Part shown: one piece after another, positions 1 through 64,000 of the stretch
Position numbering within the stretch: the first letter of the stretch is position 1
How the letters are laid out: each line of letters starts with the position of its first letter
Source of the DNA: Phyto melanocephala
Lineage: Eukaryota; Arthropoda; Insecta; Diptera; Rhinophoridae
Direction: 5' to 3'
NCBI GenBank assembly: GCA_941918925.1
Contig: OW799235.1
Span: 50,391,491-50,455,490, forward strand
Length of the DNA: 64,000 nt
Position numbers and translations under genes: made by a program
Notes under the pieces: generated by a model
What the model saw: only the letters and a program-made list of their open reading frames with translations
Database searches by the model: none
Told to the model about the DNA's origin: nothing

Positions 1-476
1 CGTTTTTGATGTATGTATGTACCACGTTTGTATATATGTATGTATGTATGTATGTAAATATGTATGTATGTAAGTATGTATACATATATATGTATGTATG
101 TATATGTATATATGTATGTATGCATGCACGTATGTACATATGTGTGTATGTATGTATGTATGTATATATGTATGTATGCATGTATGTGTTGTTTGTTGTT
201 GGGAAAAAAAGAGGTGGTAGTGGTTTTTTCCTCATATCTCAATTGTTTATCTACCGATTTTTTAATACTTTACGCGGGTCCAACCGATGTCGGAGCGCTT
301 AAAAAAGTTGATTTCAACATACACACGGACAGATGGAAGGTCTGACAGAGCTTAATCGACTCCCCTATTCATAAGCTTTCAGAAAATATATACTTTATGG
401 GGTCAGAAATTTAAATTGTAGAAATTTCACACGGAATGACAAACCTATATACCCTTTTTCACTGTGTGAAGGGTAC
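1..476 (-). mobile_element. DINE-1/INE-1-like Helentron, 5' part (copy f)
   Basis: Read on the minus strand, 476 down to about 210 matches the 5' part of four other copies in this window: a degraded TATACCC..GGGTATA start, the 'cattccg' segment, the 'gaccccataaagtatata' segment, the 'cttatgaata' segment, and a run of 'gtccgt' words. This layout is that of Drosophila INE-1/DINE-1 as I remember it. The 3' hairpin end is not in the window. A long ATGT microsatellite occupies the remainder to base 1; shorter ATGT tracts sit at the same place in the copies at 34155 and 62515, so the tract is part of the element and has expanded here. No coding capacity is expected. Confidence 0.65.
25..205. repeat. 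ATGT/TATG microsatellite
   Basis: Nearly uninterrupted gtat/atgt tetranucleotide repeats. The Tyr/Met/Cys/Val-rich open frames over it are artefacts of the repeat. Confidence 0.95.
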
Positions 477-479
477 AAT

Positions 480-870
480 AACATTTTCAGTCTCACTGTC
501 ACTTATTTCGAAATTATAGTCACTAATATCAAAATTCTAGCTTCATAAACGTAGAAAATACAAAAAGTACCCAAAAAACAGAAAACTACCTTTTTTGGTG
601 TAGTAATATATTTAGTATGGTACTGTGATGTTATTTTTGTGAGTGAAGTTTTTACACTTGTTACATAACTGATCACGTCTACTATCTACGTCTCCTTCTG
701 TTTCATGTTGGATGTTATGCTTTATATATTTCCTTTATTTTGGTCATGCTTTTACATATTTTTCATTGCAAAATAGGATAACGGATTTATAGATTTTAAG
801 TAACTTTGTATAATTATAAATGCTTATCTCTTTCTTTCAAACACATTTACTGTAAACAATGTATGAGTAG
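480..870. other. AT-rich sequence, nothing recognised
   Basis: No open frame with family resemblance, no terminal repeats and no RNA gene seen between the DINE-1 end and the MITE that starts at 871. Confidence 0.6.
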
Positions 871-1307
871 GGCCGACTTCCTAAACGCAAGTTGCAATTC
901 ATAATTTAAAAAAATGCGTATGCAATGCTAAACATGTCTTAAGTGCAACCTTGCGTTGCAGAGATTTTTTTTGCATTTTATCGGCATTTAGGAATGCTCA
1001 TGGATCCACTTTTTGTCTCTGCAATATAAAGTGTTTAATTATTTAAATTATTAGTCTGTGATTTAAATAAACTCTATCAATTATAAATAATTTATTAAAA
1101 ATAAACAAAGAAAATACTAACTCAGCCATTGCAGCTCAAATGTTTGCATACAAAATAAAAATGATGCGCGATTTTTACAGCTGATACGTAGTAAAATGAG
1201 TTGCCAAACGATTAGGAACATTGGACATTGCTAGAAAGTTTACATATGCGTTTACGAAGTGTATGCATTGTAAATATGCATTGCAACTTGCGTTTAGGAA
1301 GTCGGCC
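871..1307. mobile_element. MITE 'A', copy 1
   Basis: 437-bp non-coding element with terminal inverted repeats starting GGCCGACTTCCTAAACGCAA at the left and ending with its reverse complement at 1307. The arms stay complementary through 'gttgcaa'. A 3-bp direct repeat TAG flanks it (868-870 and 1308-1310). A second copy lies at 15965-16502 with a different 3-bp flank (AAA). Three-base duplications fit PIF/Harbinger or CACTA-type elements, but the termini fit neither consensus clearly, so the superfamily is open. Confidence 0.85.
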
Positions 1308-1446
1308 TAGATAATAAGTCCTAGTTGTTAAGTTAACATTTTTGTGACGCAATATAAAATTGATCTTTAAAGAAAGCAGACGTGTGTTTTAATTTTAAGA
1401 GCGCCTACATTGGTTTTTTATTATCAATGTATAAATTCCAAGTTTA

Positions 1447-1565
1447 ACTGATGTATTCATAAAAATTATTTCAGGTTTATTAAAAGCTTATTTGACAGAT
1501 GTTGCACAGAAATTTGTCAAATAAGCCTGCAATAAACCTAAAATATTTTTTATGAATACGACAGT
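1447..1565. mobile_element. Short foldback MITE (~119 bp)
   Basis: Starts actgatgtattcataaaaa and ends with the near reverse complement tttttatgaatacgacagt. The arms (~50 nt each, with some mismatches) continue inward through 'aggtttatt' and 'cttatttgaca' around a short loop near 1500. No clear target duplication. Too short to code. Confidence 0.6.
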
Positions 1566-1639
1566 AAATGTTTAAATATTTATGCAACAAAAAAATATTT
1601 TGATAGACACGATTTAAAGTGAGTACAACTACTCTATTT

Positions 1640-3479
1640 TGCATATAAGTAATAATGCTCTAAAAAGTACCAAACTGTTTTCCCGAATTTTCCGCTTTCT
1701 ACCCTGTTATGAATGTGTTTAAATTTATACCAAATGACATTATTTCGTATGTCTGGTGAAATCCCTATTACAAATTTTATGAAAATTGGCCCTGTAATTA
1801 GGAACTATACACATTTTCCGGTGTTTTTCCCTTTTTGGTACCATTTTTGTCCTCCTAAAAGTTTCCAAAAATTTCACCTAAATAATTGTAATAATATGAA
1901 TTATTATATATTTAAGATTTTTTGGAAGTTACAAAGGGTACCAAATTATAGTTTTACCCGTTTTTCCCCCTTAGGAGTTGAAAATTCAAAAAATGGCCAG
2001 ACACCTGTCAGCTTATTTTTGGTGCAAATTACAATACTTTTTCAATTTTATTTGCATATTTTTTTAGTTTAGCAGATATAAGATTACAGATTTTACCCGT
2101 TTTTACCCTTTTTTATCCCCGAATTTCGAAAAATCCCTTCTAAGTGGAGCTATACATTGAAAGAGGAACCAATTGTCAAAATTTCATGTCTCTAGTTCTT
2201 TGCGTTTGGGCTGTGCAATGATGAATTAGTCAATCAGCCAAAACAAGTTACGTTTACCTACTAAACAATGTGCAGTTTATTGAAATAAGTGTTGTTAAAG
2301 AATATGGTATAACAAACAGCGTCTTCGTCAACTAAAGTTTCTCTTTTTTAGATACGTTTTTTTATTTTTATGCGATTAGGAAATGCACAAAAATAAATTT
2401 ATAGTTTTCAAAATTAGCGGCGTTAATGCATAACCCTTTACATCCTGATAATTTCATTACTCTAAAGGTGAATTCACCCATTTGTTCTGAACAAAATTTT
2501 TTCCGGAGAATAACATTTTTTACTGAGTTTTCTGCAGAACGATTCACCCATTTAAGAAAACTTGTCCGAAAAAACAAAGCTGCCATATAATATAAAAATG
2601 CAAACAGTTGTACAAAGTGGCAGCACCGCTAGCAAACTATGTAAATAAATCATAGTACGCAAATCAATCGAATAGCTATTAATCATGAATGATATTAATT
2701 TGAATGAATTAAATTTTCCAAATTGTGACGAATAATTCGTTTTGTTTTCCAATTTTCAAAATAAAAGTTGCGAGACAAATGATATTTTAAAAAAATTTAA
2801 AATAAATTTCTCACCACAATTTAAATATAAAATTCCTTACATGAATCATTCATTCAAAAAACATAATCGAAAAATTAAAAAAAAATCGATTCACAAATAG
2901 AATTTTTATTTTCCTTGAAGAAAAGTTAGCAGCGTTGCCATTGTAGTTTATCATTTTTTTTGTGTTAATGGGAACAATTTTACCATTTTAGGAATTAAAG
3001 AATATATTAAAAAATTTATAATTTTTAGTTAATATATTTTATGCATGTATGTACGCATGAATCTATGCATGTAAAATATTAAGTGATCAACTAAAAATAC
3101 AAATAACGCTTAGGTATAATAAAACAAAAACTATGAATCTGATTTATCTGATTTTATATATTATATTTGTGGAATTTTTACTTGAATCGTAGATTAGTTT
3201 TATAAATAAATGTACATACAATTTTCGTTCTTTTTTATCCCTAAAAGTTTTTGTTATAAAAACATGTATATTCAAAATTATATAGGCGCCACCGCCAAAT
3301 GTAGCCGTGCAGCTATGATGGCATAAAACATCGTATGTATTTCAATTTGGACAGATTGAAATCGCCAGCCTGCTGTTATTTAATGCTTCAAGCAACTTAG
3401 AAAGCATTGTGATAGGCTTTGCAAAAAATTTGATTGTATGTGTTACACCGATAATGATTGATATAAAAAGAGACACACA
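1640..3479. other. AT-rich sequence with T/C-rich degenerate repeats
   Basis: From about 1670 to 2230 phrases such as 'tttacccgttttt' and 'ggtaccattttt' recur at irregular intervals, suggesting an old decayed repeat. No believable coding frame or termini were found. 2231-3479 shows nothing recognisable apart from short ATGC-rich tracts near 3040-3080. Confidence 0.4.
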
Positions 3480-3718
3480 ACAATGCGACGGCATAATACA
3501 TACAAACACATTTTTACAAATACTACGAAAGGCTTGACAAGTAGTTTGATCGTATCTTCACAATATATCAGCCATGAAAAATCCCTTCAGTTTATTGTCC
3601 CGGCAACACAAGTTTCCGTCGAAAGAGCTTTTAGTGCTCTCTCAATAATATTAACAAAAATGAGATCAAAGCTATCAAAAGATACTATAAACAAAATGCT
3701 TTTAGTAAAACTATAAGA
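3480..3718 (+). pseudogene. hAT transposase C-terminal dimerisation domain relic
   Basis: The open frame at 3483-3716 ends with a segment of the form 'VPATQVSVERAFSALS' followed by 'MRSKLS' and 'LLVKL'. This is the hallmark of the hAT C-terminal dimerisation region (the SERAFS-type motif). The catalytic DDE region upstream is not recognisable, and the first ~25 residues do not look like transposase, so this is a 3' fragment of a decayed element. No TIR or 8-bp duplication could be paired with it. Confidence 0.75.
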
Positions 3719-3991
3719 ATTTAATTGAATATGTAACAATAAAAAACGAAACCACGGAACAATTACATATGATATAATATTTATTTTTATATATTTTGTT
3801 TTTATTTACACTCATATATATATTTTTTGAATTACTGTCCGATGAACAAATAAAAATTAAACTAATACAAATCAATAAATTTGTTAAAATTTTATTATGA
3901 GAATTTTTGTAAAGAATCTTAGGTTAATACTTGTGGCAACTTGTTTTTTAATTTTTTGGGACATGAATTCATACTCAATTTTATTAAGAAC

Positions 3992-4668
3992 TAGCTAATA
4001 CCCGGTGTGCTTCGCCACCCCAAATTTTAGTATTTAATTCATATGGCAGGTGCCACGCCCAATATTGTTAATGCACCCATTTTTACCATAAATATTTATT
4101 CGAATATAAAAGTTGCTTTTGCAAAATTTTACTACTCTAATCGATATCGTTTTCCAGATATACGAATTTTAGTATTTAATTCATATGGTAGGTGCCACGC
4201 CCACTATTGTTAATGGACCCATTTTTTCCATAAATGTTTATTTGAATATCAAAGTTGCTTTTGCAAAATTTTACTACTCTAATCGATATCGTTTTCCAAG
4301 TATACGAATTTTAGTATTTAATTCATGTGGCCACGCCTACTATTGGAAGTCCGCCCTTTTTTTACCCAAATGTTCCTGTGGATGTCAAAGTTTACCATAC
4401 TTAACTTGAAGACTCTAGCTGCATTAACTTTCGTGATATGTAATATTTAATACTTATTCTTTAATAGGGCGTGGCACCCCACCCACTTACAATTTCAAAC
4501 CAAAGTATAGCCTATAGTTCCTTCCAGACATATAGGAAGATTCTGTGAAAATTTCAAGGAAATCGGTCCAGCCGTTTAACCGTCTATAAAGCACAAACAA
4601 ACATACAAACATACAAACATATAAACATACAAACATACAAACACACATTGATTTTTATATATATAGAT
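3992..4668 (+). repeat. Unclassified dispersed repeat with three internal ~142-bp tandem units
   Basis: Begins aactagctaatacccggtgt and ends near 'gatttttatatatatagatg' after a run of 'acaaacat' repeats. Inside, a ~142-bp unit starting 'ttttagtatttaattcat' occurs at about 4022, 4164 and 4308. The tail phrase 'aaatcggtccagccgttt' has a counterpart at 24425-24445 ('aaatcggtcaagccattt'), and the head has a counterpart at 15690. Similar head/tail phrases are common in insect genomes, but I cannot name the superfamily. Confidence 0.6.
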
Positions 4669-4816
4669 GTTAGGCGCTGGAAGAACAAAGTTTCATAGGT
4701 ATGTTTTTGTTTTTGTATTTCTTGCATTCATAAAAGCAATACTTCTTAATTGTGAGTTGGTTTTTTAAACTGCTAAGCGGTACACAAACATCATAATTAC
4801 AAACATTACACGTATA

Positions 4817-5207
4817 CAGTCGGATTCGGGTAAGGGAAAATGATAATTGAAGGATTTATTTTTTTGGCTTATGCAAGATTTTCATTAATAAAAAACTTTG
4901 GACAAAGTGAAACCATTTTGGTTAAATAGATTTTCTACTTTTTATATTGTTTTAAACAAAATAAGAGAAAATGTTGCACTACAGTGCAACAAATTAGCTG
5001 TAGAATTATATTTTATCGTATGTTATAAGAAATTTTTTCTATTAAGCAGTGTTTGCTTTATTGAAGTTTGTAGCTTTAAAAACATAAAAGCTGTAAAACG
5101 GATTTTCCCTTAAGCGAACTCATTTTCTTTAAAATATAGTAAAAATATTTAATTGTAGTTAAGTGATTTCTTCAATTAAACGGCGGCAGCTTAACCGAAT
5201 TCGACTG
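4817..5207. mobile_element. TA-flanked MITE (pogo/mariner-type termini)
   Basis: 391-bp element with TIRs CAGTCGGATTCGGGTAAG (left) and the reverse complement of CAGTCGAATTCGGTTAAG (right), flanked by TA at 4815-4816 and 5208-5209. TA duplication and a CAGT start fit the Tc1/mariner/pogo supergroup. A second internal inverted match ('taagggaaaa' versus 'ttttccctta' near 5103-5112) lies inside. The 71-codon frame within shows no transposase motif. Confidence 0.8.
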
Positions 5208-5209
5208 TA

Positions 5210-6588
5210 TTACATATTTTTCTATACACACATTTTTTTATGTGGCGCCAAAAAAAATTTTTGTGTTGTATTCCTTGCAAGGGATGATTTTCACATATAC
5301 CTTTTTATTGATGTCGTTTGTTTTTTAGGTATTGTTGTTGTTAAAAGATGCATTGGGTACAGTGTTACACAGAACTTTTTACCTATAGGCGCTTGACATA
5401 TGCCTATATATAAATTAGCTTTTATACCGAGTTTCAATTTAAGACAAACAAGGATTTTTACTTTACTGAGTAAAAAAAAAATAGGAATATAATAAATTTT
5501 CTGTTTACATTTTTAGGTATATATGTGTTTTGCTAATACGCATATCCTTTTAAGACTTTACCTTTTTATATAAATGCCTAATTATTTAATTAGGCCTATA
5601 AAGTTGTTTTTCTTGCCCACATCTTTATATCAATTATAATTGAATTTATGAGGATAAAATATTATATAAGTATGTATGGATATATAAAATATAATATTTA
5701 TACACGATACAGCTATTTATATACATATAAGCAAAATCCAATCTGTTAAGAACGCATTGTGTTGTTCAAATTATTATGATTGCTACTGTATATTATTTAA
5801 TGTTAAGACTTTTTTTATACCACAAACAACAACAAATAAAAAGAGGAAATTTTTAAAACAAATTATTCGTTTTTGATTCATTTTGCTTAGAATGAAATAT
5901 ATTAAATTTGTGAGAGGAATGAAACACGACGAATTTTAAAAATAAAAATTGTATTGCAAACGAAATCAATAAAAAAAAATATTTTTATATTATTTGCGAA
6001 AAGAATGAAAAAAAAATAAAAATACTAAATAGAATTTGACTCACAACTTTTATATTTTTCAATTCAGAGCATAATCCAAAAAACAAGCGAAAAAAATGAA
6101 ATTGTATTCACAAACATAATTTTTTGCGTACTATGAAATAAATACAAACGTTAATTATTTCATTAAAATATATGTGAAGAAAATGTCGGATAGAAGAAAA
6201 CTAAAATTATTATTTTTAATTGAAGTGCATAAAGTCAATGTTTGCATAAGAAATTTATAAAAAAAAAATCGAAAATAAAATGAGTCGCAGTGAGAAAAAC
6301 CCTGTTTTAAATAATAATTTTTGTATGCATTATTGCTCATGTCATACAAACATTCTCTTCCTGGTTTTTTTAATTCTTCTATTAATTTTTGAGCAATATT
6401 TTCATTAAATTCTATTTTAATTGTTAATTTTCGGAAAAAACAATTTTTGTATAATAAATGTACTGACACTGTGTGATGTGGCAACCAAATTCAATTTTCA
6501 TGTAAATATTGAAAAAAGTGGTATCCCAATTCAGTTTCTTCTGAACAAGAATTAAAATTAAACCAATTCAAGAAAAAACTTTCTGAAC
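5210..6588. other. AT-rich sequence, nothing recognised
   Basis: Very AT-rich. A 109-codon minus frame at 6155-6484 was examined and has no recognisable motif. The region ends in the 12-bp target duplication (6589-6600) of the jockey-like LINE. Confidence 0.5.
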
Positions 6589-6602
6589 AAAATAATCTCT
6601 AA

Positions 6603-7073
6603 TGTACATCTTCTAGATCGGACCCAAACGTTAAAAAATGTAGCAATTGCGGTGGAAACCACACTGCGAATTACAGAGGCTGTCCAGTATACATAAATAT
6701 TAGACAAAGGACAATGAATAGACCTCATAGACTACAATACCAGCCAACAGAATTCCCAAATCAGCCCAATAATTCTCGTTCGACTGATCCTATTCCTTCA
6801 AATGCCCAACACACTACTTCTCATAGTGCCAGTTCAAGCAATTTTTCGTATGCACAAATCGCCACTTCCCAAAGCGTTGGTACTACGCAAACCTATTCAT
6901 ACCCACTGCCCTCACTGGAAACGCCTTCTCCTCCCCAGAAAAGCTCGCTGGAAAACTCAATTGAAACTTTAGTTCAAACCATTAATAACTTCATGGCCAA
7001 TATGCAAGGAATGATGCAAGAATTACTTCGCAACCAAGGTATGCTTATGCAGGCTCTCTTAGACAAAAAATGA
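6603..7073 (+). CDS. Jockey-like LINE ORF1, C-terminal fragment
   Basis: The frame is open from the truncated 5' end (6603) to TGA at 7071-7073, about 156 codons. It begins with a retroviral-type zinc knuckle (C-x2-C-x3-H-x6-C, 'CSNCGGNHTANYRGC'), followed by a Pro/Ser/Gln-rich stretch and a methionine-rich helix near the C-terminus. In jockey-clade LINEs ORF1 is an RNA-binding protein that packages the transcript. The start codon and the upstream knuckles are lost, so an ATG inside the fragment (6714) should not be read as a real start. The stop overlaps the ORF2 start as ATGA, which suggests coupled translation of ORF2. Confidence 0.8.
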   Translation, partial: CTSSRSDPNVKKCSNCGGNHTANYRGCPVYINIRQRTMNRPHRLQYQPTEFPNQPNNSRSTDPIPSNAQHTTSHSASSSNFSYAQIATSQSVGTTQTYSYPLPSLETPSPPQKSSLENSIETLVQTINNFMANMQGMMQELLRNQGMLMQALLDKK

Positions 7074-9736
7074 ACGTTTTAAAAATATGTTATTGGAACG
7101 CTAACGGCTTAAGCCTACACAAAAACGAACTAAATTATTTCCTCGGAAACAAGCAAATTGACGTTATGCTTGTTTCTGAGACTCATTTAACCCCAAGAAG
7201 TTCTTTTTCAATACAAGGATACACAATTTATGACACAAAAGACCCCAGAGGCAGAGGATGCGGTGGTGCAGCGGTTATCATAAAGTCTCGTTTAAAACAC
7301 TTTCCAATGCCCGAATTTCGTGAAAACTATCTTCAAGCCAGCACTATATGCCTCGAAGAATTTAACACGAACCTTGTTATTTCATCAATTTACTCCCCTC
7401 CTAGATTTCCGATAACAGAAATTCAGTACACTGATTTCTTTAAATCGTTAGGTCCCCGCTTTCTGGCAGCTGGTGACTACAATGCCAAACACACATTCTG
7501 GGGGTCACGGCTGATTTCTCCCAAGGGCCGTGTTTTATTTAATACAATTTCAAAAATGGGTATGGATGTTATATCAAGCGGAGAACCCACTTACTGGCCA
7601 ACAGATAGGCAAAAAATACCAGATTTAATCGATTTTGGAGTGACAAAGGCTATCTCAAGGGAATTAGTACAGGTAGAATCGTCATTAGATTTGTCGTCAG
7701 ATCACACACCCACTATTGTTTGTATCCAGGGCCCACGACAAATTGTAAACCCCTATGGTGACTTAGCGCTTACGGGAAAAAGCACAGATTGGCTAAAATA
7801 CAGAATGTTTATTAGTTCTCATTGTTTGGAAAATATACCGTTAAGAACAACAGACGATATTGACCTCTCTGTTAAAAATTTAGAATTACAAATCAAACTT
7901 GCTGCTCAACTGGCTACAAAGCCCCGCTGACACAAAAGACCAAACAGAATTTTTTCTATAGATGTCGAAAGACTCCTAAATGATAAAAGAGTTGCACGAA
8001 GAGAATGGCAACAGCACAGATCTCCACAATTAAAGGAACGTCTTAAAGAATGCACGAAGAATTTGCGAAGACTTCTTGAAGAAAAAAGAATTGAATCGCT
8101 TAGCAGATATCTCGAAAACTTAGATCCATCAGCTAAAACTGATTACTCTTTGTGGCGTGCTACAAAAAATCTTAAAAGACCCGTTACATGTAAGCCTCCT
8201 TTGCGGAAATTAAATGGAAATTGGGCCAGAAACGACACGGAAAAAGGAAATCTGTTCGTGGATCATTTGAAGGAAGTTTTTACGCCAAACTTATCTAGTA
8301 CTATAATAGAGTCGCCTCCCACTACATCCCAGCATATAGTATGTACCCCGCTTATGTTTGAAATGCGAGAGCTTGAGAAAGCAATTATTGAATTAGACCC
8401 AAAAAAAGCACCTGGCATCGACAAGATAAGTAATAAAATGCTTGTAGAATTACCCCGTATAGCATTAAGAATTATTCTCTTTATTTTTAATGCTATTTTA
8501 CGCCTTGAGTACTATCCCCCGGTATGGAAAGTATCACTTGTTAAAATGATACCCAAACCAGGCAAAGACCACACAAAAGTTGAATCTTATAGACCAATCA
8601 GTCTTTTACCCAATATATCAAAACTGTTCGAAAAGTTACTCATGAATAAGTTGACCTTGTATGTAGATGAAAACAATACTATTCCAGCGCATCAATTTGG
8701 CTTCAGGAGAAAACACAACACCATTGAACAAGTCCATAGGCTAATCACTGTAATAAGAAAGGCATTTGAGGATAAAAAATACTGCTCTGCTCTCTTTATT
8801 GATGTATCACAAGCCTTTGATAAAGTTTGGCATGAGGGACTTCTTTTGAAAATAAAACTTTTGTTACCGTCAAATACCCATAAGCTCCTAGAAAGCTATA
8901 TAACAAATCGTAAATTCGTTCTCGCGGAAAAAAGTTTCTTCAGCTCCCCCCAAGACATTTGTGCTGGAGTACCGCAAGGTAGTATTTTGGGACCACTTCT
9001 GTATATTCTATATACATCTGATATGCCATTAAACTTGAATACCCATACGTCCACATTTGCTGATGATACAGCAATCCTTAGTGTCCACAATGACCCATTA
9101 GCAGCGTCAAGATTGTTACAAAATCATATATCACTATTAGAAACATGGTTAGATAAATGGAAAATAAAAGTGAATGAACAGAAATGTATACACGTAACTT
9201 TTACTTTAAGAAGAGAAACGTGTCCACCGATTCAAATAAATAATAATAATATACCCCAACAATCAAATGTGAAATATCTCGGTATACATCTTGACCGTCG
9301 TCTTACATGGAAAAATCACATAGATGCGAAACTTACCCAGATAAAGTTAAAAACTGTTGAGCTCACGTGGCTTATGGGTAGGAACTCTTTACTTGCCTTG
9401 GATTGTAAACTGTTGCTTTATAACTCGATAATTAAACCCATATGGTGCTATGGAATTCAACTCTGGGGTACCGTCTCAGCATCTAACATAGAAAAGTTGC
9501 AAAGACGTCAAAACAGACTTCTTAGAATGATCACGTGTGCTCCCTGGTATATAAGAAACTCCAACATACATAAGGATCTCAACGTACACCTTGTTAGAGA
9601 TGAAATCAAAAGACATAGCGAAAACTACTTAAAGAAACTAGAAACCCATCCGAATACACTACCCCGGAATCTACTAAATAGCAGTGATCACCTGCGACTA
9701 AGAAGGAGACATACTGCTGACTTGGTACACTTGTAA
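7070..9736 (+). pseudogene. Jockey-like LINE ORF2: endonuclease + reverse transcriptase (one stop)
   Basis: About 889 codons in one frame, interrupted only by TGA at 7928-7930; the frame stays open on both sides. Residues ~1-230 form an APE-type endonuclease: 'WNANGL' near the start, 'SETHL', 'GDYNAKH' and 'SDHTP'. The later part is a LINE reverse transcriptase: 'SYRPISLLP', 'FGFRRKHNT', 'DVSQAFDKVWHEGL', 'GVPQGSILGPLLY', the catalytic 'FADDTA', and 'KYLGIHLDRRLTW'. Length and order match jockey ORF2. The protein would nick target DNA and copy its own mRNA in the nucleus. With only one disabling stop the copy is young, but it cannot make full-length protein without readthrough. Confidence 0.9.
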
Positions 9737-9897
9737 AGAATAAATTAAAATGAAACCACAAAATTTTGTCTGGCATTGGCTGGACTTAATACTTTATTTA
9801 GTCTTAAGATTTGAATACTTATTGTTAGTTCACACATTTTCAGTGAAGATTCAATAAATAAATAAAAAAGAAAAAAGAAAAAAAGAAAATAATCTCT

Positions 9898-10040
9898 CTA
9901 TCTCTCTCAAAAGTAAAACATCAAACTCGATATAAAAAAAATTTGTTCTGAACTAAAATTTTATGGGTGAATCCAGCTTAAATGCAGCAGCCAGCTCACT
10001 GGAAGAATATTCTAACAGCGAATAATTGTAATACATTTTT
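9898..10040. other. Short spacer, nothing recognised
   Basis: Runs from the jockey target duplication to the TATACCC start of DINE-1 copy d. The segment 'ttgttctgaac' with 'ggtgaatcc' loosely resembles 2462-2490 but is too short to define a repeat. Confidence 0.4.
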
Positions 10041-10883
10041 TATACCCGCCACCAAAAAAAAATGGTCGGGGTATATTCATTTTGTCATTCCGTTTGTAAC
10101 ACATCGAAATATCCATTTTAGACCCTATAAAGTATATATATATATCTGCTTACATCTATGCATTATGAAAGGAGTTATAGATAAAAATGTACGAAAATTT
10201 ATACCGCGCAGTGTATTTTTCAGTATATTTTAAATTTAAAACCTAATAAAACGGACAAAATTAGATGTACGATTCTGAAATTTCGCACACTTTGCTTTTT
10301 GGTTAGAGGCTTTTCTGTAACGGAAAATCAATGTGCCACGCCCACTTTTATGCCCAGCTCCCATATAACGTTTTACCTAAAATTCATGAAATTTCTCTAT
10401 TAATAAAGATTTTTACCTAAAATTCATGAAATTTCTCTATTAATAAAGATTTTGGAATAATAAGACTATATTGAAACATCCAAGTTGTACTCATTAGCAA
10501 AAACAACTTTGACACGCCTACTATAACGCCCACTTTTCACGTTATCTACCGTTAATGAAATTTAAAAGCTCAGAAAACCGCCAAAATTAGAGGTATGATG
10601 ATAAAATTTGCTACGTATATCCCCCTAGGCAATTTCATTACTGTGCCAAAAAATTAAGGTGCCACGCCTACTTTTACTCCCACCTCCCATATAACGTTTT
10701 AACTAAAATTCATACTTCTCTTTTAATAAAGATTTTGGAATAATAAAGGGCTATATTGAAATATCTAAGTTGTAATCATTAGCAAAAACAACTTTGACAC
10801 GCCTACTATAACGCCCACTTTTCACGTTATCTACCGTTAATAAAATTTAACAGCTCATAAAACCGACAAAGTTAGAGGTATGA

Positions 10884-12726
10884 GGTATGCTGGTTGAACT
10901 ATTTAGGACTTGTGTGTTGAATGGTTATGTTCCTAGGGGGTGGAGGGAGGTCAGGGTTATATTTATCTCCCTTATTATGGCTTTTGGCTGTCAATGTTGT
11001 GTTGAGGCACTTTGACAGGATAGGACAGAAAGTCGTGACCTATGCGGATGATGTAGTTTTATTGGTATGGGGCAAGTTTCTGCCGACAATTGGCGAAGTC
11101 ATGCAAAGGGCGTTGGACGATCTGTCACCTTGGGCTACTGATAAGGGTTTGGGAGTCAATCCAGGAAAGACAGAGTTGGTTCTTTTTACTAGAAGGTATA
11201 AGGTGGTGGGATTGAAACTACCGGTGCTAGGAGGTGTAGAGCTTAGACTATCTAATAGTGCTAAGTATTTGGGAGTTTTTCTGGACAGCAAGCTGTCCTG
11301 GGGGAGGAACACTCAGGAAAGGCTAAAAAGGGGTCTCAATGCCTACTATGCTTGCAGATCATCGATAGGTAGAAGTTGGGGACTTCGGCCGTCAGTGGTG
11401 GAATGGCTTTATACTTCGGTGGTCAGACCAATTCTTAGATATGGATGCTGTGTTTGGTGGGAGGCATTGGAACTAGCCTTAGACAGAAGGTTCCTACGAC
11501 TAGCAAGTCGTAGGAACCTTCTGTCTAAGGCTCAGAGTTGTGTTTCGATCGGCATGGCAGGTGCCATGAGAAGTACTCCTCAGGCAGCCCTGGATGCTAT
11601 TCTTCACTTTCTGCCTATTGAGCAGTATGTAAGGGGAATGGCAGCCAGGGGCATTCTTAGACTGAGGGAGTTAGAATTGTTGGGGAATTTCAGGCAGCGT
11701 CATTCACGGATCTTGGGTGGAATTAGTGGAGTGGGTTATTGCCTGGGCTTGCCCGGCTCCACAGACTATGTGGGTGCTAGGGTCGATTTTGGAAGTCTGC
11801 CAAGAGTGTTCATGCCGGTTAGAGGGGACTGGGTGGGCAAGAGCAGACTGTTTTGTGGCATTGCTGTCTTTACTGATGGCTCGAAGATGGGGGGCACTGG
11901 TGCGGGGGTCTATATTGAGGATCTGGATATCAGGAAATCATATAGACTCCCTGACAACTGTAGTGTGTTTCAGGCGGAGGTTCTAGGGATCATGAAGGCC
12001 GTGGAACTGGTTAGGGGTAACATCGACGCGGGCTCGGAGGTCACTATATATGTAGATAGCCAGGCGGCTCTTAGTGCCATGAGGGGCTATCATGTGAATT
12101 CTGGGCTGGTCGATGACTGTAGGAGAGCTCTACGGGAGATATTAATGGAGTACAGGTTGAGACTATGCTGGGTGCCAGGTCACTCAAACATTGGCGGAAA
12201 TGAGATAGCTGATGAGTTGGCGAAACTGGGCTCGGTAATAGTGGATCCTGATAGGGTGGAGGCGGTTAGGCCTTCATTAGGTTTCTATTTCGGTAGGATA
12301 AGGGAATAGGTTCTAGGCGAGACTAATCGGGACTGGAGTAACCGAACGGATTGCAGAGTACCACGGACGCTGTGGCCGATACTCAGCAAATCTGATTCGG
12401 ATTTGCTTCTGGTCAGGGATAGGGTCTGCGTGAGGACCATGATAGTGATTATTACGGGCCACTGCATGTTGGGCAGGGTGGCGGTAAGAATGGGGCGGAT
12501 CCTCTCGGATATGTGTAGACTGTGTGAGGATCCGGAGGAGTTGGAGTCAGTTGAGCACATTCTGTGCCAATGTCCCAGACTGCAAATTAGCAGATTGAGA
12601 TGGCTAGGTAGTAGATTTCTCGGCGAATTGGGTGATGTCTCGAGCTGTGGACTCGAGAATCTGATAGGATTCGTAATGGGAATGACCTGGCTTCGTGACT
12701 TGAGTCCGGGAATGTGTCGTTTGTAG
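10884..12726 (+). pseudogene. LINE 1 ORF2 remnant: RT palm/thumb, RNase H, zinc-binding tail
   Basis: The first ~90 bases read RT in one frame ('VPRGWREVRVIF'), then join another frame at a deletion that removed most of the palm upstream of 'PLLW'. From 10921 the frame runs to 12726 with a single TAG at 12307-12309. Visible are the catalytic 'YADDVVLL', 'KYLGVFLDSKLSW' and 'VVRPILRYGCCVWWEAL', then RNase H with 'FTDGSKMGGTGAG', 'VFQAEVLGI', 'YVDSQAAL' and 'WVPGHSNIGGNEIADELA', and a C-terminal 'CRLCEDPEELESVEHILCQC' motif. The enzyme would copy LINE RNA and degrade it. A 27-bp perfect hairpin at 11475-11532 is embedded without breaking the frame. Confidence 0.9.
11475..11532. repeat. Perfect 27-bp inverted repeat with 4-base loop inside LINE 1 ORF
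   Basis: Arms 11475-11501 and 11506-11532 are exact reverse complements around 'agca'; the arms start agccttagacagaaggttcc. The sister copy LINE 2 has no such structure at the matching point (around 21765-21800), where its protein runs directly from 'WWEVLEKG' to 'RKLLTKVQRC'. The extra arm therefore looks like a snap-back (templated) duplication that happened to keep the frame. Confidence 0.95.
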
Positions 12727-13479
12727 GGTTTTGGCTTTCTTTTTTGGCTTTAGTTTGTTGTCCACTTCTCACCTTTTTCTGTCTTCTTTCTTTCTTCTCC
12801 CTTCTCTTCTTCTCTCTTCTCTTTATTACTTTAGGGCATCACAATGGTGTCTGGGTGAGGGTGTGAAGGTTACTTCACACCGGCCTAACTTACCTACCTA
12901 CCTAGAGGTATGATGATAAAATTTGCTACGCATAGCCTTCTAGTCAACGTCATTACTGTTCCAGAAAATTAAGGTGCCACGCCTACTTTTACGCCCACCT
13001 CCCATATAACGTTTTATCTAAAATTCATATAATTTCTCTATTAATAAAGATTTTGGAATAATAAAGGACTATATTGAAACATCTAAGCTGTACTTATTAG
13101 CAAAAACAACTTTGACACGCCTACTATAACGCCAACTTTTCACGTTATCTACTGTTAATGAAATTTAAAAGCTCATAAAACCGACAAAATTAGAGGTATG
13201 ATGACAAAATTTGCTACATATACCCTTCTAATCAATGTAATTGTTGTGCCAAAAAGTTTAGGTGACACGCCCACTTTAACGCCTACCTCCCATATAACGG
13301 TTTATCTTAAATTCATGTCATTTCTCTATTGACAAAGTTTTTGGGAAAATAAAGGACTATATTGAAATATCTAAGTTGTATTTATTAGCAGAAACTTTAT
13401 TGACACCCCTACTTTAACGCCCACTTTCACTAAAAGACTAAATTTACGAAAACATTTTACTATCATATCGAAGTTACTA

Positions 13480-14093
13480 AGGGTGGTTAAGTTTTAAGGG
13501 CCGATATTGATTTTAAATAAAACACAAATTATTAAGAAATCATTATCATTGCTTTTTATAATGATAATATTTGTATGGTTCAATTATGTATTTAACAAAA
13601 TATCGGCCAAATGGCCCCCTCGCATCCTTGGCGCCACTCTATCTGATGGTCCAAATTTTCAATGATAATGTTGATGCTCAATTGTTGGGCATGATGATGA
13701 GTCGAGGTTGACTGCTCTTTTACCACACTATCGCAAAAAACAGCAATGGATCCCATTCAACGAACTAAGAAGGCATTCACAGATTTTCTAACATTTTATA
13801 CAGACCTGTTTTGCAGAAATTAAAATATTTTTTACAATTCTCCTGATTGTGGACGAATTTGAACGATAATGTTGATCAAAAGAATTACAAAGTGCACAAA
13901 ATGCATTTTGATTTGAACGCCCATTTTTATAAAAAACCTGAATAACTTTAAAACCTTATTCATTTGCGTATCTTTCTACGGATCAAATTGAGTAAGTTTG
14001 AGATTGAGAAATGTTAAATGAAATGCAGAAAACAAATTTAAAGACTAGGTGTAGTTCACCCTCAACATGGGCCCTTAAAATTTAACCACCCTC
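13480..14093 (-). mobile_element. Decayed mariner-like element (minus) in DINE-1 copy d
   Basis: 614-bp element with TIRs AGGGTGGTTAAGTTTTAAGG at the left and the near reverse complement at 14070-14093, flanked by TA (13478-13479 and 14094-14095). On the minus strand near 13605-13680 a short frame reads like the C-terminus of the mariner group ('IIENLDHQIEW' then 'WPIF', where relatives have 'ENF..R...C..S.GGHL..I.F'). Its left end also shares 'attttaaataaaacaca' with the DD41D-type mariner at 23414-24311. Most of the transposase is deleted. Confidence 0.65.
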
Positions 14094-14224
14094 TACAAAG
14101 AAAGTGATACATATTTTATTATGATAGCGTTTAACAAAATAATAAATATTGTGCTTTTAATGTACACAAAATTGGTGGTGGGTATAAAAGATTCGGCACA
14201 GCCGAATATAGTGCTCTTACTTGT

Positions 14225-15686
14225 TTTTTTTAAATATGTACCTATTAGTTGTACTTAAAGTACGAATAAATATGAATATTCATAAATAATGAAATAATAA
14301 ATTAATTTGTTTTAATATCTACGCGGTTAAGAATTTTTAAAAAATGTTTATATATTCTGAAAGATCTAATAAAAAGCTTTCAAATGAAATCAATAATTGA
14401 AGGATCGCCGCGAATAACGTTGCAAATGACAAAATAGTAATTTTTCAGGATAGCAAAAAAATTTATTTAAAAGGTTTGATTATCTCTTTATTATTTTTTT
14501 TTTAGTTTATCAAAAATAATAAAAATAAAATAAATAATGCACAAAATCAAGAAATTCAAGTTTCAAATAACATATAAATGAACTCTTTTTATTTTTTTTA
14601 GGGGAAAAACGTTTCATTCCAAAAAATTTTTTTTGTTACATATGATTTTTCACTATTTCTAAACCTTTTATTTTTATTGTCTTTCCAATTTTTCGACAAA
14701 TACTTTTCATTTTGTACCTCTGTTACACTTATCAATCACTTTCGACAATTCCGTTCGTAGCATTTTTCTTCCCAGCAAAAATTTATTTTGTACCGGTAAG
14801 CAGTAAAAAAAATCATGCCTTATAGCGCAATATTAGAGCGCATTCGAGGGTGCTATAAATGGAAGTCAGAAATTTCTATTAAATATATTTTATTTTTTTT
14901 TAAATAACTTACTGCAACTTCTCTCGCTTACGAGGATGCAGGAATGTAAGCGAATGATTACCTCTCTTTACTGTAGTTCTTAAAAAATTTATTGAAAACA
15001 CATAAAAGAGACATGATATTACTGCATTAACCATGTGTGAAAATAGCAAATAATTAGAGCATCAAAGAGCCCTACCAAGTGGGACATCTCATATAAAAAT
15101 CATGCCTTCCTGAAGCAGGTTGGGAAAGGAGAGTACATTTGTCTCTCCCTTACAAACCTGCTTCCGGGTATGCAGTAATTTTTGGTGGGTTATAACTTAC
15201 AACGTTCTTCCACTGACTGACTCATTGTAATTGCGTTTTGACGGTGATAAAATGCATAATTTTGATATTTTGGTGTTTGAACAAATGTAAGAGAGTAATT
15301 TTAACGGTAATCTGCAAAAAAAAACAGGTTTTGCAAAATTTTTCTTTTACTTTAATCGCGGCTTTGCCTTAATTTTGCCAATATATGTTGAGAAATGTAC
15401 AAAATCGTTCGAACATTGTACAAAATATTTCGTTAGTTTACACTATGAAAGTCTTTCGTAAAATATACGATAAGTATGAAATTTTTGTGTACATTTTAAG
15501 AAATATTTATTGTTTTCATAAAACAATGTCGTATACATTACGAACAAATTTAGTGAAAAGTAACCAAAGTATTGTACTTCAAAAAAAATTTGTTATTTTA
15601 AGTTAAAATTATAAAAATATTACGAATTATTTCTATTGCTTTACGAAAAGTTATTTTGCTTTTAAATAAAAGATTTTTATTGTAAA
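14225..15686. other. AT-rich sequence, one hairpin, nothing coding
   Basis: No open frame with resemblance. A hairpin at 15112-15164 is described separately. The frame at 15385-15606 is Ile/Lys/Tyr-rich AT sequence with no motif. From 15687 ('ctagctgacccg') a decayed dispersed repeat related to that at 3992 begins, which hosts the LINE nest. Confidence 0.5.
15112..15164. repeat. 22-bp hairpin (3 mismatches)
   Basis: Left arm 15112-15133 begins gaagcaggttggg. Right arm 15143-15164 ends aacctgcttc. Nineteen of 22 positions pair around a 9-nt loop. Weaker complementarity extends outward ('aaaaatcatgcc' versus 'tgcagtaattttt'). Possibly the centre of a small foldback element; no flanking duplication found. 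Confidence 0.6.
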
Positions 15687-15964
15687 ACTAGCTGACCCGT
15701 TTTTTTGCATTGTAAATTATTCTAGCAAATATTTTTTTTAGTTTAATAAAAACAACTAACTAGGTAGGTAGGTAGGAAAGGAGGATGCAGGAAACAGGAT
15801 CCGCCTCCAACACCCACACTCGTACACCAATATGGTCCATTGTATTTCCCTTTATATATTAAAGATAGAAGATCGATTAGAAAAAGAAAACGAGAGAGGG
15901 TAGCCAAAGATATAATAAATGAAAATAAGAGATAGTTGGTAGGAAATAGAATAGAAGAAAGAAA

Positions 15965-16502
15965 GGCCGACTTCCTAAACGCAAGTTGCAATTCATAATT
16001 TAAAAAAATGCGTATGCAATGCTAAACATGTCTTAAGTGCAACCTTGCGTTGCAGAGATTTTTTTGCATTTTATCGGCATTTAGGAACGCTCATGGATCC
16101 ACTTTTTGTCTCTGCAATATAAAGTGTTTAATTATTTAAATTATTAGTCTGTGATTTAAATAAACTCTCTCAATTATAAATAATTTATTATAAATAAACA
16201 AATAAATAAATAATATAAATATAAAGTGTTTAATTATTTAAATTATTAGTCTGTGATTTAAATAAACTCTATCAATTATAAATATTTTATTATAAATAAA
16301 CAAAGAAAATACTAACTCAGCCATTGCAGCTCAAATGTTTGCATACAAAATAAAAATGATGCGCGATTTTGACAGCTGATACTTAGTAAACTGAGTTGCC
16401 AAACGATTAGGAACATTGGACATTGCTAGAAAGTTTACATATGCGTTTACGAAGTGTATGCATTGTAAATATGCATTGCAACTTGCGTTTAGGAAGTCGG
16501 CC
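15965..16502. mobile_element. MITE 'A', copy 2, with internal duplication
   Basis: Same termini as copy 1 (starts GGCCGACTTCCTAAACGCAA, ends in its reverse complement), flanked by AAA (15962-15964 and 16503-16505). It is 101 bp longer than copy 1 because an internal block starting 'aaagtgtttaattattt' is present twice (about 16120 and 16224). Otherwise the two copies are almost identical, so the family moved fairly recently. Confidence 0.9.
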
Positions 16503-17079
16503 AAATACATATTCCCTACGAGCCACATTGCATCTTCACTAGCCACCCGACCCCCATGATGAATCCGGTATTCCCCAGTTCCCACTCCGAAACATCACCT
16601 AAATCATCGTGGAATCGTCTACCTAACCACTTTAGCCTGTGATTCTGTAGCCTCGGGCAGTGACAGACAATGTGTTCCACAGTTTTTAGCTCCTCCTCAT
16701 CCTCACACATCCTACAATAATCCGGAGTGCCGCGATCCCATCAATAGTGGCCCTCAGACACACCCTATCCAGGCCCAGAAGTAACGTAGAGTCCGCTGAA
16801 TTCAACTTGGGCCATGAAGCCCTTGACACTCGGCAGTTTCTTCTGTCCCTCCACCTCAAAAATCAGTGCCGATCTACTGCGCGCAAGTTCCATATAATGG
16901 ATTCCATTGTACCCCGGTACCCAACACAATGTGGCATCGAAGAGGTTCATGAGCCTAACGAGTGCCCTCCTGCACTTCCCAACAAGCCTACATTTCACAT
17001 AGTGTCCCTTCAAGGCTTTGAGCGCCGCCTGACTGTGAACGTATAGAGTAACCTCCCTACCCCTTGGAACATATTCCAA
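16503..17079 (-). pseudogene. LINE 3 RNase H and C-terminal zinc-binding fragment
   Basis: On the minus strand the segment 17079 to ~16765 reads RNase H ('VTLYVHSQAALKAL', 'LCWVPGYNGI'; the conserved Asp of 'YVDSQ' is His here). 16710-16516 reads the C-terminal motif 'EDEEELKTVEHIVCHCPRL' and 'WLGRRFHDDLGDVS'. The two parts are in different frames, and 'GNEIADELA' is degraded, so the fragment is dead. It is closest to LINE 2 (22306-22953). Confidence 0.85.
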
Positions 17080-17150
17080 TATAAGAATAACTAACTAACT
17101 CTGAGTACATTAAAAAAACGTAAGTCGTTACGTTATTTAAAAAAGACCCT

Positions 17151-17917
17151 ATGGTACCTGGTTATATTCGGAGAACGGATGGCTCGTGGACAGAGTCTTG
17201 CTCGGAGACCCTGGATCTATTTATGGAGACACACTTTCCCGGCTGTGTGATTGTGAGGGACGCTCATTCGATAGAGGTCGACCAGGGATCGATCGATAGG
17301 GAACGGGAGATAGCTGAGATGATAACGACGGATAAAGTAGCATGGGCGGTTAATACGTTTGAGGTCTATAAATCCCTGGGTCCGGATGGAATTATCCCTG
17401 CCATGCTGCAAAACGTCTCGGATCATTTTCTTTTACTGTTAACAAGAGTGTTTAGAGCGTGTCTCCTGAGGAGATACATACCTAGGAGGTGGAGAGAGGT
17501 TAGGGTTATTTTTATACCCAAGGCTGGTAGAGCAGGACACTCGAAGCCGAAGGATTTAAGACCTATCAGCCTCTCGTCTTTTCTGCTTAAGACGTTAGAG
17601 AGACTGGTCAATCTACATCTGAGGGGTTTTATTGATCCCCACATGATCAGTGGGGCTTAACATGCGTATCTGAAGGGTAGATCTGTTGAGAGTGTGCTGC
17701 ATGATGTGGTAGGTTTTATAGAACGCCCCTGTTATGGTTACTAACGGTCAATGTTATTTTGAGGAGATTTGAGAGTGAGGGCATGAAGATTGTGGCATAT
17801 GCGGATGATGTAGTTATGCTGGTCAGGGGAAGATTTCTTCCGACGATTAGCGAGGTACTTCAATCGGCACTATGTACATTATCTTCTTGGGCTTCGGAGA
17901 ATGGACTGGGTGTGAAC
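17151..17917 (+). pseudogene. LINE 2 ORF2, reverse transcriptase first part
   Basis: 17151-17660 reads RT fingers/palm: 'VNTFEVYKSLGPDGIIPAML', 'RVFRACLL', 'RRWREVRVIFIPKAGR' and 'LRPISLSSFLLKTLERLV', ending at a TAA (17658-17660) where relatives have Gln. After 17661 there is a short remnant ('GRSVESVLHDV') and then a deletion that joins near 17728 to 'CYGY', upstream of the catalytic 'AYADDVVMLVRG' at about 17799. The frame then reaches the hAT insertion at 'GLGVN'. The palm deletion resembles, but is not identical to, that in LINE 1. Confidence 0.85.
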
Positions 17918-17989
17918 TAGAGGTCTGCATATGTGCGATTAAACGACACATGAATTCACATATCAAGCTAGCAAGTAGTGTGTTGTGTG

Positions 17990-19263
17990 TAGGGTTTGGG
18001 ATTTCCCGGAGTTTTTGTATTCCCGGGAAACGGGAATTAAAAAATCGTCTTCCCGGGAATTCCCGGGATTCCCGAAAATAATATTTCTTTTAAAATAAAT
18101 AATGTTTGTGAACTTTAACATCACGATTTGGTTAATAATTCATTGTTTTAGTAGTAGTTTATTTTCCATTAGAGTCCGTATTATGTCAGCATTACATCTT
18201 CCGAAAATATAAACTTAACCCAAATTATAAAAATAATTATTGCCATGTAAACAGATATCTTTTTTGGGCAACACTACTCCACTCGTCTAATACAAGAGAA
18301 AACCTCAAACTGTCGCAAATTCGACTCGATATTGTTTTCACCATCGTATTTTTAACGGCGTTGGTAACGTCATATTTTTACTGAAAAAACTTTGTCAAAA
18401 GAACTTTGTGTAATTGTTCGAATAGATATTCCATCGACTGCTGCCAATTTTGAAACAACTTCGGGTAATGTTTGAATGTCTAAAAAACTTTTAATGGTGG
18501 AGTTATTTTTTTATTTGGTGCAAGTGTTGAAGAATCGTTTTGAAACTTTATTTTATGGACCAAAAGAAGGTGCCGTATGAGACCACTAGTACTACTGCCC
18601 TTGAATATTAACCTTTTCGGGAAAATATTACATTGTGCTGCGTTGTCTACTTTTTGAAAATAGTTCCAAACTTCAGACATTTTGCTTATAAACAAAGTGA
18701 ATTTTAAAAAAAGTATTATTAGAAAAATTCAATCATAAATGAAAAAAATTATACTTACAAATTCTGTGACCACTTTTAAAAACAATTTGTACATACGATT
18801 ATATTTATAAAAATGAACCACGGAAACTACTGCTGGTTTTACGGTTGTTATAAAAAACATTTTTATACAAGAAAACATTTAATTATGTATGTCTATACTT
18901 AATTCACTTGAAATTTATAAGCACTTATTAAAAATAATTCCAGAAAGTCGTTAACTTTGGCGTGAAATATTTTTGACCGACGATGTTTGTTTTTATTTTA
19001 CATAAATAGTCGTATTTGAAAAAGTTGTAAATACTTAACAAACAAAAAACGCTAACAAATTAAAAACCTTACTTTTTATTCAAATATTCTTTAAATTTAC
19101 GAAAACAGATAAGAAATTAAAAATAAAATTAAATATATTTCCTAATATTCTACATATTTTTTATTTCCCGTTTTCCCGGGAATAAGAGCAAAATTTTTCC
19201 GGGAATATTAAGTGGTTCATTCCCGGGAATTCCCAGGCGGGAATTCCCGGTTCCCAAACCCTA
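17990..19263 (-). mobile_element. hAT element nested in the outer hAT
   Basis: TIR TAGGGTTTGGGA at 17990 with its exact reverse complement ending 19263, and an 8-bp duplication GTTGTGTG (17982-17989 and 19264-19271). Both ends carry many 'cccgggaattcccggg' subterminal words, likely transposase-binding sites. The only coding trace is a BED-type zinc finger on the minus strand (18480-18695); the catalytic domain is missing. Confidence 0.9.
18480..18695 (-). pseudogene. BED-type zinc finger fragment of a hAT transposase
   Basis: 71-codon minus frame. Residues ~7-48 have the BED pattern: 'SEVWNYFQKV' (aromatic start), 'QCN', then 'STSGLIRHL' and 'HKIKF' supplying the paired His residues. The second Cys of the expected C-x2-C is Phe (CNIF), so zinc binding is probably lost. 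In hAT transposases this domain sits at the N-terminus and binds subterminal DNA. The frame ends soon after, and no RNase H-fold catalytic region follows within the element. Confidence 0.7.
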
Positions 19264-21457
19264 GTTGTGTGTGATTTTAGAATCATACACAATTAATTGT
19301 GTGTGAGTAAAAGCCTATGTGTGCAAAGCGTTCAATTATTTATGTGAGTGTGTGAGAGAAATATTTGATTCAGGTGTAAATAACAAATTTGCTCTTTAAT
19401 TCGAGTAAATACACTGTGTCGATGTACATATTGTGTTTTATCAACACAACATGTGTTTTGTGTTTTAAATTTTTTTTATCGTATTGAAAACAAAATATTA
19501 GTAAAAAGATGTTGCATTAAAAAGTGATACAAACTTTTTAGAAGCAAAAAGTAGTAGTTTTAAATATATTTTTTAACAAATGGAATTTTTATTAATTTGT
19601 TATAATATTGTTGACAATAATCACTATATCTACCGAATTTAATCGTAAACAAGTTAAAAAATTTTACAACTGGCTACTTTTGTATACTTTGGCAGGTCAA
19701 TCTATACTAAAATACACACTTAAAAGCAGATTTATAATTTTTAATTAAAATAATTTTTATTTAAACAAATTAAATGTGTTTTCAATAAATAAAGTTAAAA
19801 TATAAATAAATTCAATACATTGACAATAATAATAAGGAACTAGGTGCCTATATCAGACTTTTTTTTATAAAAGACGGAATAATATTAAATTAAATATTAA
19901 ATGAAGAAAATATGTATCTCATGAGGAAAACATAGAAATTGTTTTTGTAAAATATAAAGTCATGAAAATAAACATTTATTCCTTTTGTGCACTAATTTCA
20001 GTTTCTAATTCATGCTTTGGAATATTATAATGCAAAAATATATGCATTATCTATTTTACCAAATACATTCCAAACCTTGCTTTTGCCTCTTTTGTTGTTG
20101 ATTTTAAATTCATTTCTTTTAATTTTTGATTTGATTGTTGAGTTTGACAAAAAGCTACTTACGTCGGTACTTGCTACCTCTGCTACAGAATCGTCCGCTG
20201 ACATCTATTAATTTTTTTTTTGTTTGTAATAAATAAGGCAAATTAACACAAAAACACTGTCTTAGCGAAAATTAAATAAGTGAAGGGTAAATAAAAACTA
20301 AGGTACTTTAAAATAGTTTGTAGTTTAAATAAATTAAATTTCTTAAAACCAGATCTTTTAACTTTTATTTTTAAACGTTAATAGATTATTTTATAACGAG
20401 CTTTCTTTCTTAGCCTTGGTCATTTTTTTTTAGTTAAAATGTATTTAAAGCAAAACCTTTTAAATAAAACTTAAAAATGTAACATAGAAATTCATATTTC
20501 TATGTAATTTTAATTTAATACTTTTAAAATAAATTTCGAATTACATTTTACACAAACTTCAGTCACTTACTTTAATATTATTTTGAGTATATTTTCTTTT
20601 TATGCGTTAAGCATATGCGCGAAATTCTGTTTAAAATAGCAACTCAAATATTTTCGCTAAGCCGTTATGAATTGAAATAAAATTGATGGAATGAAACGGT
20701 ATATGTTAGAGAGAGTAAACTATAAAAAATGTAAGCAAAGTTTTAATTTTTGTTGTTGTTGTTTTGTTTATTTTATTAAATGTTGTCAACGTTTTGTTTA
20801 TGAGAAACATAAAAATAAAACAAACAAAAAAGCGGTCGCTGAATTTGCTCATAAACCGCTGATTCAGCAACAATTTTAATATTTTAAGCTTGAAATGTCA
20901 ATTTTAAGTTGAACAATTTTACTTATTTTTTTGACATTTACTGTGTCTTTCTATCAATTCTATATCATCAATGAATAAAAATATAGTGTAATAAGTGCTT
21001 AAGAATTATTGCCTATGTATACTAATTTTGTCATGTTTTAAAATATTTTTTTTATATCTAATATTATTATTGTTATTGTTTTTGCATATAAAAAATACAT
21101 TTATTACAACCATTTCATTTTATTACTTTTTTTGCTAAAATTTTAACTTTCCTCTTTACTTAACAAAATAAGTCAAGAAACACACGAATGATTAGTGTGA
21201 TTTTTAACTTCGCTCAGGTTTTTTTATTGTAATATGTATGAATTTGAGTTCATCAAACAATAAACAATAATAGAGAAACACACACAATTAGTGTAAGTGT
21301 TTGTGGCTAACTTTTTAATGAACGGTGTTGTGTTGATCTCATTTAAAATGATTGAGCGTGAATGACTCGCTTTAATTTTTTTTACACATTTGATAAGCAT
21401 ATCAAATACACACACAGCATTCATTTGGCTACCAAATCATTTGTGCAGACCTCTAGT

Positions 21458-22953
21458 GTGAACCCGGAGAAGACTGAGCTAGTTCTCTTTACCAGGAGAT
21501 ACAAGGTCGAGGCGTTTAGGCGACCGATGCTTGATGGGGTAGAGTTAGCGAGCGGGGCGAAATATCTCGGTGTAGTCCTCGATAGTAAGCTGTCATGGGG
21601 ACAGAACACTCGGAAGAGGGTGAAAAGGGGCCTTAATGCCTACTACACCTGCAGGAACTCCATAGGCAAGAGTTGGGGCCTACAACCAAGGGTGGTGAAT
21701 TGGTTTTACACGACGGTGGTAAGACCCATTCTTACATATGGATGTACTGTATGGTGGGAGGTATTAGAGAAGGGTTGTTATAGGAAACTCCTCACAAAGG
21801 TCCAAAGGTGTGCTTGACTTGGCATCACTGGTGCTATGAGAAGCACACCTCAGGTGTCTTTGGACACCATTCTCGGCACTATGCCTATAGAGTTTTGGGT
21901 GAAGGGAATGGCGGCAAGGAGCTTGTTTAGGCTAGGTGAGTCAGGGTTGGGTAGAATACTTAACATATGCCACACTAGAATTTTATGGGAAACTGGTCTC
22001 CAGGATTGTGTGCGATGTCAGGGTAATTTGACAGACTACAAGGTCACAGAGATCAGTTTTGTTAGGACACCCCCGCTGATAATTCCGGATAGGGATTGTT
22101 GGGTAGGATCTGACAGACTGTTTGAGGGGTGTGCAGTCTTTACGGATGGATCGAAGATGGATATAGGCACAGGGGCAGGTGTCTATATTATGGGAGAGAA
22201 CATAAGGAGGTCTTACAAACTTTCTGATAACTGTAGTGTGTTCCAAGCGGAGATCTGGCTATCTATAAGACGACGGATCTTATATTTGAACATGTTTCAG
22301 GGGGTATGGAGGTTACTCTATACGTTGACAGTCAGGAGGCGCTCGAAGCCTTGAAGGGACATTATGTCAAATCTAGGTTAGTTGAGAAGTGTAGGAGGGC
22401 ACTCCATAGGATCATGAACCTCTTCGATGTCAGACTCTGTTGGGTACCAGGGCACAATGGAATCGTCGGCAATGAAATTGCTGACGAACTTGCGCGCGGT
22501 GGATCGACAATGGTTTCGACGAGCGTATAGGACATGGTGAGACCTCCGTTAGGATACTATCTGACAGGACCGATATGGCGTGGAGGGACAGAAGAGACTG
22601 CAGTGTGTCAAAGGCTTTATGGCCCAGGTTGAACTCAGCGGACTCTACGGTTCTTCTGGGCCTGGGTAGGGTATGTCTGAGGGCCACTATTGGTTTTAAC
22701 AGGGCACTGTCCTGTGAGGGCTAGGAATAGTAAATGGGATCGCAACACTCCGGATTATTGTAGGACGTGTGAAAAGCTGGAAACTGTGGAACACATTGTC
22801 TGTCACTGCCCAAGGCTACAGAATCACAGGCTAAAGTGGTTAGGTAAACGATTCCACGATGAGTTGGGTGATGTTTCGAAGTGCAAGCTGGGGAATATTA
22901 TCGGATTCATCATAGGGATCGGGTGGCTAGTGAACATGCAATGGGGCTCGTAG
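21458..22953 (+). pseudogene. LINE 2 ORF2, RT thumb, RNase H and zinc-binding tail
   Basis: Resumes after the hAT with 'VNPEKTELVLFTRRYKV', 'KYLGVVLDSKLSWGQN' and 'VVRPILTYGCTVWWEVL', then TGA at 21815-21817. 21836-22354 continues 'GAMRSTPQVSLDTIL' and RNase H 'VFTDGSKMDIGTGAGV' and 'NCSVFQAEI', then shifts frame. 22306-22530 gives 'LYVDSQEAL' and 'WVPGHNGIVGNEIADELA'. 22690-22953 gives the C-terminal 'CRTCEKLETVEHIVCHCPRL'. At least three disruptions, so it is inactive. 3' UTR 22954-23153. Confidence 0.9.
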
Positions 22954-23413
22954 AGAATATGTTTTTCTTTCTTTCTTCTATTTTATTTCCTACTTACTTA
23001 TTTTTATTATTTTCTCATGTACTATTTCTTTGGAAACTCTCTCTCTTTTCTATCTTTAATATATGAAAGGGTAACGCAATGGACCTTATTCTTCGCCGAG
23101 TGTGGGTGTAGGAGGCAAATACTGCCTTCTGCATCCCTCTTTCCTACCTACCTACGTTATTTAGGTGAGGCATAAATTTCATCCAAAGGGACAATACCCT
23201 AAATATTTAGGAGTATGAAAAATAGATGTTGACCGATTCTCAAATGTTTATTTCTGCTGGATGGACTATAAATTGTGAACAATTTGGAAAAAATTCTAAA
23301 AACTATATCGATACAAGTTCATAATTAAAAAAAGTGGGCGTTAAAGTACGCGTAGTAAAAAAAAAAGTATCCTAAATCATACCAGAGTCTTAATTATATT
23401 ATGTGAATATATA

Positions 23414-24311
23414 TCGGGTGTCCGAACTAGAACGCAATTTTTAAATTTTAAATAAAACACAGATATTTAAAAAATCGTGAAACTTTATTATATCGTAGAC
23501 AGAATGAGGTTATGTATGGAACAATATATCGTGCAGATGGCCGCCGCGGCTTTGCTGGCACACACGCGATCTTTTAATGAAATTTGCAATGACCTTTTTG
23601 CATAAATGCTGCGGTATTTCATTAATGCAGCGTCCAATTTCCTCTTTTAAGGCTTGAGTCGTCGTCGGCTTATTCGCGTAAACCATCGACTTCAAAAATC
23701 CAAAGAAAAATATCTAAAGATGTTAAATCACATGATCTAGGCGGCCAATTCTGGTCTCCAAAACGCGAAATAACACGACCGGGAAATGACTGATGCAGCA
23801 ATTGAATTGTTTCTCTGGCTGTATGACATGTTGCGCCATCTTCTTGAAACCACATGCCCTCCACATTCATTTCTTCAATTCTAGGCAAGAAAAAACTGGT
23901 TATCATTTCACGATACCGAACACCATTGACTGTTTGCGCTTGACCTGCCTCATTTTCATAAAAAAAAGGTCCAATGATTCCTTCAGTCCAAAAACCACAC
24001 CACACAGTGACACGTTGAGGATGCATTTGCTTCTCGTGAATCACTCGAGGATTTTCTTCACCCCAAATGCGACAATTCGAAGCCATCAAGATGGAAATGG
24101 GATGATCGCAATTTTCGAACTGTAGCCGCAAAACTTTCACCATTTTGGTAAAACAATTTCACAATGAGAATGCGTTGTTCATTCGTGTAGCCCTCCATTT
24201 TTACTAACCTCGTACCTTCTACTAGCAAACAATAACAATTGTTCAAATGTCAAACAATGACACTTCGAATGGCGCCAAATTTAAAAATTGCGTTCTAGTT
24301 GGGACATCCGA
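23414..24311 (-). mobile_element. Mariner element, DD41D (rosa)-like, deleted
   Basis: 898 bp between TA dinucleotides (23412-23413 and 24312-24313). TIRs read TCGGGTGTCCGAACTAGAAC at the left and the reverse complement of TCGGATGTCCCAACTAGAAC at the right, continuing through 'gcaatttttaaa'. A full element of this group should be about 1.3 kb, so roughly a third is missing. It lies in a decayed dispersed repeat whose phrase 'aaaaatagatgttgaccgat' occurs on both sides (about 23218 and 24364). Confidence 0.9.
23510..24200 (-). pseudogene. Mariner transposase, DD41D-like, internally deleted
   Basis: On the minus strand the N-terminus 'MEGYTNEQRILIVKLF' (from about 24198) runs to 'TVRKLR', then jumps by deletion to a scrap near the first catalytic Asp ('SHFHLDGF'; the Asp itself is gone). 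A frameshift follows, then 'CRIWGEENPRVIHEKQ', 'RVTVWCGFW', the second Asp in 'WFQEDGATCHTA' and the third in 'CDLTSLDIFLW'. Counting gives 41 residues between these Asp, the spacing of rosa-type mariners. A second frameshift near 23690 precedes the C-terminus 'NFIKRSRVCQQSRGGHL'. Not functional. Confidence 0.85.
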
Positions 24312-24313
24312 TA

Positions 24314-25563
24314 TAACGCCTACCTGGGGGGGCGTGAAAAAAAGCGAGGCGTTGAAGGGTATGAAAAATAGATGTTGACCGATTCTCAGACCTACCCGAT
24401 ATGCACACAAAATTTCATGAAAATCGGTCAAGCCATTTCGGAGGAGTTTAATAACAAACACCAAGCCACGAGAATTTTATATATTAAATTTTGTAAAACT
24501 GTATTGGCACCTAGAAGTTAAATTTAAATAAAAATTATCTTCCTATAATGAAAAATATATTTAAAATCTTTCAAATGATACCAATATTGTCCATATCCCA
24601 GCAAAAAAAAAAATTGGAAGTACTGCAAAGCGAATCACATTTTAAAGACTTCTAAATTATTTGTGTAAAAGCAATAATTATAAATGACTCCCTAAATGCG
24701 AAACAATTTGTCATAAATGATGTGCTTAAAAATGAATGCAACATGATGCAGAATTTCTTATACAATTCATATAAACAAATAACATTAACTCACGTAACAG
24801 CAGATGCTTTTCGCCATTTATGCATGAGTTCTGTGCAGTTGTTAAAATAGAATGCAGTTCATTATAATATTCATGTAAACACATGATCTCCAATGACACG
24901 CTAATGTTAAAATCATTAGTGTTTTCACTTAAATTTAATCACTTCGTTACCAGTTGAACCCCTGCAAATTCACTTCTTTGTCATAGATTTTTTTGCTGGG
25001 ATATGTTGAGAAATGTAGTAAAAATTTTAAATCCATATAAAAGTTAACACTACTTAATTTTGGAAGTAATAAACAAAAAGTGAATGACCAAATTGTTTGC
25101 ATAAATATCAAGTAATAAAATTTTAATAGAATTAAAGTAAGCAAAAATAGCAACCTATTTAGAAAACTAACAGCAAAATTTTAAACAAATTAATTATTGA
25201 TTTTGCAATTCATTTCTAGAATAAAATAACAATAACAAAAATTACTGTAGTAAGCAGAATAATATAACGAAATAATAAATACCAATATTGTGAACTACTA
25301 GAATAAGCAAAAACCTAAATAGAATTAAGTTTATAGATTAGCAAAATTAAATTGTTATTTCACGTTATTTATACGTGTAATAAAGAAGTAATAAAGAGAT
25401 GTATGTGTGTGTTTTTTTAATTCTAATAAAGGAATTCGTTAATTTCTACGTAGTAGGAAATAATGAAATCAGCATTATAAAAAAATAATAAAAACTAACA
25501 AAGGTGCAACAAATATTGTGAACTTTACAGCAAAATTCAATATAATTTGATAAGTTAAATATA
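24314..25563. other. Tail of a dispersed repeat, then AT-rich sequence
   Basis: 24314-24480 finishes the repeat interrupted by the mariner and LINE nest ('gaaaatcggtcaagccattt', 'gagaattttatatatt'), resembling the tail of the repeat at 3992-4668. 24480-25563 is very AT-rich with no recognisable coding, RNA or terminal-repeat signal. Confidence 0.5.
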
Positions 25564-25700
25564 AACAAGTAAGAGCGCTATATTCGGCCGTGCCGAATCT
25601 TATATACCCTTCACAACGTGTAGTCATGCAATAACAATAGTTTGTATCACCATTCATCTCATATGAAATACGTACATACTTAAAAAAACATACATATGGG
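25564..25700 (-). mobile_element. DINE-1-like Helentron, 3' end (copy e)
   Basis: Minus-strand 3' terminus: reading rightward on plus, AACAAGTAAGAGCGCTATATTCGGCCGTGCCGAAT, then 'atacccttcacaacgtgtag' and 'gtttgtatcaccattcat'. It matches copies b (27421) and a (62920, inverted) closely for ~130 bp. The other end of this copy was not found; it may include the motif-repeat region up to 27420. Confidence 0.75.
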
Positions 25701-27420
25701 CAATCCGAAAATTTTTAAACCAGAAGCAAAAATTTAAAGTTGCCCAAATTCCAAATGTTTGTTAATGAAATAATAGGATACATATTCAAGCTTCAAAATA
25801 TATAAGCAATAAGGTTTTACGGTGGTTTGTTTGTCCTTGGCAGAGGCTAACGTAAACGTACCTCTTGCTTTCATTTATTTTTGTAAAAAAGGGTATTTAT
25901 TTTCTACGGTCAAAAAATTTGACAAAACAGTCGTTTCAGTATTTAGCGTTAAGCAAAACTTTAATTTGTTTAATTTTCTTTTATTTAAGATAAAAATCAT
26001 ATTTGTTAATTATCTAATATATATTAACAATTTGAACTAAAAATGGGTACTCTGTGTGTAACGTCCGTAACGGAAAATAGGGTTTTTTAAGTTTAACAGA
26101 ATGAATTTTAATAATTTTGTTTTCCAAACTAGCTTTATAAACAGAGTTTTTTATGCACTTTAATTGGATGAAAAAAAAGAAATACATTTATTACACTTTT
26201 TTTTTTGAAATATAAATGACAAAGTGTGTAACGTCCGTAACGGCATGAAAATACCCAAAATTTTATTTTAATATTATGAGGTTGAAGTAAGTGTTTATAA
26301 TGGATTTTCATCTGCTGAATCTGAATCTGGGCTTCAAATTGCCCTAGGTGGCCGAGAATCCGAAAAACTTAACCTCAAAGTAACAAAAAGTGTGTTTAAA
26401 TAACATGCGATCCCCCAATCTGCAACTTAAATTGAGATGAATTTCAAATTCTTCTGAAACCTAAAATAATTCTTAAAAATCAATTATTAGTAATTAATAA
26501 CCATGTTGTAAACCGCAACCCCCATGTCCCTCTTCAAATATTTGGCGGTACGCCAGCATGCAATGTTTAAGTACTGGATTTTCCGTTAGAAATTAGGAAT
26601 TTTTTTGCTACTTTGCATGGAAAAGGAGCGGTGTTGGCGCTATCGTTAAGCGAAAAGTTGGCAACTGGATAAAGCCCAAAATCTCATCTTAAAAAACGCT
26701 CGAGATTTTCACAAATTAGCAAAAAAAATGTAAATGGCGTTTTCTTAATTTACGTTAGTAAAAATTATATCAAAACTATATCTGACGAAATATCAAAAAC
26801 ATGGGTAAATGTATAAAATATTCTAGCTCTTAAATCATATCATTATTTTTCAGGCTTTCCTAATGTCAATACTATAAAAGTAGCTCGAACAGCTGGGTCT
26901 ATTAAGCATAAGATACAATGTTAAACAGTCAAATAAACAAATAAATAAATAAATGTAAGCTAATATAAGAGTAATGAAACATTCTATAATTTTTTTGTAA
27001 CTAATAAATTAATAATTACAAGTTTAAAAAGATTTTTAAATACATAAATGTTTTTTATATACACAATTTGGTTTAATGGAAAAAGTGTAACGTCCGTAAC
27101 AGACAAAAATTAAGATTTTTGCTTAACGGGACTACTTAGACTTCTTTTCTAAGCAGGATTGATATCGTCATATATTCCAATTAATTTTTTGTGTATGAAT
27201 TTTTTTTGTTTATTATGCAAAATTCGCTAAAAAATGTGTAAATGCACATAAGCCTCAATATCGACTTCCATTTTTTGTAACGTCCGTAACGGAACTTTAA
27301 GCTAGCATAACTTTTTTTCAAAAACAGTTAACCTTTAAGTTTAAAACCAGTTTTGAAGAACTCCCAAAGAACTGCATTTCATGAAAATATTCCAATGTGA
27401 ACGCCAGCTGTGTCAATCTT
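25701..27420. other. AT-rich sequence with repeated 'gtaacgtccgtaac' motif
   Basis: No coding frame with resemblance (the frame at 25822-26040 is Phe/Ile/Lys-rich AT sequence). The only structure is the spaced motif described separately. Because the motif reappears at 34538, beyond DINE-1 copy b, this stretch and 34516-34660 were one sequence before copy b inserted. Confidence 0.5.
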
Positions 27421-27536
27421 AACAAGTAACAGTGCTATATTCGGCCGTGCCGAATCTTATATACCCTTCACAACGTGTAGTCATGCAATAACAATTGTTT
27501 GTATCACCAATCATCTCATATAAAATACGTACATAT

Positions 27537-28066
27537 TGTTACGTTTATACCTTTTATAAATGTTGGATTATTTCCTTTAAATAAACCTCTTTGAGTTCTT
27601 TTATTGCAGTCAAAAACAGTTGAAATTCGTTATAAAATTAAGAGCACTTTATTTACTTAAACACACTCAAAGATTGCTTTAATATCACTTTACTTATTAC
27701 ACTTATGATTATACACTTTTATTATCAAACACACTTTGATACACACCTTACAAGCTCTACTGTAATACTGATCACGTTAGCTGTGTTGTTTGGCTATTTA
27801 TAGTAACATAGTGGTGTTCGGTAACATTCGACAAAGTTCTCGTATGTACACACTAGTACATTCGAAAACAGTTACATTTAAATTAAGACGTTAAGTAATG
27901 TGCAGGAATAATAAAAGTGCCTAAAAGTATGCTGTAATAATAACTCACATCATGTTCGAACAACAAGCGAAATAAACTAATACAAATAAAACTACAGTAA
28001 CCTTAACTGCTACAACTAAAATAAATTATAATGTAAATTAAGCTATTTAAAAATAAATCTGTAACA
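27537..28066 (-). repeat. Gypsy 1 LTR, 3' LTR in element orientation (530 bp)
   Basis: Ends TGTTACGTTTATACC.. and ..CTGTAACA. It is followed at 28067-28080 by the reverse complement of a purine-rich tract ('ctaccgcccgctta'), the place of the plus-strand primer. Compared with the other LTR it has 'cattcgacaaagttctcg' where the other has 'cattcggtaactcg'. Confidence 0.95.
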
Positions 28067-28077
28067 CTACCGCCCGC

Positions 28078-28716
28078 TTAAGCCTGTTCGTCCCGAATAG
28101 GCACAAATTCACTTTTTCCGTACTTAGCGAGGCGCTCGAGATGAACCACTTTCATATTTGATCTTGGGCTCTTGTACTTCTGTATTCTATACACGACATC
28201 ATTTATTCTTTTTATCACCTTATACGGCCCATCCCAATGAGTTTGCAGTTTAGGAGACAGTCCTTTTTTCCGTTGTGGGTTATATAGTAGAACTAGCTGA
28301 CCCTCATTAAAGCCTTCAGAATTTGCTGCTCTGTCATATCTAGCCTTCATCTTGTCGCTGGTCATTTTTATTCGGCCACGAACGAATTCATGAATTTCGT
28401 CTAAATCTTTTTGTCCCCTTGAATTATATTCTTCGTGCTCATTTATTGTCGAGGGATTAATACCGAATTCTAGATCGCCTGGCAGTTTCAGCTCGGTTCC
28501 AAACATTACTTTTGCAGGTGTTCGGGATGTAGAGTCATGAACAGCTGACCTGTATGCCAACAGAAATTTTGGTATGTGCTCATCCCAGTCCCTTTGGTGT
28601 GCACTGACCACTTTTCTCAAGTGTTCCTCCAACGTGCGGTTAAATCTCTCGACCATGCCGTCAGATTGTTGATGCAGTGGCGTAGTCCTCGTTTTCGGAT
28701 ACCGTATAGTTCGCAC
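28078..28716 (-). pseudogene. Gypsy 1 integrase C-terminal part
   Basis: Carries the integrase core Glu in 'QQSDGMVERFNRTL', then 'DEHIPKFLLAYRSAVHDST', 'TPAKVMFGTELKLPGDL', and a C-terminal GPY-like region 'LQTHWDGPYKVI' with 'VVHLERLAKY'. It overlaps the end of the upstream frame by 100 bases because of a one-base shift near 28692. The ORF stops at 28078, about 12 bases before the 3' LTR, normal for compact elements. Confidence 0.9.
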
Positions 28717-29885
28717 ATTTCCTGGAATATCGCAGATTCAAAATTTCTTCCCTGATCAGAATGTAGCTCAAGCGGAACTCCATAGCGGCACACCCAGTTG
28801 TTCACAAATGCGTTTACGACAGTTTTAGCTTCTTGGTTTGGTATTGCGTATACCTCTGGCCATTTGCTAAAACAGTCGATTACAACTAGAACGTAACGGT
28901 TTCCAGGCTTACTAACAGGAAAAGGGCCTGCTATATCCATCGCTATTCGCTCAAACGGAGCACCTGAATTGTACTGCTGCAGCGCTCCTCGACTCCGTCT
29001 TACTGGGCCCTTGGCTGCGATACATTGTGCGCAATTTGCTATCCAATCAGCAACAGATTGTTGGCATCCAACCCAATAGAAACGTTGCTTTATCTTTTCT
29101 ATGGTTTTTGTAACACCAAGATGACCACCACTTGAACCATTATGAAATTCCTTCAATACCTCTTTGACTTTAGAGGATGGCACCACAATCAGATTTGTTA
29201 TCGATTTACCATCAGTACTTTCCCATTTGCGATAAAGGCACCCGTTAATAACCTGCAGACTATTCCATAGCGCCCAGTATGATTTCATCAGTGGACTTTC
29301 CGCTGATATTTGGTTACGGGTTGGCCTTTTGTCTTCCTCCTTTGCTGACATAATTTTTGCCAGTATGGGATCGTCTCTTTGCGCCGCTGACCAGTCGTCA
29401 CTTGCCTCTATATGTGTTAGTCGAACGTCAACGACACATTCTTTTCCTTCAGCTTTTGCACAATGTTTGCACTCCAATCTGCACGGTCTTCGGGAGAGTG
29501 CATCTGCATTTCCATGTTTAGTGCCCTTTCTGTGCTCAATGCTGAAATCGTAGCTCTGGAGACGTTCAATCCAACGGGCTAGCTGTCCTTCAGATTGTTT
29601 GAATTGCAGCAACCATCTGAGTGCAGAATGATCGGTTCTTAGTTCGAAGTGTTGTCCATACAGATATTTGTGATAATGCTTTACACATTCCACAACAGCC
29701 AGAAGCTCTCGTCGTGTTACACAATAATTTCTTTCAGGCTTCGAGAGTGTCCGACTGTAGTAGCCTATGACTCTTTCTGTTCCATTGACAACCTGCGAAA
29801 GAACACCACCTATCCCGTATCCACTCGCATCGCTATCCAATACAAATTTCTCCCCAGCGATGGGATATGCCAAAACTGGTGCTAC
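28617..29885 (-). pseudogene. Gypsy 1 Pol continuation: RNase H and integrase N-terminal/core
   Basis: In frame with the upstream pol ORF after the TGA at 29886-29888, to 28617. RNase H: 'LDSDASGYGIGGVLS', 'TRRELLAVVECVKHY', 'RTDHSALRWLL', 'GNADALSRRP'. Integrase: zinc-binding H-H-C-C ('HNGSSGGHLG', 'ANCAQCIAAKG') and core Asp residues in 'MDIAGPFPV' and 'HSDQGRNFES'. The frame breaks in an A-run (plus 28692-28695), beyond which it reads nonsense to 28617. The catalytic Glu is in the following frame. Confidence 0.9.
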
Positions 29886-31649
29886 TCATAACAACTCCTT
29901 GAGCTTCTTGAATGCTTGTTCTTGTGCTTCAGCCCACAAGAATGGTCGTGACTTCTTGGTGAGCTCATGTAGACTGGCAGCGACACTGGCAAAATTCGGC
30001 ACAAAACGCCTGTAGTAGGTACAGAGGCCTAGAAAACTACGTAACTCATGAAGATTTTTCGGGCGAGGCCAGTCCTTCACAGCTTGAATTTTATCTTCGT
30101 CAGTTGATATACCATCCTCTGCGACTCGATGCCCCAAGTATTTAACCTCTTTTTGGAACAATGCACATTTCTTTGCGCTCAATTTAAGTCCAGCCACTGA
30201 TATTCGTTTAAGAACTTCTTCTAGATTTTTCAGGTGATCGTCAAAACTTTTACCCATGACAATTATGTCATCAAGATACACCAGGCATGTCTTCCAATGA
30301 AGTCCCCTTAATACGCGTTCCATTAATCGCTCGAATGTGGCTGGAGCGTTGCATAGTCCAAATGGCATCACGTTAAATTGCCATAGCCCGTCACTTGCAC
30401 TAAAAGCTGTTTTCTCCTTATCTCTATCAGATATTTCTACTTGCCAATAACCACTTTGCAGGTCTAAAGTAGAGAACCATTTTGTTCCAGCTAGCGTGTC
30501 CAGAGTGTCATCTATCCTTGGTAGTGGATAACTGTCCTTAGTAACGTCATTCAGTTTTCTATAATCGACGCAAAATCTTGTGCTGCCGTCTTTCTTTTTA
30601 ACCAAAACTACCGGTGAGCTCCAAGGACTTGAAGAAGGTTCTATTACTCCATTCTGCTCCATTTCATTGACAAGCTCTTTGACTTCATTACGTTTCGCTA
30701 GAGGAATACTTCTAGGAGCTTGTTTTATAGGCCTTGCATCGCCGGTATTTATCTGATGTTTCACAAGTGATGTTCTACCTTGATGTTGACCTTTCAGAGC
30801 GAAGATGGATGCATGTTTTCTGAGTAGCTGTTTTGCTTTATTCCTATCGGACGGCGATAATCCTTTTACCCACTTCTCTACGTAGTCTGCTAGCATCTCC
30901 TGCTCTTTGTTTGACATACTGACAGGACCCGATTTTATTTCGCAGTTAATTATTGCCTCCGCTTTAGCACATTGACCTAATTCGGACTTTGGCTTGACGA
31001 CTTTTTCACAGGCGGAAAGGTTAAGCACTCTTACAGGGACTCTTCCGTCATTTCTGGTTTTGACAAGGGCTTTCGCTGTTGTTAGGTCACTTTTTATATC
31101 TGTTTGTTCTACCACCCACAACCGGTTGTCCACACAATCTCCCTCTATACGCGCCCATACTACACTTTCTGACTGTGGTGGTATTTTCTCATATTCTGTA
31201 GCAACTAGTTTCCTTACATGCACCTTATTTTCATAACCAACATCTAGGGGTATTTCAACATTCCTCCAAATCATTACCTTCTGCCCCATGTGCAGATTAA
31301 TGCCATGAGTAATCATAAAATCTGCACCGATGATTACTTCGTCCACAATGTCGGCAACGATGAATACATGATTGACAGTTATGTTGGCAATAGTTACTTT
31401 TACGATTATTTTACCATAGACAGTAGCAGGCTCCCCAGTAGCTGTTCGCAGACTTACGCCACGTAACGGTTCGATTGTGTTCTTTACTAAATCGGGTCTG
31501 ATAATAGACTGTGATGCTCCTGTGTCTATGGTAAAAATATGCCTTCGACCATTGATATACCCACAAGCAGTAAGGTTGATATTTTTCTTCTGCATAACTG
31601 ATATGGAGATTGTGGGGCCCTCGGTTATGGAAGCTAGCTCTTGCCCCAT
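29886..31649 (-). CDS. Gypsy 1 Pol: aspartic protease and reverse transcriptase
   Basis: 587 codons from ATG 31649 to TGA at 29886-29888. Protease active site 'DTGASQSI' near residues 42-49. RT from ~330: 'NGVIEPSSSPWSSPVVLVKK', 'FCVDYRKLN', 'STLDLQSGYWQV', 'FNVMPFGLCNAPATF', the catalytic 'VYLDDIIV', and the connection 'LRSFLGLCTYYRRFV'. The TGA lies between RT and RNase H, and the same frame continues open beyond it, so it is a premature stop in what was one pol frame. The Gag-Pol boundary is in a different register, consistent with frameshifting. Confidence 0.9.
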   Translation of the reverse strand: MGQELASITEGPTISISVMQKKNINLTACGYINGRRHIFTIDTGASQSIIRPDLVKNTIEPLRGVSLRTATGEPATVYGKIIVKVTIANITVNHVFIVADIVDEVIIGADFMITHGINLHMGQKVMIWRNVEIPLDVGYENKVHVRKLVATEYEKIPPQSESVVWARIEGDCVDNRLWVVEQTDIKSDLTTAKALVKTRNDGRVPVRVLNLSACEKVVKPKSELGQCAKAEAIINCEIKSGPVSMSNKEQEMLADYVEKWVKGLSPSDRNKAKQLLRKHASIFALKGQHQGRTSLVKHQINTGDARPIKQAPRSIPLAKRNEVKELVNEMEQNGVIEPSSSPWSSPVVLVKKKDGSTRFCVDYRKLNDVTKDSYPLPRIDDTLDTLAGTKWFSTLDLQSGYWQVEISDRDKEKTAFSASDGLWQFNVMPFGLCNAPATFERLMERVLRGLHWKTCLVYLDDIIVMGKSFDDHLKNLEEVLKRISVAGLKLSAKKCALFQKEVKYLGHRVAEDGISTDEDKIQAVKDWPRPKNLHELRSFLGLCTYYRRFVPNFASVAASLHELTKKSRPFLWAEAQEQAFKKLKELL

Positions 31650-31663
31650 AGTGCTAGCTCGTT

Positions 31664-32440
31664 TTAGTTTAACGGTGACTCATTTGATGCTTTCGTGTTT
31701 GCCCGTTTGCTGTTTCTAGGTGGCGAAACAGATCTAGCCCTCTTCCTTGGTGCCTTACAATTTCGCTGAAAATGTCCACTTTTACCACAATTATAGCATT
31801 TGGCTTTACCTTGCTTCTCCTCTAGCGCCTGCATAACTGCATTTTTAATTTCGGTGACTATATCTCCGTCTTTTTCTGCGGTAATTTCGAGATTTCTCAC
31901 CTTACATATTTGCGGCTTAGAGAGTAATTTCGCGGTCTCCTGTGTCAGAGCGTATGATACGGTTTCTGCAAACGTTGATTTATGTGTGCCAAACACCGCG
32001 TGCTTTATTTCTGGATCACGTATTCCATTTACAAACGTTTCAATCTTAAACTGATCCAAAAATGGGTGATTTTCACCTGGATATGTCAGCTGCACCAAAC
32101 GCTCGATCTCCGTTGCGAAATCTTGTAACGACTCGTTAGCTCTTTGTGTTCTGCCTCGTAATTCCATTCGGTATATATCTCGTTTGTGCTCGCCGCCATA
32201 CTTACGTTGTAGTGCAACCATTATGTCATCATAGTTTTCTCTGCAGCCAATAGGTATGCTTTCCAAGACTTGCGCTGCGTTTCCTTTTAAAGCCAAAATC
32301 AACTCTATAGCCTTTTCTTCATTGCTCCACATATTTCTATTGGCAACTGTCTCAAATTGAAATTTAAAAACATTAAATGGTGCACTGCCGTCAAAAGTAG
32401 GGGCCTTTATTCTACTCGATATTTCTGGAATTATTCGCAC
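31664..32440 (-). CDS. Gypsy 1 Gag capsid-nucleocapsid ORF
   Basis: 258 codons, beginning at a GTG that is not a convincing start, so it is probably reached by frameshift from the upstream ORF. Residues ~10-180 are a Ty3/gypsy capsid-like region ('FDGSAPFNVFKFQFETVA', 'ALKGNAAQVLESIP', 'YGGEHKRDIYRMEL', 'VNGIRDPEIKHAVF'). A CCHC zinc knuckle 'CYNCGKSGHFQRNC' lies near 215-228, then a basic Arg/Lys/Ser tail. It would package element RNA into particles. It ends 15 bases before the pol ORF, in another frame. Confidence 0.85.
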   Translation of the reverse strand: MRIIPEISSRIKAPTFDGSAPFNVFKFQFETVANRNMWSNEEKAIELILALKGNAAQVLESIPIGCRENYDDIMVALQRKYGGEHKRDIYRMELRGRTQRANESLQDFATEIERLVQLTYPGENHPFLDQFKIETFVNGIRDPEIKHAVFGTHKSTFAETVSYALTQETAKLLSKPQICKVRNLEITAEKDGDIVTEIKNAVMQALEEKQGKAKCYNCGKSGHFQRNCKAPRKRARSVSPPRNSKRANTKASNESPLN

Positions 32441-33267
32441 TGGTCCTCATGACATTGAAGATCATTAATTTTTATTTCCAAATTTTTAAATTTTTCGTCT
32501 TGTAATTGCAATTTTTCATCAACATTTTTTACTTGTAACTGCAATTTTTCGTTAACATCTTTAACTTGTTTTTCAACGCAATCGACTCTGTTATTCACAG
32601 CCTCAGAAATTTCCTGAAGTTTCTGGTTCGTAGCTCTAGAACATTCTTGAAATCTCAACTCCAACTCTTCTTTTACTTCAGCTAATAATTTTTCATTATT
32701 AGCTCTAGAAGTTTCTTGAACTTCTAATTTAACTTCTTGAACTTCCACTTTAACTTCAGCTAATAATTTTTCATTATTAGCTTTAGAAGTTTCTTGAACC
32801 TCGGCTAATAATTTCTCATTATTAGCTTTAGAAGTTTCTTGAACTTCGGCTAATAATTTATCATTATTAGCTTTAGAAGTTTCTTGAACTTCGGCTAATA
32901 ATTTTTCATTATTAGCTCTAGAAGTTTCTTGAACTTCGGCTAATAATTTTTCATTATTAGCTTTAGAAGTTTCTTGAACTTCTAGTTTACCTTCTTGAAC
33001 TTCAGCTAATAATTTTTGACTGTTAAGTTCCATCTTTTCCATCATAGCAGCAAGCATTGTACTCAAATCCATGTTGTTTGTGGTTGCACGAGTAGAAACT
33101 TCCATTTCTTCTTTTTCGTCAAACTCGTAACCATCAATGTCAATATTACGCCGCTTAAATTCATCTAGAAGTCTCTTTTGCAATTCCACTTTATTACCTG
33201 TTGTCAACAATGCCAGCTTACTCAATTCTTTCTTGAGTTGTTCTACTTTAAGTTCCTCAAATTTCAT
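32431..33267 (-). CDS. Gypsy 1 Gag N-terminal ORF: SAP-like domain plus repeated coiled coil
   Basis: 278 codons starting ATG shortly after the primer site. Residues ~1-40 look like a SAP DNA/RNA-binding helix pair ('LKVEQLKKELSKLAL', 'NKVELQKRLLDEF'). An acidic linker and 'MDLSTMLAAMMEKMEL' follow, then 15-residue repeats of the type 'ETSKANNEKLLAEVQ' (residues ~95-205) and further heptad-like sequence to the end, a predicted long coiled coil. The repeat is encoded by a 45-bp minisatellite. It overlaps the next frame by 10 bases in a different register, so it is either the first half of a Gag split by frameshift or a separate ORF. Confidence 0.75.
   Translation of the reverse strand: MKFEELKVEQLKKELSKLALLTTGNKVELQKRLLDEFKRRNIDIDGYEFDEKEEMEVSTRATTNNMDLSTMLAAMMEKMELNSQKLLAEVQEGKLEVQETSKANNEKLLAEVQETSRANNEKLLAEVQETSKANNDKLLAEVQETSKANNEKLLAEVQETSKANNEKLLAEVKVEVQEVKLEVQETSRANNEKLLAEVKEELELRFQECSRATNQKLQEISEAVNNRVDCVEKQVKDVNEKLQLQVKNVDEKLQLQDEKFKNLEIKINDLQCHEDQCE
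32690..33010 (-). repeat. 45-bp in-frame minisatellite in gypsy 1 Gag
   Basis: Tandem units of 45 bp ('ttcttgaacttcggctaata' start on plus) repeat about six to seven times with few differences. Because 45 is a multiple of three, unit number can change without breaking the frame; unit-number variation would only lengthen or shorten the coiled coil. Confidence 0.9.
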
Positions 33268-33303
33268 GTCTGCTTTTTATTATTTTTTTTTTTAATGCAA
33301 TTT

Positions 33304-33317
33304 CACTTCTGACACCA
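33304..33317 (-). promoter_or_regulatory. Gypsy 1 primer-binding site (tRNA-Leu-like)
   Basis: On the minus strand TGGTGTCAGAAGTG begins two bases inside the 5' LTR. It is complementary to a tRNA 3' end of the form CACTTCTGACACCA, as in tRNA-Leu from memory. Reverse transcription would start here. Confidence 0.75.
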
Positions 33318-33319
33318 GT

Positions 33320-33844
33320 TGTTACGTTTATACCTTTTATAAACGTTGGATTATTTCCTTTAAATAAACCCTTTGAGTTCTTTTATTGCAGTCAAAAACA
33401 GTTGAAATTCGTTATAAAATTAAGAGCACTTTATTTACTTAAACACACTCAAAGATTGCTTTAATATCACTTTACTTATTACACTTATGATTATACACTT
33501 TTATTATCAAACACACTTTGATACACACCTTACAAGCTCTACTGTAATACTGATCACGTTAGCTGTGTTGTTCGGCTATTTATAGTAACATAGTGGTGTT
33601 CGGTAACATTCGGTAACTCGTATGTACACACTAGTACATTCGAAAACAGTTACATTTAAATTAAGACGTTAAGTAATGTGCAGGAATAATAAAAGTGCCT
33701 AAAAGTATGCTGTAATAATAACTCACATCATGTTCGAACAACAAGCGAAATAAACTAATACAAATAAAACTACAGTAACCTTAACTGCTACAACTAAAAT
33801 AAATTATAATGTAAATTAAGCTATTTAAAAATAAATCTGTAACA
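33320..33844 (-). repeat. Gypsy 1 LTR, 5' LTR in element orientation (525 bp)
   Basis: Same termini as the 27537 copy. In element orientation it would hold the promoter and start of the transcript. It is bounded on the internal side by the primer-binding site at 33304-33317. Confidence 0.95.
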
Positions 33845-34661
33845 ATATGTATGTATATACTGGTTAGACTAAATGTGGCATCGAATCCCAGCTGAGCCAA
33901 AAAAATTTTATCTTATTTTATTTATGATATTATTTATATTTTATTTATGATATTATTTATATTTTATTATTTTTTTTAAATTTTTTTAAAAAAATTTTTT
34001 ACAAAAATTTTTAAAATATTTTTTAAAATTTTTTTTTAAAATTTTTTTAAAAATTTTTTTTTACATTTTTTTAAAATTTTTTTTATTGTAATTTTTTTAT
34101 TATTTTTTTTTATTTTCAATATTTTTTTTGTAATTTTTTTTTTGCATGTTTTTTGCATGTATGTATGTATGTATGTTGTTGTTGTAATTGTGTAAAAAAA
34201 CGAGGTGGTCGTGGTTTTTTGCTCATATCTCAGAAAGTTATGGGGCGATTGTGCTGAATTTCAATAGCGATTCATTCCTGGACATTTCCAAGAGATTGAT
34301 ACCATATACAGATCTGAGGAACATATAGTTGCTTCTAAAAGTTGATTTCAACCAACACACGGGCAGACGGACAGACGGTCAGGGCGTAATCGACTCCTCT
34401 ATTAATAAGCTTTCAGAAATTATATACTTTATGGGGTCGGAAATGAAAATTGTAGAAATTACAAACGGAATGACAAAGCTATATATACCCTTGTGCACCA
34501 CAGGTGAAGGGTATAACAAGCAAAATTGCGTGCGAATGTAACGTCCGTAACGCAGGATTAGCCCATATATAAAAACATCCCATTGTAAAATAATAAATTT
34601 ACGTATGTAGTTTAATTAAAAAATACTATGTACTCAATGGGAAAAATACATAAAAATAGAT

Positions 34662-36043
34662 GGCTCCACGAAAAGCCCCCCAATGAAATAACGCCCAAAC
34701 GAAAAATGAAATATTCCCCAAATTTTTTCATACATTTTTGGGTGTTATTTCATATGAAATAACTCCCAATTTTTTTGGGCCGTCTTTCATTTTTTTTGGA
34801 TATTATTTCATTTCTCATTTGGGGTTTTCAAATTATGAAATAATCTCCAATGAAATAACATCCAACAAATTTTTAAATTCGGGGCTTGTTTCATAGCGTG
34901 TATAATTTGGGTGATATTTCATTTTGTATTCGGGGGTTATTTAATTTTTAAAGCTTTTGGTTTTGGGGGTGCTTGTAAATAAATTATATAAAAATAGGCC
35001 TTTTACAAGAAAACTTTTAGCCTCTGAATATATTACAATATCTTTTTAAATACATAAATGATAACGTTCTGGATTTGGATGGTGCGACCTTCGTGACAGA
35101 CTACGAAATAAGTCTACGGAAGGCAATAATGATTGTTTTCCCTAAATAAAAAGTAATCGGTTGTTGGTTCCACTTTTGCCAAGCAGTAAGGAGGTCCACA
35201 ATAATAAAGTGTAACCAACTGGCAGCATTTGTACATACAACGCATATTTTCTCCATTTTGATTTCATGAGCAACCATTTTGTTTTTTTTTTTACCATTTC
35301 TTACGTATAATGTATTAAGATTATTATTTATGTATGCACATGAAAATAATTTTTTGGTAGTTGGGTTTCAAAAATTAATATATTGGAAATATTAAACAAT
35401 TCTTTGTCCATACTTCCTCACATCTCCATTACAGAAAATTACTGCCTTCTTCACAATATTGTAACTATAAAAACGTCTCCCATGAGTTGGATTTTCAAGC
35501 CATTCGTAAAGTTTTAGGATAGCTCGTTGGTGGCTGATCTGATATGGCTTCCATCGTATAAGGGAAATTTACTGCACTGGACTTAGTTCATTTACTGGAC
35601 TTAGTTCTTTCACCAAAAAAAAATTGATTTTAAATGCTGGCACACTTTTGAAGTTGCATATATCCTTATTATGAAGAAGAAGCCTGCGGCCCTCCACACG
35701 ATTTATATCAATAAATTTGCGATTTTGCTGTTGGTCCATATTGACTTCATGAAATCCTTAATGAATCTGACTCTTTTATGAATTTCGGGCTTTATTTCAT
35801 TTTTGTTGCTGATGGGGTTTATTTCATTGGGGGTTATTTCATTTTCATCATTGGGAGTTATTTCATATGAAATAACTCCCAAATATTGGGGGTTGTTTCG
35901 TGTTTGCTTTGGGGTTTATTTCATTTATTTTTGGATGTTATTTCATTCACTGTTTTTGGGTGTTATTTCCAATTTTTTGGGGTTTACTTCATTGGGGATT
36001 GTTTCCTGGGCGTTATTTCATTGGGGGGGCTTTTCGTGGAGCC
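34662..36043. mobile_element. Foldback-type MULE element with 9-bp target duplication
   Basis: 1382 bp. TIRs GGCTCCACGAAAAGCCCCCC at 34662 and its near-exact reverse complement ending 36043, flanked by AAAATAGAT (34653-34661 and 36044-36052). Each terminus is ~300 bp of degenerate short repeats around 'gggNgttatttcatt', so the ends are long inverted arrays as in Drosophila FB elements. Nine-base duplications and FB-like ends both fit the Mutator-like group. The middle holds a MULE transposase trace. Confidence 0.85.
35060..35250 (+). pseudogene. MULE transposase fragment
   Basis: The plus frame around 35085-35215 reads 'VTDYEISLRKAIMIVFP', a stop, then 'VIGCWFHFCQAVRR'. This matches the MULE core pattern of an Asp in 'TDxE', 'A...FP', and 'GCxFHFxQA' 20-30 residues later. 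A minus-strand piece near 35395-35560 ('YEWLENPTHGRRFYS') may be another displaced part; I cannot place it. Heavily decayed. Confidence 0.6.
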
Positions 36044-36052
36044 AAAATAGAT

Positions 36053-36159
36053 ATTTATTTAGTTTAGTTTATTTTTCATAGTGCATCGTATTTTGCTAGT
36101 CATGATATTTCATTTAAAGCTCATATCGACCATAGTACAATAAAATGTTAAAAAAATAA
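36053..36159. other. Spacer between foldback MULE and Tc1
   Basis: Continues the sequence into which the MULE inserted. No gene seen here or in 36248-36362. 37996-38200, on the other side of the Tc1, likewise shows only AT-rich sequence and short ATGT tracts. Confidence 0.5.
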
Positions 36160-36247
36160 AAATTGTAGCAAACACAAAAGGAAGTGGTATCGAACGGCGA
36201 ACCTTCAGTTTTATAGTTTAGTGGTGCACCCACTATACTACAAACAT
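36160..36247 (-). other. tRNA-like segment (possible SINE head)
   Basis: On the minus strand TAGTATAGTGG (36240-36230) matches a pol III A box, and GTTCGATACC (36195-36186) a B box, 45 bases apart as in tRNAs. The acceptor and T stems do not pair well, so this is not a working tRNA. It may be a tRNA pseudogene or the 5' end of a SINE. Confidence 0.35.
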
Positions 36248-36364
36248 ATGAATTATTTTGTAACTTAAACAGAGATAATTGCAATCTGTATGAGGTGAAT
36301 AAAAAATAAAAAAACAAATACTATTTAAGTATTAACAATACGTATGAATGAATATGCGTACATA

Positions 36365-37993
36365 CAGTGGGGAGCAGAGGTGAGTACATGTTTGTATTTC
36401 TTTTATTGCTATGTAAATAAAAATAGTAATAATGAAGCGATTTTCAAACTTTTTTTTTAGTGTTCTTTCTTATTAAGTTCTTAAAACAAATTGTTATCAA
36501 AACAAAATAAAAACAATAAGAAATGAGAGAAAATTGAATAACAACAAAATAACTTCTATGTACTCAGTTTTGCTCATACTTGTTCTCATCTAAATTAGTA
36601 GAAAATTTTCAAATTTACCGTTATTTTAAATTCAGTTTGCGATATGGTGGTTGTCTTTAGTTTTAAATTGTAATTGAATAACTTTATATACCAAAGAGTG
36701 CCGTTTTTTCCCGTCTCAAGCAAAAATTTAATATTTTTTAAAATAATGAAGAAACTATCGCGTACCGTGGAAAATTTGATTGTTAATATGACAAAGGATG
36801 GCTCTTCATCACGTATGATAGCTAAAGAACTTAATTTAAGCCAATCTGTGGTTATTAGAGTGCTGAAACGTCAAAATGTAGCTCCGCAAGGGCAGGCTAG
36901 AGGTCGCCGAAAACTATTAACTGATGGGGACGCACGCCTTATGATGAGAAAGATGAGAGCAGACATGTCTTTAACCCCAAAGGAAGCTTCCCTAGCAATA
37001 AATAAAAATGTTAGCCGATGGACAGCAAGAAGGGCACTACACAACATTGGATACGTCTCAGCTGTAAAGAAACCTAAACCTGCATTATCACAAAAAAATG
37101 TTTCAGCACGGCTTAAATTCGCCAGGCAACACAAAAATTGGACTGCTGACGACTGGAAGCGAGTGATATGGTCAGACGAATCCAAGTTCAACAGATATCA
37201 GTCTGATGGTAAGCAGTATTACTGGCGTCGACAGCAAGAAACCATTCAAAGACACCATATTAAACAAACGGTGAAGCACGGCGGAGGCAACATCATGGTG
37301 TGGGGTTGTTTTACATGGTGGCATGTTGGTCCATTGCAAAAAATTGATGGCATCATGAGAAAGGAAGACTATTTAAATATACTACAGGCCAATCTTCCCG
37401 ATTTTGTAGATATGAGCGCATATCCTGAGGAAGAAGTTGTGTTTCAACAGGATGGAGACCCGAAACACACCTCAAAAATCGTTAAAGAATGGTTAACTGG
37501 GCAAAATTTTCAATTGATGGAGTGGCCTTCGCAAAGTCCCGACCTCAATCCAATTGAGAATTTGTGGTCAATTGTGAAAAGACGGTTGGGACAATACCGA
37601 GCAGCTCCATCTAATTTAAACGAGTTGTGGCAACGAGTGCAGCTGGAGTGGCAGAAAATTCCAAATGAAATTATTCAAAACTTGGTTGAAAGTATGCCCA
37701 AACGCATAAATAGTGTTTTACAAAATAAAGGGTTATGGACCAAGTACTAAAAACACAACATATATTAAATGTTGCCTGAAAGTGCAAAATTGAGTACATA
37801 CTAGTTATTTTAATTTTATTTCGTTTTTTTCTTTAAATGATTAGTTTTTTGTTTTGTTTTAAAAACATTTCTGTTAACAACTAAATAATAATTAAAATAA
37901 AAAAAATAAAAAATTGAATTGCTCCATTATTCCTTTTTTATGCGCCTGCAAATGCAGAAAATACAAACATGTACTCACCTCTGCTCCCCACTG
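36365..37993 (+). mobile_element. Tc1-family transposon, apparently complete
   Basis: 1629 bp flanked by TA (36363-36364 and 37994-37995). The outer 35 bp, starting CAGTGGGGAGCAGAGGTGAG, are identical at both ends. A second inner pair, TATGTACTCAGTTTTGC (36557-36573) and the reverse complement of TATGTACTCAATTTTGC (37784-37800), gives an IR/DR-like arrangement in which 'gagtaca' recurs in all four sites, the expected transposase-binding layout. One uninterrupted transposase gene lies between. Of all elements here, this has the most intact structure. Confidence 0.95.
36746..37750 (+). CDS. Tc1-like transposase, DD34E, intact
   Basis: 334 codons from ATG 36746, chosen because 'MKKLSRTVENL' matches the usual Tc1 N-terminus and length (~340). 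The frame is open 24 codons further upstream, to an ATG at 36674. Residues ~1-55 form the first helix-turn-helix ('SSRMIAKELNLSQSVVIRVL') and 'GQARGRRK' is an AT-hook/NLS-like linker; a second HTH spans ~60-120. Catalytic residues: D144 ('WSDESKFN'), D236 ('FQQDGDPKHTS') and E271 ('DLNPIENLW'), with 34 residues between the last two. 'HGGGNIMVWGCF' is present. No stop or frameshift. It would cut and paste the element at TA sites. Confidence 0.95.
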   Translation: MKKLSRTVENLIVNMTKDGSSSRMIAKELNLSQSVVIRVLKRQNVAPQGQARGRRKLLTDGDARLMMRKMRADMSLTPKEASLAINKNVSRWTARRALHNIGYVSAVKKPKPALSQKNVSARLKFARQHKNWTADDWKRVIWSDESKFNRYQSDGKQYYWRRQQETIQRHHIKQTVKHGGGNIMVWGCFTWWHVGPLQKIDGIMRKEDYLNILQANLPDFVDMSAYPEEEVVFQQDGDPKHTSKIVKEWLTGQNFQLMEWPSQSPDLNPIENLWSIVKRRLGQYRAAPSNLNELWQRVQLEWQKIPNEIIQNLVESMPKRINSVLQNKGLWTKY

Positions 37994-38259
37994 TAGGTAT
38001 TTTACACACACGCACACTACGTTGTCAGCGAAAGCCGCGGTGACATTTTGTTTTCTTTAAATAAATGCGTACATACATACTATATGTTTCATTATTCTTT
38101 ATAATGATTTTATCCGCTCAAAAACGTACCATTGTAAAATTATAAATTGAGTTTATGTATGTATGTATTAAAAAAAAATAAAATTATATGTTTAATAGTT
38201 TTTTAAGCTTAAGGTCCTTTTAATAATAAAAAATCTTTTTGTTTTGTTTTATATTATTT

Positions 38260-38305
38260 GATCAATATTTCGCTACTTCTTTGTGTAGCATCATCAGGAT
38301 GAACG
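38260..38305 (-). ncRNA. Hammerhead ribozyme-like core in the Penelope 3' region
   Basis: Minus strand: CTGATGA (38297-38291), T, stem II GCTAC..GTAGC with an 8-nt loop, then GAAA (38271-38268), followed by AU..AU flanking a palindromic loop ending in A. This is the hammerhead core order (CUGAUGA, stem II, GAAA, short stem III, UH). Convincing stem I pairing on either side was not found, so this copy may be inactive or split from its partner strand. Confidence 0.5.
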
Positions 38306-38932
38306 TTTTTTTATTATATATTAGTTTTTTGTTGGATTTGTGTCTTGATATTTGTTATTTTTTAAATAAATTTATAGTTTGATTAACAAAATTGAAAATA
38401 ACATAAAAATTTTTTTTAAACATTTTGTCATATATAAAAAATTTTACAAAAATGTAGTATAACAAAAAATTACAATTTATATAAAAATATTAACAAAAAG
38501 TATTATAACAAAAATTGTTGAAAAAATGTTAATAGTATTATAAGAATATGTATGTGTAATAATAGAAAAAATTTGTATAACAAAAATTCATAATTATTAA
38601 AGTATTAATAAGAATTTTATAAATTATTGTCTATACTTTAACATAAAAATATGTTGGTTTTGTACAGAATATTACAAATATTATATAAAAATTTTTTAAC
38701 AGATAATGTTATGTTACATACGTATGATACAATAATTATATATGTATAAAAGTATTGATAACAAATATTTTGTTGTAACAAAACAAGTGTATTAATATTA
38801 CTAAAAAATAATATAAAAAATGTAGATAAATAAATTATTATCTTAATGTTAAAAAAATTAATTTAAAATTAAATTTCTTTATAAAAAACTTAACAAGGAA
38901 ATTATATAAACATAAATGAATAGGTATAAGTG

Positions 38933-39862
38933 TTATTTCTTATGTATTAAATGTCTATAACTCTGTGCAACATTATCCGTATCTGCCTTATAATTAATTC
39001 TCTGTGTAGTTGGTACATTAATTATCTGTAACATTTCTAACATATATCTACGTTTATAATTATTTTCAATATTTAAAACTGATACATTTTCAAAGTTCGG
39101 AAAGTGATCAGAGTTGGAACAGTGAGAAGGTAATGCTGTCTTTTGTGAAGAAATATTCCTATACTTTTGGTCAGATTTATGTCCAGCAATTCTTGTCCTA
39201 AGTTTATTTTTCGTCGTTCCTATATAAACCTTATCACAACTTTCCCCATCATTTCCTCCGCAAGGTATTTTATATACGATATTAGACATATCCCATTTCT
39301 GTATTTTGTCCTTAGTATTACTAAACAATCTACCTATTGTATTATTCATTCTATAAGTCATCCCATATCTATTATTATCAAAAACTTTCGAATTCTTCAA
39401 CCTTTCTGACATCCCTGGCACATACGTTAACGATTTATAAATTTTCGGTTCAACTATATTCCCTGAGTTATTTTCCCTCCTTTCATTAAAATTATCCATA
39501 AATCGATTAATAAGTCCAATAGGAAAATCATTGTCAATAAGTATATCCTTAATAATCACCTTATTTTTCTTATGAAAAACTTTATCACTAATTTTCAATA
39601 CCCTTCCTACAAAATTTTTAGCCGTATTAATTTTAACTTGCCTATTGTGGCTAGAATTATAGCTTATAATTCTACCTGAAGCAGTGGGGTTTCGGTACCA
39701 ATCTATTAACAACTTATTTCCCTTTCTTAAAACTAATGTATCCAAATAGGGTAGTCTCAAATCACATTCCTTTTCTATAGTAAATTTAATTGAAGAAGTA
39801 AAATCATTAAAAATGTCTAACATTTGATCAATAAACTCTTCAGACACAATACAAAAGTAATT
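38933..39862 (-). CDS. Penelope RT C-terminus plus GIY-YIG endonuclease (partial)
   Basis: About 310 codons open to TAA/TAG at the 3' end. It starts at 'YFCIVSEEFIDQMLDIF', which in relatives directly follows the RT Tyr-x-Asp-Asp; then 'LPYLDTLVLRKGNKL', 'DWYRNPTASGRIISYNS' and 'NTAKNFVGRVLKISD', the RT thumb and linker. The GIY-YIG nuclease follows: 'NIVYKIPCGG', 'CDKVYIGTTKNKLRTRIAGH', 'ALPSHCSNSDHFPNFENV', and Tyr/Glu in 'RRYMLEMLQI'. The first codons before 39862 derive from the gypsy neighbour, so no native start exists. Intact after that point, but without the RT palm it cannot function alone. Confidence 0.9.
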   Translation of the reverse strand, partial: NYFCIVSEEFIDQMLDIFNDFTSSIKFTIEKECDLRLPYLDTLVLRKGNKLLIDWYRNPTASGRIISYNSSHNRQVKINTAKNFVGRVLKISDKVFHKKNKVIIKDILIDNDFPIGLINRFMDNFNERRENNSGNIVEPKIYKSLTYVPGMSERLKNSKVFDNNRYGMTYRMNNTIGRLFSNTKDKIQKWDMSNIVYKIPCGGNDGESCDKVYIGTTKNKLRTRIAGHKSDQKYRNISSQKTALPSHCSNSDHFPNFENVSVLNIENNYKRRYMLEMLQIINVPTTQRINYKADTDNVAQSYRHLIHKK

Positions 39863-39863
39863 T

Positions 39864-40184
39864 GTAGTCAATAATTGTCGGCATGTTTATAGTATCCAAT
39901 CGCGAGAGTGTATCCGCCACTATGTTGTTTGATCCGCTTATATGTCTAAAGTCTACGCAGAATTGGCTAATGAAATTCAGCTGCCTAGTTTGTCGTGGCG
40001 ACAAACGTTCCCATTTCTGCTCAAAAGCATGAACGAGCGGTTTATAGTCCGTGAATACTATGAATTGTGTGCCTTCTAAATAAAACCGAAAGTATCGAAT
40101 GGCTGCGTATATCGCCATTAACTCTCGATCGTACGTGCTGTAGCGCTTTTCAGTTATGGTAAACTTTTTTGAGAAAAAACCCAA
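39864..40184 (-). pseudogene. CsRn1-like RNase H, truncated by Penelope
   Basis: 'RYSTYDRELMAIYAAIRYFR', 'FTDYKPLVHAF', 'HISGSNNIVADTLSR' and 'INMPTIIDY' are the CsRn1 RNase H and linker. Right after 'IIDY' the sequence switches to Penelope RT, so the integrase half is gone. Confidence 0.85.
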
Positions 40185-41149
40185 CGGTTGCCAGTTTCCG
40201 TTGCTGTTGCAGTGCCGCTCCCATTGCCTTATCCGATGCGTCTGTCATTAGAGCCACTACAGAGCCTTTTCGAGGGAAGGCCAATAACGTCACGTCTGCA
40301 AGTTCTTGTTTAATTTTTTTGAATGCCTCTTCAGTTTTTGGTGTCCATTTTAATTTGGTTCGGTCTCGCTTTTTACAAGGACCCATCATTAGTTGCAGAG
40401 GCCCTTCAAATTCCGCGGCGTGCGGCAGAAATTTTCGGTAAAAATTGACAGCGCCTAGAAAACTTCGTAATTCTTGTGCCTCTGCCGGCTTGCTGCGATT
40501 AACGATGGCCGCCACTTTTCTAGGGTGTGGTTTTATACAATTTTTCGTTATTATATGTCCCAAGAACTCGAACTCTGGCAGGCCTACTTGACATTTTTCA
40601 ACGTTGATAATTAGACCTTTGTCCCTGTAACGCTCGAAGAGCTGCTGTAAATGGTCTAGATGTTCTTCCACTGACGTTGATGCTACCAGAACATCATCTA
40701 AGTATGGGAAAACAAAATCAAGCCCCTTCATCGTATCGTCCATAAAGCGCTGAAACGTTTGAGCGGCGTTTCGCAACCCAAAAGTCATGTATTTAAATTG
40801 GAATAGCCCAAACGGTGTTATCACCGCCGTTTTCTCAATATCTTCGGGATTGACAGCTATTTGATGATATGCTTTTTTACAATCAATTACGGAAAAAATT
40901 GTTTTACCTTCCAATTCGGCTGCGAAATCCTGAATGTGTCGTACCGGATAATTATCGTGCACTGTTTTTGCGTTGAGAAGTCTGAAGTCCCCGCAGGGCC
41001 GCCATGACCCGTCTGCTTTTTTCGCCAAATGTAGTGGGCTGGCCCATTGGCTTTTTGAGCGCACGCAAATTCCTCGGTCCAGCAAATACTCGAACTCCTT
41101 CGCGATATTCAGTTTTTCGGGAGATAATCTGCGTACGTAGTTGAGTCAT
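40150..41149 (-). pseudogene. CsRn1-like reverse transcriptase
   Basis: 41149-40952 and 41085-40150 in two frames together cover RT: 'LLDRGICVRSKSQWASPLHL', 'WRPCGDFRLLNAKT', 'IDCKKAYHQIAV', 'MTFGLRNAAQTFQRFMDD', the catalytic 'FPYLDDVLVAS' and 'FLGAVNFYRKFLPHAA'. A frameshift lies near 41085-41110, and another near 40165 where RNase H begins ('LATVGFF'). Confidence 0.85.
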
Positions 41150-41568
41150 CCGTGAGATCGATGTTTATGAAACGCATCCGTTGACTTGAGTATTGTTATA
41201 TATGTTGATGGGCACCTTACCAGTTGACAGACACGTCGTAATCGAGTTGTTCCGTCCACCAACGCTTTATCTTTCATGTTCACCAAGATATTAAAATTTT
41301 CCAAAAAATCCGCACCGATTATCGCATGTGAAACGTCTGCGATGGTAAAAACCCATTTAAATTGTCTGCGCAAGCCTAAATCTAAAGAAAGAAATTTCTT
41401 TCCATAGGTGCTAATATCCGTGTCGTTCGCTGCCAGCAGTTTAGTTAAAGAGGGTTTCAAATTCGTATTTGATGGTGTTGGAATTACAGACACCTCTGCC
41501 CCTGTGTCAATTAAAAATCTTAAGTTTGAATTTCTATCTTTTACGTAAAGACGACGTGTTTTATTCAC
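41146..41568 (-). pseudogene. CsRn1-like aspartic protease
   Basis: Open frame of 140 codons. 'LYVKDRNSNLRFLIDTGAEV' carries the DTGA active site near residue 22-25; 'AIIGADFLENFNILVNMKDK' is the second-half motif of retropepsins. It ends where the RT frame begins in another register, so pol is frameshifted near 41146. Confidence 0.85.
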
Positions 41569-41599
41569 CTGCCCCTTCTCGTTCGTCGCCGAAAACGGA

Positions 41600-42425
41600 G
41601 GGCTTACTAGTTTTCCGAAAGTTGACGAAGAAAATTACAAGGTGATCGGCATTTTGTGGCTTTTTCTTTAAAAGTGCGGTGGAACTAGCAAATTTCCGAG
41701 GACGATGACCTGCTTGGGTACGGCGATCCTCTTTGTCGTGATCTTCGTCGTTCCTGAGCCTTGCGTGTTGTTCTTTTTTGTTGATTTCTCTCTAAACGTT
41801 CAAATCTCTTCGTAAGCTCCATGATGGCCGTTTGAATATCGGTGCCTTCATTGTTCACAGAGCTCACTTTTGGTAAACTCTGCATTTCCATCATGCTATC
41901 GGCTTTTTTTGATAGCACCTCTACATCTGCTTCAATTGTAGCTAAAATTTGTTGAATTTGATACGGTAGCTGACGTAGCCACAATGATTTTAAGATTTCG
42001 CCGTTTAATATATTTCCCGACAGGTCCTTGATCTCGTGAAGTAACGCAGATGGTTTTCTTCCTTATGTTGACATGTCATCAAAAAGTCGCTTGATGCGGC
42101 TCTCCTCCGATTCACTAAATTCTGCGATTAGTCTGGATTTAAGTGTTTCGTATTTTGCATGCTCTGGTGGTGACATAATAATGTCCGATGCGCACTTCAA
42201 TATTGACGAGTTTATTTCTGACACGATGGTGTAATATTTAGTGTCATCGGTTGATATTCCAGCTCGTTTAAATTGAGCTTCGACCTGCATAAACCAGAGC
42301 TTTGGGTCCGGCTTCCAAAACGGTGGTGGTTTTGTGGCCACCCGAGACACTTGTGCTGCTGTTTCTGTCTGTGAACTTGCGCCTTGCGCTGTTGTTATTT
42401 CGTTGTTATTTTCGGTAGTATTCAT
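41600..42425 (-). pseudogene. CsRn1-like Gag
   Basis: Starts ATG 42425. 'PPPFWKPDPKLWFMQVEAQF' and 'KYYTIVSEINSSIL', then 'YETLKSRLIAEFSESEESRI' are the typical capsid region. TAA at 42063-42065 interrupts; the same frame continues through 'LRQLPYQIQQILATIEADVE' to another stop at 41685, just before a degenerate Cys/His segment ('HRTFKEKATKC') that is the usual end of this Gag. Dead. Confidence 0.85.
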
Positions 42426-42433
42426 TTTCGTTG

Positions 42434-42447
42434 TCGGTGGTCACCAC
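42434..42447 (-). promoter_or_regulatory. CsRn1-like primer-binding site (tRNA-Trp-like)
   Basis: Minus-strand TGGTGACCACCGAC, close to TGGTGACCCCGAC, which is complementary to the tRNA-Trp 3' end. It lies just upstream of the gag start at 42425. Confidence 0.6.
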
Positions 42448-42453
42448 TTTAGT

Positions 42454-42652
42454 GTATTAATAAAACACAACTAAACATATAAATGTTGAATACGTATTTT
42501 ATTTTTATTAATATTTATTTTCTGATGTACACGCGACGCTTGCTTTTTTCAACTACCCTCGCAACAAACCTTAAACGTTTATTTCAAACTACTGTCAAAA
42601 TAATTAAAACCAAAATGCTGCCACATTGTTGCAGTGCGATAGAATCCCTACA
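42454..42652 (-). repeat. Probable 5' LTR of the CsRn1-like element
   Basis: On the minus strand it would start TGTAGGGATTCTATCGC (42652) and end ..TTAATACA (42454), with the primer site six bases further in. No second LTR exists to confirm the limits, so the borders are inferred from TGT..ACA ends and the primer site. Confidence 0.5.
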
Positions 42653-42678
42653 ACCTCATACCGTACGAAAAAACATTT

Positions 42679-43205
42679 ATGAAAAACAACCCAGACTGGC
42701 TAAATGGAGTTACAACTTTTGAAAACATCGAAGAATCACATACATCCTCTGACAGCAAACGAAGAAGACCAGCAAAAACTATAAACGAGTGTTCTGAGTA
42801 CACAAGAAAACGTCAACTTGAAAATTCCACAAAAGATATATCTAAATCGCATCTTTCAGAAGCATTATGTTTTAAGTTTGTAAAAGATAAAGATAAATCA
42901 AGGTCCGACATTACAAAAGCTGTGGTACTTGCAAGCCCAGATCGACTGTAGAGAATCAAAGGGAGTATTCTTCCTGGATACAAAAAGATTACATCTGTCA
43001 AAAAAGAAGTAGTGCCACCTAATGTAAAGGTTACTGAAGTATCGGTAGAGGTAAAACTGCAAGACTTAATGGATCATACAGCCAAACGCCTTATTCAAAG
43101 TTTGCCTGAAGAGGAAGCAGTATCAGTTCCAGATAGGCTTACATTGATAAATAAGTGGGAATGTGATAGATCATCTGGTCCGCGTAACAGCCCGAATTAC
43201 TGGGG
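42679..43205 (+). pseudogene. RAG1/Transib-like transposase relic, first part
   Basis: 42679-42951 and 43012-43215 are two pieces with a TAG between them (42948-42950). The second has 'LQDLMDHTAKRLIQSL' and 'LINKWECDRSSG'. I read the Asp in 'CDRSSG' as the counterpart of the first catalytic Asp of RAG1 ('CDGMGD') and of a Transib-like arthropod family with 'FDGSSGHS'. The N-terminal part ('TKDISKSHLSEALCFKF') has no domain I can name. The sequence loses resemblance after 43200 and a MITE follows. The second catalytic Asp region is absent. Confidence 0.5.
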
Positions 43206-43244
43206 TCGACCATAATATTATAAAAAGGTTGGCAGTTATCCTAA

Positions 43245-43649
43245 GGGCCATTATTATAACTTGCCGATAACTAAAGTTAGGATGTTATCGGACAGATAAC
43301 TAGTTTTTCGTTATTACAACTTCACTTTAACCTAAAAGTGTCCGATAAGTTAAAGGGAAGATCACTTTACCTTTAACTTTTAACGTGAGGTTTATAATTA
43401 AAAGTAACCATATTTTCTACCGTATAAGGGAATTGTTTACTATTTGCTTGTCGTTGCCACTTTGATTTTAAAGAACTAATAAATTTGTTCAGCATTTGCT
43501 TTGATGCTGCCATACTTTAAACTAAATACAATTTATTTTACAGGCAGGTTGTAATAACGAAAAATACTTAATGGTCAGTTTATTGCTCACGTTAACAATA
43601 GTTACCTTTTGTTAACGTGAACTCTGTCGGCAAGTTGTAATAATGGCCC
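43245..43649. mobile_element. PIF/Harbinger-type MITE
   Basis: 405 bp with 23-bp TIRs (22/23 identical) starting GGGCCATTATTATAACTTGC and ending with its reverse complement, flanked by TAA at 43242-43244 and 43650-43652. TAA duplication with a GGG start fits PIF/Harbinger. Further inward there is another inverted pair ('ttttcgttattacaact' near 43312 and 'ggttgtaataacgaaaa' near 43546) and a small hairpin 'cacgttaac..gttaacgtg' (about 43588-43619). Non-coding. Confidence 0.9.
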
Positions 43650-43669
43650 TAAATGTTATAAACTTTAGA

Positions 43670-44081
43670 TAAATGGTAAATGGCCCAAAGTTTGATGATT
43701 ATGCATCAAAAACTGCGCAACTTTTAGCTCAAATGTACCCTGAGAAGAAACTTACTCCTACGGTTCATAAGATTTTGGCTCATGGTAAAAGTTTAATTGA
43801 ATATCAATGCTTACCGATTGGAGGGTTGTCAGAAGAAGCCCAGGAATGCAAAAACAAAGACTACAAACAAATTTAGATACACGAATACTTGCAAAATTTC
43901 ACGGGTTAGACAGAATGCGGACCTTTTCAATATGTTGGCTGCCTCTTCAGACCCACTAATTTCATCACGAATACATAAGATCAGATCTCGAAAGGATTTG
44001 GAAGAATATAATTATAGCCCCGATATGTTAAATCTATTAGATAACGCTCCCAATGTTGATGACTATTTCAAAGAGAACTAA
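43670..44081 (+). pseudogene. RAG1/Transib-like transposase relic, catalytic C-terminal part
   Basis: 43673-43876 reads 'TPTVHKILAHGKSLIEYQCL', 'LPIGGLSEEAQECKNKDYK', then shifts frame and continues at about 43875 with 'SRVRQNADLFNMLAASSDPL' and 'MLNLLDNAPNVDDYF'. Aligned by eye with RAG1 ('HKTLAHVPEII', '[20 protein letters not shown]') the Glu of 'SEEAQE' falls on the third catalytic residue. The same signature occurs at 61530-61800. Known relation: RAG1 derives from Transib transposons. The exact family here is inference. Confidence 0.55.
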
Positions 44082-44332
44082 CTAATAAAAACCAATTATT
44101 CTAGCTAAATAAACTATATACTAAATAACATATCTATAGCATAAATACATTAATATTAAAAATAATTTCAAAATGTGTTTCTGTAATAGAAATAAAAAAA
44201 TTTAATATTGGTTTAACATATTATATTAGATTGCTTTTTTCTAAACTTTCGGATTTGAACAATGTGCATTTCAAAGCGCACTGGGTTAAACTAGTTACTT
44301 AATTATATTTATTTGGTTGTTGGGTTTAAGCT

Positions 44333-44379
44333 GGTTTATATGCATTTCACTGGTGCTTATGCCAGATCATCAGTAAACC
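44333..44379 (-). ncRNA. Type I hammerhead ribozyme, copy 1
   Basis: Minus strand, 5' to 3': GGTTTA (stem I), CTGATGA core, T, CTGG..CCAG stem II with an 8-nt loop, T, GAAA core, minimal stem III AT-GC-AT, cleavage site A, then TAAACC closing stem I with perfect complementarity. All invariant core bases are present. The two-base stem III with palindromic ATGCAT is the form that self-cleaves as a dimer in Penelope and retrozyme hammerheads. Predicted cleavage is between plus positions 44338 and 44339. Confidence 0.8.
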
Positions 44380-44691
44380 TTTACCCAAATTCTTGAAAAA
44401 GTTTAAAATTTTTATAAGTTATATTTTTAAATTCTCATTAACAAAATGAGAATTCAAAAATAAAACAAAAACCATAAAAAACTTTTTCAAAAACCCAACC
44501 AACAATTTTTTTTAATTTTGAATTTATTTTATTTTTCTAATCCCTTTAACATTTGGCTAACCGTTGGTTAACACGAAATGTTTATAAGGGCAAACGAAAA
44601 ATAAAATCTTCTATAAGTTAATTTACTAAATTTTTTGGGATATTCTCCCATAATTTTTCAATTATATTTATTTGGTTGTTGGGTTTAAGCT

Positions 44692-44738
44692 GGATTATAT
44701 GCATTTCACTGGTGCTTATGCCAGATCATCAGTAAACC
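44692..44738 (-). ncRNA. Type I hammerhead ribozyme, copy 2 (stem I mismatch)
   Basis: Same as copy 1 except that the closing strand of stem I is TAATCC instead of TAAACC, one mismatch against GGTTTA. The core and stem II are identical. Exactly 359 bp from copy 1. Confidence 0.75.
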
Positions 44739-44998
44739 TTTACCCAAATTCTTGAAAAAGTTTAAAATTTTTATAAGTTATATTTTTAAATTCTCATTAA
44801 CAAAATGAGAATTCAAAAATAAAACAAAAACCATAAAAAACTTTTTCAAAAACCCAACCAACAATTTTTTTTAATTTTGAATTTATTTTATTTTTCTAAT
44901 CCCTTTAACATTTGGCTAACCGTTGGTTAACACGAAATGTTTTTATAAGGGCAAACGAAAAATAAAATCTATAAGTTAATTTACTAAATTTGGGTAAA

Positions 44999-45045
44999 GG
45001 TTTACTGATGATCTGGCATAAGCACCAGTGAAATGCATATAAACC
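44999..45045 (+). ncRNA. Type I hammerhead ribozyme, inverted copy 3
   Basis: Plus strand, identical to the 47 nt of copy 1: GGTTTACTGATGATCTGGCA at the start and TGCATATAAACC at the end, with GAAA between. It lies in the inverted unit, so opposite-strand transcripts of this locus would carry a full hammerhead too. Confidence 0.8.
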
Positions 45046-45300
45046 AGCTTAAACCCAACAACCAAATAAATATAATTGAAAAATTATGGGAGAATATCCC
45101 AAAAAATTTAGTAAATTAACTTATAGAAGATTTTATTTTTCGTTTGCCCTTATAAACATTTCGTGTTAACCAACGGTTAGCCAAATGTTAAAGGGATTAG
45201 AAAAATAAAATAAATTCAAAATTAAAAAAAATTGTTGGTTGGGTTTTTGAAAAAGTTTTTTATGGTTTTTGTTTTATTTTTGAATTCTCATTTTGTTAAT

Positions 45301-47842
45301 GAGGAATTCTTCGGAGGCAACTCGGCTACGAAAGATTCTATCATCGAATCCAACAATACCATCATACATACAGAGGGCGGATGGTTCGTGGACCACCAGC
45401 AGCAAAGAAACGCTGGAGGTTCTCATGGAGACACATTTCCCAGGCTGTCTAGAGCAGGACTCTCCTCCTGCTGTTGACCACACGGATGCATATGACATAT
45501 CGAATCTACCGATCACTGAGCATCGCATAAGATGGGCAGTTGGAAGTTTCCATCCCTTCAAGTCTCCAGGTCCTGATGGCGTAATTCCAGCGGATCTACA
45601 GGAGAACATCGATATTTTAATGCCATGGCTTCTGGTGATATTCAAGGCATGCTTGCATTTATCCCATGTCCCATCAAGGTGGACATCCTATAAGATTATT
45701 TTCATACCCAAGGGAAGTAAGGCCTCGCATACAAGGGCCGGCGACTTCAGGCCAATAAGTCTCTCCTTCCTGCTTAAGACTCTGGAGAGGATTATTGATG
45801 TTTATATCAGATCGTCTCTAGGACCAGAGGCTCTGTCGGGGGCACAGCATGCCTATACGAAGGGCAAATCTACGGAAACGGCGCTACACGCGCTGGTTGG
45901 CCATATTGAAAAATCTCTGAACTACAGGGACTACACCTTGGTCGCCTTCCTTGATATTGAGGGCGCCTTCAACAATGTCAAACCGGATTCGGTTCTGAAC
46001 TCCTTGAGACAACTGGACATAGATCCTGCGGTCACCGGTTTTGTGGGAAAACTACTGAAATATAGGCGCATAGAATCAACTTTGGGCGCCTCTAGCATCT
46101 CCAAGGTGGCTGTAAATGGCACACCGCAAGGTGGCGTACTTTCTCCACTGCTATGGAACATCAACATTAATATCCTGCTTAGGGCCATGGAGAATACATC
46201 CTGCATGACTGTTGCTTATGCAGATGATGTGGCTGTAGCAGCTACGGGCAAAGATCCTGGACTGCTCTCGGAGCTCTTGGAATCTGCGCTAACGTTAATA
46301 CTTAGATAGTGCCAGGGATGTGGGCTGGGAGTCAATCCTACCACAACGGAACTGGTACTGTTCACAAGGAGGTACAAAATACCGACCTTTGCTACGCCTA
46401 GGATAGACGGGGTGGCACTAGCGCTATCCGATAATGCCAAATATTTGGGTCTCGTATTGGACAGCAAACTAAACTGGAACCTGAACACAAAGTCCAGGAC
46501 CACTAAGGTGGCAACTGTATTATACTGCTGCAAGAGGACAATTGGCCTTAATTGGGTTATTAACCCTAAGAGCTTATACTGGCTATACGATTCTGTTGTC
46601 AGACCAATTCTTTATTACGGAGCGGCAGTCTGGTGGGCGGCGCTGGAGAAGAGAATCCACCAGGACAGTTTCGGACGTATTATAAGAATGGCTGCGATTA
46701 TGATAACAGGTGCTCTTAGGACCACACTATCTAAGGCACTGTTCACTATTTTAAACTGGTTACCACCAGACATCATGGCTAGGCAGATGGCTGCGGACAA
46801 CGCACTGAGGCTGAATGCCACAAGGGCATGGAAGTATGTGAATTATGGACATGCAAGAATTTTGGGTATGATCAATATTGCTTCTCCTATTGATTACAAG
46901 GTACCTGAACCAGCATTCGATCCGGGTTTCGTGACGAATATACCGGATAGATCTGAATACGACAACGGCCTCCGACCTCCGGAGAATGCCATCCAGATAT
47001 TTACTGACGGATCGAAATCACATGCTGGAGCTGGATGTGGTATCTTTTCGATCCAGTTGGGTTTGGAATTGTCCCTTAGGCTACCGGATTACTGTAGCGC
47101 GATATAGGCCGAACTAATGGCTATTAGGACAGCCGCGGAACAGATTCAGTATAATGAAATATCTGGCATGGATATTTATATTTTTACTGACAGCAAGGCG
47201 GCTATTAGGTCCCTTGAGAGTGTGTACAGCACATCGAAAATTGCCCAGGAATGCCGGGTGTCTCTTGAGGAGATAGCGAGACATTCGACGGTTACCCTTG
47301 TGTGGGTTCCAGGACATGGGGATATTGATGGTAATAATAAAGCTGATGCACTTGCAAAAGCCGGTACCACCTTAGATTCGGTTGAATCCAGTTATGCTTT
47401 GGGTATTCCCTTATCGAAGGGTAAGCAGCTAATCTCGCATCAATTCTATTTGGATGCCAAGGAAAGATGGGTGAAAGAACCCACTTGTTTAGAAAGCAGA
47501 AAGATCTGGCCTGACATGGATGTGCATAGGACCCAATATGCAGTGAATATGCCCCGAATCCACCTTAAGAACCTCATAGCGGTCATTACCGGACACTGGC
47601 CTATAGGTACACATGCGAAAAGGCTGAATATCCCTTACAACAGAAGTTGCGATAACGAGGAAGAGGAGGAGACGACTGAACATCTTCTCTGCAATTGTCC
47701 TGCATTCAGGGACCTGAGACGCCAGATTCTGGGTCAACGAATACTTGTAAGTAAAACTTGTCTTTCCGCAGTTGAATTGGGAAAGATCCATACCTTCGTA
47801 AACAGGACAGGATGGCTGAGGAACGACGGCCAGAGGACATAG
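45301..47842 (+). pseudogene. LINE 4 ORF2: RT, RNase H, zinc-binding tail (two stops)
   Basis: A single frame of about 850 codons with only TAG at 46307-46309 and TAG at 47105-47107. RT: 'NPTIPSYIQRADGSW', 'FKSPGPDGVIPADLQ', 'RPISLSFLLKTLERI', 'AQHAYTKGKSTETAL', 'FLDIEGAFNNV', 'GTPQGGVLSPLLWNI', the catalytic 'AYADDVAVAA', 'KYLGLVLDSKLNWN'. RNase H: 'FTDGSKSHAGAGCG', 'FTDSKAAIRSL', 'WVPGHGDIDGNNKADALAKA'. C-terminal 'EETTEHLLCNCPAF'. Both stops are explained by single transitions at Trp or Gln codons. The frame is open left of 45301 only by chance into the repeat. Confidence 0.9.
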
Positions 47843-47935
47843 ACAAACGGGCGATGGTGCCTACGGTATCACAACGGGACCCTCGGAGGACCCAAGTGAG
47901 CTATGCCTTTGGGCGGCTGCCGGATCTAACCTAAC
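45301..47935 (+). mobile_element. RNase H LINE, 5'-truncated (LINE 4)
   Basis: About 2.6 kb with RT and RNase H in one frame and a short 3' UTR ending 'aacctaacctaag'. A different subfamily from LINEs 1-3: the protein is only moderately similar and the tail differs. It begins directly at the end of the inverted hammerhead repeat, and no target duplication could be matched. Confidence 0.9.
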
Positions 47936-48979
47936 CTAAGATAACTGATGCACCGTATCCAAACCCACAATCCGAAAACTTACAAGCTCCTTAAAACAAC
48001 TCAAAATTGACGGGGGGTGAAATCATCACATGGCCTTCCGAGCCGGACACGTCAGTCAAAGGTACCATCTGTTCATCAATAGAGTATCTTGTAATTTCAA
48101 CAGAAGTTTCTAACTACTTCAGTCACAGGATGCACTCTCCACAACTTATTCGCCTGAATTGCATCGCTTGTATCAACAGAGTGAATTGTGTTTCGTAACT
48201 TCATAAACTTGTTTCTCAACATCAAAACTGCAATAGGATCAAAACGAAAGTTTTCGTCCTTATACATGGTAATTTTAGATTATACGTATGTATACACAAC
48301 CACTTTTTTGTAATGACTTTAGGAGAAATGTATTCAAAAGGAGCTCAAATTTTAACAAAATTCTGGCATCCTTGCATTATGGGCATAGCGTAAGTTGCCC
48401 CATTTCTTCTCTTTTATTATTTTGATTTTTAGTGTGTTGCGATGCAAAAGATTTAACTAATGTGCTACATAATTCTATCAAATAATGCCTGTTTCAGAAA
48501 ATGGAACTGTTAAAGTGGCAAAAGTAAAATAATTCGAAGCATATTCAAAAATTTCATCAAAAGAAGACTTCATTTAGTTTCCAACATGTGTATGAATATG
48601 GCTGTAAATATATTATAAATAATCTTATTTTGGCTCAAATTTATTTACTCTATTATTTAATTTCCTAAAATATTTTCTTAATTAAATTGTAATTATTTTA
48701 AGAATATTTTTTAAAAATAATTCCGATGTTAGCCGAGTGGGATGCATTTTCGAAACCAGCTACGATTTCATCCTCAGAACTCTTTATCGGTATACTCATA
48801 TGTAATTTGAAGTAACTATTTATGTTACGATTCAATGAAATTAGAATTAGGAAACATAGTATTCATTTTCAAATTTGTCTTTTATTTTCCTATTAATGAC
48901 ATTTTTTTACATGTTCTTATTCTTTTATATTCGTAATACATTTTTGGTTCTGTATTTAATTTAATTTTGTTTTTTTAAG
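47936..48979 (+). other. Presumed Tom20 intron sequence
   Basis: No element termini or coding similarity seen. It ends in a T-rich tract and AG at 48978-48979, the splice acceptor for the Tom20 exon. A tRNA-like A box at about 48730 is considered and rejected elsewhere. The upstream Tom20 exons were not found anywhere to the left, so the intron probably extends through the LINE and earlier elements, possibly out of the window. Confidence 0.5.
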
Positions 48980-49280
48980 GTATTTTCTACAAGAGATACA
49001 AATGGGAGAAACATTAATTGCGAAAGGGGACTTTGAGAGTGGTGTAGAACATTTAGCTAATGCACTTGTGGTATGTGGTCAACCTGCTCGTTTATTGCAA
49101 GTTTTGCAGACTACATTGCCAGCTCAAGTGTTTGCAATGCTTATTTTAAAAATGCAAGAATTCGGTAACAGATCAAGCTCCGAATCTAACGATGCCGCAA
49201 AAATAATTACTTCGAATGATATGCAATCAAGAATTTTGGAAAATTCTTCAAATGGTGTAATTATTGACGACCTCGAATAA
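48980..49280 (+). CDS. Tom20: Tom20, mitochondrial import receptor, last coding exon
   Basis: After the acceptor (T-rich, AAG ending 48979) the frame reads from 48981 'YFLQEIQMGETLIAKGDFES', then 'GVEHLANALVVCGQPARLLQ' and 'VLQTTLPAQVFAMLILKM', ending 'IDDLE' and TAA at 49278-49280: 99 residues. This matches the cytosolic receptor domain of animal TOM20, which binds presequences of proteins entering the mitochondrion; the central part is the TPR-like fold with the 'CGQP' turn. The acidic C-terminus (..DDLE) also fits. The N-terminal membrane anchor and Lys/Arg linker must be in upstream exons. No disruption, so it is likely functional; a retained tandem copy is the alternative. Confidence 0.9.
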
Positions 49281-49390
49281 ATTTTAAAATACAAGTCTTT
49301 GATGAGTCATGTTTAACAATACTTTTTGTAATTTTACGTAAAATTTCTAATGTAATGTTTGTTGGATTCTAAGTAAATAAAAAAATTAAC
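49281..49390 (+). other. Tom20 3' UTR with polyadenylation signal
   Basis: Follows the stop. 'taagtaaataaaaaaatt' at about 49368-49385 contains AATAAA at 49375-49380, a plausible poly(A) signal. 49391-49699 shows no further feature up to the hAT target duplication. Confidence 0.6.
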
Positions 49391-49944
49391 TATTTCGATT
49401 AACTATTTTTCTTTTATACTTGGTATTTTTTTTCAAAAATTGCTGTAAAGATAAGCTACGATTCCACTATGTACCTATTTTCGTCGTATTTCATGTGCCG
49501 ATAATGTGAACGCAAAATTTTTTCAAATGCGACGATCTGCGCCGAAATCGTGCTACTATGGACAATCACAATCAACTGTAATCAAGGCCTATTCAAAAGT
49601 AATAATTTTTGACATTTTCACAATAGCAATACAACCCTGCGCAAAAATCAGCACAATGACGAACGAACAAATTCCTAATTATACGATTTTTGTCGTCCAC
49701 TTGTGCGCAGAGACCTGCGCCGACTAGGCGGCTCAAAATCGGCTTAAGCCGGCTGAACTGAGGTCAATATGAATATTTTTATATGAGTTTGTTTATACCA
49801 ATTAATGGGCCTTGGTTTATACTTTTTTTAATGTTTGTGTCGATAACTTATGTGCTTCTAAAGTAAATACTTTACTGCAAAACCTTTAAATTATTTGTTA
49901 GATCCATGAATTTTTGTTCATTACATTAAATTATTTAAATTTTT

Positions 49945-50869
49945 TATACCCTTCACCTGTGGTGCATAAGGGTATATATAGCTTTGTCATTCCGTTCTTA
50001 ATTTCTACAATTTTCATTACCGACCCCATAAAGTATATTTTTTCTGAAAGCTTATGAATAGAGGAGTCGATTAAGCCCTGACCGTCTAGCCGTGTTTGGC
50101 CTCTGGACCAAAATCCGCACCAAACAGTGACTCGTTTTGGGTGTATCGGCTTTCTAATGTATGCGTGCGGATTTTCTGTGCCCCAAATGCGAGAATTTTG
50201 CTTGTTTACATACCCGCCAAGATCAAAATGAGTTTCATCTGAAAATTTGATTTTATTGGCAAAATCGGCATCTTCTGTAAGTCGATCGCAGGCCCACTTT
50301 CCCAGCGTTGTTCAATCATATACACAACCATATTCGTTCAGCGGAAGGACAATACTAATTATCTGTTAAATCAGACATAAGCTAAGTGTTACCATTCAAT
50401 ATTAGTATCATCTGAAAGGACTTAACTAGCGCAATATAGGCACTACAAAAAAATTAAAATTCATGTTGGCCGCCACTACAAAATGGCGGACAATAAATTT
50501 ATATATGGGTCAAATCTGGTATTTTAAAATTTAACTTCTTGAACCCCCTCAGTATTGGTATCAAATGAAAGGGCTTGACCAGTAGAATACAGTAAATTAT
50601 TAAAACATTTTAAATCCAAGATGGCGTCTAAAACAAAATGGCGGATCAAACTTTTTTAATCCCATCAATATTGGTATCAAATTAAAGGCCTTGAGTAGTA
50701 GAATACAGTTAACTACGTAAAAATTTAAAATCAAGGATGGCGTCGGAAATAAGAAAAAATTTCATAATACATGAAATATAGGTTAAGCTACGATGTGCGA
50801 TTATATCTATGTACATGATGGTGAAGGATATCAGATTCGGCACGGCCGAATATAGCACTATACTTGTTT
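49945..50869 (+). mobile_element. DINE-1-like Helentron (copy c)
   Basis: Starts TATACCCTTCACCTGTGGTG.. and ends GATTCGGCACGGCCGAATATAGCAC..ACTTGTTTT. The 5' 150 bp matches copies a and b. After 'gaccgtctagccg' it is replaced by a mariner fragment. The rest differs from other copies and carries about three degenerate ~110-bp units with 'atggcg', 'attggtatcaaa' and 'agtagaatacagt'. Confidence 0.8.
50096..50310 (-). pseudogene. Mariner transposase fragment (DD41D-type relative)
   Basis: The minus frame reads 'FANKIKFSDETHFDLGGYVN' with the first catalytic Asp in 'FSDETHF', then 'NSRIWGTENPHAYI' and 'HPKRVTVWCGFWSRG'. This aligns with the transposase at 23510-24200 but supplies the part deleted there. 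Only ~70 codons survive, without TIRs. Confidence 0.8.
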
Positions 50870-50995
50870 TAGTATTAAACAGTTTTTCGTATTTCAATAT
50901 ATCATTTTCACATTCACTTAACTCTAAAATTTCCTGATCAGATTCCGCAACTGAATCACGAGAATTATTTAAAATTTCAAAAAATTTTGTTCTCT

Positions 50996-52035
50996 TATGC
51001 TGGCGCACAATTGGGACGAACGACGAATTTTTAGTCGCGAATATTCGTCATCAAAAATAAAACACATTTGTGTATATGAGAATGCATACAATTGTGGCGT
51101 CAGTCGAAGTTCGCTATACGCGGCGAACTCTGCATTAGATTTATTTCTATTTCTTACTCTACGTCTTGACGAGCCATCGATTTGTTTAGACTAGAACAAA
51201 ACGTCGGCAGAGCAACTGTCAAGAAATTGTTCATGTTCTTTGATATGGAGAAAACGTATAAATAGTATTTTGTTGGTATTTTTATGTGTCGTCTCTTTCT
51301 TTCATATTCAAAATACCTTTTAATATCAGACATCGTTGTTCGAACAAATGTTCTGACAACGCTGTTTGAACAAGAACAAAACATCGACAATAGCGGTCCA
51401 CACCAGGCAAATTCATGTGCGCACAAAAAATTTTTCGTTGTTCAAACAAATCGATGGCTGGTGTAGATCGTAGGTTACGCCGGCGAACGACGAACAAATT
51501 AATACAAGGTGACCATTTTTTATTAAATTTGTGTTTACTTCTCAACTTTTTAAGAAAATAAAGTTAGTTTTGACTTTAATAATTGTTTTATTTTTTATTT
51601 TAAAACATTTAAAATAAGTATAAAAAAGTTAAGTACAAAAATTTGTTTTTAATTATGTTTTTGCAAATGTTTAAGTTTATTAAGTGATCTTTTTTTCATA
51701 TGGTCACACTATTAGCTGTTATACACAAACAAAATTTTTATTATTGTTTAATGCACGTACCCGCGACATTCGTTGCAAACGTTTACTTATACGTAAAAAA
51801 GTTTTTATTATTACAGAAATTATATATATTGTTTTGTTGAGTTTCACAAAAAATTAAATTCTTCATTATTTTTGTTTTTTCTTTGCCCAAACTGTAAACA
51901 ATTTTATCAACTATAAAAGAAATTACTTTTTCGTCGTTGTTGTGCCTCACACGACGAATTTGCACAGCGAATTTTTACCGAAGAGTTCGTCGTGTTGGGC
52001 GAAATTCGTCGTTCGTCCCAATTGTGCGCCGAGCA
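50996..52035. mobile_element. Unclassified TIR element inside the hAT
   Basis: TIR GGCGCACAATTGGGACGAAC at 51002-51021 and its reverse complement ending 52030; pairing continues inward through 'gacgaa' and outward as 'atgct'/'agcat' with one indel. About 1.03 kb. No target duplication could be fixed. Minus-strand frames at 51154-51426 and 51282-51545 have no recognisable transposase. Many 'gaacaa' and 'gacgaac' words recur inside (51345-51390, 51485-51500). Confidence 0.7.
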
Positions 52036-52358
52036 TTCGAATTTTCCATAGTTTTTATTGGTTTTTTCCCGAAAAAATACGTTAAAAAAAATCTAAAAAA
52101 AAGGTACCACACTCGTACAAAAAAATTGTGGAGAAAACATGGCTATAACTTGTTGTGAACGGCGGCTAAAATCAAGCCGACGTAAGCCGACACATTTTCG
52201 GCCGCGGCGGCTGCAAAAAACTATCGGCGGCCCGGCTTAGCCGCCATGGCGCAGGTCTCTGCTTGTGCGGCGACTAAAGTGACCGATTAACGCCGATATA
52301 CGAGAATAATACTGCCAGCAATGGTGATTACCCAAAACCCATGGGAGTTTATTTATAT

Positions 52359-52363
<5 letters not shown>

Positions 52364-52416
<53 letters not shown>

Positions 52417-52440
52417 TATATATATGTACATATATGTATA
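52364..52440. repeat. (TA)n microsatellite
   Basis: Almost pure TA dinucleotides with a few g/c interruptions at the right end. Frames over it are artefacts. Confidence 0.95.
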
Positions 52441-52701
52441 TATTAGGGAGAGTCAAGTTGTATGGAACGATTTTTTTGATGAAGCGTATAGCAAAAATGT
52501 AATCTATAGGTGATTCTGAGAAATTTTGCTCAAGAGAACATAGCTCTAAGTCGGGTTTGAAGCCACCCAAAATTTCAAATTAGATATTTTTCTATATACA
52601 CAGAATAATTTAATAAAATTCGTCTTAAATTCGGATAGAATTATAGTAGATTTGTCAATCTGGGCTTATTTGAAAGGTATTTTTATCACCTTTCAGAATC
52701 T

Positions 52702-52771
52702 GCAGGTAAGTAAGGCCGGTGTGATGTAACCCTCACCCAGAGACCAATACGATCCATTGTGACGATTTATT
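52702..52771 (-). mobile_element. 70-bp LINE stub (3' end of LINE 1/2 family)
   Basis: 'gtaagtaaggccggtgtgat' is the reverse complement of the 3' terminus seen at about 12870-12895, with 'cctcacccaga' following. It is flanked by an 11-bp duplication TTTCAGAATCT (52691-52701 and 52772-52782). An extreme 5' truncation. Confidence 0.85.
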
Positions 52772-52956
52772 TTTCAGAATCTCTACTGATACCAATATTT
52801 TTTAAATTAACTTTTAACTAATAAATTCTGAATTCGATCTGAAAAAATTCACCTTTTTAAGGTTTCAACAAAAAAACACTTTTTTACATTTTTAATTCAA
52901 TTTATTTTTAAATATTATTCTCGACTTACAATTTAATGTTTTAACGTTGTAATATT

Positions 52957-53552
52957 ATTTTTTAAAGTCCTTTTTACTTTCCATTCGAGTTGTTTTCTTA
53001 CGACTTTGTAATGTCACTGCCATAACTCCTTCACGATTCTTTTCTATAACTCGTTTTGAAGCACTCGTTAATAATTGTACATGTCTTTCTGTTCCTTGTA
53101 TGTGCATTGGAGTTTGTGGATCAGCCAGTGGTGGTTCATCGAAATCTAAGTATTTTACGAAGTGATGATATGAAATCTGTCGAGTAAATGCTGGTTCAAA
53201 TAATATATCGTCGTTATTCATATCAACCATATTGACATAATCGGTAGCATCAAAATTTAAGATATATTTTTTGTTAACTCTGAGTTTAGTTGGATCCTAC
53301 AATTTTTCTCGATAGTGTAAAATCTTTTTTTTTTTACATAGCTCTATCCCGTATTGCTTTTCGATCGAAATAACATTGTTAATAAGATATTTTCTGGATG
53401 TGCGTAATATGAGTCGTTTTGAATTACACCATCTACAATATTACGAAAGTTTGGTTGTAAGTATCGTGCCCAACGTATAAATTTTAATAAAAGTGCAATG
53501 CCGTACACAATAGAGTTATAAAACTTCACATTGAAGTCCATTGGCACATAAA
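52957..53552 (-). pseudogene. Uncharacterised multi-copy arthropod ORF, 3' part, cut by gypsy 3
   Basis: On the minus strand 53547-53347 reads 'VPMDFNVKFYNSIVYGIALL', 'RNIVDGVIQNDSYYAHPENI' and 'LLTML'; 53297-52957 reads 'LNFDATDYVNMVDMNNDDIL', 'TERHVQLLTSASKRVI' and 'GVMAVTLQSRKK'. The pattern (HPENxLLxM, F-x-A-x-DY-x-x-M/L-I, ER-x-V-x-L-x-T-x-AS) matches a family of unnamed proteins present in many copies in arthropod genomes, from memory. The two parts are separated by stops or a small intron (acceptor-like 'ttgtag' at about 53298). The N-terminal continuation is on the far side of gypsy 3 (60009-60100). Confidence 0.6.
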
Positions 53553-53791
53553 TGATATGTTTATTCTTAAATAAAACGCACGAGTTGCTAGTCACTTTAC
53601 AACTGAAAGAATTTATTTCCCGTCACAAAAGCTTAACTAATTATATATATGAATACCTATATACTTATTCTAACGGTATCTACAATGCATACCAAAGTAT
53701 ATATATATGTACGTGCATGCATAGACTTAGTGATAAATAATAATAACAAAATATAATACAAATATAACATATGTATGTTGCATACATATCA
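53553..53791 (-). repeat. Gypsy 3 outer LTR (left, 239 bp)
   Basis: TGATATGTTTATTC..CATACATATCA on plus. It is followed by 3' UTR sequence (53792-53958) that repeats at 55854-56070, where the UTR has an additional ~65 bp missing here. Confidence 0.95.
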
Positions 53792-54169
53792 TTCCTTCTC
53801 ACTTTAGCTCGGATTTACATATATACATACTTAAGTACTTTTATATATACAATATAAGTAGGTACTATGCATATCTTACTAATTTATATTGAGCAAAGTA
53901 AGCATGTAAGAGTAATAAATAATTCGAGTCCCTTCATAACTTATAACGGTATGTTAATAGTAGTAGTAAATAGTGTAGCGTTGATAATAATAATAGCTGA
54001 AGCACAAGAATAAGCAAAAGGTAGAAAGGAAAATGCTAAGTGACGCCAGCAACGACTTGAGTTGCCGCACACTTTGTAAATTTTACCTTTGGAAAGTTAG
54101 AAAAATATTACAGAGTAAATAAACCGGCGTTCAAATATCTGTTTGACGTGTTAAGGTATTCAGCCCAAA

Positions 54170-55010
54170 CGTAAGTCCTTTGCAATTTCTCCAATCGTGA
54201 AATTAAGTGCGACTTTCCGCTTCTTTGCTGAAGGTTTGTACCAAACGGTATTGGTAAAGATTACGGTGTGTCTGTGGCTCAGTGAAGTGTTAGCAAAGTT
54301 CTGGCAGAAGTTATTAATATATAAGGAACATTTACGCCCAATGTAGATAACTTTCTGCAGAACTGAAGTGCAAAAACGGAAAGTTGTGTTAGCTCTTTAT
54401 GTGAAGTATGGCATTCCAAAGGTTATTGGATGTGTTGACGGAACTCAAAACAATAAAGGTCTGTGATCATGAGCTGAGGATTCAGTACGTTGATGCCTCA
54501 CATCCCGGAGCGTGTCACGATTCGTTTATTTGGAATTCTTGCGAATTGCGTGCTCACGTTAAGCAAGAATACCTTAGAGGTGGCAGCAATTATTGGCTTG
54601 GTAAAGTTTTGAATGATAACAGACAATTCATAAATTAAACATGCATTTTTTCTAGGAGGCTTATAGATGCCCACAGGATGAGTCTGTTGAAATAAAATTC
54701 AGTGTTGAAATGTCGTTGAACGCATTAATGGTGTTTTAAAAAATAGATGGAGGTGCATTCTTGGTGCTAGACAGCTGCACTACGCTCCAAAAAAGGCTGC
54801 TAAAATAACAAAATTTTGCTGTGCGTTGCATAATATCTGCATTCATTTTAAATGCAATGCTGAAGTAAGCGATGTAGAAAACTTAGATTATTTGAGCGCT
54901 CAGGATAATGATGTGGTATCCTTAGACTCACCACAATATTTATCCATTGCCCAAAATATTAGAAAATATAATAGAAAAATATTAGAAAAAATATTGCGAA
55001 TAATCTAATA
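54170..55010 (+). pseudogene. Harbinger transposase (HARBI1-like)
   Basis: Pieces in several frames: 'TFRFFAEGLYQTVLVKI'-like DNA near 54200-54250 (fingers of the nuclease fold), 'VIGCVDGTQ' near 54425 (first catalytic Asp), 'DHELRIQYVDASHPGACHDS' (second Asp) to 'NYWLGKVLND', then 'INGVLKNRWRCILGARQLHY' near 54730 (Glu is in the preceding 'VE') and 'ITKFCCALHNICIHFK'. This is the domain order of HARBI1/Harbinger DDE nucleases. Many stops; dead. Confidence 0.8.
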
Positions 55011-55105
55011 AATTTCTGTAATAAAGCCGTTTCTTATATATGTATGTAGTATATACATTTTTTAAATAAATATAACATTTTCTTATTGCTCTTATTTGAC
55101 CTTTA

Positions 55106-55270
55106 TTTTATAAAATTTTTTAATTGATTTTTCAAGCTCGAGTTTTTATAAATATTTGTTGACTTATTTATTATTACACAAAGGAGTAGTGAAATATTGA
55201 ATAATAAATAAATCAACAAATATTTATAAAGACCTCGAGCTGGAAAAATCAATTAAAAAATATAACGTTT
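55106..55270. repeat. Long imperfect hairpin in the Harbinger relic
   Basis: Left arm about 55106-55176 and right arm about 55195-55270 pair through 'ttaattgatttttc', 'gctcgag' and 'tttataaatatttgttga', with a few mismatches around an ~18-nt loop. Confidence 0.85.
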
Positions 55271-55689
55271 TATTAAAAAAATTTAAAAACTTCAAAAGTT
55301 AAAAAAAAAGATAAATAAAAATTAAAATTATCTTAAAACTAAAAAACAATTCATTATTCTGCTTCCTGTTTGTTGTTTTTATCCTAAAAGTAACAATAAA
55401 TTACAATATTTATCACAATTTTTATAAAAAAATATTAAATACTTACATTTTTGTCACAACTCCCTTTGAATTTGTTGGCGGATTTTTTCCCAAAAATTGT
55501 TATTACATTCTCCCTTTAATTGCCTTTCGTAATACCTACTTTTTTCCCAGGGAACAATTTCCCAATTTCGAAGTTCATTTAGAATAAGGGAAAAGGGAAA
55601 GGGAACAAATTTCCCCGGGAGAAATTATTTAGAATAGGGGAACAGGGAATAGGGAAAAAATTCCCAGGGAATTGTTATTTAGAATTGGG

Positions 55690-55853
55690 GTGTATATATA
55701 TGAATACCTATATACTTATTCTAACGGTATCTACAATGCATACCAAAGTATATATATACGTGCATGCATAGACTTAGTGATAAATAATAGTAACAAAATA
55801 TAATACAAATATAACATATGTATGTTGCATACATATCATTCCTTCTCACTTTA
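55690..55853 (-). repeat. Gypsy 3 partial third LTR
   Basis: Matches LTR positions from 'tatatatgaatacctatata' to the CATATCA end and runs on into the 3' UTR. It begins directly at the right end of the Harbinger relic, so the Harbinger terminus lies inside LTR sequence. Confidence 0.9.
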
Positions 55854-56090
55854 GCTCGGATTTACATATATACATACTTAAGTACTTTTATATATACAAT
55901 ATAGGTACTATGCATATCTTACTAATTTATATTGAGCAAAGTAAGCATGTAACTTAAAATACTAATGAAAACAAACATGAATTAAATATAATGACACACA
56001 ACATAAATATAAATTCCCGAAGAGTAATAAATAATTCGAGTCCCTTCATAACTTATAACGGTATGTCAATAGTTATGTATAATAAAAATA

Positions 56091-57090
56091 TTAAATTTGA
56101 TTATCCTTTTGTCTTTTAATTCTTTCTGATCTTCTTAATTCTCTGTCTGCACTTCCACTTCTCTTTCTTTTTCTCTCTCGCTTTTTATAAGTTAATGCAA
56201 TTGGGTTATATTTTATAACTTTCCCATAGAATTTTTTTAATTGATTTACATGTGCTACTCTCTGCGTACCATTAATACTTATACAGTACCTAATGCTACT
56301 TAGTTTTCTAACAATTTTCGCGTTTATCCATTTACAGTAATTATTTAAAACATTTCGGTACAGAACCATTTTATTAACATCATATTCAGTAACATTTTGT
56401 TTTTCCCTACTATGTGCGTCTGTTTCTCCCCTTTTTACAATTATTCTGTTTTGCTTTTGGTTTTTAATTAACATTTTTGGGTTCACAAAATCGAGTAAGG
56501 TTTTTGGTTTAAAACTGAAAATAACATTAGCTGGTGCTATTCCTGTTGTTGTTGTTGTTGGTGTAGTTCGATATTTAAGTAAGAAATTGTTTATTTTAAA
56601 ATCCCAAGGTTTATGTTTGATTTTTGGGTCCAATAAATACTTCTTTAATGATGATTTAACGGTTTGTACGGCTCTTTCCGCGGACCCATTAGACTATGGA
56701 TGGTACGGTGGTGACTTCGATATCTTAATTCCACTATTCTTACAAAACTCATTGAACTCCTTTGAACTAAAGGGTGGCCCATTGTCACTTACTAATTCTG
56801 TTGGGAGCCCGAATACAGAAAAGAACGATCTCAGAGTTTCGTTTACACTTTTTGCTGTAAATGTTTTCATAATTTTTGCCTCAATCCATTTAGAAAAAGT
56901 ATCAACTATCACAAGTATAGTTATATTTTCTATTTTACAGAAATCAATATGAATTCTTTGAAAAGGTCTTTTAGGGTTTGGCCACGTTGTTATGATCGGT
57001 TTCTGAGCATTCTGATTTGCGCTACATACCTGACATGACTTGACATATGTTTCTACCTCGGAATCTACTCCCGGCCACCAAACATATGTC
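56091..57090 (-). pseudogene. Gypsy 3 integrase, N-terminus deleted
   Basis: About 57080 resumes in another frame with 'VWWPGVDSEVETYVKSCQVC' (the HHCC cysteines; the histidine part is deleted). Core: 'HIDFCKIENITILVIVDTFS' (Asp), 'ELVSDNGPPFSSKEF' (Asp), 'KSPPYHP' then TAG at 56694-56696, and the Glu segment 'GSAERAVQTVKSSL' in the same frame. C-terminus 'INNFLLKYRTTPTTTTTG' and 'HVNQLKKFYGKVIKY', ending in an Arg-rich tail at 56091. Frameshift plus stop, so inactive. Confidence 0.85.
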
Positions 57091-57094
57091 CTTG

Positions 57095-58585
57095 TTAAAA
57101 ATAGTCGGGTACTTGTTTAGGCCAACCATAACGATTGTATTTATATACTTCGGTTAGTTCATCATCTTGTTTCATGACTTTTTGTATATCTTTCATATTT
57201 ACAGGCAATTCGTGTGCTATTTGAAAAACGTTTATGCTGTCATTATCATCATCCGTTTGTTTTAACATGGGCAGACGTGATAGAGCATCTGCATGAGCCA
57301 TCTTAGATCCGTTTTTATATTTTATGTTGTAGTTATACGATGATAAAAAATAGCCCACCTGTGTAATCTGTTTGAGGCTACTGCTGGAAGTTCTTTGTTC
57401 TAATGCCTCTCGATGTAGCTGCGAATAATTTTCCTCTGCTGGTTTTAAGGAACTGGATATAAACATAACTGGGTGCTCTTTTCGATTTATAACGTGAGAC
57501 AAAACGCCTCCGACGCCGTAGGGACTAGCATCGCAAGATATTACTATTGGTTTATTCGGATCGTAATGCGTTAAGCTTTCAATTTTAGTTATAAGCTCCT
57601 TACTTTTCTCAAAGCTAGATTGATGTTTTTCTGTCCATATCCACTTAGTATTATTTCTTGTCAAATCATATAATAAATACAGTTCAGATGACAAATTAGG
57701 TACACAATGATTGTAGTAGTTAATCATTCCTAAATACGATCTTAATTGGGTTTTATTTTTCGGAGCTGGGGCTTTCACAACTGCTTTTATTTTTGACTTA
57801 GCTGGTGAGATGCCATTTTTATTAATTGTGTAACCTAAATAATTAATCTCCGTCTTAAAATATTTACATTTGTCAAAATTGATTTTAACATTATACTCCA
57901 ACAATTTATCTAATACAGCAGTTAAGTTTCTTTTACATTCATGTACATCGCCTCCACCTATCAATATATCATCGAAGTAAACTTGCACCTTTTCCAACCC
58001 TTTTAGGATTTCGCATACTATTTTCGAAAATATTTGTGGGGCAGTTTTTAACCCATACACTAGGCGTGTGTATTGATAAAGTCCCTTATGGGTATTGATG
58101 GTTAAAATTTCGCGTGATCGATCTGAAACTTTTACTTGTAGGTATGCACCGGTTAAATCTGATTTGCAAAAGTAATTCCACCCTGACAAACTTGCTAAGA
58201 TATCATCTATTCGCGGTATTACATAGTGCTCATTTTCTACAAATCTGTTTACAGTTTTACGACAATCAACGCATGTTCGAATAGATCCGTCACCTTTGTT
58301 GACAATAACTATAGGACTTGCCCATTTGCTACGGTTGACAGGAACTAACACGCCTTCTTCACACATCTTTTCGAGTTCTGCTTCAACTTTAGTTCTTAAT
58401 CCAAATGGAACCGAATGTGCTTTAGCAAATATTGGGTACGATTCCTCTTTTAAAACGATTTCAGCAGTATAGCCTTTTATTGTGGAATTATTAACGTTAG
58501 AAAACAAGCTGTCATATTTTCCAAAACACATGTTGTCAATTTGTGTATCGGGTTTTATTACATTTACATTATTAACGAATTTTCG
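57095..58585 (-). pseudogene. Gypsy 3 reverse transcriptase and RNase H
   Basis: In frame with the protease. RT: 'EGVLVPVNRSKWASPIVIVN', 'CVDCRKTVNRF' (Tyr is Cys, and Lys-Thr-Val differs from the usual YRxxN), 'SDLTGAYLQVKV', 'LVYGLKTAPQIFSK', the catalytic 'VYFDDILIGG', 'LRSYLGMINYYNHCVPNL'. RNase H: 'VISCDASPYGVGGVLSHV', 'YSQLHREALEQ', 'KMAHADALSRLP'; the middle of RNase H is shortened ('RTSSSSLKQI'). It ends at TAA just before integrase. Inactive as it stands. Confidence 0.85.
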
Positions 58586-58858
58586 TCAATGGGGAAAAAT
58601 TTTATCTATCCAATTTCTTCCCATAAGGGGCTTAAATTTTTGTTGGGTATTTAAAACCACTAACTTCAACTTATATTTCATTTTCTCAAATTCACCATTT
58701 ACAACCACATAGCCAACAACATCAACATTTTCACCAGTAACAACTTTGAGATTTTCGTATTGTTTTTCCAACCTTATATTTTTAAAATAACTATTGTAAT
58801 ATGAAATATGGCAAATTGAAACACAGGCACCTGTATCTATTTCCATTTCGACAGACAT
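58586..58858 (-). pseudogene. Gypsy 3 protease
   Basis: 'MEIDTGACVSICHISYY' gives the DTGA active site, 'PLMGRNWIDKIFP' the C-terminal retropepsin motif. It stops at TGA 58586-58588; the same frame continues open into RT, so this is a premature stop within pol. Confidence 0.85.
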
Positions 58859-58898
58859 ACCTTCAATTGTAACGACAACAACTAATGATTGTGTGTAA

Positions 58899-59741
58899 TT
58901 ACAAGTTATTTAAATAATCGTTAGTTGAATAATCACTACAATATTCGTCACTACAATAATCTACATGTTTAATAGTATTTTTGTTCTTACGCTTTGCATA
59001 TATATTTTTGTTATCATCTTTCTCTTCCTCCCTTTTTTTATTCCAGCAATTTCTCTCATAGTGGCCCCGTTTCTTGCAATAAAAACATTTTATGTCGGAC
59101 TTGTTGTTTTTCCTCTCCTTCGGGTTTATATCCTGATGATCATCCTCATAATATTTTCTTGGGCCCGATCTTGCATATTTCAGACGGTTGACTTCACAAG
59201 TGTTTCTCATAATCTCTATATTGTTGTTTGACATTTCCATTGATAAAACAATTTGGCATGCTTTTTCAAAACTTTTTAGGTCACTTTCGTTTAATATTTT
59301 ATTTTGTATACTACCGTTTGATAGACCGCAAACAAATTTGATCAGGAGAGCCTTCTCCAAAAACAATCCAAAATCACATTCTTGTGCAAGCTGTTTGAGC
59401 TCTACAATATAATCGGCTATGGTTTCCGACGATTTTTGTTCTCTTTTGAAAAATTTAAAACACTCCACAATAATAATCTTTTGTGATTTTAAATGTGTTT
59501 TTAATAACTTCACAATATCTTCATACTTATAGTCAGCTTCTGTCTTCGGTGCTACAAGGGATCTCATTATTTTATATAGGTCAGCTCCTCCAAGGCTTAT
59601 TAGAAACGAGATTTTATCTGTGTCATTTTTGATTTTATTCAGCGACAAAAGATGGTTCAACCGATTTATATAAAGGCCAAAATCTTCACCCACATTAAAA
59701 ACTTCTATTGTTCCAACTAGAGCAACTGGACCTTCTGCCAT
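58899..59741 (-). CDS. Gypsy 3 Gag, intact
   Basis: 280 codons from ATG 59741, which follows the primer site by about 12 bases. Capsid-like region 'DFGLYINRLNHLLSLNKI', 'KISFLISLGGADLYKIM', 'VKLLKTHL', 'ADYIVELKQLAQECDFG' and 'FVCGLSNGSIQNKIL'; then a zinc knuckle 'CFYCKKRGHYERNC' near residue 225 in a Lys/Arg-rich stretch. It packages element RNA. No disruption, unlike pol. Confidence 0.9.
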   Translation of the reverse strand: MAEGPVALVGTIEVFNVGEDFGLYINRLNHLLSLNKIKNDTDKISFLISLGGADLYKIMRSLVAPKTEADYKYEDIVKLLKTHLKSQKIIIVECFKFFKREQKSSETIADYIVELKQLAQECDFGLFLEKALLIKFVCGLSNGSIQNKILNESDLKSFEKACQIVLSMEMSNNNIEIMRNTCEVNRLKYARSGPRKYYEDDHQDINPKERKNNKSDIKCFYCKKRGHYERNCWNKKREEEKDDNKNIYAKRKNKNTIKHVDYCSDEYCSDYSTNDYLNNL

Positions 59742-59766
59742 TTTTACTTTTGATCCTCGTCGCCAA

Positions 59767-60003
59767 TGATATGTTTATTCTTAAATAAAACGCACGAGTT
59801 GCTAGTTACTTTACAACTGAAAGAATTTATTTCCCGTCACAAAAGCTTAACTAATTATATATATGAATACCTACATACTTATTCTAACGGTACCTACAAT
59901 GCATACCAAAGTATATATACATGTATGCATAGACTTAGTGATTAATAATAATAACAAAATATAATACAAATATAACATATGTATGTATGTTGCATACATA
60001 TCA
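59767..60003 (-). repeat. Gypsy 3 outer LTR (right, 5' in element orientation, 237 bp)
   Basis: Same ends as the left LTR. The primer-binding site TGGCGACGAGGATC follows one base inside (59765 downward, minus strand). Confidence 0.95.
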
Positions 60004-60008
60004 ATAAA

Positions 60009-60110
60009 CTGTAATAATATAATCTGCCAAAGTTTTTAAAGTGGTCCCCATTAAAGTTTGGCGGGTAGATAAAGAAAACAACAAACAGTTTTTGGAAATA
60101 ATATTATTAA
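60009..60110 (-). pseudogene. Uncharacterised arthropod ORF, upstream part
   Basis: Minus frame 60086-60004 reads 'STRQTLMGTTLKTLADYIIT' and runs into the ATAAA duplication of gypsy 3; removing gypsy 3 and one duplication continues it without a break into the frame at 53547. Further left the inverted repeat element starts, so the 5' end of this ORF is lost. Confidence 0.6.
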
Positions 60111-61285
60111 TAACACTGGTTTACAGCCAAAAAATACCAAGAACGCCACATGCCTAGATAAGTTAATTGGGACCTCCTGAACACGAAAAACGTTGTAATT
60201 TTTTTTTTCTAAGTACCGTTTTTTAGATAACGGTACGGTAACGGAGTGTATGGTCTCACTCAAACCCTTGTGGAGCCCAACCGAAAAGTCTGATCGAGAT
60301 AAGTGGCATATCGTTAGAAAGGTAATTGAATGCCTTTTTCGTCGATATGCTGAAAATTTCTATCTGATAAGAAATGGCTGAGTTATGGCACCTCAAAGTT
60401 CAAAATTTGCCTATTTTTTACGTTTTTTTCAAAATTTTTCATTTTTACTTCGTTTTTTTTTACGTTATAGTAAAGATCTGGAATGTTTTATTTTTTTACC
60501 AAATAGCTTATTTAATTATAAACATTTTAAGCGTAATTTAAAAAAAATCGGATAAAAAATAAAGTTTTTATTAAGGATTTTGTGGAACGACAATATTTTC
60601 ATCTTCATTGCTTCATTTGCCTATTTTAAACGTTTTTTTTCAAAATTTTTCATATTTACTTCGTTTTTTTTCTACGTTATAGTAAAGATCTGGAATGTTT
60701 TATTTTTTTACCAAATAGCTTATTTAATTACCAACACACTATATTCGGCGTAAATTAAAAAAATTAAATTAAAATTCCAAAAACTGATGGACGCCGTATA
60801 TGTGTAGTGTGTGAGCAATGAAGATGAAAATATTGTCGTACCACAAAATCCTTTATAAAAACTTTATTTTCCATCCGATTTTTTTCAAATTACGCTTAAA
60901 ATGTTGGTAATTAAATAAGCTATTTGGTAAAAAAATAAAACATTCCAGATCTTTACTTTAACGTAGAAAAAAAACGAAGTAAAAATGAAAAATTTTGAAA
61001 AAAACGTAAAAAATAGGCAAATTTTGAACTTTGAGGTGCCATAACTCAGCCATTTCTTATCAATTACCTTTCCAACGATACGCCATTTATCTCGATCAGA
61101 CTTTTCGGTTGGCCTCCACAAGGGTTTGAGTGGGACCATACACCAAAAAACACAAAAGTACCGTTATCTAAAAAACGGTACTTAGAAAAAAAAATTACAG
61201 CGTTTTTCGTGTTCAGGAGGTCCCAATTAACTTATCTAGGCATGTGGCGTTCTTGGTATTTTTCCAAATTAAAAATTTGTAAAGC
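60105..61285. repeat. ~1.18-kb long inverted repeat (foldback)
   Basis: Left arm from about 60105-60130 to 60726 and right arm from about 60790 to 61262-61285 are reverse complements, sharing 'ccaagaacgccacatgccta', 'ggtctcactcaaaccc', 'aactcagccatttcttatc' type phrases. The left arm holds a second partial copy of its inner part, so the arms are unequal. The centre (60727-60800) is a small palindrome 'acacactatattcggcg' to 'cgccgtatatgtgtagtgtg'. A related single-arm copy is at 63196-64000. No protein. Confidence 0.85.
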
Positions 61286-61299
61286 AGTGTAATAGACCA

Positions 61300-61935
61300 A
61301 GCTAAGTCTGGATTTGGCAATACTAATGGCGGAAAAACGTCTCGCAGATTTTTTTCTTACAGTGAAGTAGCGGCGGAAATAATAGGAATTGAATAGCGAC
61401 TTACTGATAATTTTTCATTGATATTGAGAGTGTTATTTTGTGGGTCGCCAATTAATGTACAAACTTTCAAGGGACTAATAATAATTACTTGAAATATGTA
61501 TTTAATACACTATGGGTGGTATTATATGTCTAGCATAGTTCATAAGGTTTTAGTTCATGGATGTAATATTATCGAGTTTTTCAATTTACCAATAGGTATT
61601 TATACATTTTGTTTTACTTAAAAAAAATTACATAAAAAACTGATTAGCTTTTCTCATTCCATGGTGTTTGTCTGAAGAAGCATTGGAAGCCATAAAAATG
61701 TAAGGAAAGTGCGACTGTCTCATACCAGTAAAACGTCTCGAGAAAACACAAATAAAAATTTAATGGCACATTTTTAGCTGTCTTCAGATATAGTATTATC
61801 ATCAAAGAGGATCATTAAGCTTAAAAATAAAATAATAGACGCTGAAATTAAGAAATGTATTCTTAAGGAAAGTGCTGAAATCGAAGAAGATATAATAGCA
61901 GACGAGATGACTTCTTCATTAAGCAAAACTTAGTT
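61300..61935 (+). pseudogene. RAG1/Transib-like transposase relic, second locus
   Basis: Plus-strand pieces: 'KSGFGNTNGGKTSRRFFS' near 61310-61365, 'YYMSSIVHKVLVHGCNIIEF' and 'FNLPIG' near 61520-61595, then ~80 intervening bases (a small intron or insertion), 'SEEALEA' at about 61672-61692, and 'RLSHTSKTSRENTNKNLMAH' near 61710-61765, and an acidic tail to about 61932. The order and motifs match the relic at 43670-44081, with a further N-terminal block that I align with RAG1 'GNFARKL'. Stops and frameshifts throughout. Confidence 0.55.
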
Positions 61936-62170
61936 TTGGGAAGAATAAAGTAGCGATAATGCTTTTTTATAAGTTTGCATTTATATTTTTTTCTTTAAAC
62001 GATTTTTTTATTTTAGATGTGATAATATAAAATTACTTAGTTAAGCTGTTATAATTTTTGTTTCAAAATCAAAAATCTAATACAAATAAAAATGCTTTTT
62101 TTTATTAAAACATATTCTTTTTTATGGTTTTTTAATGACGCTAACACATTGCTATTTCCCCTTTAATTTT
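61936..62170. other. AT-rich spacer
   Basis: Nothing recognised between the RAG1-like relic and the DINE-1 start. Confidence 0.5.
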
Positions 62171-62920
62171 TATACCCTTCACCTGTGGTGCACAAGGGTA
62201 TATATAGCTTTGTCATTCCGTTTGTAATTTCTACAATTTTCATTTCCGACCCAATAAAGTATATATTTTCTGAAAGCTTATGAATAGAGGAGTCGATTAA
62301 GCCCTGACCGTCTGTCCGTCTGCCCGTCTGTCCGTGTGTTGGTTGAAATCAACTTTTAGAAGCAACTATATGTTCCTCAGATCTGTATATGGTATCAAAC
62401 TCTTGGAAATATCCAGGAATGAATCGCTATTGAAATTCAGCACAATCGCCCCATAACTTTCTGAGATATGAGCAAAAAACCACGACCACCTCGTTTTTTT
62501 ACACAATTACAACAACATACTTATATACATACATGCAAAAAACATGCCAAAAAAAAAAAATTACAAAAAAAAAATATATTAAAAATAAAAAAAAATAAAT
62601 AATAAAAAAAATTACAAAAAAAAAAATTTAAAAAAAATTTAAAAAAAAAATTTTTTAAAAATTTTTGTAAAAAATTTTTTTAAAAAAATTTAAAAAAAAT
62701 ATAAAAAAAATAATAAAATATAAATAATATCTTAAATAAAATAAGATAAAATTTTTTTGGCTCAGCTGGGATTCGATGCCACATTTAGTCTAGCCAGTAT
62801 ATACATATGTACGTATTTTATATGAGATGAATGGTGATACAAACAATTGTTATTGCATGACTACACGTTGTGAAGGGTATATAAGATTCGGTACGGCCGA
62901 ATATAGCACTGTTACTTGTT
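62171..62920 (+). mobile_element. DINE-1-like Helentron (copy a), full length
   Basis: 750 bp from TATACCCTTCACCTGTGGTG..AAGGGTATA to ..GGGTATATAAGATTCGGTACGGCCGAATATAGCACTGTTACTTGTT. Self-complementary start, 'gtccgtctgcccgtctgtcc' run, A-rich core (62550-62750), and ATTCGG..CCGAAT hairpin ~15 bases before the 3' end. It serves as the uninterrupted reference for copies b, c, e and f. No coding. Confidence 0.85.
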
Positions 62921-63195
62921 TTCATTTATTTTATCTTTAAAATACCCTTATATTTTTTTTTTGCTACAGCATTTTAAGCGTTTTTAACCTATTTTTCAAT
63001 AAATGATGTTTTTGTATTTTCCACATTAATAATCTGAATCAAAAAAAATTTGGCAGAAATATACATATATATTACAAATATCAATTTAAGTACCAAATTT
63101 TATTACGATTGGACAATTTTTGTAGGTGTTTTAGCGTTTTTAAGAAAATGGATATATGACAGGACCTCGAGTCCTTGGTACGATTTGAATAAAAA

Positions 63196-64000
63196 AAAAT
63201 TACACACACTATATTCGGCGTAAATTAAAAAATTAAATTAAAATTCCAAAAACTGATGGACGCCGAATATATGTAGTGTGTGAGCAATGAAGATGAAAAT
63301 ATTGTCGTACCACAAAATCCTTTATAAAAACTTTATTTTCCATCCGATTTTTTTCAAATTACGCTTAAAATGTTGGTAATTAAATAAGCTATTTGGTAAA
63401 AAAATAAAACATTCCAGATCTTTACTAAAACGTAGAAAAAAAAACGAAGTAAAAATGAAAAATTTTCAAAAAAACGTAAAAAATAGGCAAATGAAGCAAT
63501 GAAGATGAAAATATTGTCGTTCCACAAAATCCTTAATAAAAACTTTATTTTTTATCCGATTTTTTTCAAATTACGCTTAAAATGTTTGTAATTAAATAAG
63601 CTATTTGGTAAAAAAATAAAACATTCCAGATCTTTACTATAACGTAGAAAAAAAACGAAGTAAAAATGAAAAATTTTGAAAAAAACGTAAAAAATAGGCA
63701 AATTTTGAACTTTGAGGTGTCATAACTCAGCCATTTCTTACCAGATAGAAATTTGCAGCATATTGACGGAAAAGGCATTCAATTACCTTTCCAACGATAC
63801 GCCATTTATCTCGATCAGACTTTTCGGTTGGCCTCCGCAAGGGTTTGAGTGGGACCATACACCAAAAAACACAAAAGTACCGTTATCTAAAAAACGGTAC
63901 TTAGAAAAAAAAATTACAGCGTTTTTCGTGTTCAGGAGGTCCCAATTAACTTATCTAGGCATGTGGCGTTCTTGGTATTTTTCCAAATTAAAAATTTGTA
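63196..64000. repeat. Second copy of the foldback repeat, right-arm orientation, running off the window
   Basis: Begins 'acacactatattcggcgtaa', the same central palindrome as at 60730, then repeats the right arm (61262 side) to the window end at 'ccaaattaaaaatttgta'. The block starting 'gaagatgaaaatattgtcgt' (63289 and 63501) is present twice in tandem, period ~212 bp. A left arm is not seen at 62921-63195, where only unrecognised AT-rich DNA is present. Confidence 0.8.

Follow-up and report, generated by a model that had tools for sequence, protein, structure and literature searches.

Diverging arrays of a hammerhead-bearing 359-bp unit in the fly Phyto melanocephala

A locus in the genome of the fly Phyto melanocephala holds two direct copies and one inverted copy of a 359-bp unit, each with a motif that resembles a hammerhead ribozyme. 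What kind of element is this, and how did it come to be inserted with one copy turned around? The answer bears on which enzyme moves animal retrozymes and how it does so, and on the old puzzle of the inverted repeats of Penelope elements. Penelope-like elements (PLEs) are named as likely candidates for the mover in the available text of PMC7761336. An initial annotation of this DNA described the locus as a small retrozyme and missed the nature of the inverted copy: it forms the other arm of a single insertion whose ends are of PLE type, and it is the informative part of the locus. Positions are those of the window (the whole 64,000-nucleotide stretch that was analysed), and positions within the unit carry the prefix u.

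Table 1. Features of the array and of the PLE in the window
Feature	Position	Strand	Remarks
Left arm (copies A and B)	44301..44991	- (ribozyme sense)	1.92 units; outer end at u1 (end1)
Right arm (copy C)	44987..45308	+ (ribozyme sense)	about 0.9 unit; outer (tail) end lost
Imperfect palindrome within the unit, beside the hammerhead	44390..44493	.	opposite-strand self-match 74%
Hammerhead motif, copy A	44333..44379	-	exact; predicted cut between 44339/44338
Hammerhead motif, copy B	44692..44738	-	one stem-I mismatch; predicted cut between 44698/44697
Hammerhead motif, copy C	44999..45045	+	exact; predicted cut between 45039/45040
5'-truncated PLE, outside the array	38178..39886	-	C-terminal coding region 38936-39886
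PLE-type hammerhead of the truncated PLE	38256..38305	-	looser descriptor (38297) and model R1

The unit and its hammerhead motif

The unit is 359 bp long with a GC content of 24%. The direct tandem that had been described is present as two copies at 359-bp spacing (1.9 units, copy A starting at 44301), and so is the inverted third unit, as about 0.9 unit from 44987 to 45303-45308. The two arms overlap by 5 nt at their inner join. The right arm stops inside the unit and directly adjoins a 5'-truncated LINE (window 45303-47936) whose fragment contains an RT domain (Pfam); the exact point of this junction lies within 45303-45308. No flank duplication was found at the window locus, and none links the LINE to the array. 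Since the right tail end and any duplication are missing at the LINE, the window copy alone could not show a rule for the ends. The ORF check found no 110-aa frame inside the unit, and the window array holds no reverse transcriptase (RT) or GIY-YIG endonuclease frame and is therefore not filed as a PLE.

Three complete 47-nt hammerheads had been claimed; copies A and C are exact, while copy B has a mismatch in stem I (GGTTTA/TAATCC). The conserved core (CUGANGA, GAAA and the positions that we take to be U16.1 and H17) is all present in the unit. Stem III had been given as AT-GC-AT; on general grounds of sterics, a single A-U pair capped by a UGCA loop is more realistic. Positions 10.1-11.1 are an unpaired U.U mismatch, and an outer helix (TTGGGT/ACCCAA) lengthens stem I. 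A strict descriptor matches at copies A and C only and has no match in 20 simulated 64-kb sequences; a looser descriptor matches at copies A, B and C and at site 38297, with 0.06 matches expected per 64 kb (150 simulations). The initial annotation counted failure to match a covariance model against its own reading, and no Rfam hammerhead was found over the window at gathering thresholds, or locally at E<=10. Model R1, built from six PLE hammerheads of the same genome, also gives no match at the unit motif.

The 54-nt hammerhead stretch folds no better than its dinucleotide shuffles, 80 of 200 of which are as stable. Folded as a circle, the 359-nt unit reaches -86.6 kcal/mol, compared with an average of -53.6 for its shuffles (0/100 as low), and much of this energy comes from the AT-rich palindrome. 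The exact 47-nt motif is kept in 132 of the 146 full units of the mapped arrays, and its conservation does not exceed that of the remaining unit sequence (rank 178 of 287 windows).

These observations raise the possibility that the motif is a chance look-alike in an AT-rich interspersed repeat and has no ribozyme function. The missing Rfam match, the U.U at 10.1-11.1, the shuffle-like folding of the short stretch and the lack of excess conservation all speak for it. It is nevertheless improbable given how rarely the looser descriptor is expected to match, the outward-extending helix around the core and the manner in which the unit inserts, which is that of hammerhead-bearing PLEs. Comparison with the axolotl also argues against it. 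Canonical type I hammerheads of metazoan retrozymes have loop-loop contacts. According to the available text of PMC7229834, the axolotl retrozyme hammerheads share with the unit a weak helix III and a basal U.U in helix II. One of the two axolotl hammerheads has a one-pair helix III with a palindromic tetraloop and the other (HHR_Amex2) tolerates the U.U at 10.1-11.1; both cleave, with weak activity as monomers and stronger activity in dimeric constructs. The unit sequence is consistent with an RNA that would cleave itself to 359-nt units.

One further candidate, an ORF start at the hammerhead ATG (MHINQLKPNNQ), was rejected after peptide and position comparisons with fly PLEs. When 1094 open ATG 14-mers were ranked by a profile of 44 fly PLE N-termini, those of copies A and C came second and third and that of copy B eighth. 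The idea was dropped because local alignment of the peptide was no better than that of shuffled peptides and because the ATG lies 171-200 nt past the hammerhead in the 11 PLE starts that have one.

Arrays across the genome

The initial annotation called for a search for further 359-bp units, and the Phyto melanocephala genome (740 Mb, 9 contigs) returned at least 407 matches. All clusters among the matches listed were mapped, which gave 34 loci: the window and 33 others, counted one by one with kinship through segmental duplication ignored. Two head-to-head arms are found in 31 of the 34 loci, the window included; the exceptions are L049, L051 and L059, in each of which one arm was mapped (L049 has a weak second arm, 88%). 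The arms always diverge, and the converging order occurs in 0/34 loci. At each join a run on the plus strand meets one on the minus strand, which makes the ribozyme sense strands face outward. Arms are 0.09 to 14.45 units long, and 49 of the 59 arms classified (by end classes set by hand) exceed one unit. The lengths of paired arms look independent, for example 8.34 + 0.30 or 1.69 + 4.20 units.

The outer ends follow a rule. Both are intact in 28 arrays, and in every one of these a first end falls no more than 7 nt from u1 and a second at u312-u322; no intact array has two ends alike (u1/u1 or tail/tail). This count leaves out L038, L058 and the window, each with one truncated end, and takes six outer ends at u353-u354 as end1; a narrower script window gives 22/22. 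The two ends are about 41 nt apart on the unit, which gives the retrozyme a tail of 41 nt, and the tail is on the left in 16 arrays and on the right in 12. Flank words of at least 12 bp are common to both sides in 21 of 33 arrays (window excluded) compared with 26 of 1056 pairs of mismatched flanks, although a good number of the words have a simple, AT-rich sequence.

Two direct repeats and one inverted repeat with an end and a tail make up the Penelope layout, as far as the available text of PMC3846280 describes it. The window copy could on that ground be a wrecked autonomous PLE whose terminal repeats remained when its reading frame was deleted after insertion. Such an origin is very improbable, and as a general account it is refuted by the unit-unit junction, which recurs in arrays genome-wide, and by a scan with five PLE proteins that found no PLE coding in the fetched array loci.

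The inner joins are more varied (n=31). Five overlap by at least 5 nt and nine by 0-4 nt; filler separates the arms in the others, 1-20 nt long in 16 joins and 62 nt long in one. An overlap of at least 5 nt is expected in 2.7% of random joins. At the window, the overlap at the join and an inverted piece that is almost exactly the reverse complement of 44430-44750 would suit a snap-back, in which one strand is primed and the single cDNA folds back and copies itself as the second arm. Self-priming has been suggested for Penelope inverted repeats (PMC3846280, available text). However, overlaps of this size occur in only 5/31 joins, copy C does not carry the stem-I change that it should have taken over from copy B, and the independent look of the arm lengths does not favour a copied arm. 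Self-priming would also not readily place the outer ends at two different fixed sites in 28/28 arrays, and we regard a snap-back origin as highly unlikely.

Sequence divergence (146 full units, gaps ignored) is 0.18% within arrays, 0.19% across arms and 1.39% between arrays; L049 (3.9%) and L055 (1.0%) are less homogeneous. In the nine arrays with at least five units and both arms, 29 non-majority variants are common to all units of both arms, no variant is fixed in just one arm, and polymorphism within an arm affects 70 columns. When every array with full units on both sides is included (20 in total), the counts are 51 common variants, 30 fixed differences specific to one arm (a single array accounts for 11) and 82 polymorphic columns; where an arm has a single unit, any private change is scored as arm-specific. 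No more than 5 of the 51 common variants are confined to a single array, which means that the majority mark subfamilies too. Eight positions deviate in at least 5 of the 34 arrays, all within u206-u344 and apart from positions of end trimming, a post hoc observation on which no argument is built.

Class of the element and its Penelope-like relatives

The initial assignment to a small retrozyme is the best-supported class. It follows from the lack of RT and endonuclease coding, the dispersed arrays of one to many units, the flank duplications and the hammerhead-bearing PLEs in the genome, and the short, AT-rich, non-coding unit lies within the range of metazoan retrozymes (tandem units of about 150-450 bp, GC <45-50%). 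Metazoan non-LTR retrozymes are described in the available text of PMC7229834 and PMC7761336 as non-coding tandem repeats of about 170-400 nt with low GC, whereas the fly insertions are nearly all diverging arm pairs. The first of these sources also reports a type I hammerhead in every unit, PLEs in the same genome and insects among the carriers, as far as its available text goes. In the fly unit, the candidate type I hammerhead has its core present, a helix III of one pair and no Rfam match. Target duplications of metazoan retrozymes, where present, exceed 4 bp (PMC7229834, available text), compared with at least 12 bp at 21/33 fly arrays, and their monomer RNA is both linear and circular, a form predicted for the fly unit too. 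The LTR retrozymes of plants are also non-autonomous, carry hammerheads and are thought to move via RNA circles; they differ from the fly unit by the presence of LTRs, by hammerheads of type III, by a higher GC content and by target duplications of 4 bp (PMC7229834, available text). The retrozyme class is already known, and the diverging-arm anatomy of a PLE-type insertion is the new part. Retrozyme arrays diverging between an end1 and a tail were not found described in titles and abstracts of mostly open literature, which does not establish their absence from print.

PLEs share with the fly arrays an inverted repeat at the head of the insertion and a 30-40-nt tail at one outer end, along with AT-rich targets, duplications and a minimal hammerhead in the leader. 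All 28 intact fly arrays show this PLE-like combination of end/tail asymmetry and inverted repeat. The arrays differ from PLEs in their lack of an RT/endonuclease frame, their 359-bp unit and their hammerhead stems, which the PLE-based model R1 does not match.

PLEs also occur in the same genome, in which a fly PLE protein has at least 55 matches, many with open frames of 800-860 aa. Hand grouping of the 55 matches listed gave nine opposite-strand clusters, 9/9 of them diverging, and several with two or three copies per arm. One diverging array (G000:C6:9106878-9122006) contains five full-length PLE frames, two leftward and three rightward. Of eight PLE arrays, five are readable at both ends. 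Each of these shows end1 on its left side and a tail of 34-38 nt on its right side; the flanks share words of 13-16 bp in four of them and an A-run, judged by eye, in the remaining one. The other three arrays are internal, truncated or not alignable. A CTGANGA..GAAA hammerhead is present in 11 of the 20 PLE starts fetched, and none of the 20 has a leader closely similar to the unit. Stem I of the PLE hammerheads covaries (48/48 cells paired, 5 changed on both sides) and stem II is invariant. Five PLE segments have a stem that encloses end1, and the unit shows no evident counterpart.

The window itself contains a 5'-truncated PLE, which over 38178-38574 (397 nt) matches the leader of another, full-length PLE of this fly at 98.2% identity. 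No Pfam families were found in its protein fragment, which was named by its homologues; the best is 63% identical over 98% of the fragment, and the named homologues are from flies, plus two Eumeta (moth) records. A remnant of a PLE-type hammerhead with its core deleted lies at window 55165-55206 (model R1, E 2.3e-5). Coding remains of LTR-type retroelements occur at window 28078-33267, 39840-42425 and 56091-59741; the second of these adjoins the truncated PLE, and the two that were scanned contain RT and RNase H domains. A pattern search and a PLE scan of viral contigs found no relatives, and a search of genome contigs found one RT stretch, 57% identical, in a bacterial bin.

A proposed mode of insertion

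The window array is, with a probability of about 0.7, an insertion of a non-autonomous animal (non-LTR) retrozyme that a PLE enzyme would have copied from circular RNA, priming on both sides of a staggered break. Repeated hammerhead units, diverging arms with two fixed ends, flank duplications and near-homogeneous arrays are observed; from these sequences we infer that the RNA is cleaved and circularised, that the break is staggered and which enzyme acts as helper. Read-through transcripts would be cut at the hammerheads into 359-nt monomers, and the monomers would be ligated into circles. The PLE reverse transcriptase/endonuclease would bind the unit RNA and make a staggered cut in AT-rich DNA, and each 3' DNA end would prime reverse transcription, with u1 as the start for one and the tail site for its partner. 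Both primers would travel round the circle, each 0.1 to 14 times, before the two cDNA ends were joined in the middle of the array. Arms of unlike length with two different fixed ends would result because two primers act on one small circle, and the left arm of the window locus would be the u1-primed one. The shape of the insertions suggests that the enzyme of another family of jumping genes copied a small RNA circle repeatedly from both ends of a break.

The behaviour of known PLEs agrees with this reading in some respects. Penelope insertions often have a head-to-head inverted terminal repeat with an optional tail on one copy (PMC3846280, available text), and the fly arrays have the same layout in a non-coding element, plus multi-unit arms of unlike length. 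The PLE protein of Anolis cuts and extends both strands, with internal starts at two adjacent sites; in vitro the start site is the same for both strands, and the hammerhead requires the protein for cleavage and is dispensable for insertion (PMC11167929). This in vitro behaviour also weighs against our preferred reading, as do the use of mainly unprocessed RNA by that protein, the failure of Rfam and R1 to match, the lack of excess motif conservation, the polymorphism within arms, the arm-specific differences, the less homogeneous arrays L049 and L055, the small share of common variants that are confined to one array, the lack of a PLE with a similar leader and the lack of an end1-bracketing stem in the unit.

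Homogeneity within arrays and variants shared across arms fit the repeated copying of one monomer by both primers. The homogeneity may also be compatible with later homogenisation, or with a linear multimer as template if the array that it was transcribed from was homogeneous. The same retrozyme with PLE-type ends could accordingly have arisen from a linear multimer template or by unequal exchange after insertion, with no circular RNA. This alternative gains from subfamily variants common to many arrays, from within-array homogeneity, which alone has no need of circles, and from unprocessed RNA being the main substrate of the Anolis PLE in vitro (PMC11167929). It is unlikely in view of arms that end at varied unit positions and reach up to 14.45 units and of the variants common to both arms; moreover, active hammerheads would presumably cut a linear multimer.

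Copying of a circle by a PLE enzyme, as preferred here, has implications for PLEs themselves. A PLE end signature is found in every intact array mapped, and both arms look copied from one monomer; the question of the helper and the puzzle of the Penelope inverted repeats thus become directly testable. The chances are about even that retrozymes and PLEs share two-sided rolling-circle target-primed reverse transcription, with two fixed, mutually exclusive start sites on one circle. If they do, full-length PLEs of this fly would likewise owe their tandem arms to circular PLE RNA. The inner ends of the retrozyme arms are unevenly spread: 18 of 30 arms taken as tail-primed stop at u207-u271 (L032-L064 and the window), and 10 of 29 taken as end1-primed stop at u11-u37, near the predicted cut at u38/u39. 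Both clusters were noticed post hoc and possibly stem from RT stops or cleavage.
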